Shown: positions 1 through 42,423 of the stretch, in pieces
How the letters are laid out: the number at the start of each line of letters is the position of its first letter
Numbering within the stretch: the first letter of the stretch is position 1
Assembly (NCBI GenBank): GCA_018221105.1
Contig: JAAOYA010000011.1
Span: 1 to 42,423, forward strand
Reading direction: 5' to 3'
DNA: 42,423 nt
Origin: Candidatus Woesearchaeota archaeon
GTDB lineage: Archaea > Nanobdellota > Nanobdellia > Woesearchaeales > JAAOYA01
The notes under the pieces: generated by a model
What the model was told of the DNA's origin: nothing
Seen by the model: only the letters and a program-made list of their open reading frames with translations
The model's database searches: none
Position numbers and translations under genes: made by a program

Positions 1-20
1 ATGTTAATCTCAATCTTCAC
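1..20 (-). CDS. Possible 5' end of a further gene of the sulfur operon (partial)
   Basis: On the minus strand, downstream of the thiolase stop, a GAGGT Shine-Dalgarno-like sequence (27-31) lies 7 nt before a GTG codon at 20-18. That frame reads M-K-I-E-I-N and runs off the window. The gene would continue the six-gene operon. Only six codons are visible, so no product can be named and the call rests on the ribosome-binding site alone. Confidence 0.3.
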
Positions 21-56
21 TTTTTGAACCTCTTTTAGACAATTGTGGTAAAGGTC

Positions 57-938
57 CTATTTAAGTTTTTTGTAGTCTGCAATGATTTTGCATGCGTTGC
101 ACTTGGCGTGTCTTGATGGTTGATTGCAAGTTTTGCATTTCGCTACTTTTTTACTAGTTGAAAATTGTTTTTTTAGTTTTGGCAATTGCTTTAAATAATT
201 ATTAATCAATCTTTCTTTAGTGCCTGGCAGTTCTTGTTCTAAATTGTTTAATGCTGTTTGTATTGTTCTTCTAAACCCGCTTTCTGAGTATGGGCATATT
301 GTAAAGCCTGTGATGAATTTTTTGTAGAATGCGTATGTTGCTACTTGTTTTTCAGTCATTAAGTATAATGGTTTTATTCTTGTGACAAATAGTTCGCTGT
401 CAACTAGTCCTGTTGTGGGTCCTAATCGTGCGTTTTGTTCTACGCTTGAGCGTAGTAGGTTCATTAGTACTGCTTGTGCTTCATCGTCTAAGTTGTGTCC
501 TGTTGCTAGTTTGTTTTTAGAATATTTGTTTAGTAAATATCTGCGTAGTACTCCGCATACTGTGCAAGAGTTAGCGCCTGTTTTTTTTATGTATTTATCC
601 AGTGTAAAGCCGAATTCTTTTTTGAAAGTTTTGATCTCATAATCAATGTTGTTTTGTTCACAGAATTTTTGCAGGTCTTTGATTGTTTTTGCGCGATAAC
701 CACTGATTCCTTCATCAATCAAAAGCGCTGTTGGCGTTGCATATTTTGATAAAATGTATAGTGTGCTTAGTGAGTCTTTTCCGCCGCTGGCCGCTACTGT
801 TACTGGCTCGTTTTTTTTTAGTAGTTTGTATTTTTTTATTGTATGCATTACTTTTTTTTCAAAGTATTTGATAAAATGATCAGAGCATAGTACTGGATTA
901 GTACTAATTGCTTTTCTCATGCATTTTGCGCATTTCAT
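57..938 (-). CDS. ncsA: tRNA 2-thiolation enzyme, NcsA/TtuA family
   Basis: This 293-residue protein is an ATP-dependent tRNA-uridine 2-thiolase of the TtuA/CTU1 group. It adenylates the target uridine and inserts sulfur supplied by a ubiquitin-like carrier. The N-terminal zinc finger (C3, C6, C18, H21) is followed by the PP-loop SGGKDS at 51-56. The three cysteines that ligate the catalytic [4Fe-4S] cluster in TtuA are present: C125 and C128 (CTVC), and C215 in CPYSE. TGHNLDD follows at 146-152, and a second zinc knuckle (C268, C271, C280, C283) closes the protein. It is the last complete gene of the operon, starting 1 nt after the stop of the Gly-Gly carrier that probably donates its sulfur. 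All catalytic features look intact. Confidence 0.93.
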   Translation of the reverse strand: MKCAKCMRKAISTNPVLCSDHFIKYFEKKVMHTIKKYKLLKKNEPVTVAASGGKDSLSTLYILSKYATPTALLIDEGISGYRAKTIKDLQKFCEQNNIDYEIKTFKKEFGFTLDKYIKKTGANSCTVCGVLRRYLLNKYSKNKLATGHNLDDEAQAVLMNLLRSSVEQNARLGPTTGLVDSELFVTRIKPLYLMTEKQVATYAFYKKFITGFTICPYSESGFRRTIQTALNNLEQELPGTKERLINNYLKQLPKLKKQFSTSKKVAKCKTCNQPSRHAKCNACKIIADYKKLK

Positions 939-939
939 T

Positions 940-1134
940 TTATCCCCCGCTTATTACTGCTAGAATTCTAATATTATCAGTGTTTTTTACTGTGTCTGCT
1001 TCTGTTAATAATTCGCTGCCGCGCGCTACGATTACTGTTTGCGGGTTAATCTTTAATTTTTTTAATAGTCCTAGGACTGTTCCAGAATATTTTGTTTGAA
1101 TGTCTTTTTCCTCTAATTCTATGTATACTTTCAT
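940..1134 (-). CDS. Ubiquitin-like sulfur carrier (TtuB/SAMP/MoaD-ThiS fold)
   Basis: This 64-residue protein has the beta-grasp pattern of ThiS/MoaD carriers and ends exactly in Gly-Gly. The exposed C-terminal glycine is the residue that becomes a thiocarboxylate in TtuB and archaeal SAMPs. Its start overlaps the stop of the ThiI-like gene as ATGA, and its stop lies 1 nt before the thiolase start. This position makes it the likely sulfur donor for the NcsA/TtuA-type enzyme. Members of this superfamily also serve molybdopterin or thiamin synthesis, but no gene of those pathways is present here. No E1-like activating enzyme (MoeB/ThiF/UbaA) is in the window, so it must be encoded elsewhere or replaced. 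Confidence 0.85.
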   Translation of the reverse strand: MKVYIELEEKDIQTKYSGTVLGLLKKLKINPQTVIVARGSELLTEADTVKNTDNIRILAVISGG

Positions 1135-1922
1135 AGTCCCACCAACGGTCGCAATAGTGATAATTCAACAGGCAGTTTCTTTAAAGTTTCTAGTTTTTGA
1201 TTTGTTGTTATTGTTGCAATATTTTTTTGTTTTGCTAATTGTTCTAATTCTTGATAATCTTTCACTATTTGTAATTCAAGTTTTTGTCCTGCGCTAAAAG
1301 GTTCTAAAGCGCTAATATCGATTTTTTTAAATGCTACTGGCAGTATTGAACATCCTCGCTTCATCACTTGTTTTGCTGCTTCAAGTGATTGTTCGTCTTC
1401 AATTAATACTATTGTTTTGCCCTCGATTCCTAGTGGTAGTCCTCCAAGGCCTGGTATTTTTTTACTGCTAACGTGCACACTGCCTTGTAATACTTCAATG
1501 TTTATTTCAATGTCTGGCTTTTTTATTTGAACTTTTTTATTAGTTTTTTCTACAATGAATGCTCCGACTATTTTTTCAATTTCGGGACTTGTCAAACTGA
1601 AGGTTTTATCGTTTCGCGAAGCTTTAATTTTGAAAGTTTCAAAATTAATATTTTTGATACTTTCAAATGCTACACTCTTTATTTTTTCTATGTCTTGGAT
1701 TGTTTTGATTGTTGGCTCTATTGATGTTACGCCAGCAATTTTTGTAAGAAACCCAATATCTGAAGTTGTTTCTAATAGTATTCTACCACGGGTTTGACGC
1801 AGTGTGTGTTCTACTTTATTTTTTTTTAGTGCTTCTTTTATATTATTATAGAGTCGTCTTTCAAACTCGCGACGATTGGCGCCTTTTAGGCTTATCTCCC
1901 AGTATTTTAGAACGTATAACAT
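1131..1922 (-). CDS. ThiI-like THUMP protein with a degenerate PP-loop domain
   Basis: This protein (263 residues) has the layout of 4-thiouridine synthase ThiI: an N-terminal ferredoxin-like domain with the W-E-I-S-L-K-G motif, a THUMP domain (about 60-165), and the G-G-L-P-L-G linker that leads into the PP-loop domain. There the family motif SGGxDS is replaced by an acidic stretch (EDEQSL), although the following MKRG is kept. The downstream TTGESLGQ signature is reduced to TTNQKL, and the C-terminal half is shortened, so ATP-dependent catalysis is not expected. The reading frame is clean and overlaps the next gene as ATGA, which argues against a pseudogene. I chose the ATG at 1922 because the conserved N-terminus begins there and it sits just after the IscU stop; an in-frame ATG at 1943 would add 7 residues. 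Its role is probably tRNA binding rather than catalysis. Confidence 0.8.
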   Translation of the reverse strand: MLYVLKYWEISLKGANRREFERRLYNNIKEALKKNKVEHTLRQTRGRILLETTSDIGFLTKIAGVTSIEPTIKTIQDIEKIKSVAFESIKNINFETFKIKASRNDKTFSLTSPEIEKIVGAFIVEKTNKKVQIKKPDIEINIEVLQGSVHVSSKKIPGLGGLPLGIEGKTIVLIEDEQSLEAAKQVMKRGCSILPVAFKKIDISALEPFSAGQKLELQIVKDYQELEQLAKQKNIATITTNQKLETLKKLPVELSLLRPLVGL

Positions 1923-1923
1923 T

Positions 1924-2292
1924 TTATTGTTTTTTTGATTCATAGTTTTTTATTGCTTCTTGCAGTGCGTCAGCCGCTAAGTTCGAACAGTGTTCTTTTA
2001 GTGGTGGCAAGCCTCCTAGTTCTTTACTTATTGTGTCACGAGTGATTTTTTTTGCCTCTGTTAGTGTTTTGCCTTTTGCTATTTCTGTGACCATTGAACT
2101 TGTGGCTATTGCTGCAGCACAGCCCATTGTTTCAAAGCCAATATTAACTATCGCATCATTTTCTACTTTTATGTAAACATACATTACATCACCACATGAC
2201 GCATTGCCTACTTGTCCTACTGCGTCATAATGCTCTAGTTTTCCTAAGTTTTTTGGAGTTTTGAAATGCTGCATTACTTTTTCACTGTACAT
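1924..2292 (-). CDS. iscU: Fe-S cluster assembly scaffold IscU
   Basis: This 122-residue scaffold builds [2Fe-2S]/[4Fe-4S] clusters from IscS sulfur. The three ligand cysteines of the family are C33 (in ASCGD), C58 (in MGCAA) and C102 (in EHCSNL). The D35 that makes clusters labile and transferable is also present. Length and N-terminal sequence are typical of IscU/NifU-N. A strong GGAGGT ribosome-binding site lies 7 nt before the ATG, inside the iscS coding region, so the two genes are translationally coupled. Its clusters could mature the thiolase encoded three genes downstream. Confidence 0.93.
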   Translation of the reverse strand: MYSEKVMQHFKTPKNLGKLEHYDAVGQVGNASCGDVMYVYIKVENDAIVNIGFETMGCAAAIATSSMVTEIAKGKTLTEAKKITRDTISKELGGLPPLKEHCSNLAADALQEAIKNYESKKQ

Positions 2293-3442
2293 TGTTAGTA
2301 CCTCCTTTAAACGGACTCATTTTTCTAAGAGTTTCTACCGTGGTCTTGATTTTTTCTATTGTATAATCAATTTCTTCTTTTGTTGTATAGTTTGATAGAG
2401 ATATCCTTATTGAACCATGGCTCTCTTCTGGTTTCAAGCCCAATGCTAGTAGTGTTTTGCTCGGCTCTAGTTTTTTTGATGAGCAAGCACTGCCAGTGCT
2501 CACATAAATGCCTTCTTGATCTAAATATAATAATATTGCTTCGCCTTCAATAAAATCAAATCGCGCGTTTACATTATTGCAAAGTCGATCATTTCCGATT
2601 GCCCCATTAATGTATGTGTTATCAATTTTTAACAACTCACTAATCAGATAATCGCGCAGCTCAACCATTTTTTTTATGTCATCAATTGTTGTTATCTCGA
2701 TTGCTTTTGCAAAGCCTGCAATGCTTGGCGTGTTATGAGTTGCAGCACGCAATCCTTTTTCTTGTGCTCCGCCTGTAATTATCGGTTTTAATTGCACGCC
2801 GTTTTTTACATATAGTGCTCCTATTCCTTTTGGGCCGTGTAATTTGTGTGCGCTAAATGCTGCCAGGCTGATATTTTGTTCTGCTACGTTTATTGGTGTT
2901 TTAGTGTAGCTTTGTACTGCGTCAGTATGAAATAAAACATTTTTTTCTTTGCAGACTTGACCTATTTGTTGTAAGTTTTGTATGGTGCCTATTTCGTTGT
3001 TCGCGTGTATTATGCTAACAACTAAAGTATCTTCTCTTATGCTTTTTTGTAATTGTTCTAAATCTACAAATCCTTGATTGTCAACATCTAAATAATTGAT
3101 TGTATAATCTTGTTGTTCTAATTCACTACAAGTGTTCAAAACTGATGGATGTTCTATTTTTGTTGTTATAATATGTTTTTTTTGAGGGTTTGCCAAAGCC
3201 AGGCCTCGAAGCGCCAGATTGTTTGATTCGCTGCCACTTGCAGTGAATATTATCTCGTTTGCTTGAGCACCAATACTATCAGCTATTTTTTTGCGTGAAT
3301 CATCAATTATTTTTTTTGCATTCTCGCCTTGTGAGTGTATGCTTGAAGGATTAGCATAATCTTCTAAGCTTATCTTGCTAACTAGTTCGGCTACTTCTGA
3401 TGCTGTTTTTGTTGTTGCAGCGTTATCTAAGTATACTTTCAT
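2282..3442 (-). CDS. iscS: Cysteine desulfurase IscS/NifS
   Basis: This 386-residue PLP enzyme converts cysteine to alanine and a protein-bound persulfide, the sulfur source for the whole operon. The PLP lysine is K200 in SAHKLHGPKG, with partners H98 and D174. The persulfide-forming cysteine is C320 in STGSACSS. The ATG at 3442 overlaps the TGA of the upstream regulator as ATGA and leads straight into the conserved YLDNAATT, so I prefer it to an in-frame start six codons upstream. The C-terminus overlaps iscU. Domain content is complete and nothing is missing. Confidence 0.95.
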   Translation of the reverse strand: MKVYLDNAATTKTASEVAELVSKISLEDYANPSSIHSQGENAKKIIDDSRKKIADSIGAQANEIIFTASGSESNNLALRGLALANPQKKHIITTKIEHPSVLNTCSELEQQDYTINYLDVDNQGFVDLEQLQKSIREDTLVVSIIHANNEIGTIQNLQQIGQVCKEKNVLFHTDAVQSYTKTPINVAEQNISLAAFSAHKLHGPKGIGALYVKNGVQLKPIITGGAQEKGLRAATHNTPSIAGFAKAIEITTIDDIKKMVELRDYLISELLKIDNTYINGAIGNDRLCNNVNARFDFIEGEAILLYLDQEGIYVSTGSACSSKKLEPSKTLLALGLKPEESHGSIRISLSNYTTKEEIDYTIEKIKTTVETLRKMSPFKGGTNNVQ

Positions 3443-3795
3443 GTTATACACACCTTGCAATTATCGGGTAGTATTTTGACGTGCTTTGCGCATAGTTTGC
3501 ATAGTACTTTGTCGTTTTTTGCTTGCGAGCAGAGTTTTTGTATTTCACGTATCATATTTTGAGGTTGTTCTATTATTTTTTTGGCGCTTTGTCGTGCTAA
3601 TGTTTTGGTGTCATCACTTAGTATGTCTGCACTGCTGCGCTTTTTTGATAGGTATTGTGATACTGCACTTTTTGTTAGTCCTAATAGTTCTGCTATCTTG
3701 TTTTGTTTTAGTCCTAATTCTTGCAAATGTATTGCTAATTGTTTTCTTATTGCAGGTAGTACATACCAAACTTCTAGTTCTTGTGGTTGACGCAT
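3439..3795 (-). CDS. HTH regulator with C-terminal cysteine cluster
   Basis: This 118-residue protein is the first gene of the sulfur operon. Residues about 12-55 form an XRE/Cro-type helix-turn-helix, with a recognition helix around TKSAVSQYLSKKR. The C-terminus carries five cysteines: C89, then CKLC at 99-102 and CKVC at 113-116. That pattern can bind a metal ion or an Fe-S cluster. It resembles the predicted archaeal XRE-type regulators found next to sulfur and tRNA-thiolation genes. By analogy with bacterial IscR, it may sense Fe-S or sulfur status and repress its own operon; this is inference. A TATA box 20-32 bp upstream implies a leaderless mRNA. Confidence 0.8.
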   Translation of the reverse strand: MRQPQELEVWYVLPAIRKQLAIHLQELGLKQNKIAELLGLTKSAVSQYLSKKRSSADILSDDTKTLARQSAKKIIEQPQNMIREIQKLCSQAKNDKVLCKLCAKHVKILPDNCKVCIT

Positions 3796-3814
3796 AAAAG
3801 TTCACGATTGTTAA

Positions 3815-3827
3815 CTTATTTATATAT
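3815..3827 (-). promoter_or_regulatory. Promoter of the sulfur operon
   Basis: An AT-rich box reading ATATATAAATAAG on the minus strand lies 20-32 bp before the ATG of the HTH regulator, so transcription should start at or next to the start codon. Between the box and the ATG are short inverted arms, AAGTT (3798-3802) and AACTT (3813-3817), which could be an operator. The arms are only 5 bp and could be chance. Confidence 0.6.
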
Positions 3828-3844
3828 TTTTTGTCGGCAGAAAA

Positions 3845-3856
3845 CTTTATATATAG
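3845..3856 (+). promoter_or_regulatory. Promoter of the large surface protein
   Basis: CTTTATATATAG is a good archaeal TATA box and sits back to back with the minus-strand promoter, 18 bp away. The predicted transcription start, near 3880, gives a leader of about 30 nt. The G-run at 3885-3889 lies too far from the ATG to be a normal ribosome-binding site. Confidence 0.6.
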
Positions 3857-3911
3857 ATTGAGTATTCAGCAGTAGTAAAACCTAGGGGGTTATTGTTGAT
3901 TACACGCTAAA

Positions 3912-6305
3912 ATGCACGAAAAAAAACTATTAACAACAGTATTTGCCATTCTATTAACACTTCTTTTAATACCTACAGTCAGTGCAACAATAGATTTTAG
4001 CCTAACAAGCAAAAACAACGCTCTAGCAAGCTGCTCTTGTAGCTTAATAGTTGACGAGCTAACACTCTCAAATACAGGTAACGAGCCAGACTTTTACCGA
4101 TTACAAAACACTGGCAAAACAAAAGATTGGGCATTACTAAACGCCGACAGACTATTTTTGCGACCAGGAGAAAAAACAACAATTTTCAACCATTTAAACC
4201 TTCCGTGCACAAAATCAGGAGAATACGAAAATAGAATCACTGTTACCTCAGAGCGCTCAAACGTACAAAAAACCCTTTCTCAACCAGTTATAATTGAACA
4301 ATGTCCTAACATAAAATTTAGCGCCAAAAATCAATTGTTTAAAGCTTTTCCAGGAGTTACAATTCCAATAGAATTAACAATTGAAAACACTCGAGAATTC
4401 ACAGAAAGCTACACAGTAGACGTTGAACCATTAAAAGACTTCATCACGTTTACACAAAATCCTTTAATCATCGCACCACACTCTAGCAAAACAATAATAG
4501 CCTACATTGAACTACCATACAATTTGTATGGTCTTTACGATTTTACTTTCGTAGCAGCCACTGCTAACACAAAATATATTGCTAGGCTGCCAATACAAGT
4601 AGAAATATTACAAGAGTACAATTACACAATCAACGCTCAAGAACAAAACGTTTGCAACGAGTTTTTTACAAAAAAAGCATTAACAATAACAAACGACGCC
4701 TACGGGGAAAACATTTACGAATTTGTTGTTGACACTGACTGGACATACTTATTTAACAATTCAATAACATTACAACCTCAAGAATCAAAACAAGTGTTTT
4801 TTGAAATTGACGGACAAAGAGCTAGCGTTGGAAAACACACTGTTAGACTAACCGCAAAATCAGTTTATGGTGATATAGAACAAGTAATAGAATTGCCAGT
4901 TAGCATTACTGACTGTTTTGACCTGCAAATAGACGTCCCAAAAAAAGAAACAGTTGTTTCATGCACTCAAAATTATCAAAGTACTGTAGTCCTAAAAAAT
5001 AGTGGATCACAATTTTCAACTTGGGACTTTTTTATCAGTGGAGATTTAGAATCAACAGCAACAAATCAAACAATAAGCTTAGATAGTAATGAGCAAGCAT
5101 TTGCTCAAATAAACGTCAATATCCCGTGCGATGTCACAGGAAAAAAAGAATTAGTACTAGACATAAAATCACAAGATGTACCAGCACAAACATACCAAGA
5201 AAAAATAATAATTGACGTTGAATCACCAAAAAAATATCACAAATTAAACATTGAGTTTGAAAAGTCAACAACTAATTATTCACGCCAAGAACTATTAATG
5301 CTTTTAGAAAATCAAGGTTACGAGACAACAACTTATGACTTAGCACTTATCGCGCCAGACTGGATTACTCTAGAAAAAGATTTTGTAACTTTACAAGCTG
5401 GAGAAAAATTTGGGGTTAACCTAATATCAAATCCTGCAAAGTTTGAAAATATTAGTGCAGGTTGGTATCGTGTTACACTACTTGCAAAAGTTAGCGGCAA
5501 AGACATGACATTTTCTAAAAATGTGATTGTCAGATTAAAAGAAAAAACCTTGCTTGAACAATTAAAGGGTTTTGGAAGTCAAAACATTTTCTATTTTAGT
5601 GCTGGAATTATAATGCTTGCAGCATTGCTTGCAATTATTTATTTTTACAGAATAGCAATAAAACCATGCGTTAATTGGACTATTAAAAATCATAAAAAAA
5701 TACTTTTTACAATTGCATTAATTGCAGTCATCGGTGTTGTATTGCTCTTAGTGTTTTCACAACAAACATTTTTACAAGACCTAACTATAAAACCAACATT
5801 TAACAAAACAGCAATGGCTCAAGTGGCATCTCAGACAAACACTTCTTTGACACTTGCAATAGCTTCAACAATAATACTGTTTTTGTTATTTGTAAGACTA
5901 ATCTTAGAGTTACGCAGAGTTGATCGCAACAAGTACAAAATCCTAAGCATTGCATCTTTAGCGCTTATAGTATTAGCATTAATGCTTGCATACTATATTT
6001 TTTCAAGCGATAAAAGCATTAGCACAGTATTAAAAGAACAATCAAATTTTATGATAACAGGTCTTATTTTGTTAGTTGTACTGATTGGTTTTTTCGAGTT
6101 TGTAAGGCGCATTAACACAAAAAAGCCAATGCTAAAAGATTTTGGTGATGACGAGTTCATAGTGCCAAAACCAAAAAAGAAAACACTACGAAAAAAAATA
6201 GTCAAGAAAATAATAACTAAAAAAACAGCTAAGAAAAAAGTTGTCAAAAAGAAAGCTGCAAAAAAGAAAAAAGTTAAAAAGAAAAAAATACAAAGTTATT
6301 ACTAA
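3912..6305 (+). CDS. Large surface/membrane protein with repeated beta-sandwich domains
   Basis: This 797-residue protein starts with a Sec signal peptide (about 1-25, hydrophobic core, cut near VSA). A long exported region follows, built of several repeats resembling archaeal NEW3/CARDB-like beta-sandwich domains. Each has an L-x-N-T/S-G strand and a PGE/PQE-type turn, and paired cysteines suggest disulfides. After about residue 555 come five hydrophobic helices with short loops. The protein ends in a roughly 45-residue tail that is almost all Lys, Ala, Val and Thr. The tail is expected to be cytoplasmic and could touch nucleic acid or phospholipid. No enzyme motif is visible. Function is unknown; an S-layer-associated or envelope-anchoring role is plausible. 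It is a single-gene unit divergent from the sulfur operon. Confidence 0.8.
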   Translation: MHEKKLLTTVFAILLTLLLIPTVSATIDFSLTSKNNALASCSCSLIVDELTLSNTGNEPDFYRLQNTGKTKDWALLNADRLFLRPGEKTTIFNHLNLPCTKSGEYENRITVTSERSNVQKTLSQPVIIEQCPNIKFSAKNQLFKAFPGVTIPIELTIENTREFTESYTVDVEPLKDFITFTQNPLIIAPHSSKTIIAYIELPYNLYGLYDFTFVAATANTKYIARLPIQVEILQEYNYTINAQEQNVCNEFFTKKALTITNDAYGENIYEFVVDTDWTYLFNNSITLQPQESKQVFFEIDGQRASVGKHTVRLTAKSVYGDIEQVIELPVSITDCFDLQIDVPKKETVVSCTQNYQSTVVLKNSGSQFSTWDFFISGDLESTATNQTISLDSNEQAFAQINVNIPCDVTGKKELVLDIKSQDVPAQTYQEKIIIDVESPKKYHKLNIEFEKSTTNYSRQELLMLLENQGYETTTYDLALIAPDWITLEKDFVTLQAGEKFGVNLISNPAKFENISAGWYRVTLLAKVSGKDMTFSKNVIVRLKEKTLLEQLKGFGSQNIFYFSAGIIMLAALLAIIYFYRIAIKPCVNWTIKNHKKILFTIALIAVIGVVLLLVFSQQTFLQDLTIKPTFNKTAMAQVASQTNTSLTLAIASTIILFLLFVRLILELRRVDRNKYKILSIASLALIVLALMLAYYIFSSDKSISTVLKEQSNFMITGLILLVVLIGFFEFVRRINTKKPMLKDFGDDEFIVPKPKKKTLRKKIVKKIITKKTAKKKVVKKKAAKKKKVKKKKIQSYY

Positions 6306-6332
6306 AATCTTTATTTCTATTATAAAATTAAG

Positions 6333-6485
6333 TGGGGGTACTGAGATTCGAACTCAGAGCCACCGGTCTCTTCTTTGAAGCAAGTTGCTTCACCAGACCG
6401 CAATAATAATCATCACTACAGCTTTCTGTAGCTCATCGCTCCAAAACTGGAGCCGGTAATTTTAGCCAGGTTAAACCATACCCCC
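6333..6485 (-). tRNA. tRNA-Trp (anticodon CCA) with intron
   Basis: Read on the minus strand, the exons 6485-6447 and 6367-6333 fold into a 74-nt tRNA. The acceptor stem is GGGGGTA/TACCCCC (7 bp), the D stem GTTT/AAAT, the anticodon stem ACCGG/CCGGT, and the loop C-T-CCA-G-A. The variable loop is 4 nt, and the T arm is CTGAG/CTCAG with loop TTCGAAT. The discriminator base is A, as in archaeal tRNA-Trp. CCA is not encoded. The CCA anticodon is at 6450-6448. The intron interrupts the loop between positions 37 and 38, the common archaeal tRNA-Trp site. Confidence 0.95.
6368..6446 (-). other. tRNA-Trp intron (79 nt), canonical 37/38 position
   Basis: The splice sites fit a bulge-helix-bulge. The outer helix is the anticodon stem. 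The central helix is CTCC with GAAG (one C-A mismatch), the bulges are AG^T and AG^A, and the inner 7-bp helix is TTTGGAG with CTTCAAA. The EndA encoded at 28600-29133 is the expected cutter. Inside the intron is a perfect box-C consensus GTGATGA (6418-6412). Downstream, CGGTCTGG (6400-6393) is perfectly complementary to CCAGACCG of the spliced tRNA (positions 34-41). Euryarchaeal tRNA-Trp introns are known C/D guides for positions 34 and 39. Here the D-like box (GTGA) is degenerate. Confidence 0.85.
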
Positions 6486-6512
6486 AAGGGTTGTTATTGA
6501 CGAAAATGAGTG

Positions 6513-6522
6513 TTTATTTAAA
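6513..6522 (-). promoter_or_regulatory. Promoter of tRNA-Trp
   Basis: TTTAAATAAA on the minus strand, 28-37 bp upstream of the mature tRNA 5' end, fits an archaeal TATA box. It overlaps the last codons of the DUF192 gene, so the tRNA can be transcribed independently. Confidence 0.5.
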
Positions 6523-6855
6523 GTTTATGGTATCTCCAAGTGCAGTGTCCGATGTTAACACTGTGCCTGCTGGCAGTTCAACAACAGTTTTTGCCATTTT
6601 ATGCGGGTGAAAAAAAGTCCAAGGTCTAAGACGTTCTTTAAGCTCTACAACAACTCCCGATTCATCCAAAAACAATACATCAATAGAAAAAAACACAAAC
6701 ATCATGTGCAATGGCACGATTTTTGGTTTTGTAAACTCAAAAACTAATGCTTTTGGCCTAAAAGCAAACATTAAACCAATAGCCTTACAAAAACTATTCT
6801 TGCAAGTTTTGTGCGCTTGTGCTATAACGCTTTTTTTTGATTCATTAAAAATCAT
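6514..6855 (-). CDS. DUF192 family protein
   Basis: This 113-residue protein matches the DUF192 (COG1430) pattern. A Cys-containing lead (KTCKNSFCKAIGLMF) resembles the family's R/K-G-L-M-F segment. It is followed by hydrophobic strands, the L-H-M-M-F-V segment with S-I-D-V-L-F-L-D, and an acidic/hydrophobic end with VVELPAGTV. The biochemical function of the family is not settled. I start at the ATG (6855), since the longer frame would need a TTG seven codons upstream. No signal peptide is visible, although many relatives are exported. It lies upstream of tRNA-Trp on the same strand. Confidence 0.85.
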   Translation of the reverse strand: MIFNESKKSVIAQAHKTCKNSFCKAIGLMFAFRPKALVFEFTKPKIVPLHMMFVFFSIDVLFLDESGVVVELKERLRPWTFFHPHKMAKTVVELPAGTVLTSDTALGDTINFK

Positions 6856-6892
6856 AAACAATGCATTAAACAACTACCTTTATTACTTTTGT

Positions 6893-7023
6893 GTTTCCAT
6901 AGGCTCCAGTGGAAACAAGGGGGTGTTATTTTGTAAGTAAAAGGATACTAGGCGCTCTAAAGCTTAAATTTTCGTGTTTTAAAGGTTTCTCCACAGGAAA
7001 TATAGGAGGCTTATATTTTGTAA
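6893..7023. repeat. Two imperfect copies of a hairpin / G-run / TTTTGTAA element
   Basis: The gene-free stretch 6856-7118 holds two related segments. At 6893-6936, a perfect 7-bp hairpin GTTTCCA/TGGAAAC (10-nt loop) is followed by AAGGGGGT and TTATTTTGTAA. At 6985-7023, GTTTC...GGAAA is followed by TAGGAGG and TTATATTTTGTAA. Both look like a hairpin plus a ribosome-binding-site-like G-run with no usable start codon after it. They may be relics of duplicated gene leaders, or part of a short RNA. No open frame supports a protein. Confidence 0.4.
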
Positions 7024-7047
7024 AATAGCGAATAAAAAATAAAAGCC

Positions 7048-7057
7048 TTTATAAATA
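7048..7057 (+). promoter_or_regulatory. Promoter and palindromic leader of tbp
   Basis: TTTATAAATA is a strong TATA box, giving a start near 7080. The resulting leader of about 39 nt consists largely of CCCTTT-TT-AAAGGG (7083-7096) overlapping the perfect palindrome AAAGGGCCCTTT (7091-7102). This abuts the ribosome-binding-like run of six G and TG (7103-7110), 8 nt before the ATG. Alternative pairings could hide or expose that site. Confidence 0.6.
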
Positions 7058-7118
7058 ACTTGTTTATCTCACAGCTTATAAACCCTTTTTAAAGGGCCCT
7101 TTGGGGGGTGCTATTATT

Positions 7119-7682
7119 ATGGCAGAAAAAAAAGTTAATGCAGGAAAAAAAGAAATCGAAGTTGTAAATATTGTTGTTTCATCAGCGCTAGAACATGACA
7201 TTCCACTAGAGAAGATGGCTGCAACACTTTCAAACACAGAGTACAATCCTGAACAATTTCCAGGACTGGTACTAAGAATAAAAGAACCAAAAACATCAGC
7301 ATTGATATTCTCATCAGGAAAAATTGTGTGTACAGGCGCGCGCAGCATGGAAAAAGTAGATGAGGCAATCATCAAAATCATCAAAAGTCTTGAAAAGATC
7401 GATATCAAGATTACAATCAAACCAAAAATCAATGTTCAAAATATTGTAGCCTCAGGCAATGTTGGAATGGATTTGAATTTGAACACTTTAGCTATGAAAC
7501 TTGATAATACAGAATACGAGCCTGAACAATTTCCAGGACTTGTCTACAAGTTACACGAAGCTAAAGCAACATTTTTATTGTTCTCTAACGGTAAGATAGT
7601 GTGCACAGGAACTAAATCAGAAGAACAAGTTCACAAAGCACTTGACATGCTAATAGAGATACTTAAAAAAGTCAAGCAATAG
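7119..7682 (+). CDS. tbp: TATA-box binding protein
   Basis: This 187-residue protein is the general transcription factor that bends promoter DNA. It consists of two direct repeats of about 85 residues, each with the motif N-T-E-Y-(N/E)-P-E-Q-F-P-G-L-V and the strand (S/N)-G-K-I-V-C-T-G. Both repeats are well conserved. It lacks the acidic C-terminal tail of some euryarchaeal TBPs and ends in KKVKQ. The ATG at 7119 is preceded by a G-rich ribosome-binding site 8 nt away. A frame-compatible TTG at 7101 lies inside that site and is rejected. It is the only TBP in the window and lies directly upstream of mcm. Confidence 0.97.
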   Translation: MAEKKVNAGKKEIEVVNIVVSSALEHDIPLEKMAATLSNTEYNPEQFPGLVLRIKEPKTSALIFSSGKIVCTGARSMEKVDEAIIKIIKSLEKIDIKITIKPKINVQNIVASGNVGMDLNLNTLAMKLDNTEYEPEQFPGLVYKLHEAKATFLLFSNGKIVCTGTKSEEQVHKALDMLIEILKKVKQ

Positions 7683-7701
7683 GGTGGAGTCAACGCTAAA
7701 G

Positions 7702-7720
7702 CACTAGTTAATAACTAGTG
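7702..7720. promoter_or_regulatory. 19-bp perfect palindrome between tbp and mcm
   Basis: CACTAGTTA-A-TAACTAGTG has 9-bp arms around a single central base, followed by an A/T-rich run with seven T (7730-7736) just before the mcm ATG at 7743. It could be an operator for a dimeric regulator controlling mcm. It could also be a terminator-like element of tbp; a 1-nt centre makes a poor RNA hairpin unless the inner pairs open. Confidence 0.5.
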
Positions 7721-7742
7721 TAAAAATTATTTTTTTGCTAGT

Positions 7743-9752
7743 ATGGACGCGAGCGAACAGATTAGGAAACTAGAAGAGTTTTTTGCAGAGTATCACAAAG
7801 CAGAAATACTTGAAAAGGCCCGTGTTGGAGAAGAATTCTTAATTATTGATTTTAATAACTTGTCAGCTTTCGATCCTCAACTTGCAGATTACTTACTTGA
7901 CAACCCTGAAGACAGTGTTAAGGCTGCAGAGTTAGCGCTTGAAAGTATTGATGATAGTATTAACCTAAAAGCTCGTTTTAAAAATATTCCTAGCACTCAA
8001 AAAATTTTAATTCGTGATATTAGAAGCAAGCACATTGGAAAATTATTGTGGATTGATGGTTTGGTGCGCCAAAAGAGCGATGTTAGGCCTCAAGTTATAA
8101 GTGCTCGTTTTGAGTGTCCAAGTTGTGGTAATGTGATTAGCGTTTTACAATTAGAAGATACTTTTAAAGAGCCTAGCAAGTGCGGTTGTGGTCGCAAAGG
8201 AAAGTTCAAATTATTGCACAAAGAATTAGTTGATGCTCAACGATTAACTTTAGAAGAAGCTCCTGAAAGCTTAGAAGGTGGAGAACAACCAAAAAGAATG
8301 GGAATTTTTTTGCGCGATGATTTAGTAAGTCCTATAACTGACCGAAAAACCAACCCTGGAGCTAAAATTTTGGTCGTTGGAACTGCTAAAGAAATACCAA
8401 AACCTACGCGCACAGGAGGCACTAGCACCACTTTTGACTTGATGATTGAAGCTAATTATGTTGAACCAATGGAAGAAGATTATTCAGATATCATAATCAG
8501 TGATGATGAAATGAAAGAAATTATTGAATTATCACAGCATAGTGGAGTATACAAAAAAATTATTGATTCTATGGCGCCAACAGTTTACGGTCATGACAAA
8601 GTAAAAGAGGCTTTGCTTTTGCAAATGCTTGGCGGTGTTCGAAAATCTCGTGATGATGGTATCACAACCCGTGGTGACATTCACGTATTATTAGTTGGTG
8701 ACCCTGGTGCTGGAAAAAGTCAATTGTTAAAAAGAGCTCATTTTATCGCCCCAAAAAGTCGTTATGTTAGTGGTAAAGGTGCTAGCGGTGCGGGGCTTAC
8801 AGCAGCTGTTGTTCGTGATGAATTTTTAGGTGGTTGGAGTTTAGAAGCAGGCGCTTTAGTTCTTGCAAATAAAGGCATTTGTATGATTGATGAATTAGAC
8901 AAGATGAGTCCTGATGATCGTAATGCGATGCACGAAGCTTTAGAGCAGCAAACTATTAGTATATCTAAAGCTAACATTCAAGCTACTTTGCGAGCTGAAA
9001 CCACAGTACTCGCAGCAGCGAATCCTAAGTTTGGACGTTTTGACCCTTATGAATTGTTAGCAAAGCAGATTGATTTGCCTTCAACTCTTATTAATCGTTT
9101 TGACTTAATTTTTCCAATTCGTGACTTGCCTGACAAAGAAACTGATGCTAAAATGGGAGCTTTTATTTTGAATTTACACCAGCAAGGCAGTATGACAGAA
9201 CAAGAACTTGAAACAAAGTTTTTGCGAAAATACATGGCTTATGCCAAACAAACTTGCACTCCGAACTTGACTGATAGTGCAGAAGCAGAAATACTTGATT
9301 ATTATGTTAAAATGCGTGCTAGTGGCAGTGAAGAAGGTGGCGTTAGCACTATTCCAATCAGTGCCAGGCAATTAGAAGGTTTAATTCGATTATCAGAAGC
9401 TAGCGCTAAAGTTCGACTTAGTGAAAAAGTCACTCGAAAAGATGCTCGAAGAGCAATTGACCTAACACATTATTGTTTAACACAAATAGGTTTGGATCCT
9501 GAAACTGGAAAGATTGACATTGATCGTATTAGCACAGGCATTACAGCGTCAGAGCGCTCTAAAATTATCAATGTTCGCGAAATAATTAATGAGTTAGAAG
9601 ACCGCATTGGCAAAACAATTCCTGTCGATGACATTATAGCATATGCTGTAGAGAAAGGCTTGGATGAGGAAAAGGTTTACGAGGCTATTGAAAAACTTAA
9701 GCGTTCAGGAGATATTTTTGAGCCTAAGAGGGGCTTTATTCAAAAAATCTAG
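7743..9752 (+). CDS. mcm: Replicative DNA helicase MCM
   Basis: This 669-residue hexameric 3'-5' helicase unwinds the replication fork. The N-terminal domain has a zinc site at C125, C128, C147 and C149. The AAA+ core shows Walker A GDPGAGKS (319-326), Walker B MIDELDKM (381-388), sensor-1 AAANPKF (N427) and the arginine finger in LINRFDLIF (R452). The C-terminus (about 595-669) is a winged-helix domain. There is no intein. It is followed after 3 nt by the single-strand-binding protein gene, which suggests co-expression of fork proteins. The length is typical for archaeal MCM. Confidence 0.97.
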   Translation: MDASEQIRKLEEFFAEYHKAEILEKARVGEEFLIIDFNNLSAFDPQLADYLLDNPEDSVKAAELALESIDDSINLKARFKNIPSTQKILIRDIRSKHIGKLLWIDGLVRQKSDVRPQVISARFECPSCGNVISVLQLEDTFKEPSKCGCGRKGKFKLLHKELVDAQRLTLEEAPESLEGGEQPKRMGIFLRDDLVSPITDRKTNPGAKILVVGTAKEIPKPTRTGGTSTTFDLMIEANYVEPMEEDYSDIIISDDEMKEIIELSQHSGVYKKIIDSMAPTVYGHDKVKEALLLQMLGGVRKSRDDGITTRGDIHVLLVGDPGAGKSQLLKRAHFIAPKSRYVSGKGASGAGLTAAVVRDEFLGGWSLEAGALVLANKGICMIDELDKMSPDDRNAMHEALEQQTISISKANIQATLRAETTVLAAANPKFGRFDPYELLAKQIDLPSTLINRFDLIFPIRDLPDKETDAKMGAFILNLHQQGSMTEQELETKFLRKYMAYAKQTCTPNLTDSAEAEILDYYVKMRASGSEEGGVSTIPISARQLEGLIRLSEASAKVRLSEKVTRKDARRAIDLTHYCLTQIGLDPETGKIDIDRISTGITASERSKIINVREIINELEDRIGKTIPVDDIIAYAVEKGLDEEKVYEAIEKLKRSGDIFEPKRGFIQKI

Positions 9753-9755
9753 AAA

Positions 9756-10532
9756 ATGACAGCAGAGCAAGAATCACAACAACAAAAACGTCAAGTGGCG
9801 TATAAAGTTCGAGTTAAAGACTTGGTTAGTGGAGAGTACATTGTCCAGGATGGTTGGAAGCCAAACTATGTAAAAACAGTTTATGGTAATGTCTCACGTG
9901 CCAATATTATGGCCACTGTTGTCAACATTGAAGCTCCAGCAGAAGGCTCTGGCAGTAGTAGCACTTTAGAAGTTGATGACGGCAGTAATGTTATAATGGT
10001 TAGAAGTTTTGAAAATGATGCTTCTCTTGAAAGTTTTCAAATTGGTAATACTGTGCTCATTATTGGCAGACCTCGAGAATTCAATAATAGTATTTACATG
10101 GTTCCAGAAATCATTAAGACAATTGAGCCTACTTGGTTACAAGTTAGAAAACTAGAATTAGAAAAAAACACTCCTGTAGTAGCACAGCAAGCGCAACAAA
10201 GTGTTGTGCAAAAAGAATCAATTGCGCAAATGCCAACAGAAGAAGTAGTTGTTGAGCAAGTTGCAGAACCAACTTCTAGTGTTGCACAGCAAACTGTACA
10301 ATCAAACACTAATGTTGACAAAACTATAAAAACAGAAACTGCAAGTCAAGAATCTCTTAGTGGCGGCGAGAAAGTTTTAGAGATTATTCAATCATTAGAT
10401 GATGGTAGTGGTGCTGATTTTGAAAGTGTAATACAAAAAAGTGGTTTTGATGATGCTGAAAAAACCATCACTAGACTGATGGAAAATGGAGAAATTTTTG
10501 AGGTTCGCCCTGGTAAACTAAAAGTTCTCTAA
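9756..10532 (+). CDS. RPA32-like single-strand DNA-binding protein (OB fold plus winged helix)
   Basis: This 258-residue protein has an OB fold (about 15-125) with the K-V-R-V-K-D-L opening and the L-I-I-G-R-P-R-E segment usual in archaeal RPA subunits. A low-complexity Gln/Val/Thr linker (about 138-195) follows, then a C-terminal winged helix (about 197-258: G-G-E-K-V-L-E-I-I ... M-E-N-G-E-I-F-E). This order matches eukaryotic RPA32/RPA2, in which the winged helix recruits partners. It begins 3 nt after mcm and is probably co-transcribed with it. The stop codon overlaps the stop of the convergent SpoIIM gene by 4 nt (CTAA). No zinc ribbon is present. Confidence 0.85.
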   Translation: MTAEQESQQQKRQVAYKVRVKDLVSGEYIVQDGWKPNYVKTVYGNVSRANIMATVVNIEAPAEGSGSSSTLEVDDGSNVIMVRSFENDASLESFQIGNTVLIIGRPREFNNSIYMVPEIIKTIEPTWLQVRKLELEKNTPVVAQQAQQSVVQKESIAQMPTEEVVVEQVAEPTSSVAQQTVQSNTNVDKTIKTETASQESLSGGEKVLEIIQSLDDGSGADFESVIQKSGFDDAEKTITRLMENGEIFEVRPGKLKVL

Positions 10533-11380
10533 GCTAAAAACGGGCTAACATATACTTCTAACACTGCAGCTAAAAGCAGTATTGCAATCGCTATCAATAT
10601 TAAATCTGTTGTGTCAAGCAAGATTTTTTCGAATCGTTTAGTTCTAAAATCATGGCGTATTACTGCAACACTTATTATTCCACCAGCCAGTCCTCCGACC
10701 AAGTACGCTAGCATTTCTGGAATTCCGTGAATTGAATAACGCAAGAGTCCAATTCCCAGTATTCCAAAATAACTTGTTATTTTGACAAGTCCTGTGCTTT
10801 TTGCAGCAACACTCAAATTGTTGCGAATAAGAGACCCAATAGCTGTTGCTAGTACTGTGCTATTCCAAGTTAGTATAAAGATTGCTCCAGCACCATATAA
10901 AAAACTAAAAAGTATGCAAAACACTAATACTTTTAGATTATTAAAAAAAATTATTGCCATAATACCAGCATCGCTTGTAGCATTGCCAGTAATCTGTTGG
11001 TTTATGTGATTGATGGTTGCTGATTGAACACTAAAAAGTGTTGTTACAGTGCCAATTGGTAATACTATAAACCATAAAATGTAAGCTATAGTCATTCCAG
11101 CAAAAAGCGCAAAAAACCATGATAACGCTTTAGCATGCTCTTCTAACAATGCTTTTTCACTCGCTATCGTGATATCTTTTTCTTCTTCTTTTTTTATCAC
11201 ATTATACATAAATGGAATGCTTGCCATCACAGTCAAAAAAACCATTACTAAGCTTGAATATTCTTGAAAAATCCAGTATGCTATAAACAATCCAAAAGTG
11301 GCGTATAAAAATCCAACAACTAATATGTTGAAAAACTTGTGGTGTTCCTCAAAGGGATTTATTAATGACTCAAAAACCAT
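10529..11380 (-). CDS. SpoIIM/DUF95 family membrane protein
   Basis: This 283-residue integral membrane protein has roughly six to seven hydrophobic helices. It carries the family signature H-G-I-P-E-M-L-A-Y-L-V-G-G-L-A-G-G (COG1300). The bacterial member SpoIIM is part of the sporulation engulfment complex. Archaea do not sporulate and the archaeal role is unknown; membrane remodelling is speculative. A 30-residue acidic/basic loop follows the second helix. It is a single gene in convergent orientation to the replication genes and has its own TATA box. Confidence 0.85.
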   Translation of the reverse strand: MVFESLINPFEEHHKFFNILVVGFLYATFGLFIAYWIFQEYSSLVMVFLTVMASIPFMYNVIKKEEEKDITIASEKALLEEHAKALSWFFALFAGMTIAYILWFIVLPIGTVTTLFSVQSATINHINQQITGNATSDAGIMAIIFFNNLKVLVFCILFSFLYGAGAIFILTWNSTVLATAIGSLIRNNLSVAAKSTGLVKITSYFGILGIGLLRYSIHGIPEMLAYLVGGLAGGIISVAVIRHDFRTKRFEKILLDTTDLILIAIAILLLAAVLEVYVSPFLA

Positions 11381-11401
11381 AACTTAGCTTGTACAAAACG
11401 C

Positions 11402-11412
11402 TTATTTAAGCT
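11402..11412 (-). promoter_or_regulatory. Promoter of the SpoIIM-family gene
   Basis: GCTTAAATAAG on the minus strand lies 22-32 bp before the ATG at 11380, the spacing of a leaderless transcript. Confidence 0.5.
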
Positions 11413-11433
11413 TTGCCATTGGGCTCGCTAAAG

Positions 11434-11447
11434 GTTTAAATATAATA
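11434..11447 (+). promoter_or_regulatory. Promoter of the primase gene
   Basis: GTTTAAATATAATA lies 18-31 bp before the ATG at 11465, so the mRNA is expected to be leaderless. It is divergent from the SpoIIM promoter. Confidence 0.55.
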
Positions 11448-11464
11448 TTGTAATCGAGCATATT

Positions 11465-12733
11465 ATGGATAACAAAACTGTAGAACAATATTATTCTCGC
11501 CCTCAAATCGCTAAAGCAATTTTTGAAGCTAGCACTAAACGAGAGGTGGCTTTTCGTTTTGGCGATAAAGGTTTTGGAAAACGTCCCGACACAATAGAGT
11601 ATCCAACAGACGTTATAGAACTTGCAAAACAAGGAGTTAGTAGTTTTCACGTTTCAGAAGAACATTGGAAAAACGTTCACCAAGTCAGTCCAACACTCAA
11701 AAAAAAAGAATTAGAAAACTTGCGAAGTGGTTGGGATTTAGTGCTTGATATTGATTGTGAACACTGGGATTATTCTAAAGCTTGCGCTAATCTTTTAGTT
11801 GGAGCTCTCAAGCATCACGGCGTTAAAAGTATTAGTGTGAAGTTTTCTGGCAATAAAGGATTTCACATTGGAGTGCCTTTTAAAGCTTTTCCTGATAAAG
11901 TTCAAGATGTGCAAACGCGTTTGTTGTTTCCTGAAGGCGCTAGGCGCGTTGCAGAATATTTAGCAGTTATGATAAAAAAGCATTTGGCCGAGGCTATATT
12001 AAAAATTGATGATTTAGATGCTGTTATTGGAAAAACTGGCAAGCCGTATGAAGAATTAGTGGTTAATGGAGAATTCAACCCTTATGCTGTGCTCGATATT
12101 GACACTGTACTAATTAGTAGTCGTCACTTGTATCGTATGCCTTACTCGTTTCATGAAAAAAGCGGTCTTGTCTCTGTTCCAATCAATCCTGATAAGATTA
12201 TGAACTTTGATAAGAGCATGGCAAGACCTCAAATTGTTAGCATGGATTATAAATTCTTAGACACCTCCAATACTGTGCCTGGCGAGGCTTCAAAATTGTT
12301 AGTTCAAGCTTTTGATTATAAACCAGAAGTCACTGTTGAAGAGAAAAAAAATGATAGGGTTTATGAAGACTTACAAGAAGCAATACCTGAACAACTCTTT
12401 CCTCCTTGCGTCAATTTAATGCTTGCTGGAATGAACGATGGCAAAAAACGTTCATTGTTTATTCTGACTAATTTCTTGAGTAGTTGTGGTTGGGACTATG
12501 AACAAATAGAAAAAAGGTTGCTCGAGTGGAACAAAAAAAATGCTGAACCCCTACGACAAAACATTTTGATAAGTCACTTGCGCTATCATAAAAGGCGCAA
12601 AGAAAAGATTTTGCCGCCAAACTGTGACAATAAAGCTTATTATGTTGACATGCGATTTTGCAAACCTGACAATTTATGCAATAAAATTAAAAATCCTGTT
12701 CAATACGCAAAAAGAAAAAAACAAACTAAATAG
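11465..12733 (+). CDS. priS: Fused DNA primase (PriS catalytic core plus PriL Fe-S domain)
   Basis: This 422-residue primase makes the RNA/DNA primers for replication. The PriS part (about 1-285) shows the metal-binding D95-I-D97, the nucleotide-binding SGNKGFH at 128-134, and D211-I-D213 with SSRHLYRMPYS. The C-terminal part (about 308-422) is the PriL C-terminal domain. It has FPPC (C315), the helical segment with DGKKRSLFILTNFL, and C387, C399 and C405 in PPNC, RFC and DNLC followed by KIKNPVQY. These four cysteines are the expected [4Fe-4S] ligands. PriS and PriL are usually separate genes, and the PriL N-terminal domain is missing. Such a monomeric primase is known in reduced DPANN archaea such as Nanoarchaeum. 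Confidence 0.93.
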   Translation: MDNKTVEQYYSRPQIAKAIFEASTKREVAFRFGDKGFGKRPDTIEYPTDVIELAKQGVSSFHVSEEHWKNVHQVSPTLKKKELENLRSGWDLVLDIDCEHWDYSKACANLLVGALKHHGVKSISVKFSGNKGFHIGVPFKAFPDKVQDVQTRLLFPEGARRVAEYLAVMIKKHLAEAILKIDDLDAVIGKTGKPYEELVVNGEFNPYAVLDIDTVLISSRHLYRMPYSFHEKSGLVSVPINPDKIMNFDKSMARPQIVSMDYKFLDTSNTVPGEASKLLVQAFDYKPEVTVEEKKNDRVYEDLQEAIPEQLFPPCVNLMLAGMNDGKKRSLFILTNFLSSCGWDYEQIEKRLLEWNKKNAEPLRQNILISHLRYHKRRKEKILPPNCDNKAYYVDMRFCKPDNLCNKIKNPVQYAKRKKQTK

Positions 12734-12747
12734 TTCTACAAGCAAAA

Positions 12748-12759
12748 CTTTTATAAATA
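12748..12759 (+). promoter_or_regulatory. Promoter of the ribosomal-protein operon
   Basis: CTTTTATAAATA is the only strong TATA box between the primase gene and uL3. It places the transcription start near 12780, about 210 nt before the uL3 start codon. Confidence 0.6.
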
Positions 12760-12779
12760 GTTCCAGTTTCCTTGCCTTT

Positions 12780-12988
12780 ACGCTCGATGTTACGTCGAGA
12801 AAAAAGTGTTTGAAAATAAGTGATTTCAAACACAGCATAAAAAATTCCGTTACTCGGGCCTGAAAAGGAGTTTTTCAGTACAAAGGGTAGTTATTATTAC
12901 TCATTCTACACGAAAACGTCCACCAAAAGGCTCTTAACAAACAATCAAAAAAGCACTACTTGTAGATTTAGTGCTCTAAACTAAAAAA
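12780..12988 (+). promoter_or_regulatory. Long structured 5' leader of the ribosomal operon
   Basis: The gene-free stretch 12734-12988 contains at least four hairpins. The first is CTCGA/TCGAG (12783-12787/12795-12799). The second has a perfect 10-bp stem, GTGTTTGAAA/TTTCAAACAC (12806-12815/12824-12833). The third is CTGAAAA/TTTTCAG with a GGAGT loop (12860-12878). The fourth is AGCACTA/TAGTGCT (12952-12958/12969-12975), ending 13 nt before the uL3 ATG. Most other transcripts here look leaderless or short-leadered, so a leader this long is unusual. It may bind an operon product for feedback control. No conserved small ORF is evident. Confidence 0.55.
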
Positions 12989-13954
12989 ATGCCAACAAAA
13001 AGACAACCGCGCAGTGGAAGCTTGCAATACTGGCCAAGAAAAAAAGCTAGTCGAGAGTATGCTCGTGTTAGAGCTTGGCCTCAAGTAAAAGATAATAAGC
13101 CTTTAGGCTTTGCAGGTTACAAAGCTGGAATGACTCACGTAATGGCAATCGATAATAGAAAAAATTCTATGACTAAAGGAGAACTTATCAGAATTCCAAC
13201 AACAATTATCGAATGTCCTCCTCTAAAGGTTGCTTCAATAAGATTTTATAAAAAAAACAGTAAGGGCTTACTACTCGCAAAAGAAATTTTTGGCAAAGCT
13301 GACAAGGAATTAGGTCGCAAGATTACACTTTCAAAAAAAGAATCAAAAAAAGAAGTATCAATTGAAGATTATGATATTGTAAGAGTTGGAGTTTACACTC
13401 AACCAAAACTTACAGGCATTGGCAAAAAAAAGCCTGAACTTTTCGAGCTGGCAATTGGCGGCAGTTTAGAAGAACAATACAATTGGGCAAAAGAAAACCT
13501 ATCAAAAGAAATCAGTGTTTCTGACGTGTTTGGCGATGGTGAACCAACAGACATTAAATCTGTGACAAAAGGCAAGGGCCACCAAGGACCTGTAAAAAGA
13601 ATGGGTATTGGACTTAGAAGTCACAAATCAGAAAAAAGTCGTCGTAGAGGAGTTATCGGAGCTGAAAGAGTTAGTAAAACATTATACACTGTTCCACAAG
13701 GCGGACAAACTGGCTATCACACTAGAACAGAATACAACAAGCAATTATTAAAAATCGCTGGCAAAGATGAAATTAACCCAAAAGGCGGTTTTATACGCTA
13801 CGGTTTAGCACGCAATGACTGTGTTCTAATAAGGGGCAGTGTTGGTGGTCCTACAAAAAGATTAATTCGTTTTAATAAAGCATTAAGGCCAACAAAAAAA
13901 ACCTTAAACGAACCTGTAAGCATTGAACAAATTAGCTTGGAGTCAAAACAATGA
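12989..13954 (+). CDS. rpl3: Ribosomal protein uL3
   Basis: This 321-residue large-subunit protein sits near the peptidyl-transferase centre. It opens with the archaeal/eukaryotic form (R-Q-P-R-S-G-S-L-Q-Y-W-P-R) and contains V-T-K-G-K-G-H-Q-G-P-V-K-R. Its length is close to archaeal relatives. It is the first gene of the operon and has no clear ribosome-binding site, starting right after an A-run. Its end overlaps the uL4 ATG by 4 nt (ATGA). Confidence 0.97.
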   Translation: MPTKRQPRSGSLQYWPRKKASREYARVRAWPQVKDNKPLGFAGYKAGMTHVMAIDNRKNSMTKGELIRIPTTIIECPPLKVASIRFYKKNSKGLLLAKEIFGKADKELGRKITLSKKESKKEVSIEDYDIVRVGVYTQPKLTGIGKKKPELFELAIGGSLEEQYNWAKENLSKEISVSDVFGDGEPTDIKSVTKGKGHQGPVKRMGIGLRSHKSEKSRRRGVIGAERVSKTLYTVPQGGQTGYHTRTEYNKQLLKIAGKDEINPKGGFIRYGLARNDCVLIRGSVGGPTKRLIRFNKALRPTKKTLNEPVSIEQISLESKQ

Positions 13955-14886
13955 AATTAAAAATTTATAATACGAAAAAGGTCAGTGTTGGAACTGTTGA
14001 ATTACCATCACAGTTTAGCGAGCCTTTGCGTAAAGACTTGATAAAAAGAGCAGTGCTAACAATACAAGCTAACTCTCGACAGCCTTATGGTTCAATGCCT
14101 GGTGCTGGTGAGCGTCATAGTGCTATGCTTTCAAAGCGTCGGCGCTCGTACAGGGGAACTTATGGTATTGGACAATCACGGACTCCTAGAAAAGTAATGA
14201 GTCGCAACGGTACACAATTTCATTATGTTGGAGCTGTAGCACCACAAACAGTTGGTGGTCGCAGAGCACACCCTCCAAAAAGCGAAAAAGATTGGACTCA
14301 AAAAATTAATGTTCAAGAGCGCAGAAAAGCTATTCGTAGTGCTATTGCAGCAACAATTGATAAAAATTTGGTGTTGATGCGCGGTCACTTAATCCCTGAT
14401 GATTATCCTTTTATTATTGATTCAAGTTTTGAAAATTTAAAAACCACTAAAGAATTGCGAGAAGTTTTAGAAAAACTTGGTTTTACAGCTGAACTTGATA
14501 GAACTCAAAAAAAGACTATTAGGGCTGGTAAAGGTACAATGAGAGGTCGCAAGTATCAAAAAAAGAAAAGCTTGCTCATCATAACTTCAAAAGATTCTCC
14601 TTTACTAAAAGCTGCCAGTAACATAACAGGCGTTGAAATAGTCAATGTTACACAATTAAACGCAGAGCAATTAGCTCCTGGTAGCAGTGCTGGAAGAGCC
14701 ACTTTGTGGACTGACGGCGCTATTGACAGACTTTCAAAAGAACAATTATTTCAAAAAAATGTAAAGCTTGAACAACCAGCGAAAAAAGAAGTTGTCAAGC
14801 CAAAGCCATCTAAACTGCCTGCTGTAAAGAAAATAGTTAAGAAGGCTACTAAAAAAACAGTCAAAAAGATTGTTAAGAAAAAATGA
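13951..14886 (+). CDS. rpl4: Ribosomal protein uL4 with Lys-rich tail
   Basis: This 311-residue uL4 shows the archaeal core, with R-Q-P-Y-G-S-M-P-G-A-G-E-R-H-S and the extended loop that reaches into the exit tunnel. The last 35 or so residues are a repetitive Lys/Val/Thr tail unlike the compact end of most uL4 proteins. The same style of tail occurs on uS3 and on the 797-residue surface protein. It overlaps uL3 and uL23 by 4 nt each. Confidence 0.95.
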   Translation: MKLKIYNTKKVSVGTVELPSQFSEPLRKDLIKRAVLTIQANSRQPYGSMPGAGERHSAMLSKRRRSYRGTYGIGQSRTPRKVMSRNGTQFHYVGAVAPQTVGGRRAHPPKSEKDWTQKINVQERRKAIRSAIAATIDKNLVLMRGHLIPDDYPFIIDSSFENLKTTKELREVLEKLGFTAELDRTQKKTIRAGKGTMRGRKYQKKKSLLIITSKDSPLLKAASNITGVEIVNVTQLNAEQLAPGSSAGRATLWTDGAIDRLSKEQLFQKNVKLEQPAKKEVVKPKPSKLPAVKKIVKKATKKTVKKIVKKK

Positions 14887-15143
14887 ACTACTACAAAATA
14901 ATCAAGTACCCGCTATCAACAGAGAAAAGTCTTCGATTAATGGAAGCTGAAAACAAACTAATATTCATAGTTGATAATAAAGCAACAAAAACAGAAATCA
15001 AAGAAGCAATAGAGAGCATTTACAATGTTAAAGTTATCAAAGTCACGACCATGATAGGTCCTGATAGTAAGAAAAAAGCATTTATCAAATTCGATAATAA
15101 AAACCCTGCTATTGACTTAGCAACAAACCTTGGTATGATGTAA
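14883..15143 (+). CDS. rpl23: Ribosomal protein uL23
   Basis: This 86-residue protein lies at the tunnel exit, where SRP and nascent-chain factors dock. It shows the typical I-K-Y-P-L-S-T-E-K-S-L start and the N-K-L-I-F-I-V-D-N-K-A-T-K strand. It overlaps the uL4 stop by 4 nt. The length is typical for archaea. Confidence 0.95.
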   Translation: MNYYKIIKYPLSTEKSLRLMEAENKLIFIVDNKATKTEIKEAIESIYNVKVIKVTTMIGPDSKKKAFIKFDNKNPAIDLATNLGMM

Positions 15144-15147
15144 TAAG

Positions 15148-15861
15148 ATGGGAAAACGAATAATCGCACAACGCAGAGGCAGTGGCTCACAACGGTATCG
15201 CAGCCCTAGTTTTAGGTTCAAAGGCGATGCTAAACACTTAAAAAATGAATTAGAAGCTGGCACTGTAACAGATATTATTCACTGCAGCGGTCACAGCAGT
15301 CCACTAATGCAAGTACAAAACGATAACAATTCATACTTACTAATAGCTCCTGAAGGAATAAAGGTTGGCGATGTTATTAAAACATCAGAAAGAGCAGCTC
15401 CGACAAATGGCAATATTCTACCATTAAAAAGTATTCCTGAAGGAACACTAATCTACAATGTTGAAGCAAAACCGGGAGATGGCGGAAAATTTGTTCGCAG
15501 TGGTGGAACTTTTGCAAAAGTAGTGCTAAAAACAGAAGACAAAATCATGGTATTATTACCTTCAAAAAAACAAAAAACTTTCAATCCGAACTGCAGAGCT
15601 GCAATTGGCAGTGTTGCTGGAGGCGGTCGAGGTGACAAACCACTGCTCAAAGCTGGTAAAGCACATTTTAAGATGCGCGCAAAAAACAAGATTTGGCCAA
15701 AAGTCAGTGGTGGCGCTATGAATGCAGTAGATCACCCTTTTGGAAACAAAAGATCTTCGCGTAAATCAAAAGCCAAGCCAGCGCCAAAGAACGCTCCGCC
15801 AGGAAGAAAAGTTGGAATGATAAGACCAAGACAGACAGGTCGCAGACGAGGGAAAAAATAA
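15148..15861 (+). CDS. rpl2: Ribosomal protein uL2
   Basis: This 237-residue protein organises the peptidyl-transferase region of 23S rRNA. It has the archaeal start G-K-R-I-I-A-Q-R-R-G, an OB-like middle, and the conserved loop G-G-A-M-N-A-V-D-H-P-F-G that holds the functionally important histidine. A basic C-terminus ends in RRRGKK. It begins 4 nt after uL23. Confidence 0.97.
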   Translation: MGKRIIAQRRGSGSQRYRSPSFRFKGDAKHLKNELEAGTVTDIIHCSGHSSPLMQVQNDNNSYLLIAPEGIKVGDVIKTSERAAPTNGNILPLKSIPEGTLIYNVEAKPGDGGKFVRSGGTFAKVVLKTEDKIMVLLPSKKQKTFNPNCRAAIGSVAGGGRGDKPLLKAGKAHFKMRAKNKIWPKVSGGAMNAVDHPFGNKRSSRKSKAKPAPKNAPPGRKVGMIRPRQTGRRRGKK

Positions 15862-15871
15862 ACAGTAAAAA

Positions 15872-16258
15872 ATGGCAAAAAAAGAATTCACTTACAAAGG
15901 AAAAAAACTTGACGAGTTAAAACAACTTGATGTTAAAGAACTTGCAATGCTTTTACCATCAGAAAAAAAACGCCGTATTTTGACGCGTGGTTTTACACAA
16001 CAGCAGAAAACGTTACTTAAAAAAATTCGTGCAGGAGAACAAAATATCAAAACTCATTGTCGCGACATGTTAGTACTGCCTGAAATGGTCGGCATGACTA
16101 TAAGAATTCACAATGGTAAAGATTTTGTTCCAATAATAATCCAAGATGCAATGATAGGACATTATTTTGGAGAATTCGCGCTTACAAGAAAACGTGTTGG
16201 TCACAGTGCTCCAGGAGTCGGGGCTACAAAGTCAAGTGCACACGCTTCAGTGAGATAA
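15872..16258 (+). CDS. rps19: Ribosomal protein uS19
   Basis: This 128-residue small-subunit head protein has the family core H-C-R-D-M-L-V-L-P-E-M-V-G and the end F-A-L-T-R-K-R-V-G-H-S-A-P-G-V-G-A-T. The Lys-rich N-terminus is the usual archaeal extension. It lies 10 nt after uL2, in the standard S10-operon order. Confidence 0.96.
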   Translation: MAKKEFTYKGKKLDELKQLDVKELAMLLPSEKKRRILTRGFTQQQKTLLKKIRAGEQNIKTHCRDMLVLPEMVGMTIRIHNGKDFVPIIIQDAMIGHYFGEFALTRKRVGHSAPGVGATKSSAHASVR

Positions 16259-16263
16259 AGAAG

Positions 16264-16860
16264 ATGATGAAGTATTCAACAACCTATGACAAAGAAAGCC
16301 AAGCAGTAGCGCAAGGTCGCAGTTTGCCAGTTTCAACAAAGGCGTGCGTTAACATCTGTGCAATGCTTAGAAAAAAAAACTTGGCAAGAGCTAAAGTCAT
16401 GCTACAAAAGGTTATCGCAAAAAAAGAAGCAGTACCTTACAAGCGCTACAATAAAGATGTTGGTCACAAGCCAGGACCTATTGGTGCTGGAAGATACCCT
16501 GTGAAAGCTTGCAAGTACATCTTAAAAGTCCTAAATAGCGCTGAAGCTAATGCTAAAGATAAAGGATTGTCAAAAGAATTGGTCATAGAACACATTAACG
16601 CTCACATAGCGGCACGCCAATTTAAGCATGGCCGCCAGCGAAGACGTCAAAACAAGCGAACGCATGTTGAAGTGTTGTTAGCTCAAACTACCAAAAAAAC
16701 CGTAGAGAAAAAGGTAGAAGTTCAAAAAAAGAGCGAGCCTGCAAAAAAAGTTGAAGAGGTTCCAAAAGCATCAGATTTAGCAAAAAAAGCAGTAGAACAA
16801 AAAGAAACTGTCAAAGAGACAAAAGAACCATTAAAAGTTGAAAAGGTTGACAAAAAATGA
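16264..16860 (+). CDS. rpl22: Ribosomal protein uL22 with charged C-terminal extension
   Basis: This 198-residue protein lines the exit tunnel. The core (about 1-150) includes the G-H-K-P-G-P-I-G-A-G-R-Y-P-V-K-A segment and the basic hairpin with R-R-R-Q-N-K-R-T-H. The last 45 or so residues are a Lys/Glu/Val-rich low-complexity extension beyond the usual archaeal end. Two adjacent ATG codons begin the gene (16264 and 16267), and either could be used. It overlaps uS3 by 4 nt. Confidence 0.94.
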   Translation: MMKYSTTYDKESQAVAQGRSLPVSTKACVNICAMLRKKNLARAKVMLQKVIAKKEAVPYKRYNKDVGHKPGPIGAGRYPVKACKYILKVLNSAEANAKDKGLSKELVIEHINAHIAARQFKHGRQRRRQNKRTHVEVLLAQTTKKTVEKKVEVQKKSEPAKKVEEVPKASDLAKKAVEQKETVKETKEPLKVEKVDKK

Positions 16861-17675
16861 TTGAACGCAAGATAGTTGAACAAAAAATTAAAGAGTTTGA
16901 AGTAGAAGAATTTGTAGCAAAAAATCTCAAAGGTGCTGGCCACTCTAAAACATTATTGCAAAAAACTCCTCTTGGAGAAAAAATCATTATTAGTGCTGCA
17001 AAGCCTGGGATGATTGTTGGACGCAAGGGAGAAAACATTAACACTCTAACAAAAACATTAAAGAAAAAATTTAATTTAGAAAACCCACAAATTGAAATTG
17101 CAGAAGTTGAAAACATTAATTTAGATCCTAAAATTGTCGCAGAGCGAATAGCCAACACTTTGGAAAATTATGGTTCAAACCGTTTTAAAGGCGCTATGCA
17201 CCGCGCTGTTGAAGACGTTATTAGCGCTGGGGCTTTAGGGGTTGAAGTTTTGATCTCTGGAAAAATTCCAAGCTCTAGAGCACGCACTTGGAGAGCTTTT
17301 AAAGGATACCTAAAAAAATGTGGTGATATCGCGATTACAGGAATCAAAAAGGCTTATTCTACTGCAAACCTAAAAACTGGAGCTGTTGGAATAATCGTTA
17401 GCATCATGACACCTGACGTTGTACTGCCTGACAATATCACTATTAAAAAAGTTGGTGATGCACAAGTAGAAGGCGGTGTTGTAGAAGAAGTCACACAAAA
17501 AGAAGAATTACAAGAAGCAAAAAAAGAAGTTGAAAAAGTACCAAAAACTGATGATAAAAAAATTGCAAAGTCAAAAGAAAAAAAACCAGAAGCTAAAATT
17601 ATTAAAGAAACAGCAAAAAAAACAATAAAGAAAGCTGAAAAGAAAACAGTCAAAAAAACTGTTAAGAAAAAATGA
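16857..17675 (+). CDS. rps3: Ribosomal protein uS3 with Lys-rich tail
   Basis: This 272-residue protein is at the mRNA entry tunnel. The type-II KH domain carries the K-P-G-M-I-V-G-R-K-G-E-N-I loop, and the C-terminal domain has I-S-G-K-I-P-S-S-R-A-R-T-W. From about residue 205 a 65-residue Glu/Lys- then Lys/Thr/Val-rich extension follows; its final K-K-x-V-K-K units resemble the tails of uL4 and the surface protein. It overlaps uL29 by 4 nt. Confidence 0.95.
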   Translation: MIERKIVEQKIKEFEVEEFVAKNLKGAGHSKTLLQKTPLGEKIIISAAKPGMIVGRKGENINTLTKTLKKKFNLENPQIEIAEVENINLDPKIVAERIANTLENYGSNRFKGAMHRAVEDVISAGALGVEVLISGKIPSSRARTWRAFKGYLKKCGDIAITGIKKAYSTANLKTGAVGIIVSIMTPDVVLPDNITIKKVGDAQVEGGVVEEVTQKEELQEAKKEVEKVPKTDDKKIAKSKEKKPEAKIIKETAKKTIKKAEKKTVKKTVKKK

Positions 17676-17875
17676 AAGCACAACAAATTGCTAACATGAG
17701 CGAAAAAGACATTGAAAGTAAATTTGCAGAATTGCAAAAAGAGCTTGTTAAATTAAGAGCTCAAAATGCTACTGGTAGTGCTCCACAAAACAATCAACAA
17801 ATAAAAAATATCAAGCGATTAATCGCTAGGATACTAACCCAAAACAACAAAACGAGGAAGCAAACAAAAATATGA
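17672..17875 (+). CDS. rpl29: Ribosomal protein uL29
   Basis: This 67-residue two-helix protein is located at the tunnel exit near uL23. It shows the family pattern with L-x-K-E-L-V-K-L-R-A-Q and I-K-R-L-I-A-R-I-L-T. It overlaps the neighbouring genes by 4 nt on both sides, so translation is coupled. Confidence 0.93.
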   Translation: MKAQQIANMSEKDIESKFAELQKELVKLRAQNATGSAPQNNQQIKNIKRLIARILTQNNKTRKQTKI

Positions 17876-18180
17876 ACCAAATATGCACTAAGTGCGGATT
17901 GCCGAGTGAACTTTGTGTTTGTGAAACAATTGCAAAAGAATCACAAAAAATACTTGTTCGGCTTGAAAAACGCAAGTTTGGAAAAAAATATACCGTCATT
18001 GACGGAATTGACAACAAAGAAATCGACATCAAAGACGTTACAAAAAAGCTCAAAAACGAGCTTGCCTGTGGCGGAACATTCAAACAAAGCAGTATTGAAC
18101 TGCAAGGAAATCACAAAAACAAAGTCAAAAAAGTGCTTGTCAAACTCGGCTTTTCAGCTGAGACAATTGAAGCAAAGTAA
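17872..18180 (+). CDS. Translation initiation factor aIF1 (SUI1)
   Basis: This 102-residue initiation factor promotes scanning fidelity and start-codon selection on the 30S subunit. An N-terminal zinc knuckle (C5, C8, C15, C17) precedes the SUI1 domain. That domain has the K-R-K-F-G-K-K-Y-T-V-I-D-G-I loop that contacts rRNA, then L-A-C-G-G-T-F and the I-E-L-Q-G-N-H strand. In many archaea the gene lies between uL29 and the RNase P subunit Rpp29, as its position here suggests. Rpp29 itself is not found; only 30 nt separate this gene from uS17. Confidence 0.95.
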   Translation: MNQICTKCGLPSELCVCETIAKESQKILVRLEKRKFGKKYTVIDGIDNKEIDIKDVTKKLKNELACGGTFKQSSIELQGNHKNKVKKVLVKLGFSAETIEAK

Positions 18181-18210
18181 AGCACTGTTTTGGAGGAAAA
18201 ATATTAGAAA

Positions 18211-18546
18211 ATGACTAAAAACATCGGAGTGCAAGTAACGCCTCCAAAAAACGAATGCACTGACAAACTGTGCCCTTTTCATGGTAGTTTAAGTGTTCGA
18301 GGTAGAACTTTTGAAGGAGTTGTTACTAGCAGTAAAGCTACAAAAACAGCTTATGTTAGTTGGCAACGACAAATTTACATTTCAAAATACCAGCGTTACA
18401 CTAAAAAAAGCAGCAAGGTTGCAGCACACAATCCTCCATGCATTAACGCTCAAGAAGGTGACAAAGTAAAAATAATGGAGACTAGACCATTATCCAAAAC
18501 TAAACACTTTGTAATAATTGAAAAACAAGAAGAAAGCATAAAATGA
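18211..18546 (+). CDS. rps17: Ribosomal protein uS17
   Basis: This 111-residue primary 16S rRNA binder has the archaeal start with P-x-x-E-C-T-D-K-L-C-P-F-H-G and the OB-fold segment G-V-V-T-S-S-K-A-T-K-T-A. The end has G-D-K-V-K-I-M-E-T-R-P-L-S-K-T-K. It overlaps uL14 by 4 nt. A GGAGG sequence lies upstream at 18191-18195, but about 15 nt from the ATG. Confidence 0.95.
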   Translation: MTKNIGVQVTPPKNECTDKLCPFHGSLSVRGRTFEGVVTSSKATKTAYVSWQRQIYISKYQRYTKKSSKVAAHNPPCINAQEGDKVKIMETRPLSKTKHFVIIEKQEESIK

Positions 18547-18944
18547 AAGCTGTAAAATCAACAATCACTCGCGCCATTCCTGTAGGCAGCAAAATTGAAA
18601 CTTGTGATAATTCAGGAGCTAAAATAATCAAAATTATTAGTGTTCGCGGTCACAAAACAGTCAAGGGTCAACGCCAAGCAGCAGGCATTGGACACTTAGT
18701 GCAAGCAGCAGTGCAAAAAGGCAGGCCTGACATGCGAAAACAAGTTGTTTTTGCAGTTATAGTACGACAAAAAAAAGAGTTTAATCGTGCTGATGGTACT
18801 AGAATAAAATTTGAAGATAATGCTGCTGTAGTATTAAAAGATGATAAGGGAAACCCAAAAGGAACCATTTTCAAAGGTCCTGTAGCTAAAGAAGCTGCAG
18901 AAAAATGGCCTGGAATTGCAAAAATTGCCAGCATAATAGTATGA
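18543..18944 (+). CDS. rpl14: Ribosomal protein uL14
   Basis: This 133-residue intersubunit-bridge protein has the family motifs C-D-N-S-G-A-K near the N-terminus and G-T-I-F-K-G-P-V-A-K-E near the end. It follows uS17 by ATGA overlap. Archaeal length and position are standard. Confidence 0.97.
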   Translation: MKAVKSTITRAIPVGSKIETCDNSGAKIIKIISVRGHKTVKGQRQAAGIGHLVQAAVQKGRPDMRKQVVFAVIVRQKKEFNRADGTRIKFEDNAAVVLKDDKGNPKGTIFKGPVAKEAAEKWPGIAKIASIIV

Positions 18945-18954
18945 GGATTACAAA

Positions 18955-19353
18955 ATGACTAGAATTTATTCAACAAAGTGGAAAGCTTCCAAAGAAAGTG
19001 CTAAACAAAGAAAATATCAGTTGAACGCTCCACTACACAAAAGAGCAAAACTGACAAGTTCAAATCTTTCAAAAGATTTGAGAAAAAAGCATGGTATTAG
19101 AAGTATTGGTTTGCGTTTGGGCGATAAAGTAAAAATAATGCGTGGCCAATTTAAGGGCACAACTGGAAAAGTAGAAAAAGTCATTCGAAAAGATTACAAA
19201 GCAATAATTAGTGGTATTAACATCACAAAAAAGGATGGTAGCACAACACAATACCCTATTGGAGCGTCAAATCTTCAAATTATTGAATTAACGCTTGATG
19301 ATAAGAAAAGAATCAAAAAACAATCAAAACAAGGAGAGCAAAAGAATGGTTAA
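18955..19353 (+). CDS. rpl24: Ribosomal protein uL24
   Basis: This 132-residue assembly initiator has a KOW motif: L-G-D-K-V-K-I-M-R-G-Q-F-K-G-T-T-G-K-V. A Lys-rich N-terminus (S-T-K-W-K-A-S-K) and a Gln/Lys-rich end are present. It overlaps the eS4 gene by 8 nt. Confidence 0.95.
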   Translation: MTRIYSTKWKASKESAKQRKYQLNAPLHKRAKLTSSNLSKDLRKKHGIRSIGLRLGDKVKIMRGQFKGTTGKVEKVIRKDYKAIISGINITKKDGSTTQYPIGASNLQIIELTLDDKKRIKKQSKQGEQKNG

Positions 19354-20044
19354 AAATCACTTGAAAAGATTATTCGCAAAAAAGACTTGGCCTATAAAAC
19401 GCAAGGGTCCTGGAAGACGTTATATTAGTAAACCTAACCCCTCAGGTCACAAGCAAGAGCTTGCAGTATCATTAAATGTACTACTTAGAGATATGTTAAA
19501 AGTTGCTAAAACAAAAAAAGAAGTTAAAAATATCTTAAAAAATCAAGTTGTTTTAGTTGATGGCAAAAGACGCCATGATGAAAAACACGGTGTTGGATTG
19601 TTTGATGTTATTAACATTGAAAAACTAAAAACCAGTTATCGATTAACACTAAATGATAAAGGACTATTGACTGCCATAAAAATTAGTGATGCTGAAGCAG
19701 CATTAAAACCTGTAAAAGTCACTAGCAAGAAAATACTTTCAAAAAACAGCATTCAATTGAACATGCTTGGCGGACATAACTTACTAGTAAAAAAAGACAC
19801 TTACAAAACAAACAACACTTTAGTTATCGAATTAAAAAATAATAGCATAAAAAAAGAATTACCAATGCAAAAAGGCAGTCAGGCTTTTTTGATCGGCGGC
19901 AAAAAAATCGGCAGTGTTGGAAGTATTGAAAGCATTGAAGGCGATACAATACTTATCAAAAAAGGCGATGATGTTTTTGAAACACTAAAAAAGTTTGCTA
20001 TTGTGATAGGAGAGAAAAAATCAGAGTTTAAAGTTAGTGAATAA
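19346..20044 (+). CDS. rps4e: Ribosomal protein eS4
   Basis: This 232-residue archaeal/eukaryotic small-subunit protein begins with the family start V-K-N-H-L-K-R-L-F-A-K-K-T-W-P-I. An S4-type RNA-binding segment and a KOW motif follow. The ATG at 19346 is chosen because GGAG lies 9 nt upstream and the conserved start begins there; an in-frame upstream ATG at 19295 lies deep inside uL24 and adds no homology. Confidence 0.95.
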   Translation: MVKNHLKRLFAKKTWPIKRKGPGRRYISKPNPSGHKQELAVSLNVLLRDMLKVAKTKKEVKNILKNQVVLVDGKRRHDEKHGVGLFDVINIEKLKTSYRLTLNDKGLLTAIKISDAEAALKPVKVTSKKILSKNSIQLNMLGGHNLLVKKDTYKTNNTLVIELKNNSIKKELPMQKGSQAFLIGGKKIGSVGSIESIEGDTILIKKGDDVFETLKKFAIVIGEKKSEFKVSE

Positions 20045-20046
20045 AA

Positions 20047-20562
20047 ATGAACCCTATGAAAAAAGTTAGCATTGAAAAATTAACGCTCAACATTGGAGCT
20101 GGAAAAGACACTGTAAAACTAGAAAAAGGTATCAAATTATTAAAAAATATTGTTGGTATCGAACCAGTAAAAACAGTCACTAACAAGAGAATTCCTACTT
20201 GGGGATTGCGACCTGGACTGCCTATTGGCTGCAAGATAACACTAAGAGGAGAGCAAGCTAATACACTAGCAAAAAGATTACTAGAAGCAAAAGAGAATAT
20301 CTTAAAAGAAAGCCAAATTGACGTTAACGGAAATGTCAGCTTTGGAATTCATGAGTACATTGACATTCCAGAACTAAAGTATGATCCAGACCTTGGAATT
20401 ATGGGATTGCAAGTCACTATCACACTAAAAAAACCAGGTCTTAGAATTACTAAAAGACGATTGTATAAGACAAAACTTCCAAAACAACAAAAAGTTTCAA
20501 AAGAAGAAGCTATCAAGTTCATGCAAGAAGAGTATAAAATTAAATTTGGTGATGCAGAGTGA
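20047..20562 (+). CDS. rpl5: Ribosomal protein uL5
   Basis: This 171-residue 5S rRNA-binding protein shows I-E-K-L-T-L-N-I-G-A-G, then P-V-K-T-V-T-N-K-R-I-P-T-W-G-L-R-P-G-L-P-I-G and F-G-I-H-E-Y-I-D-I-P. It begins 2 nt after eS4. The fourth codon is also ATG and could be the start. It overlaps uS14 as GTGA. Confidence 0.96.
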   Translation: MNPMKKVSIEKLTLNIGAGKDTVKLEKGIKLLKNIVGIEPVKTVTNKRIPTWGLRPGLPIGCKITLRGEQANTLAKRLLEAKENILKESQIDVNGNVSFGIHEYIDIPELKYDPDLGIMGLQVTITLKKPGLRITKRRLYKTKLPKQQKVSKEEAIKFMQEEYKIKFGDAE

Positions 20563-20789
20563 CTGTAAGCAATTATAATAAAGTATTCAAGCAATTAAAG
20601 GCAAAGCCTACAATACTAAAAAAGTATAACAAGCACAACAAGCCCAAAACTCGCAGTTGTGGCAAGAATTTAAAAAAATGTCGCCGTTGCGAGCGACGCG
20701 GAGCTCACATTGCAAGTTACGGCCTTGGACTTTGCAGGCAGTGCTTTCGTGAGATAGCAACCAGTATTGGCTTTAAAAAAATGGATTAG
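20559..20789 (+). CDS. rps14: Ribosomal protein uS14 (zinc type, N-terminally extended)
   Basis: This 76-residue protein binds zinc through C41, C44, C59 and C62 and ends with C-R-Q-C-F-R-E-I-A-T-S-I-G-F-K-K-M. The usual archaeal protein is 50-55 residues, beginning near K-Y-N-K here. About 20 extra residues precede it, because the only available start is the GTG overlapping the uL5 stop as GTGA. I see no internal ATG, so the extension is probably real. Confidence 0.92.
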   Translation: MTVSNYNKVFKQLKAKPTILKKYNKHNKPKTRSCGKNLKKCRRCERRGAHIASYGLGLCRQCFREIATSIGFKKMD

Positions 20790-20800
20790 GAAAGATTAAA

Positions 20801-21193
20801 ATGGTTATGAATGATACACTAGCATCGGCGTTGTCAAAGATTAACAATGCAGAAAAACGACACAAGCAAACAGTACAAATATTTCCGTCAACAAAATTGT
20901 TAAAGCAAGTTCTTGCAATAATGCAAGATACTGGTTATGTTGGAGAATTTGTAGAAGTTAAAGACTCTAAAGGTAATTATTTGACTGTTAACCTGATAAA
21001 AAGGTTTAACCAGTGTGGCGCTATCAAGCCACGCTATACCATTAAAAAAGATGGTGTTGAAAGTTTTGAAAAGCGCTATCTTCCAGCTAAAGGTTTTGGT
21101 TACTTAATTGTTTCAACGCCCAATGGTTTGATGACTCACGAGCAAGCTTTTGAAAAAAATATTGGGGGCAAACTAATAGCATATTTTTACTGA
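20801..21193 (+). CDS. rps8: Ribosomal protein uS8
   Basis: This 130-residue primary 16S rRNA binder has N-D-T-L-A-S-A-L-S-K-I-N-N-A-E at the start and G-F-G-Y-L-I-V-S-T-P-N-G-L-M-T-H near the end, as in archaeal uS8. Two in-frame ATGs (20801 and 20807) are both possible starts. It follows uS14 after 11 nt. Confidence 0.96.
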   Translation: MVMNDTLASALSKINNAEKRHKQTVQIFPSTKLLKQVLAIMQDTGYVGEFVEVKDSKGNYLTVNLIKRFNQCGAIKPRYTIKKDGVESFEKRYLPAKGFGYLIVSTPNGLMTHEQAFEKNIGGKLIAYFY

Positions 21194-21197
21194 TAAA

Positions 21198-21761
21198 ATG
21201 ACTAAACAAAAAACTGAAAAGGTAATGCTTACAGAGCAAGTTGTACAATTGCCGCAAGGCGTTAGTGCAAGCTATCAAGATGGTATTTTAACAGTTACTG
21301 GTCCTGCAGGATCTAACAAAAAAAAGCTTTTTATCCCTTCGCTTAACATTAAAGTTGAAGGCGATACTATTGTTATCAAACCATTAAAAAATACTAAGAA
21401 TGAAAAAAAGTTATTGTTCACTTTCAGAGCTCATGTTAAAAATCTTGTTTTGGGAGTAGAAAACGCATTTGTTTACAAGTTAAAAATTTGCAGTGGACAC
21501 TTTCCAATGAGTGTTAGCATTAATGGCAACGAATTTACTATTAAGAATTTTATTGGCGAGAAAGTTCCAAGAACTGTTAAAATTTTAGAAGACGCTAAAG
21601 TAGTTATTAATGGAGATTTAATAATTGTTGAGAGTACTAACAAAGAATCAGCAGGGCAAATGGCTGCCAGAATTGAAAAAATGACTAGACGGCCTGGTTT
21701 TGATACTAGAATATTTCAAGATGGTATTTACATTGTAGAAAAAGCTGGCAAGGTACTATAA
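21198..21761 (+). CDS. rpl6: Ribosomal protein uL6
   Basis: This 187-residue protein is built of two related domains. The second has the archaeal segment V-Y-K-L-K-I-C-S-G-H-F-P-M-S-V and I-K-N-F-I-G-E-K-V-P-R. The N-terminus is slightly longer than average, and a later ATG (21222) would give a more typical beginning. It lies 1 nt before eL32. Confidence 0.95.
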   Translation: MTKQKTEKVMLTEQVVQLPQGVSASYQDGILTVTGPAGSNKKKLFIPSLNIKVEGDTIVIKPLKNTKNEKKLLFTFRAHVKNLVLGVENAFVYKLKICSGHFPMSVSINGNEFTIKNFIGEKVPRTVKILEDAKVVINGDLIIVESTNKESAGQMAARIEKMTRRPGFDTRIFQDGIYIVEKAGKVL

Positions 21762-21762
21762 A

Positions 21763-22335
21763 ATGAAAACTTTACTAGAATTAAAAAAAGCATTAAAGAA
21801 AAAAATGCCTGATTTTAAACGCCAAGATAGTCATAAAAAGAAGCGTTTAAACCCTGGTTGGAGAAAACCAAAGGGTAGTGATACTAAAGTTGGCCGCCAG
21901 TGGAAGTCAAGACCTGCAAAGGTCAAGAAAGGTTTTAGGACTCCGCTAAAAACTCGTCATTTAACACTTAAAGGACTGCAGTTATCGAATGTTTCAAAAA
22001 TCAGTCAATTGCAAGATGTTGACCCATCAAAAACTGTTGTTGTAATAAATGGTGGTGTTGGACGCAAAAAATTGTTACTTATGCTTGCGGATTGTGAAAA
22101 GCGCAATATCACTGTTGTCAATCATAAATTGTCAGCTGCAAAACTGCAAGAACAAATTGTTGCAGAAAAAAAGGTCAAAGCTGAGAAGATTACATCACGC
22201 CAGCAGAGCAAAAAAGCGCGTGAAAAAACAGCTCAAAAGAAAAAAGACGAAGAGAAAAAATCACAGGAAGAAAGTAAAGATGAGCAAACAGAAAAGAAAG
22301 AACAGGATAAAGTTTTGACTAAACGAGAGGCTTGA
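21763..22335 (+). CDS. rpl32e: Ribosomal protein eL32 with charged extension
   Basis: This 190-residue protein carries the eL32 core (about 1-130), including F-K-R-Q-D-S-H-K-K-K-R-L, W-R-K-P-K-G and G-G-V-G-R-K-K. The last 55 or so residues are a Lys/Glu/Gln-rich low-complexity tail. It overlaps no neighbour in frame; its TGA lies 2 nt before the eL19 ATG. Confidence 0.93.
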   Translation: MKTLLELKKALKKKMPDFKRQDSHKKKRLNPGWRKPKGSDTKVGRQWKSRPAKVKKGFRTPLKTRHLTLKGLQLSNVSKISQLQDVDPSKTVVVINGGVGRKKLLLMLADCEKRNITVVNHKLSAAKLQEQIVAEKKVKAEKITSRQQSKKAREKTAQKKKDEEKKSQEESKDEQTEKKEQDKVLTKREA

Positions 22336-22337
22336 AT

Positions 22338-22805
22338 ATGAGTGATTTAAAATTACAAAAAAGGCTTGCTGCCCAAGCAATGGACTGCTCACCTAAAAGA
22401 GTTGCTTTTGATACTACACAACTTGAAAGAATCAAGGAAGCAATCACTAAAACTGACATTAAATCACTTATAAAAAATGGTGTTATAATCATCAAACCTA
22501 TACAAGGCATATCACGTGCTCGCGCTAGAAAGATAATGGTTCAAAAGCGTAAAGGTTTACAAAAAGGTCATGGTTCGAGAAAAGGAACTAAAAAAGCACG
22601 ATTGCCAAAAAAAACAGTATGGCAAAATAAGGTTCGTGTCATGCGACGCTTATTGAAAGTTATGCGTGATAAAAAAATACTTCCAACAAGCACTTACAGA
22701 TCGCTGTACTTGAAAGTTAAAGGAGGATTTTTTAGAAGCAAACGACACCTCAAAGGTTATATTGGCGATCATGATTTAGCACAACAAAAACAATTGAAAA
22801 AATGA
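22338..22805 (+). CDS. rpl19e: Ribosomal protein eL19
   Basis: This 155-residue mostly helical protein matches archaeal eL19: L-K-L-Q-K-R-L-A-A start, [18 protein letters not shown], and Y-R[13 protein letters not shown]. The ATG at 22338 is preferred over a TTG two codons upstream. It overlaps uL18 by 4 nt. Confidence 0.95.
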
Positions 22806-23380
22806 AGATTAACAAGAGATTAACAGTGCCTTTTAGGCGCAAACGCGAGCAGCGAACAAATTATAGAAAACGTATAGCCTTGCTAAAAAGCAACATTGCG
22901 CGATTAGTTATTAGAAAAACATTAAATGGTGTGATAGTGCAATTAGTAACCTATGATCCTAAAGGTGATAAAGTGTTGGTCACAGTTCAGTCAAAAAGTT
23001 TAGAAAAGTTTGGTTGGCCAACAAAAGGCAACACTCCGAGCGCATACCTTACAGGTTATTTACTAGCAAAAAAAAGTCCTGTGAAAAAAGCTATTGTTGA
23101 TATTGGTCTACACACTCCTGTTAGGGGTTCAAGACTGTTTGCAGTAGTTAAGGGAGCTGTTGATGGCGGGTTAGATGTTGTTCACTCACAAGAAGCATTA
23201 CCATCTGATGAGCGCATCAGTGGAGCGCACATTGCAAATTATGCTAAAAGCTTGGCTAGTGATAAGAAAAACTATCAAGCAAAGTTTTCAAAATACTTAA
23301 AAAACAAGGTTAATCCAGAAACTTTGCCTGAATTGTTTGAAAAAACAAAGGCAAAGATTGAACAGGAGAAAACAAAATGA
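22802..23380 (+). CDS. rpl18: Ribosomal protein uL18
   Basis: This 192-residue 5S rRNA-binding protein has the archaeal pattern: [32 protein letters not shown], and G-A-V-D-G-G-L-D-V. It is within 10 residues of usual archaeal length. It overlaps uS5 by 4 nt. Confidence 0.95.
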
Positions 23381-24138
23381 GAAAAAAACAACCAAGGCAA
23401 CAAAGACAACAATTTCAAAAAACTGATGATACTGTTGATTGGAAGCCAAAAACAGATATTGGCAAAAAAGTCAAGAGTGGAGAGATTAAAAATCTTTATG
23501 AGATTATTGATAGTGGAAAAAGGATTTTAGAACCTCAAATAGTTGATGTTTTAGAGCCAGAACTAAAAACTGAATTGTTACTTATTGGTCAAGCTAAAGG
23601 AAAGTTTGGCGGTGGGCAACGCAGGATTTTTCGCCAAACACAAAAAAAGACTCGTGAAGGTAACAAACCAAAATTTTCTACTTGTGCTGTTGTTGGCAAT
23701 GAAGATGGACTTGTAGGTATTGGTTATGGTAAAGCTAAAGAAACTGTTCCAGCTAGAGAGAAGGCTTTTCGCAAAGCAAAACTTAACATAATCAAAGTTC
23801 CTCGTGGTTGTGGTAGTTGGCAGTGCGGTTGTGGAACACCTCACACAATACCTTTTAATGTAGAAGGAAAGGTTGGCAGTGTTATTGTAAAGCTTATGCC
23901 TGCACCTAAAGGTACTGGACTTGTTTGTGAAAAAGAATTACAAAAAGTGCTTCGCTTTGCAGGAATTACAGACGTGTGGTCTAAAACAGAAGGTCGCTCT
24001 AGAACAAAACTTAATCTTTTAATGGCTTGTTTTAAAGCATTAAAAAAACTCAGCCAGGTTAAAGTTCCACAAAAGGCTGCTTTGACTATTGGAATGATTG
24101 AAGGAAGCAGTAAATTGGCAGGAGAACAAAATGAGTAA
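23377..24138 (+). CDS. rps5: Ribosomal protein uS5
   Basis: This 253-residue accuracy-centre protein has the N-terminal dsRBD-like domain ([20 protein letters not shown]) and the archaeal [18 protein letters not shown]. The long Gln/Arg-rich N-terminus precedes a conserved W-x-P-K-T. It overlaps uL30 by 8 nt. Confidence 0.95.
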
Positions 24139-24475
24139 TAAATTAGGAGTTATATTGATTCGCAGCACTATGAGTTTAAACCCTGATATTAAAAAGACTC
24201 TTGAATTGTTAAAATTATCAAAAAAGAACAGTCTTGCAATAGTTAGTGACACACCACAATATCGTGGAATGTTGCAAAAAGTCAAAGATTATGTGACTTA
24301 TGGAGAGCTTGATGAAACTTTAATTAAAAGTTTTGATAAACAAAAAATTGTTGGCTTGCACCCGCCACGCGGTGGTTTTGAGCGCAAAGGAATTAAGAAA
24401 AGTTTCACTCAGGGTGGAGCTCTTGGTTATCGCAAAGAAAAAATTAATGATTTAATTAAAAAAATGATGAAGTAA
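24131..24475 (+). CDS. rpl30: Ribosomal protein uL30 (short archaeal form)
   Basis: This 114-residue protein shows the archaeal uL30 start (L-G-V-I-L-I-R-S-T) and the later P-P-R-G-G-F-E-R-K-G-I-K segment. Most archaeal uL30 proteins are around 150 residues, so about 35 residues of the middle are missing. The ATG at 24131 is used because GGAG lies 6 nt upstream and the conserved start begins there. Confidence 0.92.
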   Translation: MSNKLGVILIRSTMSLNPDIKKTLELLKLSKKNSLAIVSDTPQYRGMLQKVKDYVTYGELDETLIKSFDKQKIVGLHPPRGGFERKGIKKSFTQGGALGYRKEKINDLIKKMMK

Positions 24476-24476
24476 A

Positions 24477-24947
24477 ATGGTAAACAATATTAGATCAAAA
24501 AGCAGTCGGCACCGTGGAACTAAAACGCACAGTGGTGGCGCTATGAAAAAACGTCGTGGTGCTGGAAACCGTGGCGGTCGCGGCAACGCTGGTAGTGGTA
24601 AACGCGGTGATGCTAGAAAACCATTATTTCAAAAAATTGGTCGCAAATGGGGTCGTAATGGTTTTAAAAATCCTACAACTAAAAAAGTCAGCACTATAAC
24701 TGTCAAGGATTTAGACTTGAAAGCTGAAAGTTTAGGAACAACAGAAGGAAAGTTTATTATTATTGACTTGTCAAAAAAAGGTATTGATAAGGTTTTAGCT
24801 ACTGGTAAAGTAACTAAACCATTAAAAGTTACTGTAAATGTTATTGTTAGCAGAGCTAAAGAAAAGATTGTTGCTGCTGGCGGACAAGTAATAGAATTGC
24901 AAGAAACAAAAAAAGAAGAAGTTGATAGCGAACAACCAACAGACTAA
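24477..24947 (+). CDS. rpl15: Ribosomal protein uL15
   Basis: This 156-residue assembly protein has the Gly/Arg-rich N-terminus (K-R-R-G-A-G-N-R-G-G-R-G-N-A-G-S-G-K-R). The C-terminal domain has V-T-K-P-L-K-V-T-V-N-V-I-V-S-R-A-K-E-K-I. It lies 1 nt after uL30, in the standard place before secY. Confidence 0.95.
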   Translation: MVNNIRSKSSRHRGTKTHSGGAMKKRRGAGNRGGRGNAGSGKRGDARKPLFQKIGRKWGRNGFKNPTTKKVSTITVKDLDLKAESLGTTEGKFIIIDLSKKGIDKVLATGKVTKPLKVTVNVIVSRAKEKIVAAGGQVIELQETKKEEVDSEQPTD

Positions 24948-24969
24948 GTTCGCCTTTTAGAGGTCTACA

Positions 24970-26361
24970 ATGTCGTTTTATGACAAACTAATACAAAATC
25001 TTCCTGAAGTAGTGGGGCCTACGCAGAAACGTTTAGGCTTTAAAGAAAAACTTAAGTGGACTCTTATAATTCTAGTTATATTTTTTGTTTTAGGCCTTGT
25101 GCCACTTTTTGGAATGGGACAAAGCCAACTTGACAATTTTGAAAACCTCAGTCTTATTTTAGGGGCTAGTTTTGGCTCTATAATATCTTTGGGAATAGGG
25201 CCTTTGGTCACAGCGTCTATTGTATTGCAATTATTGAATGGTGCTGGTATTGTAAAGTTTGATCTTACAAGTTCAGAGGGTAAAATTCGTTTTCAAGGAA
25301 CTCAAAAACTCATGAGTTTATTTTTTATAATTTTTGAAGCTATTATTTATGTTTTCATGGGCGGTTTACCTCCTCCTGTTGAATTTGTTGGAACACCGTT
25401 TTATTTTCCACTGCAATTAATTATCGTGTTTCAATTAATCCTTGGCGGTATTCTAATATTGTTCATGGATGAAACTGTTTCAAAGTGGGGTATTGGAAAA
25501 AGCGGCATTAGCTTGTTTATTGCAGCCGGGGTGTCATTGCAATTGTTTACTAGAATTATATCACCTTTGCCATCACCGACAAACCCTGAAATTCCTGTTG
25601 GCGCACTACCATGGCTTTTTAAGGCATTATCTATAAATGATGATCTTGGAGCGCTTTTAGCATTAGCTGCTATAATCGCAACTGTTATTGTTTTTGTAAT
25701 GGCGGTGTACTCTCAGGCTATGAAAGTAGAAATACCATTATCTTTTGGTAGGGTTCGCGGTTATGGTATACGCTGGCCACTAAAATTTATTTACACTTCA
25801 AATATTCCTGTCATTTTGGTTGCTGCACTGCTCGCCAATGTTCAATTGTGGGCACGGCTTTTGCAAAATTGGGGTCACCCCTTTTTGGGAACTTTCAATG
25901 GTAATATTCCAGCTAGTGGTTTTGTACAATGGGTTTACCCGCCAAATCTTGTTGAAAAAGCTTTTACTGGAACTTTAAACTTTTTAGATATTGGTCATGG
26001 AGCTGTTTACATGCTTTTTATGCTGGCAGGCTGCGTGCTTTTTAGTTATTTTTGGGTTCAAACAAGTGGAATGGATGCTAAAAGTCAGGCAAAACAAATT
26101 ATGGCTAGTGGATTGCAAGTTCCAGGATTTCGAAAGGACCCTCGTGTGATGGAGCGATTACTTGATCGTTATATTGGACCATTGACTATTCTTGGCGGGC
26201 TAGCCATAGGTATTTTGGCTGGAATGGCTGATTTATTAGGAGCTTTAGCTAATGGTACTAGCATTTTGCTTGCCGTGATGATTATTTACCAGTTTTATGA
26301 AGAAATTGCAAAAGAGCATTTGATGGATTTGAATCCTGCAATGCGAAAGTTTATGGAATAA
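24970..26361 (+). CDS. secY: Preprotein translocase subunit SecY
   Basis: This 463-residue pore-forming subunit of the Sec translocon has about ten membrane helices. It carries the family segments G-S-I-I-S-L-G-I-G-P-L-V-T-A-S-I-V (plug region), W-G-I-G-K-S-G-I-S-L-F, and the cytosolic loop P-L-S-F-G-R-V-R-G-Y-G. GAGGT lies 5 nt upstream of the ATG (24960-24964). It is followed after 1 nt by an insertase gene, so the two membrane-insertion routes are probably co-expressed with the ribosomal proteins. Confidence 0.97.
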   Translation: MSFYDKLIQNLPEVVGPTQKRLGFKEKLKWTLIILVIFFVLGLVPLFGMGQSQLDNFENLSLILGASFGSIISLGIGPLVTASIVLQLLNGAGIVKFDLTSSEGKIRFQGTQKLMSLFFIIFEAIIYVFMGGLPPPVEFVGTPFYFPLQLIIVFQLILGGILILFMDETVSKWGIGKSGISLFIAAGVSLQLFTRIISPLPSPTNPEIPVGALPWLFKALSINDDLGALLALAAIIATVIVFVMAVYSQAMKVEIPLSFGRVRGYGIRWPLKFIYTSNIPVILVAALLANVQLWARLLQNWGHPFLGTFNGNIPASGFVQWVYPPNLVEKAFTGTLNFLDIGHGAVYMLFMLAGCVLFSYFWVQTSGMDAKSQAKQIMASGLQVPGFRKDPRVMERLLDRYIGPLTILGGLAIGILAGMADLLGALANGTSILLAVMIIYQFYEEIAKEHLMDLNPAMRKFME

Positions 26362-26362
26362 A

Positions 26363-27184
26363 ATGGGATTGTTTAACATGTTGGATCCGCTGCTTGATGG
26401 AGCCATGGGCTTTTTGTTAAAACTCTCACCACTTGCTGGTCTTGTGGTGGTTTCTCTTGTTATGACTTTGTTTATAACTCTTATTTACAAGTTCACAACA
26501 GATCAAGTTTTACTAAAAGAATTAAAAGAGAATCAGAAAAAAGTTCAGGCTGAGATGCGAAAGCATAAGGACAATCCAAAAAAGGTTATGGAATTGCAAA
26601 AGAAAGCTTTTGCTGCAAGTGGTGTGATAATGCGCCAATCGATGAAGTCTATGATTTACACTTTTATTCCAATAATTATTTTGTTTGGTTGGGTTAGCGC
26701 GCACTTTGCTTACACTCCTATTAGTGTTGGCGATAATTTTAGTGTTATGGCTAATTTAGAGCGTGGAGCACAAGGAACAGTTAGCATTGTCGTGCCTGAA
26801 GGCTTATCAGTTTTGAGCGCTCAAAGTATTAACATCACTGATGGTCGTGTTGGATGGTTACTAATAGCTGATAATCCTGGCGATTACCAGGTTAGTTTTG
26901 AATACGTCAATGACATTGTCACTAAACGAGTTGTTGTTGAGGGCGAGCGTGGTTACTTGAAAAACATTAAGACTAAAAGAACATTTATTGAATTTGTCTA
27001 CGGTTCGCGAGAGGAAAGTATTGCGAAAAGCTCTTCTTTTAAACAAATTATTGTTGGTTATCAAAAATTAAAGCCTTGGGGGTCTTTTAGCTTGTTTGGT
27101 TACAAGCCAGGATGGCTTTTCACATACATAATATTCTCAATAATTGGTAGCACTCTTGTTAGAAAATGGTTCAAAGTACACTAA
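26363..27184 (+). CDS. EMC3/YidC-type membrane insertase (Ylp1, DUF106) with an external domain
   Basis: This 273-residue protein belongs to the Oxa1 superfamily member DUF106 (EMC3/TMCO1/Ylp1), which inserts small membrane proteins co-translationally. Helix 1 is at about 23-43. A cytosolic Lys/Gln-rich coiled coil follows (about 48-93), then helix 2 (about 97-116) and helix 3 (about 250-270), ending in L-V-R-K-W-F. Between helices 2 and 3, where relatives have a short loop, there are about 130 residues with beta-sandwich character (G-T-V-S-I-V-V-P-E-G ... I-A-D-N-P-G-D-Y-Q-V-S-F-E-Y). That segment should be extracellular. The stop overlaps the stop of the convergent hjc by 4 nt. Confidence 0.88.
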   Translation: MGLFNMLDPLLDGAMGFLLKLSPLAGLVVVSLVMTLFITLIYKFTTDQVLLKELKENQKKVQAEMRKHKDNPKKVMELQKKAFAASGVIMRQSMKSMIYTFIPIIILFGWVSAHFAYTPISVGDNFSVMANLERGAQGTVSIVVPEGLSVLSAQSINITDGRVGWLLIADNPGDYQVSFEYVNDIVTKRVVVEGERGYLKNIKTKRTFIEFVYGSREESIAKSSSFKQIIVGYQKLKPWGSFSLFGYKPGWLFTYIIFSIIGSTLVRKWFKVH

Positions 27185-27564
27185 TTTATTACTTCTTCAA
27201 ATAATAATCCTTTATTCTTTGCGATCTCTAGTGATGCTAAGTAGTTGTTGTTGGTTTCTTTTAGGTCTTCTGGGCTTATGAAGTACCAATTGTCGCGGTC
27301 AAAGCGTATTGCTACCCATGGTTCTGCTCCAAAGACTTGCGCGAATTCTATTAATTGACCGATTTCTTCTTTTGTTAAGTATTTGCTTATGCTTTTGGTG
27401 GCTTTGCACTCTACTGCTAGTCGTCTGATTTTATTTCCTGCTAGCAAGTCTGGTGCTGGGTGGGAGCTGCTGCCACTGCCTGCTGTTCGCAGGCAAGCCC
27501 AACCGTTTTGCCAGAATATTTTTTGCAGTTCTCGCTCTGCTTTGCTGCCTTTAACTTTTGACAT
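27181..27564 (-). CDS. hjc: Holliday junction resolvase Hjc
   Basis: This 127-residue dimeric nuclease resolves four-way DNA junctions. The catalytic residues of the archaeal Hjc fold are visible: E10 in KAERELQ, D39 in APDLLA, and E52-x-K54 in AVECKAT. The length matches the family (about 120-140). The minus-strand gene lies downstream of rnz and ends in a 4-nt stop-codon overlap with the insertase gene. Confidence 0.95.
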   Translation of the reverse strand: MSKVKGSKAERELQKIFWQNGWACLRTAGSGSSSHPAPDLLAGNKIRRLAVECKATKSISKYLTKEEIGQLIEFAQVFGAEPWVAIRFDRDNWYFISPEDLKETNNNYLASLEIAKNKGLLFEEVIN

Positions 27565-27618
27565 AGAAATTTGTAGTGTTTTGTTGTTTAAAAACTTGGC
27601 GTGCGCTTGTCCAGTGAC

Positions 27619-28518
27619 TTAAACTTTTACTTTTAGAAAATCGTATGCTGCGTATGTGTTTTGAAAGAACGCTCTGGCGTCTTCTTCTATTTCTACAGTG
27701 CTCTTGTAGCGTTGACTGAAATGTGTTAAATATAGTTTTTTTACGTTTGCGTTGTTTGCCACTAGTGTGGCGTCTTTTGTTGTCATGTGCTTGTACTCTT
27801 CAGCTTTTTCTTGCAAGTCACTCTTATAGGCTGATTCTGAGACTAAAACATCGGCGTCTTGTGCTAATTCTACCGCGCTAGTGCATACTTGTGTGTCCAT
27901 TACTATTGTTAGCTTCTTGCCTTTTTTTAGTTTTGTAGCTTTTAGTAGTGGTACTGCTTTACCTTTGTACATAATGCTTTGTCCACTAACTAGTTTTTTT
28001 AGGTGTGGGCCGTCTTTTATCTTGTGCTTTTTTAGGTATTCTGTGTCAACTCTTCGCTTGTCTTTTTCAATAATATTATAGCCTAAACATGGGGTGCTGT
28101 GATCTAATAGTGTGCATTCTAGTGCGTAATCTTCTGTTTCAAAAAACCTTTGTACTCCTTTAGGGTTTAATTCTATAACTTCTAAAGCTAGTTTAGTGTC
28201 ATATTGTACTGTTTGTAATAAGTGATCAATTCGTTTTCTAGTGTCTTTTGGCCCAAAAAGTATTATTTTAGGATTTTCATTAAAATTGCCAATTGTTTGA
28301 AACAATCCTATTAGGCCGCTGACGTGATCTCCATGCCAGTGAGTAATGAGTATTTTAGTGATTTTTGAGTGTTTTAGGCCGGCAATGCTCATCTGACGTT
28401 GTGTTCCCTCACCACAATCTACTAGAATTCCTTCGTTTTTATAACTAACAAAAAGGCTTGTTACATTACGATCTTTTGTTGGCACCATACTGCTAGTGCC
28501 TAAAAATGTTAATTGCAT
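27619..28518 (-). CDS. rnz: tRNA 3'-processing endonuclease RNase Z
   Basis: This 299-residue metallo-beta-lactamase-fold enzyme cuts pre-tRNAs after the discriminator base. It has the zinc motif HWHGDH at 60-65, the substrate arm region after about 150, and the later histidine in Y-L-T-H-F-S-Q-R. The length is typical of the short form. It is needed here because tRNA-Trp encodes no CCA. It is divergent from endA, so two tRNA-maturation enzymes flank one promoter region. Confidence 0.95.
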   Translation of the reverse strand: MQLTFLGTSSMVPTKDRNVTSLFVSYKNEGILVDCGEGTQRQMSIAGLKHSKITKILITHWHGDHVSGLIGLFQTIGNFNENPKIILFGPKDTRKRIDHLLQTVQYDTKLALEVIELNPKGVQRFFETEDYALECTLLDHSTPCLGYNIIEKDKRRVDTEYLKKHKIKDGPHLKKLVSGQSIMYKGKAVPLLKATKLKKGKKLTIVMDTQVCTSAVELAQDADVLVSESAYKSDLQEKAEEYKHMTTKDATLVANNANVKKLYLTHFSQRYKSTVEIEEDARAFFQNTYAAYDFLKVKV

Positions 28519-28535
28519 AATATTAATGTTGTAAA

Positions 28536-28551
28536 GTATTATTTAAAAAAG
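28536..28551 (-). promoter_or_regulatory. Promoter of rnz
   Basis: An AT-rich box (CTTTTTTAAATAATAC on the minus strand) lies 18-33 bp before the ATG, consistent with a leaderless transcript. Confidence 0.5.
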
Positions 28552-28570
28552 GCATGGTTTTTAAAAACCC

Positions 28571-28580
28571 TTATAAATAA
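28571..28580 (+). promoter_or_regulatory. Promoter of endA
   Basis: TTATAAATAA, preceded by CC, is a textbook TATA box 20-29 bp before the ATG at 28600. It decides the start: the longer in-frame ORF from 28513 would begin upstream of the promoter. Confidence 0.65.
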
Positions 28581-28599
28581 AAATCGTTACTCTGTTTTT

Positions 28600-29133
28600 A
28601 TGACTAAAACAATTGTACAAGGCAAAATTTTAGAGAATGCTGTAATCACTGAAGATAGTGATAAGGCTAGAGAATTCTATGCGAAAAGCGTTTTTGGAAA
28701 GCCAGTTAAAAGTGGCAGGATTCAAATGAGTTTAATGGAAGCTTTGTACTTGGTTGATAAAGAAAAGCTTGAAGTTTTGGATGGGCGCAACAAAATAGTT
28801 GATGATGACAAGTTCTTAAAAAAAGCTAAAAAGGTAGAGAAGAATTTTTGGGTTCGCTACCAAGTGTTCAAGGATTTGCGCAATCGTGGTTACGTTGTAA
28901 AAACAGCATTGAAGTTCGGAGCTGACTTTAGAGTCTATGACCGTGGTGTGAAACCTGGTGAGGATCACGCAAAATGGGTAGTTTATCCTGTGCACGAGTC
29001 AGAAGTTAACACTTGGTACGGTTTTAGCGCGAAAAATAGAGTGGCTCATTCAACTAAGAAAAGGTTGCTTATTGGTATTGTTGACGCTGAAGGTGACGTG
29101 ACATACTATGAGATTAAGTGGGTCAGGCCATAA
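28600..29133 (+). CDS. endA: tRNA-splicing endonuclease EndA
   Basis: This 177-residue enzyme cuts bulge-helix-bulge introns such as the one in tRNA-Trp here. The catalytic triad is Y113 (R-V-Y-D-R-G), H123 (E-D-H-A-K-W) and K154 (S-T-K-K-R-L-L). The length and triad spacing match the homotetrameric Methanocaldococcus type rather than the fused or two-subunit forms. The predicted start gives a leaderless mRNA. Confidence 0.95.
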   Translation: MTKTIVQGKILENAVITEDSDKAREFYAKSVFGKPVKSGRIQMSLMEALYLVDKEKLEVLDGRNKIVDDDKFLKKAKKVEKNFWVRYQVFKDLRNRGYVVKTALKFGADFRVYDRGVKPGEDHAKWVVYPVHESEVNTWYGFSAKNRVAHSTKKRLLIGIVDAEGDVTYYEIKWVRP

Positions 29134-29166
29134 AGTATTAAAAATAGTAAAACTTTGGCACAATCT

Positions 29167-30063
29167 ATGAGTGATAAAGACAAAATATTACAACTGGTTC
29201 GCCAAAGAGGACCGTTACTGCCAATAGATATTAGCAAAGCTTTAGGCATGACTACAATATTCTCATCAGCTTACTTGTCTGAATTAGTAGATTCGAAAGT
29301 TTTACGCTTATCAAGTGTTAAAGTAGGAAGCTCGCCATTATACTATGCTCCAGGACAAGAGCACAAACTACAAAATTATAAGAGCAAACTGCACGAAAAA
29401 GAACAATTAACTTATGAAATATTAAAAAAAGAAGGAGTGTTGCGCGATGAAGGATTATCAACACTTAATCGTGTTGCTTTGCGCCAAATTAAAGATTTTG
29501 CAATACCATTAGAAGTACAATACGGTGAAGTAACTGAATTATTTTTTAAGTGGTACATGCTAGATGACAACACTGCTAGTGAAAAAATCAAAAAGATTTT
29601 AGCTCCACTAACTTCGAAGCCCGCTCCTGTGCCTGAAAAGCCAAAAGAAGTTGTTCAAAAACCCTCAGTTGTACAAGAAAAGCCAGAAGCGCCAAAGCCA
29701 AAACCTGCTCCTGTTGTTGCTGAGCCTAAAATTTTTAAGGACACTACAAAAACTGATGATTTTAGTGACCAACTTAAAAACTATTTTGCTCAAAAAAACA
29801 TTAAGATTGTCGAGCGAGATATCATTCGCAAAAACTCAGAAATCGATTATGTGTTGTTAATGCCAACAGCTATTGGCAGTGTGGAATATTATTGTAAAGC
29901 TAAAAGCAAGAAAAAAAATAATGATGGTGATTTGAGCGTTGCATACCTGCAAGGGCAAATGAAAAAATTACCGACAATCTTTTTGACAACTGGCGAAATC
30001 ACAAAAAAAGCACTTGAGAAAAGTAAGCAAGAATTTAAGGGAATGGTAATAAAACAGATATAA
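29167..30063 (+). CDS. Unrecognised protein: winged helix plus restriction-endonuclease-like fold
   Basis: This 298-residue protein was not matched to a named family. Residues about 1-63 form a winged helix (I-D-I-S-K-A-L-G-M-T as the first helix-turn-helix, then S-S-A-Y-L-S-E-L-V). About 64-135 is helical. A Pro/Lys/Val-rich linker spans about 136-180. Residues 185-298 look like a PD-(D/E)xK nuclease fold: D217 in S-E-I-D-Y-V-L-L, then E230-Y-Y-C-K234, and a helix with Q-x-K-K-L-P-T-I-F-L-T-T-G-E-I-T-K-K-A typical of Mrr-like domains. The normal E-x-K is disturbed, because Y232 sits where the acidic residue is expected. It may therefore bind DNA or RNA without cutting. I use the ATG at 29167, not the upstream TTG. 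It lies between endA and fen1, 1 nt before the latter. Confidence 0.6.
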   Translation: MSDKDKILQLVRQRGPLLPIDISKALGMTTIFSSAYLSELVDSKVLRLSSVKVGSSPLYYAPGQEHKLQNYKSKLHEKEQLTYEILKKEGVLRDEGLSTLNRVALRQIKDFAIPLEVQYGEVTELFFKWYMLDDNTASEKIKKILAPLTSKPAPVPEKPKEVVQKPSVVQEKPEAPKPKPAPVVAEPKIFKDTTKTDDFSDQLKNYFAQKNIKIVERDIIRKNSEIDYVLLMPTAIGSVEYYCKAKSKKKNNDGDLSVAYLQGQMKKLPTIFLTTGEITKKALEKSKQEFKGMVIKQI

Positions 30064-30064
30064 A

Positions 30065-31096
30065 ATGGGAGTTAACATCAAAGACTTATTGAGTCGCAAA
30101 GAAATAGAGATTAATGACTTGAAAAATAAGCCATTAGCAATAGACGCTTTTAACATATTGTATCAATTCTTGACTACTATTCGCCAACGTGACGGTAGTT
30201 TATTGACAGACTCTCAAGGGCGTGTTACAAGTCATTTGACAGGACTTTTTAATCGCTCTGTAAAACTAATGAGTCAAGGATTAAAACTATGCTATGTGTT
30301 TGATGGAATAGTACCAGATTTAAAAAAAGCTGAACGTGAAAGACGCAAAAAACTAAAACTTGAAGCTGCTCAAAAATATGTTGAAGCAGTAGACGCTGAA
30401 GATTTAGAAGCTATGAAAAAATATGCTGCGCGCACTACAAAGTTAGAACCTGAAATGGTTGATGAAGCAAAAGAATTAGTAGAGGCTCTTGGCTTGCCAA
30501 TAGTACAAGCGCCGTCTGAGGGCGAAGCGCAAGCAGCCTATATGACACGAAATGATGACGTTTGGGCAACAGTAAGCCAAGACTATGACAGCCTACTGTT
30601 TGGCTCTACAAGAACAATTCACAATCTAACGATTAGTGAGCGAAAAAAACAAAAAGGAGCATTGTCATATGGCACTGTAAAACCAGAAATAATAGGATTA
30701 TCTGAAACTCTTAATAATATTGGTGTTGATCAAGAACAACTAATAGTTCTAGGGTTGCTCGTTGGTACTGATTATAATATTGGCGGCATCAAAGGAATAG
30801 GACCAAAAAATGCTTTAAAATTATTAAAAGAGTTTGGCAATGACTTTGAAGGACTTTTTAAAAAGGTTGAGTGGGATAAACAATTTGATTTTTCTTGGAG
30901 GACTGTTTTTGACTTGATTAAAAACATGCCAGTAAAAAAAGATTACAAACTAGAGTGGAAAATGCCTGATATTGAAAAAATCAAGCAATTATTAGTTGAC
31001 AAATACGATTTTAACGAAGAAAGAGTAATGTCACAACTTGACAAACTAAAAATCGAGCAAGAACAAAGACAACAAAAAACACTAGGCGAATTCTAA
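30065..31096 (+). CDS. fen: Flap endonuclease FEN1
   Basis: This 343-residue structure-specific nuclease removes 5' flaps during Okazaki-fragment maturation and repair. Active-site acidic residues are D27, D80, E152 and E154 (A-P-S-E-G-E-A), and D173 and D175 (Q-D-Y-D-S). The helix-hairpin-helix is G-I-K-G-I-G-P-K-N-A. The C-terminus ends in Q-K-T-L-G-E-F, a PCNA-interacting motif with one rather than two terminal aromatics. It starts 1 nt after the winged-helix/nuclease-fold gene, so the two are probably one transcript. Confidence 0.96.
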   Translation: MGVNIKDLLSRKEIEINDLKNKPLAIDAFNILYQFLTTIRQRDGSLLTDSQGRVTSHLTGLFNRSVKLMSQGLKLCYVFDGIVPDLKKAERERRKKLKLEAAQKYVEAVDAEDLEAMKKYAARTTKLEPEMVDEAKELVEALGLPIVQAPSEGEAQAAYMTRNDDVWATVSQDYDSLLFGSTRTIHNLTISERKKQKGALSYGTVKPEIIGLSETLNNIGVDQEQLIVLGLLVGTDYNIGGIKGIGPKNALKLLKEFGNDFEGLFKKVEWDKQFDFSWRTVFDLIKNMPVKKDYKLEWKMPDIEKIKQLLVDKYDFNEERVMSQLDKLKIEQEQRQQKTLGEF

Positions 31097-31109
31097 TAGT
31101 ATACCAAAA

Positions 31110-31121
31110 AATATATATTTA
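31110..31121 (+). promoter_or_regulatory. Promoter of the DUF2284 gene
   Basis: The stretch 31097-31141 is almost all A/T. ATATATATTTAA (31110-31121), 21-32 bp before the ATG, is the likely TATA box. Confidence 0.45.
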
Positions 31122-31141
31122 AGAATATATTACTATTTTTT

Positions 31142-31765
31142 ATGCACGCCAAATTACTGTTTGTTAAAACCCCAAAACACAAACTAACAATTGAGTACGA
31201 CCACGCGTTTGTACAATCAAAAGATGTTATTGTAAAAAAAACTTTATTTGAAAAAATGTGCTTACAAGGTTGCAGTAATTACAACAACAAATACTCATGC
31301 CCAGCACTATCACCAAACTTTAAAGAATACACAAAAGAGCACGACAAATTATTCATTCTAATGATGTCAATGAATCTTAATCAATTACTAGATTATAAAG
31401 AATATTTGAAACTACAATTAGGTAATAGTGTTTTAAAATCACAAGTTGAAAAACTCATGCGCTCACTAGAAAAAAAGTATAATACAAAGTTTTTGAGCAC
31501 TGGTTCTTGTCGATTATGCAAGCCATGCAAGAAAAAAAACAGTCTTCCTTGCAAACACCCGACAAAAATGCGTTTTAGCCTTGAAGCACTAGGAGTTGAT
31601 TGTGATTATTTAACAACAACGCTTTTCAACAAACCACTATTATGGTACAAAAACAAAAAAGCTCCAACATATACGTTAGTGGTTTGCGCGCTGCCATTAA
31701 AAACATCAATTGACGAAAAAGAAGTTATTTTAGCTGCTGAAAACTTATTGGCTAAAACTTTATAA
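31142..31765 (+). CDS. DUF2284 predicted Fe-S/metal-binding protein
   Basis: This 207-residue protein matches DUF2284 (COG5423). C40, C44 and C53 occur in a ferredoxin-like N-terminal pattern ending S-C-P-A-L. A CxxCxxC cluster at C123, C126 and C129, with C137 and then C154, is the probable [4Fe-4S] site. The function of the family is unknown; a redox role is inferred only from the cysteines. It stands alone between fen1 and trm5. Confidence 0.85.
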   Translation: MHAKLLFVKTPKHKLTIEYDHAFVQSKDVIVKKTLFEKMCLQGCSNYNNKYSCPALSPNFKEYTKEHDKLFILMMSMNLNQLLDYKEYLKLQLGNSVLKSQVEKLMRSLEKKYNTKFLSTGSCRLCKPCKKKNSLPCKHPTKMRFSLEALGVDCDYLTTTLFNKPLLWYKNKKAPTYTLVVCALPLKTSIDEKEVILAAENLLAKTL

Positions 31766-31788
31766 AAAAAACCTTATTCTACACTCTA

Positions 31789-32613
31789 ATGAAGCTAAAA
31801 GAACTATTAAAAGACAAGTTATCAGTTGCCGAATTAGATTTAATGCCGACGTCATTTGATGTAGTAGGAGACATTTTGATATTTGCAGATTTTCCAACTG
31901 AATTAGTTAGTAAACAACAAGTTATTGGTGAGGCAATAATTGCAAAACGCAAAAACGTTAATGTTATTTTGAAAAAAACTGGCGAGTATTCGGGTGAATT
32001 GCGAACACCAGTATTAGAGGTCATTGCTGGCGAGAATCGCAAGGAAACAATTCACAAAGAAAACAATGTCAGATTGAAGTTAGACGTTGAAAAAGTCTAT
32101 TTTAGTGCACGCTCAGCAAACGAACGCTTGAGAATCTCTGAATTAGTTCAAGACGGCGAGAGTGTTTTGGTAATGTTTAGTGGATGCGCACCATTTGTTT
32201 GTGTCATTGCAAAAAATGCCGCACCTTCAAAGGTTATCGGGGTAGAGTTGAACAAAGTTGGTCATGAGTATGGTTTAACAAATGTTAAAATGAACAAATT
32301 AGAAAATGTTGAACTTATTAACGGCGATGTAAAAGAGATTGTTCCTAAACTTGGCGAGAAGTTTGACCGTGTGCTGATGCCACTACCTAAGAGCGCTGAG
32401 GACTTTTTAGACGTTGCTTTGACTGCTGTCAAGAAGGGTTCTATGGTGCACTTTTATGATTTTTTGCAAGAAAAAGAATTCGATCAAGCACGCGAGAAGG
32501 TTTTGAGTGCTTGTAAGCGAAATAATATTAAATGCGAGATTGTTGATGTTGTTAAGTGCGGTCAATACGCCCCGTACACTTTCAGGATTAGTGTTGACTT
32601 CAAAATCGTTTAA
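31789..32613 (+). CDS. tRNA (guanine-37) methyltransferase Trm5, short form
   Basis: This 274-residue SAM-dependent enzyme makes m1G37, which prevents frameshifting. It begins with the D2 domain (L-M-P-T-S-F-D-V-V-G-D-I-L-I). The Rossmann domain has M-F-S-G-C-A-P-F (SAM loop), V-I-G-V-E-L-N (ribose-binding acidic residue) and the catalytic-loop version M-P-L-P-K-S-A. The roughly 60-80-residue D1 domain, which contacts the tRNA elbow in Trm5b, is absent. The position is downstream of the DUF2284 gene, with a 23-nt gap. Confidence 0.9.
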   Translation: MKLKELLKDKLSVAELDLMPTSFDVVGDILIFADFPTELVSKQQVIGEAIIAKRKNVNVILKKTGEYSGELRTPVLEVIAGENRKETIHKENNVRLKLDVEKVYFSARSANERLRISELVQDGESVLVMFSGCAPFVCVIAKNAAPSKVIGVELNKVGHEYGLTNVKMNKLENVELINGDVKEIVPKLGEKFDRVLMPLPKSAEDFLDVALTAVKKGSMVHFYDFLQEKEFDQAREKVLSACKRNNIKCEIVDVVKCGQYAPYTFRISVDFKIV

Positions 32614-32629
32614 ATTACAGGTTTTCCTG

Positions 32630-32726
32630 TTTTGGGGGTGTTTTGTGCTGTGAGCTGGTGAACACCCGATGAAGCGCAAGCTGATGATTATAGGTAGTAA
32701 CTTGTGAGCACACACAAACCCCAAAA
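32630..32726 (+). ncRNA. Candidate structured RNA between trm5 and the orphan membrane protein
   Basis: This short intergenic stretch is much richer in G and C than its flanks. Its ends pair as TTTTGGGG (32630-32637) with CCCCAAAA (32719-32726), and inside that TGTGCT (32644-32649) pairs with AGCACA (32707-32712), followed by ACA at 32714-32716. In the middle, CGATGA (32667-32672) and CTGA (32681-32684) flank an 8-nt loop, like an L7Ae-binding K-loop. TTTAAATTA at 32609-32617 could be its promoter. The combination hints at an H/ACA-type RNA, but the guide pocket is not clear. It may instead be a terminator or leader. Confidence 0.4.
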
Positions 32727-32730
32727 AGAA

Positions 32731-32740
32731 TATAAATAAA
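32731..32740 (+). promoter_or_regulatory. Promoter of the orphan membrane protein
   Basis: TATAAATAAA, 18-27 bp before the ATG at 32758, is a clear TATA box immediately after the candidate RNA. Confidence 0.55.
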
Positions 32741-32757
32741 ACCTTTTTACACAATAT

Positions 32758-33606
32758 ATGAAAAAAGAAGAATTCAAAAAATTAGATAGAATAATAGAAA
32801 TTCTAGAAGAAAAAAGTGACGCAGAACTTACAGAGGCTTTTTCTCCACTTCTTTGGTTTGTTAATGGTTTTTATAACTTATTAATACCTATTTTAAAAAT
32901 ATTTCAAATTAAAAGAAAAACTCTTATTCAAATATTATTAGTAATTACGTTAATTCTTATAAAATTTAATCAGATATCAATAAATTTAGCAATTGGAGTT
33001 TTAATTATTGCTGTAATTATAGAATTACTAGATAAACCAAAAATTAGATCATTTTTTAGTAGATTTTTTAAATATAAAGCAAGAAAAGAACATTTCTTTA
33101 ATGAATTGAACGATAAAAATTTATTAAATATAATTACTTTTCTTGAGCTGTGGGCAAGCGATGCTGAAAGTTTTATAAAAATTACTGAAGAATTTTATAA
33201 GCGGAAAAATTTAAGCGCCAACTATAGAAAAAAACTAATCTACGGGCTTCAAAAATTAATAAACAAATCAGAAATAAATATTTATTTGGAATGGTTATTA
33301 AATGATAAAAATAAAAGTATACAACATGAATTTTCAGAAAAAGATATAGCAAATTTAATATTAATAAGAAAAGACAAACTTTCAAAATATATCATTGATT
33401 CACTTGTGAAAAACTATGAAACTTCAAAATTAATAAAAACAGTGCTAGCTTTTTCTCAAGAAGACATACGCGTTAATAACTACAAAAATAATGTGTTTGA
33501 ACATTATATAGAATATATAAATAAAAATAAAGTTTCTTTATTTTTCAGAAACCATGACGGCATTATTAAAAAAATTCAAAAAGATATTAAAAAAAACAAG
33601 CTATAA
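32758..33606 (+). CDS. Very AT-rich orphan membrane protein
   Basis: I recognise no family for this 282-residue protein. Residues about 1-25 are charged and helical. One or two membrane helices lie within about 55-90 (L-I-Q-I-L-L-V-I-T-L-I-L-I and I-A-I-G-V-L-I-I-A-V-I-I). The rest (about 95-282) is a Lys/Asn/Ile-rich helical cytosolic part, loosely repetitive. Base composition is unlike the neighbours: three 60-base lines counted (starting 32941, 33241 and 33481) hold 12, 13 and 8 G+C. That and the lack of operon context suggest a recently acquired or fast-evolving gene. Confidence 0.65.
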   Translation: MKKEEFKKLDRIIEILEEKSDAELTEAFSPLLWFVNGFYNLLIPILKIFQIKRKTLIQILLVITLILIKFNQISINLAIGVLIIAVIIELLDKPKIRSFFSRFFKYKARKEHFFNELNDKNLLNIITFLELWASDAESFIKITEEFYKRKNLSANYRKKLIYGLQKLINKSEINIYLEWLLNDKNKSIQHEFSEKDIANLILIRKDKLSKYIIDSLVKNYETSKLIKTVLAFSQEDIRVNNYKNNVFEHYIEYINKNKVSLFFRNHDGIIKKIQKDIKKNKL

Positions 33607-33612
33607 CAATCT

Positions 33613-34764
33613 TCACCCGAACATGTGTAGGTAGTCTGTTCCTTCTAGTTCTTCTTCTTCTTTGACTTTCTTGATTGCTTTCTCGAAATCTGTGTGCTTG
33701 ACCTTGGATTGGTCTTTGCGGATTGCGAAGTATCCTGCTTCAGTACACACCGCTCTTATCTCGGCTCCTGAGAAATCGATTAGTTCTTTGGTGAGTTTGT
33801 CTTTGTTAACGCTGCGGTGCAATGGCATGTTTTTGGTGTGAATGTCAAAAATTTGTTTAATTCCTTCAAGCTCTGGCAGTGGAACGTGAATCAACCTGTC
33901 CAAGCGACCAGGCCTAGTAATGGCAGGATCCAGAATATCTTTGCGGTTTGTGCAACCGATTATTTTTACATCTCCTAGGTGTTTGAAGCCGTCAATTTCA
34001 GCTAGTAATTGCATGAATGTGCGTTGTACTTCTCGCTCTCCACTAGTGCCTAATTCCATGCGTTGTGCTGCTAGAGCGTCTAATTCATCAATGAACACAA
34101 TACTTGGCGCTTTTTCGCGCGCTAGAATGAATAATTCTTTTACTAGTTTGGCGCCTTCACCGATAAACTTTTGTACTAATTCTGATCCTACGATTTCGAT
34201 AAATGTTGAATTGGTGCTTTTGGCTACTGCTTTTGCGAGTAATGTTTTTCCTGTTCCTGGCGGACCATGTAATAATATTCCTTTTGGAGGGTTTATGCCT
34301 AGTTTCTTGAATAACTCCGGCTTTTTCAATGGTAGTTCCACTACTTCTTTTATTTCGTCTATTTGGCGTTGCAGGCCTCCTATTTTGTTCCATTGTACGT
34401 TTGGTTTTTCTATTATCACGAATTTTTCTGCGTTGAATTTTGTGCTTGCAGCTATTTTTTGTATTATTGTGAGGTTTTTTTGCTCGCATAGTACTGTGTC
34501 ACCAACAAATAATTTTTTTACTCTGCTGTCAATGTCGACAAAGAATTCGTTTCCGTTTGGCGCTTTGATTACTGCTTTGGTTTTTTTTTCGTGCAGGTCT
34601 TTTACTTCACATATCATTAGTGGCGGTGTCCTATACCTGTCCAACTCGTTTTTTAATTGGTTTATTGTTTCTCGTAGTAGTTTGTTTTCTTCTTCTATTC
34701 CGTTGTAGTCTATTGTGTAGTTGAAGAATTCTTTTGGTGTTGTTGTTGTTTTGTTGGTGCTCAT
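33613..34764 (-). CDS. pan: Proteasome-activating nucleotidase (PAN)
   Basis: This 383-residue AAA+ unfoldase feeds the 20S proteasome. An N-terminal coiled coil (about 21-45) and OB domain (about 46-105) precede the ATPase. Walker A is GPPGTGKT (167-174), Walker B is I-V-F-I-D-E-L-D-A, and arginine fingers lie in R-P-G-R-L-D-R. The C-terminus ends M-F-G, where PAN normally has the HbYX motif that opens the proteasome gate; Phe replaces Tyr. I start at the ATG at 34764, which overlaps the upstream M18 peptidase stop as ATGA. The longer frame lies inside that gene. Confidence 0.95.
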   Translation of the reverse strand: MSTNKTTTTPKEFFNYTIDYNGIEEENKLLRETINQLKNELDRYRTPPLMICEVKDLHEKKTKAVIKAPNGNEFFVDIDSRVKKLFVGDTVLCEQKNLTIIQKIAASTKFNAEKFVIIEKPNVQWNKIGGLQRQIDEIKEVVELPLKKPELFKKLGINPPKGILLHGPPGTGKTLLAKAVAKSTNSTFIEIVGSELVQKFIGEGAKLVKELFILAREKAPSIVFIDELDALAAQRMELGTSGEREVQRTFMQLLAEIDGFKHLGDVKIIGCTNRKDILDPAITRPGRLDRLIHVPLPELEGIKQIFDIHTKNMPLHRSVNKDKLTKELIDFSGAEIRAVCTEAGYFAIRKDQSKVKHTDFEKAIKKVKEEEELEGTDYLHMFG

Positions 34765-36179
34765 TTTGCGTTGTAAAATGCTATGTATGCTTTGTACATA
34801 TTGTACATGTCTATTTTGCTGGTGATCTCGTATGGCGCGTGCATTGCTAGTACTGGCACTCCTACGTCTGCAACGTCTATTCCGTATTTTGATAGCCACA
34901 TTGCTATTGTTCCACCACCTCCCTCATCGACTTTCCCTAGTTCTCCTGTTTGCCATGCTGCTTTGTTTTTGTCAAACAGGTTTGTTAAGTATTGCATGTA
35001 TTCTGATGTTGCTTCGCTGGTGCCGTATTTTCCGCCTCCACCACCGTATTTTTCTATGCTTACTCCTCTGCCAATGGTCACAGCGTTTGTTGGGTCTTCG
35101 ACGTCTTTGAACATTGGCGTACTTGCTGCTGTTACGTCTCCGTTTATTGCTTTTGATTTGTATAGTGCGTGTAGTGCTGTGTTTTTTTCTTTGTTTTTTT
35201 GTAGTAGTGTTTCTGTAAATATTTCTATGAATGTTGAGCGTGCTCCACTGTCGCCTACACTGCCTATTTCTTCTTTGTCAAAATAGAATGCTATTGTTGT
35301 CTTTGTTGGGTTTTTCGCGTTGAGTAATGCTTGTAGTGAAGCGTAGGCACTTGAGCGATCGTCTTGGCCGTAGCTTGCTATTAGTGATTGGTCAAATCCT
35401 ACGTCTCGTGCTTTGCCTGCTGGTACGAATTGTAGGTCTGAGCGCACAAAGTCTTCTTCTACTAAACCGTATTTTTTGTTTAAGTGCTCTAGTACTGCTA
35501 GTTTTATTTTGTTGCTTACTTTTTCGTCTTGTATTGGTATGCTTCCTACTACTATGTGTAGTTCTTCTCCGCTTACTGCGTCTTTTGCTTTTTTCTCTAA
35601 TTGTTTTTTTGCCAGGTGTGGTAGTAGGTCTGGTATCATAAAAACTGGTTCTGTGTCGTTTTCTCCTATTGAGAGTTCTATTTTCTTGCCGTTTTTTGTT
35701 ATTACAACTCCGTGCAGTGCTAGTGGTTGGTTGACCCATTGATAATTTTTTATTCCGCCATAATAGTGTGTTTTTAGCATTGCTAATTCTGAGTCTTCGT
35801 ATAATGGAAATGGTTTTAGGTCAAGGCGCGGACTATCAATATGGCTTGCTATTAGGCGTGGTTGATTGATTGTTTTTCCAATGATTGCTAGTGCTAGTGA
35901 GCGATGATTGTTTATCATGTAGACTTTGTCGCCTGCTTTCAAACTAGTAGTTGTTGTTAAATCTTTGAAGCCTGCTTTTTTTGCTAGTGCTACTGTATTG
36001 TTTACTGCTTCACGTTCTGTTTTAGAATTGTCTAAGTATTTTTTGTAATCATTGCAGAATTTGTTTATTTTAACATTATCTGAAGCAATGGTTTTTTTCC
36101 AAGCGTTTTCTTTTTTTATTGATAATTCTTCTTCTAATTTTTGATATTTAGTTTTTTTGTTCTCTGCAATCTTTACCAC
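34761..36179 (-). CDS. M18 family aminopeptidase
   Basis: This 472-residue zinc aminopeptidase trims N-terminal residues from peptides. The M18 metal and catalytic motifs are present: H113 in A-S-H-I-D-S-P-R, D in G-Q-D-D-R-S-S, the E-E pair in D-K-E-E-I-G-S-V-G, and the late H-A-P-Y-E-I-T-S-K. The start is a GTG. A TATA-like CTTTAAATATAG at about 36211-36222 gives a leader of roughly 10 nt. It is translationally coupled to PAN (ATGA), so peptides released by the proteasome could be its substrates. M18 enzymes are not common in archaea, which may indicate transfer from bacteria. Confidence 0.9.
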   Translation of the reverse strand: MVKIAENKKTKYQKLEEELSIKKENAWKKTIASDNVKINKFCNDYKKYLDNSKTEREAVNNTVALAKKAGFKDLTTTTSLKAGDKVYMINNHRSLALAIIGKTINQPRLIASHIDSPRLDLKPFPLYEDSELAMLKTHYYGGIKNYQWVNQPLALHGVVITKNGKKIELSIGENDTEPVFMIPDLLPHLAKKQLEKKAKDAVSGEELHIVVGSIPIQDEKVSNKIKLAVLEHLNKKYGLVEEDFVRSDLQFVPAGKARDVGFDQSLIASYGQDDRSSAYASLQALLNAKNPTKTTIAFYFDKEEIGSVGDSGARSTFIEIFTETLLQKNKEKNTALHALYKSKAINGDVTAASTPMFKDVEDPTNAVTIGRGVSIEKYGGGGGKYGTSEATSEYMQYLTNLFDKNKAAWQTGELGKVDEGGGGTIAMWLSKYGIDVADVGVPVLAMHAPYEITSKIDMYNMYKAYIAFYNAK

Positions 36180-36241
36180 CCTTGCCTTTTATACTGTTAA
36201 AAAAATATTGTACTATATTTAAAGTTATCGCACGACAAATT

Positions 36242-37294
36242 CTAGAATGTTAAGAGTTTTTTTGTCTGTTTTGTCAACACCTTACAACCAGATTTCTCGA
36301 CGATAATGTTGTCTTCTACTCTTACTCCGCCCCATTTTTTGTTATAAATTGCAGGCTCTAGTGCTAGCACCATATTCTTTTGTAATTCTTCTTTACTCTT
36401 TGAGTAAATGTTCGGTCTTTCATGAACTTCTAATCCTAAACCGTGGCCTGGCAAGTGTAATTGCTTATGACCTTCTAATAATTTATTGGCTAGCTTAGTG
36501 ATGTCTTGCAGTTTAGTTTTTTCTTTAACACTTTTTGTTATTTTGTCTAATGTGTTAACAACTGTTTTGTAATTCTCGATTTCTTTTTTGGATGGCTTGC
36601 CAAAATATATTGTTCTGCTAACATCTGAATTGTAGCCTTTGTACTTGACTCCAAAGTCTATTATGCAAAACCCTTTTTTTAATGGCGTACTGTTTGGCAT
36701 GTGGTGTATTTCATAAGCGTTTTTTCCAATTGCTACAATTGTATCAAATGCTGCTCCGTCAGCCAACTCATTAGCTTTTGTTGTTAGATGGCTTGCTAGT
36801 TCTTTTTCTGTTTTGAATTGTTTGATTTTAGAAAAAGCATCGGCGAGTATTTTGTCTGTTATCTGGCAAGCCTTTCGTATAAGTTTTATTTCTTTTGAAG
36901 TTTTTGTCAATCGCAATTCTTCTAAGTTTTTGCTTACATCGCGTGTTTTTAGTTTTGTTTTTTTTGTAAGCTTCAAAAAACCTTTATGGCTAAGACCATT
37001 ATAATCTAATCCTATTGTTTTGCGTTTTGGTAAAGTTTCTTTTAGGTGTGCTGCTATTGTTGTTTTTAATATTTTAATATTTTTTATACTACTTTCTTTT
37101 TTTGCTCGCACACTCTCACCTTCTGGAACTATTAGTGTTGGTCTGCCTTGCGAAGGCACTATTATTGCTCCAAGTCCTTTGAATTGTGTTAAATAAAAAA
37201 AGTTGGTATCAATGCTGGTTGTTTTCAGATTAAAAAATACTGCGTTGTTAAGACCTTGTTTTTTGAGGCTTTTTTGCAATTCTTTGATTTTCAT
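36242..37294 (-). CDS. Xaa-Pro peptidase, M24 family
   Basis: This 350-residue creatinase-fold metallopeptidase cuts X-Pro bonds. The five dinuclear-metal ligands can be located: D in I-I-D-F-G-V, D in Y-N-S-D-V-S-R, H in L-P-G-H-G-L-G, E in L-A-L-E-P-A-I, and E in G-V-R-V-E-D-N. The N-terminal domain (about 1-120) is the usual non-catalytic creatinase domain. It is the first gene of the minus-strand peptidase block, with 62 nt before the M18 gene, and completes a proteasome-to-amino-acid pathway. Confidence 0.92.
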   Translation of the reverse strand: MKIKELQKSLKKQGLNNAVFFNLKTTSIDTNFFYLTQFKGLGAIIVPSQGRPTLIVPEGESVRAKKESSIKNIKILKTTIAAHLKETLPKRKTIGLDYNGLSHKGFLKLTKKTKLKTRDVSKNLEELRLTKTSKEIKLIRKACQITDKILADAFSKIKQFKTEKELASHLTTKANELADGAAFDTIVAIGKNAYEIHHMPNSTPLKKGFCIIDFGVKYKGYNSDVSRTIYFGKPSKKEIENYKTVVNTLDKITKSVKEKTKLQDITKLANKLLEGHKQLHLPGHGLGLEVHERPNIYSKSKEELQKNMVLALEPAIYNKKWGGVRVEDNIIVEKSGCKVLTKQTKKLLTF

Positions 37295-37362
37295 AGAAAA
37301 CCTTTAAAAATACGTTTTTTTAAGCTTATCGTATTTAAATAGACCTTTTAAAGTATAGTAAT

Positions 37363-37374
37363 CTTTATATATTA
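37363..37374 (+). promoter_or_regulatory. Promoter of the PRC-barrel gene
   Basis: CTTTATATATTA is a clear TATA box, with transcription expected near 37395. The short leader carries GGGAG (37402-37406), 6 nt before the ATG. Confidence 0.55.
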
Positions 37375-37412
37375 CTTCATCGTTAATTTGGTTAATCTTG
37401 AGGGAGAACAAT

Positions 37413-37673
37413 ATGGATGAAGATAAAAAGTTTTCAAGACAATTGATTGGAAAAACAGTCATTTCAAAGACTGGTAAAAAGTTTGGAGAAGTTGGCAACA
37501 TTATTTTTGAAACTCGCAGTGGCGAACTAGTACACTTGGTGCTTTCAAATCCTACTAGTTACACTCAAAAACTTGAACTTGAAAAAGATAAAAGTGGCAG
37601 TATACTAGTGCCTTTTAGCGCTGTTATTGCTAGCGGAGATTTTTTAGTTGTTGCTGAGGAAGACATCATATAA
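37413..37673 (+). CDS. PRC-barrel domain protein
   Basis: This 86-residue protein is a single PRC-barrel: L-I-G-K-T-V-I-S-K-T-G-K-K-F-G-E-V-G-N, then G-E-L-V-H-L-V-L, then I-L-V-P-F-S-A-V-I-A-S-G-D. Small PRC-barrel proteins are widespread in archaea, and some (CdpB in haloarchaea) link the division ring proteins SepF and FtsZ. No such partner is in this window, so the role here is open. I use the ATG at 37413, which has a good ribosome-binding site; a TTG at 37398 would lie upstream of that site. Confidence 0.85.
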   Translation: MDEDKKFSRQLIGKTVISKTGKKFGEVGNIIFETRSGELVHLVLSNPTSYTQKLELEKDKSGSILVPFSAVIASGDFLVVAEEDII

Positions 37674-37675
37674 AT

Positions 37676-37714
37676 TATATTTTTTTCTCTTTTTGATAAA
37701 GCTTTTAAATTAAT
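37676..37714 (+). promoter_or_regulatory. T-rich terminator and promoter of rfcS
   Basis: A run of nearly pure T (37676-37694) after the PRC-barrel gene is a plausible archaeal terminator. CTTTTAAATTAATA (37701-37714) then serves as the TATA box for the next gene, whose start codon follows about 30 bp later. Confidence 0.5.
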
Positions 37715-37744
37715 AGAAAATATCTTGAACTACGGTGTAATATA

Positions 37745-38701
37745 TTGACTAGTGCTATTTGGACAGAAAAGTATAGGCCTAAAACTTTTAGTGAAGTTTT
37801 GGGACAAGTTGAAGTAGTTAGCAGGGTTAAAGCTTTTGTAGAACAAAAAAACATGCCGCACTTATTATTTAGTGGTCCTGCGGGCGTTGGCAAAACAACG
37901 CTTTCGCTTGTTGTGGCGCGTCAAATGTTTGGTGAGGGATGGCACCAAAACTTTTTAGAGCTTAACGCTAGTGATGAGCGCGGAATTGATGTTATTCGAA
38001 ATAAAGTAAAAGATTTTGCCAGAACAAGAGCTATTGGCGACGTGCCATTTAAAGTTATTTATTTAGATGAGTGTGATGCTCTAACGCGTGAAGCACAACA
38101 AGCATTGCGACGCACTATGGAAAATTATACTAAAACTTGCCGTTTCATATTATCATGTAATTATTCTAGCAAAATAATCGATCCTATTCAATCACGATGC
38201 GCTGTTTTTCGCTTTAAACCATTAAACCAAAAAAACATTGAAAGTGTTGTAGAGCACATTGCAAAAAATGAGGGTTTGACAGTTACTGACGGGGCAAAAA
38301 AAGCATTATATGATATTAGCGAGGGCGATTGTAGGCGTGTTGAAAACTTATTGCAAAGCAGTGCAGCAATTAAAAAAACTATTGATGAAGAACTATTGTA
38401 TTCTCTTGCGTCAAGTGTTAAACCTCAACAATTACAAAAGGTTTTAGAACTAGCTTTGGATAATAAGTTTGTACAAGCACGCTCAGAATTATTAAAGTTA
38501 ATGTTAGATCATGGTCTTAGCGGATTAGATATCATAAAACAAGTGCAAAAAAGCATTATAGAGTTAGACATTGCCGATAGACAAAAAATGCTGCTTATTG
38601 ACAAGTGCGGAGAAGTTGAATTTCGAATGACTGAGGGCAGTGATGAGTTTTTACAACTTGAAGCATTGCTTGCAAATTTTACACTAGCAAAAAATGGGTG
38701 A
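37745..38701 (+). CDS. rfcS: Replication factor C small subunit
   Basis: This 318-residue AAA+ clamp-loader subunit places PCNA on DNA. It has Walker A GPAGVGKT (44-51), a Walker B DECD box (108-111), and the arginine-finger S-R-C motif (150-152). The start is TTG, the only candidate before the conserved W-T-E-K-Y-R-P. The large subunit is not in this window. The gene overlaps a long coiled-coil protein by 8 nt, so the two are co-translated. Confidence 0.95.
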   Translation: MTSAIWTEKYRPKTFSEVLGQVEVVSRVKAFVEQKNMPHLLFSGPAGVGKTTLSLVVARQMFGEGWHQNFLELNASDERGIDVIRNKVKDFARTRAIGDVPFKVIYLDECDALTREAQQALRRTMENYTKTCRFILSCNYSSKIIDPIQSRCAVFRFKPLNQKNIESVVEHIAKNEGLTVTDGAKKALYDISEGDCRRVENLLQSSAAIKKTIDEELLYSLASSVKPQQLQKVLELALDNKFVQARSELLKLMLDHGLSGLDIIKQVQKSIIELDIADRQKMLLIDKCGEVEFRMTEGSDEFLQLEALLANFTLAKNG

Positions 38702-39725
38702 ACAACAAAATAGTGACTCTTTAGGAGACGCGAAAAATGCTTTTGAAAAAGCTAACAAGTTATTAGTTAGTACTTTTGAACAATTATCAAAAAAAGACGC
38801 TGGTCTTGGCGCAAAGGTTAAACAATTAACAGAACAAGTTGAAGCTTACAAAAAAGTTGATATGTTACTGGCACAGCTCAATAAGAATCTTAAGCTTTCA
38901 GAGCAAAAAATAGTTGGTTTAGGGAAAAAGTCTTACGAGCAAGAACATTTGATAACAGAATTAAAAAAAACCAATGAGTTATTGTTAAAAAAGCTCAGTT
39001 TAAAAGATCAAGCGACAAGTAACACTAAATTAATGCTTGATAGGGCGATAGAGAACGCTGCAGTAGAAACTGTTAATTTGGAGCGTTTAAAAAATCAAAG
39101 AAATGAACTTGCAAAAAAAGAGCGGGATTTGCTTAATGGATTGCAAAATCGTGATATTACTATAGCACAATATCAAAGCATGTTATCAAGTATTAAGAGT
39201 GCTTTGGCAGATCGTGACAAATTATTATCAACTTCTTTAGATAATGTAAAAGAATTGAATTCTAAACTGCGAAGTCATGAAGACCTTATTTTAGAGATGC
39301 AAAAAAACTTAGAAAAACAAAAGACCGGACAACAGAACTTGTCAAAATTAAAGACCGGTTTTGAAGTTGAGCTTGGAATGTTAAAGCAACGATTGCAGGG
39401 CTTTGAAAAAGACAATAAGTTGTTGCTCACCAAAATGTCAGAGCAAAATGTTATTATCAAAAAGCTTCAAACACTGCTTGGCCATAGAACTATTTTATTA
39501 GCTGATTCTACAAAAAAACATGCTACACAAATTAATAATTTAAAAGGTGATTTTGAGCGTAAAATAAAAAATATTATATCTCGTGAAACCGATGAAAGTG
39601 TTGCGCTAAGAGCTCACATTAACCAATTAAACAGGCAAGTTTTAGATTATAAAAAACAGCTCAATGATCGTTTAATGCGTGAAGCTCAAGTTATTAGTGA
39701 TATAGAAAGAAGATTTAAAAAATAA
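38694..39725 (+). CDS. Long coiled-coil protein coupled to rfcS
   Basis: This 343-residue protein is hydrophilic and almost entirely coiled coil, with heptad-like Leu/Ile and Lys/Glu/Gln from about residue 35 to the end. It has no signal peptide, membrane helix or SMC-type ATPase motif. I do not recognise a family; generic SMC/myosin-like similarity would be expected from the coil alone. The 8-nt overlap with rfcS suggests a function linked to the clamp loader or chromosome, which is inference. Confidence 0.75.
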   Translation: MGEQQNSDSLGDAKNAFEKANKLLVSTFEQLSKKDAGLGAKVKQLTEQVEAYKKVDMLLAQLNKNLKLSEQKIVGLGKKSYEQEHLITELKKTNELLLKKLSLKDQATSNTKLMLDRAIENAAVETVNLERLKNQRNELAKKERDLLNGLQNRDITIAQYQSMLSSIKSALADRDKLLSTSLDNVKELNSKLRSHEDLILEMQKNLEKQKTGQQNLSKLKTGFEVELGMLKQRLQGFEKDNKLLLTKMSEQNVIIKKLQTLLGHRTILLADSTKKHATQINNLKGDFERKIKNIISRETDESVALRAHINQLNRQVLDYKKQLNDRLMREAQVISDIERRFKK

Positions 39726-39739
39726 AAGAATAAACGTTT

Positions 39740-40666
39740 TTATGATTGGTGTAAAACGTTCACTTCAGTTTTTATCAATTCGTCATAATCGTATTCTAGT
39801 GTGATGTCGATTGGTTTTTCGTAGTTTCCTTGATTGTTGACTTCTTGAGTGCATCTAATCTCGCGCTCTCCTTGAAATAATCGAACATCTCCTTCAGTGC
39901 TTGTTCCGTCTGTCAGGCCACTGCATTGTAATCCTGGCAACCCACTGTCAACTGTTATGTGAACAATGTCTTCGAATTCTCGCTCTTTTGTGCAATCACT
40001 GTTTACTTCGTAGACTTCTCCACTGCCAACATGTTTTATTTTGAAAATGAATGCTACTTTGTCACTGCCTGTTGCCACTTCGTTCAAACTTACTACTTGT
40101 ACTGGTGCACTGCTGCTAAAGACTTGTTTTGCTTCGTTGACTTCGCAGACTGCATTTTTGTCTTTTAATAGGTCTTCTCGAATGCACACTTTAGAGCTTA
40201 CTTTGGTGCCGTAAACATAGCATAGTTCTGCTTGTATTGGAAATGTCAGGCTTCCTGTTAGTTCACTTTCATAGTTGAGGTTTGAAAATGTTACGTGTGT
40301 TTCAGTGCCTTCTGTTATTGTTCCAGTAATACTTTTATCGCTTCCTTCTAGGTCTTCATCCGGACTTTGTGTTAATTGTGAAAAACTTTTTGAAAAGTCT
40401 TCTGCTCTAATACCGCTTATGGTGATTGATGCGTCACTCGCGTCTACGTCCCACTCACCTTCATTTTTTAGTTTTATGTCGACATCGAATGGAAAGTCTC
40501 CACCGTCAAAAACTTCTGTTGGTGGTGCTGATGGAGTAAAACTTATCACAATGCCTGTTGTTCCACCAATAAATGGTGCTACTCCTGTACTTACTGTTTC
40601 TTCTTGACATCCTGTAAAAACTAGTAGTGTTAGTATAAGCCCAATTGCTAATAATATCTTTTTCAT
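39740..40666 (-). CDS. Lipoprotein with CARDB-like domains, paralogue 1
   Basis: This 308-residue exported protein has a signal peptide ending in the lipobox F-T-G-C, so it is anchored as a lipoprotein. The exported part contains two beta-sandwich-like segments: I-V-I-S-F ... V-F-D-G-G-D-F-P-F-D-V-D-I-K-L-K-N-E-G near the N-terminus, and V-A-F-I-F-K-I-K-H-V-G-S-G later. It aligns along its length with the next minus-strand gene, including six cysteines of the mature domain. GAGGT lies 8 nt before the ATG at 40666, which decides the start. Function is unknown; ligand or surface binding is possible. Confidence 0.8.
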   Translation of the reverse strand: MKKILLAIGLILTLLVFTGCQEETVSTGVAPFIGGTTGIVISFTPSAPPTEVFDGGDFPFDVDIKLKNEGEWDVDASDASITISGIRAEDFSKSFSQLTQSPDEDLEGSDKSITGTITEGTETHVTFSNLNYESELTGSLTFPIQAELCYVYGTKVSSKVCIREDLLKDKNAVCEVNEAKQVFSSSAPVQVVSLNEVATGSDKVAFIFKIKHVGSGEVYEVNSDCTKEREFEDIVHITVDSGLPGLQCSGLTDGTSTEGDVRLFQGEREIRCTQEVNNQGNYEKPIDITLEYDYDELIKTEVNVLHQS

Positions 40667-40729
40667 TGTTTCAAACCTCAAAATATTGTTTTATGTTCTA
40701 ATTTTAACGGTTTTGGTATATAAATGTTT

Positions 40730-41653
40730 TTAGTCTGCGCTTAGTATTTCTACTGATGTGCTGATATAATCTGTGTATCCGTAATCTAATTGCACTGATA
40801 GTGGTGTGATGTATGCTTCAATGTTTTGTGGCGGTTTGCTAATCTCACACACCACAGTTCCCCTTCCATCGATTAATCGTACTGGTAGTGTTGGCTTGCA
40901 ATTGCCAAGCAGTGTGTTGGCTTGTTTTGCTTGCAATTCTACAATATTCATTGTTTGATAATCTAAATTATTAGGACATCTACTGTGTAATTCATCATAA
41001 TCTATTACTTGTCCGTCTCCCACGTTTTGTATTGTTATTCGATATTTTATTCTGTCACTGGTGACTTCTTGTTCAATATTTGTTACTGCTAGTGGGGCTC
41101 CTTGCGATCCACTGACTGAAATTATGTCGCCCCCTTGGCAAACCTTGTTTTTTCTGACTGTTGTGTAAGGGTCTGGGTCTACACAGACTTCTGTTGTTAG
41201 TATTGTTTGATATTTGTAACAGGCTGTAATTTTTATTGGTGCTTGATAGCTTGGTATGTCTGATGGTATGCTGACGCTGTTATCTTTAAACTCTACTACT
41301 GCAAAACCTCCTTGTGAGTCGTACTGGCTTTTACCGTTTAAGTCTGCAGGTATTGTTTTTGGGCTAAAGCGTGTAATATAAGAAGCGTCATAGCCTCCAA
41401 TGTACAATCTGCCATCAAATGCTATGTTTGAGTCTTGATCGGGGTACGCTCCGATATTGTGTAATTCTACAACAATGTTTAATGGGTCGCCTGAATATAT
41501 TCTACTTGGAGGATTGCCTTCTAGAAAACTCATTGTTAGTCCTTGACTGCCACTTCGAAAATTAGTGTTTGGTTCCGGCCCGGTGTTTGACGGCGAACAC
41601 CCAACAAGTAATGCTATAACTAGAATTATCGTGATAATCAATTGTTTTTTCAT
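40730..41653 (-). CDS. Lipoprotein with CARDB-like domains, paralogue 2
   Basis: This 307-residue protein has a signal peptide ending L-V-G-C and the same architecture as its neighbour. G-L-T-M-S-F precedes I-Y-S-G-D-P-L-N-I-V-V-E-L-H-N-I-G, and later I-K-Y-R-I-T-I-Q-N-V-G-D-G. The cysteines correspond: A-C-Y-K-Y ... E-V-C-V ... K-V-C, H-S-R-C, G-N-C and V-V-C match A-E-L-C-Y-V-Y ... K-V-C-I ... A-V-C, N-S-D-C, L-Q-C and I-R-C. Both end with an L-x-Y-x-Y strand followed by V-N/E-V/I-L. The promoter box TTTTATATAATA lies about 25-40 bp upstream. The sequences have diverged strongly outside the core. Confidence 0.8.
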   Translation of the reverse strand: MKKQLIITIILVIALLVGCSPSNTGPEPNTNFRSGSQGLTMSFLEGNPPSRIYSGDPLNIVVELHNIGAYPDQDSNIAFDGRLYIGGYDASYITRFSPKTIPADLNGKSQYDSQGGFAVVEFKDNSVSIPSDIPSYQAPIKITACYKYQTILTTEVCVDPDPYTTVRKNKVCQGGDIISVSGSQGAPLAVTNIEQEVTSDRIKYRITIQNVGDGQVIDYDELHSRCPNNLDYQTMNIVELQAKQANTLLGNCKPTLPVRLIDGRGTVVCEISKPPQNIEAYITPLSVQLDYGYTDYISTSVEILSAD

Positions 41654-41715
41654 GTTAGTTTAACTTGGCGTTGTGTATTATATAAAATTATTGAAAAAAA
41701 ACAGTTCAGAATTGT

Positions 41716-42423
41716 TTATTTTGTGACTTTTAATTCTTTCCAGGCAAGCTCGAATAATTGTTCTAGTGCGCCTGCAAAAAATGGTGTGTTAACCCAAATA
41801 CCAACATCGTATGTCGGGTGTACTTCTTCATCGTCAAGCACCATGAAAATTAGTTCTTTGCCATCAACTATTATAAAACGGCTTTTAATATTGTCTAAGT
41901 GTCGAACTTCTGCAACTTCTGAAATGTCTTTTGCTGCTGCTTTTGACTCGTCAGTTATTGGCGCTGCAATGTGTATTGTAACGCCTCGTTTTTTTAATTC
42001 TTCAAGAGTCCCTTTTAACCCTTCAACTTTTCGCATCAACCCTTTAGCAGTTGTCATAATTGTGACTGTTTCTTGGGCGCTTCTAATTGTTAATTCAATG
42101 TGATTGTATAAATTGTGACGTCCACGAAGACTTCCTGATAGGTCTGATGGCTCTACCAGTTCTACTCCTTGAGTGTGCAAGCTTTGTAGTTCTGTTAGCA
42201 CATCAGTTTCTTGCAGGTTTTCTAAGCGTTTAATTTTTTCATCAGCGTCATTTCGCATATTTTTCTTTACTCGCTCTACTACTTCTTCTGGTTGTACTGC
42301 TATGTATTTTATTGGCTTTCCTAATTTTGTTATTGCAAAACCTTTTTTTTCTAGGCTTTCAAGAACGTCGTATGATCGTGATCGTGGAACATTGGCAATG
42401 TCTGATAATTCTCCTGCTGTCGA
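41716..42423 (-). CDS. TrmB family transcriptional regulator (5' end outside the window)
   Basis: The visible 235 codons run in one open frame from the window edge to the stop at 41716. The first ATG inside the window (42258) is not the start. Before it the frame reads a winged helix (S-T-A-G-E-L-S-D-I-A-N-V-P-R-S-R-S-Y-D-V-L-E-S-L-E-K-K-G), typical of TrmB regulators. A dimerising helix follows, then the TrmB/PLD-like effector domain (L-Y-N-H-I-E-L-T-I-R-S-A-Q-E-T-V-T-I-M-T and D-V-G-I-W-V-N). TrmB proteins usually sense sugars and control transport or central metabolism. The target here cannot be told. Confidence 0.88.
   Translation of the reverse strand, partial: STAGELSDIANVPRSRSYDVLESLEKKGFAITKLGKPIKYIAVQPEEVVERVKKNMRNDADEKIKRLENLQETDVLTELQSLHTQGVELVEPSDLSGSLRGRHNLYNHIELTIRSAQETVTIMTTAKGLMRKVEGLKGTLEELKKRGVTIHIAAPITDESKAAAKDISEVAEVRHLDNIKSRFIIVDGKELIFMVLDDEEVHPTYDVGIWVNTPFFAGALEQLFELAWKELKVTK

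Follow-up and report, generated by a model that had tools for sequence, protein, structure and literature searches.

What does a ThiI-like protein do once it has kept its tRNA-binding domains and lost its catalytic loop, and what is its place in an operon that encodes a complete tRNA thiolase? The window analysed here, 42,423 nucleotides long, is the entire contig C7 of a Candidatus Woesearchaeota archaeon (genome of 1.15 Mb, 11 contigs, 92% complete), and it encodes such a protein, whose nearest named relatives are mostly from Woesearchaeota. On the evidence set out below, this "THUMP half" very likely binds the tRNA for a 4-thiouridine (s4U8) synthetase made of two chains (a split ThiI/TtuI), in which a stand-alone PP-loop protein on contig C3 (the "PP half") is the catalytic chain.

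The locus and its operon

The operon lies on the minus strand and is tightly packed, in the order HTH-IscS-IscU-THUMP-Ubl-TtuA:

57..938, minus strand: TtuA/NcsA-type PP-loop tRNA thiolase with Fe-S and zinc-finger cysteines (NF049949 TtuA 9.3e-55; NF047749 NcsA 1.5e-50)
940..1134, minus strand: ubiquitin-like sulfur carrier (Ubl) of ThiS/SAMP2 type with a C-terminal GG (Pfam ThiS 2e-5, above cut-off; sequence)
1131..1922, minus strand: very likely the THUMP half of a split ThiI, with NFLD ~4-68, THUMP 77-152 and a dead Rossmann-type PP remnant ~165-263
1386..1451, minus strand: linker plus the first part of the PP remnant (GLGGLPLG to VLIEDEQS), site of the lost SGGxDS loop (alignments)
1924..2292, minus strand: IscU/NifU-type Fe-S scaffold (PF01592 1.1e-44; TIGR03419 1.5e-50)
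2282..3442, minus strand: IscS/NifS-type cysteine desulfurase (TIGR03402 1.4e-142; sequence)
3439..3795, minus strand: HTH regulator with a C-terminal CxxC...CxxC (HTH_3 1.5e-5)

The original prediction of a clean frame with ATGA coupling was borne out: the THUMP-half gene is an uninterrupted frame of 263 aa (an alternative in-frame ATG upstream, at 1943, is possible) and overlaps the Ubl gene by ATGA at 1131-1134. A second overlap of this kind joins the HTH gene to iscS at 3439-3442, with the iscS start placed at the ATG at 3442; the ORF program instead gives a TTG at 3460. The Ubl and TtuA genes are separated by 1 nt. The Gly-Gly carrier and the PP-loop thiolase with Fe-S cysteines do adjoin the THUMP half as predicted, since the Ubl (64 aa) ends in ISGG and has a beta-grasp match to PF02597 above the cut-off, while the TtuA-like protein carries SGGKDS, CTVC, CPY and the end zinc-finger cysteines. 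The latter scores below both equivalog cut-offs (NF049949 and NF047749), so that either U54 or U34 may be its target. The E1-like enzyme needed by such a Ubl is encoded elsewhere in the genome, on contig C2 (1.3e-61). The HTH gene is the probable regulator of the operon, and a homologue stands at the head of the same operon in G007 (L037:4072-4434); with its CxxC...CxxC, the protein is a possible Fe-S or sulfur sensor.

A ThiI-like protein without its ATP site

Pfam places both ThiI_fer (2.8e-13) and THUMP (4.1e-13) on the protein, well above their cut-offs, and PF02568, the PP domain, was not reported in the same search. The TIGR00342 profile covers only positions 2-206 of its 373, at 139.5 bits, which is below the 264.5-bit cut-off and sets the protein apart from single-chain ThiI. 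In the alignments, GKTIVLIEDEQSLEAAKQVMKRGC occupies the place of the ThiI segment "GK..LLSGG.DSP.A...MKRG". The third domain thus starts like that of ThiI, yet VLIEDEQSLEAAKQVMKRGC replaces SGGxDSP, and the C-terminal end at LRPLVGL is a real shortening. The loss of SGGxDS and the shortening of the PP domain, with the N-terminal and THUMP domains retained, were therefore read correctly from the start.

The same holds well beyond this genome. None of the 49 degenerate THUMP halves, the window protein included, has a PP-loop or DI-loop motif, so SGGxDS and GQxxSQ do not occur together on any of these chains. Nor do the alignments show other residues forming a replacement ATP site; the PP-loop, Arg264, DI-loop and cysteine regions are altered or deleted. 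The residues for tRNA binding are kept as in full-length ThiI: K13 in 49/49, R17 in 48/49 and R47 in 48/49, the equivalents of K17, R21 and R46 of T. maritima ThiI (PMC4041423). The clean frame and the occurrence of this form in dozens of genomes rule out a pseudogene or an assembly error, and chance is ruled out likewise by a motif missing from all 49 sequences against tRNA-binding residues kept in nearly all.

An AlphaFold model built with 27 aligned sequences (pLDDT 94.5, pTM 0.88) shows the small Rossmann-type third domain well folded. In Foldseek, PH1313 of Pyrococcus horikoshii ranks first over the full length (1vbk_A, E 5.7e-28, TM 0.88), followed by 2C5S and 4KR7. PH1313 is also the best PDB match by sequence (9.3e-31) and has HDELSALA at the equivalent site.

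A stand-alone PP half in the same genome

The missing chemistry is found on contig C3, where L003:1504-2124 encodes a ThiI PP-loop protein that stands alone (206 aa). It matches TIGR00342 over positions 170-368 of 373 (2.8e-56) and the Pfam ThiI domain at 2.4e-56, and it keeps the PP-loop SGGLDSP, the DI-loop GENLGQVASQT and the cysteines of CVFCKR and STGCKALP. The activity of methanogen ThiI depends on an Fe-S cluster bound by these three cysteines (PMC5372739), and the cluster is [4Fe-4S] according to later work as cited in PMC10067955. The CVFC and STGC cysteines of the C3 protein probably hold a cluster, presumably of the same [4Fe-4S] type. A search with the TIGR00342 profile found no full-length ThiI in this 92%-complete genome, so that the second complete ThiI that would have spoken against a split enzyme did not appear. 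A further THUMP gene lies at C4:188565 and is ruled out as a second ThiI, its product being a 361-aa methyltransferase-like (Trm14/Trm11-like) protein.

The PP-loop motif is present in 47/47 PP halves. These fall into two chemistries, with CxxC plus a further Cys (Fe-S type; G004, G025, G029, G038, G041, G044 and G059) or without CxxC (G000, G006, G007 and G012). Directly after the C3 PP half comes a DHH/DHHA1 RecJ-like gene (L003:2121-3167), as it does in G033 and G059.

Co-occurrence of the two halves

The distribution of the halves was followed in 138 genomes of the phylum with a completeness of at least 90%. Both halves are present in 39, the THUMP half only in 1, the PP half only in 6, and full-length ThiI in 28. 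Thus a PP half accompanies the THUMP half in 39 of 40 genomes (Fisher p=8e-27, kinship ignored), and not one of the 138 combines full-length ThiI with either half, a mutual exclusion within the phylum. The order sample gives the same picture, with the PP half in 13/13 genomes that have a clear THUMP half against 3/45 of those without (p=1.8e-10, kinship again ignored). Among the 27 genomes reached through degenerate loci in a genome scan, 22 have the PP half, one has full-length ThiI, and four, which are small genomes, have neither.

Exceptions occur on both sides. In the order and phylum samples, a PP half without a detected THUMP half was seen in G025, G036, G051, G232, G279, G282 and G294. 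Lax-profile searches found no THUMP half in G025, G036 and G051, and no PP half in G063, G064, G076 and G082. Incomplete sequence may explain these seven genomes, or they may be true exceptions, and it is possible that PP-half-only genomes use a different tRNA-binding partner. The two halves lie at separate loci in all DPANN genomes examined and are adjacent in Thermococcus only. In G193, G254, G286 and G287, the full-length ThiI matches lie within longer frames (476-494 aa), which suggests an extra domain.

Repeated origin

A tree of the PP halves, from which L018 was excluded as a probable 5'-truncated full-length gene, does not bring them together: the AU test rejects a single clade (p=0.0016), and the tree requires 5 label changes, of which well supported branches force at least 3. 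The PP halves are placed in a main DPANN clade, a Thermoplasmata clade, G024+G073, Thermococcus, and the L073/L192 pair. Judging from the sequences, the PP half arose several times, yet paired genomes recur. These separate placements answer in part the caveat that kinship was ignored in the co-occurrence p-values.

Most Thermococcus genomes have full-length ThiI, often with an adjoining PP half. Many Thermococcus keep such a PP half beside an intact ThiI (seen at L066, L069, L074, L177 and L183), so the PP half can have another role. In two Thermococcus genomes a degenerate THUMP gene stands in the place of the full-length gene and overlaps the PP-half gene by 4 nt (L073:4809-5741/5738-6334, GTGA; L192:621-1553/28-624). 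In P. horikoshii (G107, with PH1313 at 100% identity), PH1313 is accompanied by one non-adjacent PP half, at L196:7184-7789, and a full-length ThiI is missing.

The adjacent thiolase as a partner

It had been proposed at the outset that recognition and chemistry are on separate chains, with the neighbouring thiolase as the catalytic one. The first part is well supported by the PP half and its 39/40 association; the second is improbable. TtuA/NcsA-type thiolases are found in 51/60 genomes of the order sample, whatever their ThiI state, and they are as frequent with a THUMP half (11/13) as without (38/45; Fisher p=1). Because the THUMP half goes with the PP half while TtuA is present regardless, the catalytic chain is more likely to be the stand-alone protein on C3 than the adjacent TtuA/NcsA. 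Distance matrices of the N half, PP half and TtuA from 10 genomes gave r 0.52 for the PP half and 0.48 for TtuA, which does not separate the partners.

The operon link between the THUMP half and TtuA is nonetheless real in this order, and it is not fully explained. TtuA adjoins the THUMP half in 10/13 genomes there, but full-length ThiI in just 1/12 (p=0.001). The arrangement IscS-IscU-THUMP-TtuA is seen in Woesearchaeota L086, L102, L104 and L127, and in L110 and L117 the THUMP half is also beside TtuA. No such adjacency occurs at the Thermoplasmata, Micrarchaeota/Parvarchaeota and Pyrococcus loci examined, so that the degenerate form does recur beside ncsA in relatives of this order, and not in those other lineages. 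The operon can be read as a shared supply of sulfur and Fe-S clusters, service of the THUMP half to TtuA being a minor possibility.

A THUMP half that presents tRNA both to the PP half (for s4U8) and to the TtuA of the operon (for s2U54 or s2U34) would reconcile the phyletic pattern with the operon link. This is unlikely, as no direct sign of it was seen, N-terminally short TtuA being about equally common with and without a linked THUMP half, and the TtuA link does not extend to other lineages. An N-terminal finger shed by TtuA when a THUMP half adjoins was looked for in the profile start positions, and no association appeared.

More doubtful still is the reading in which the neighbouring TtuA/NcsA receives its tRNA from the THUMP half, while the PP half has no connection with it or serves some other purpose. 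It accounts for the conserved adjacency with its ATGA-type overlaps, for the linked THUMP halves of the Woesearchaeota, and for the scarcity of full-length ThiI beside TtuA. It does not fit the indifference of TtuA to the THUMP half, the lineages without adjacency, or G023 and G033, in which both halves are present and no TtuA was found. Moreover, TtuA has zinc fingers of its own, and the THUMP-NFLD ruler, counted from the CCA end, reaches U8 and is set for neither U54 nor U34 (PMC4041423). In T. kodakarensis, Ubl loss lowers s2U and leaves s4U unaffected (PMC11323500), which fits a Ubl that serves TtuA and not a split ThiI.

Finally, a THUMP half that is decaying or has a regulatory role (e.g., as a tRNA-binding chaperone or competitor), next to a PP half that catalyses alone or perhaps with another THUMP protein, is highly improbable: the six PP-half-only genomes at 90% completeness or more and the Trm14/Trm11-like protein of this genome could be so explained, but the frames are clean, the tRNA-binding residues are conserved over many families, the co-occurrence with the PP half is nearly complete, and the PP remnant is well folded at this pLDDT and not eroding.

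A proposed two-chain s4U8 synthetase

The ThiI of T. maritima is a dimer joined through its PPase domains, in which the tRNA is bound by the NFLD/THUMP of one subunit and its U8 is delivered to the PPase site of the partner subunit (PMC4041423). Recognition and chemistry on one tRNA are thus already on different chains, so that a split with one active site and one tRNA module would make a workable heteromer. In the split ThiI proposed here, the NFLD-THUMP module would grip the acceptor stem and CCA end and present U8. The dead Rossmann-type PP remnant would be retained probably as a docking surface, corresponding to the homodimer face of the PP domains in ordinary ThiI; such a role would explain why a dead domain is kept at all. 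Docked there in a physical complex, the C3 PP half would adenylate U8 and insert the sulfur. The IscS and IscU of the operon would give sulfur and Fe-S clusters, and TtuA with its Ubl would be a second, independent thiolase. The product would be s4U8; s4U occurs in T. kodakarensis tRNA (PMC11323500).

If this is true, many archaea annotated as having "no ThiI" or a "ThiI-like" protein are predicted to make s4U8 by a two-chain enzyme. Nature would also have repeatedly tested the need for the ThiI dimer, since every separation of the chains has left the dead PP domain in place instead of deleting it.

Comparison with known systems

ThiI/TtuI (T. maritima 4KR6/4KR7, B. anthracis 2C5S, M. maripaludis) has the same NFLD, THUMP and PP-loop domains and tRNA-binding residues, and its catalysis across subunits through a PP-domain dimer is what is proposed for the split pair. 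The pair differs in having these domains on two genes, and in the dead, shortened PP domain of the THUMP chain. The closest named model to the C3 PP half is NF006222/PRK08349, a "hypothetical protein" of 198 aa and likewise without THUMP; the C3 protein scores 176 bits, below the 251-bit cut-off, and neither a function nor a partner can be read from the name of the model.

The route from homodimer to heteromer has been described for Ctu1/Ctu2, ADAT2/ADAT3 and the Sen nuclease (PMC10067955), and here it would have been found several times in archaea. The Ctu1/Ctu2 (Ncs6/Ncs2) U34 thiolase has likewise become a catalytic and non-catalytic pair, the latter proposed to orient the tRNA (PMC10067955), although it belongs to the NcsA/TtuA family, has no THUMP and acts on another base. 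In Tan1-Kre33 and THUMPD1-NAT10, a non-catalytic THUMP protein also serves a separate enzyme chain (PMC9957541), but the reaction is C12 acetylation, not thiolation, and there is no dead enzyme remnant.

The arrangement had been put forward as new, which is true only in part. The degenerate fold has been in the PDB since 2005 (PH1313, 1VBK), the stand-alone PP family exists as a model name, and multiple ThiI homologues are known in Pyrococcus. The idea that the THUMP half and PP half are two halves of one enzyme was not found in the open literature, and closed papers could already say so. If correct, it would give a concrete role to the PP-loop family PRK08349 and to PH1313, whose structure, released in 2005, has no assigned activity; a 2023 review terms it "ThiI-like", with a smaller PP domain and unconfirmed activity (PMC9957541).

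PH1313 has the same degenerate architecture over its full length (30% identity to the window protein), with an atrophied PP domain and, as in the present genome, a stand-alone PP half encoded elsewhere. It differs in belonging to another lineage, in lying outside any isc-ttuA operon and in being ~45 residues longer. As it is nested near the full-length ThiI of Thermococcus, it degenerated separately from the window protein. Two other Thermococcaceae, G113 (L191, L194) and G109 (L185, L195), carry a PH1313-type THUMP half together with a second, full-length ThiI paralogue.
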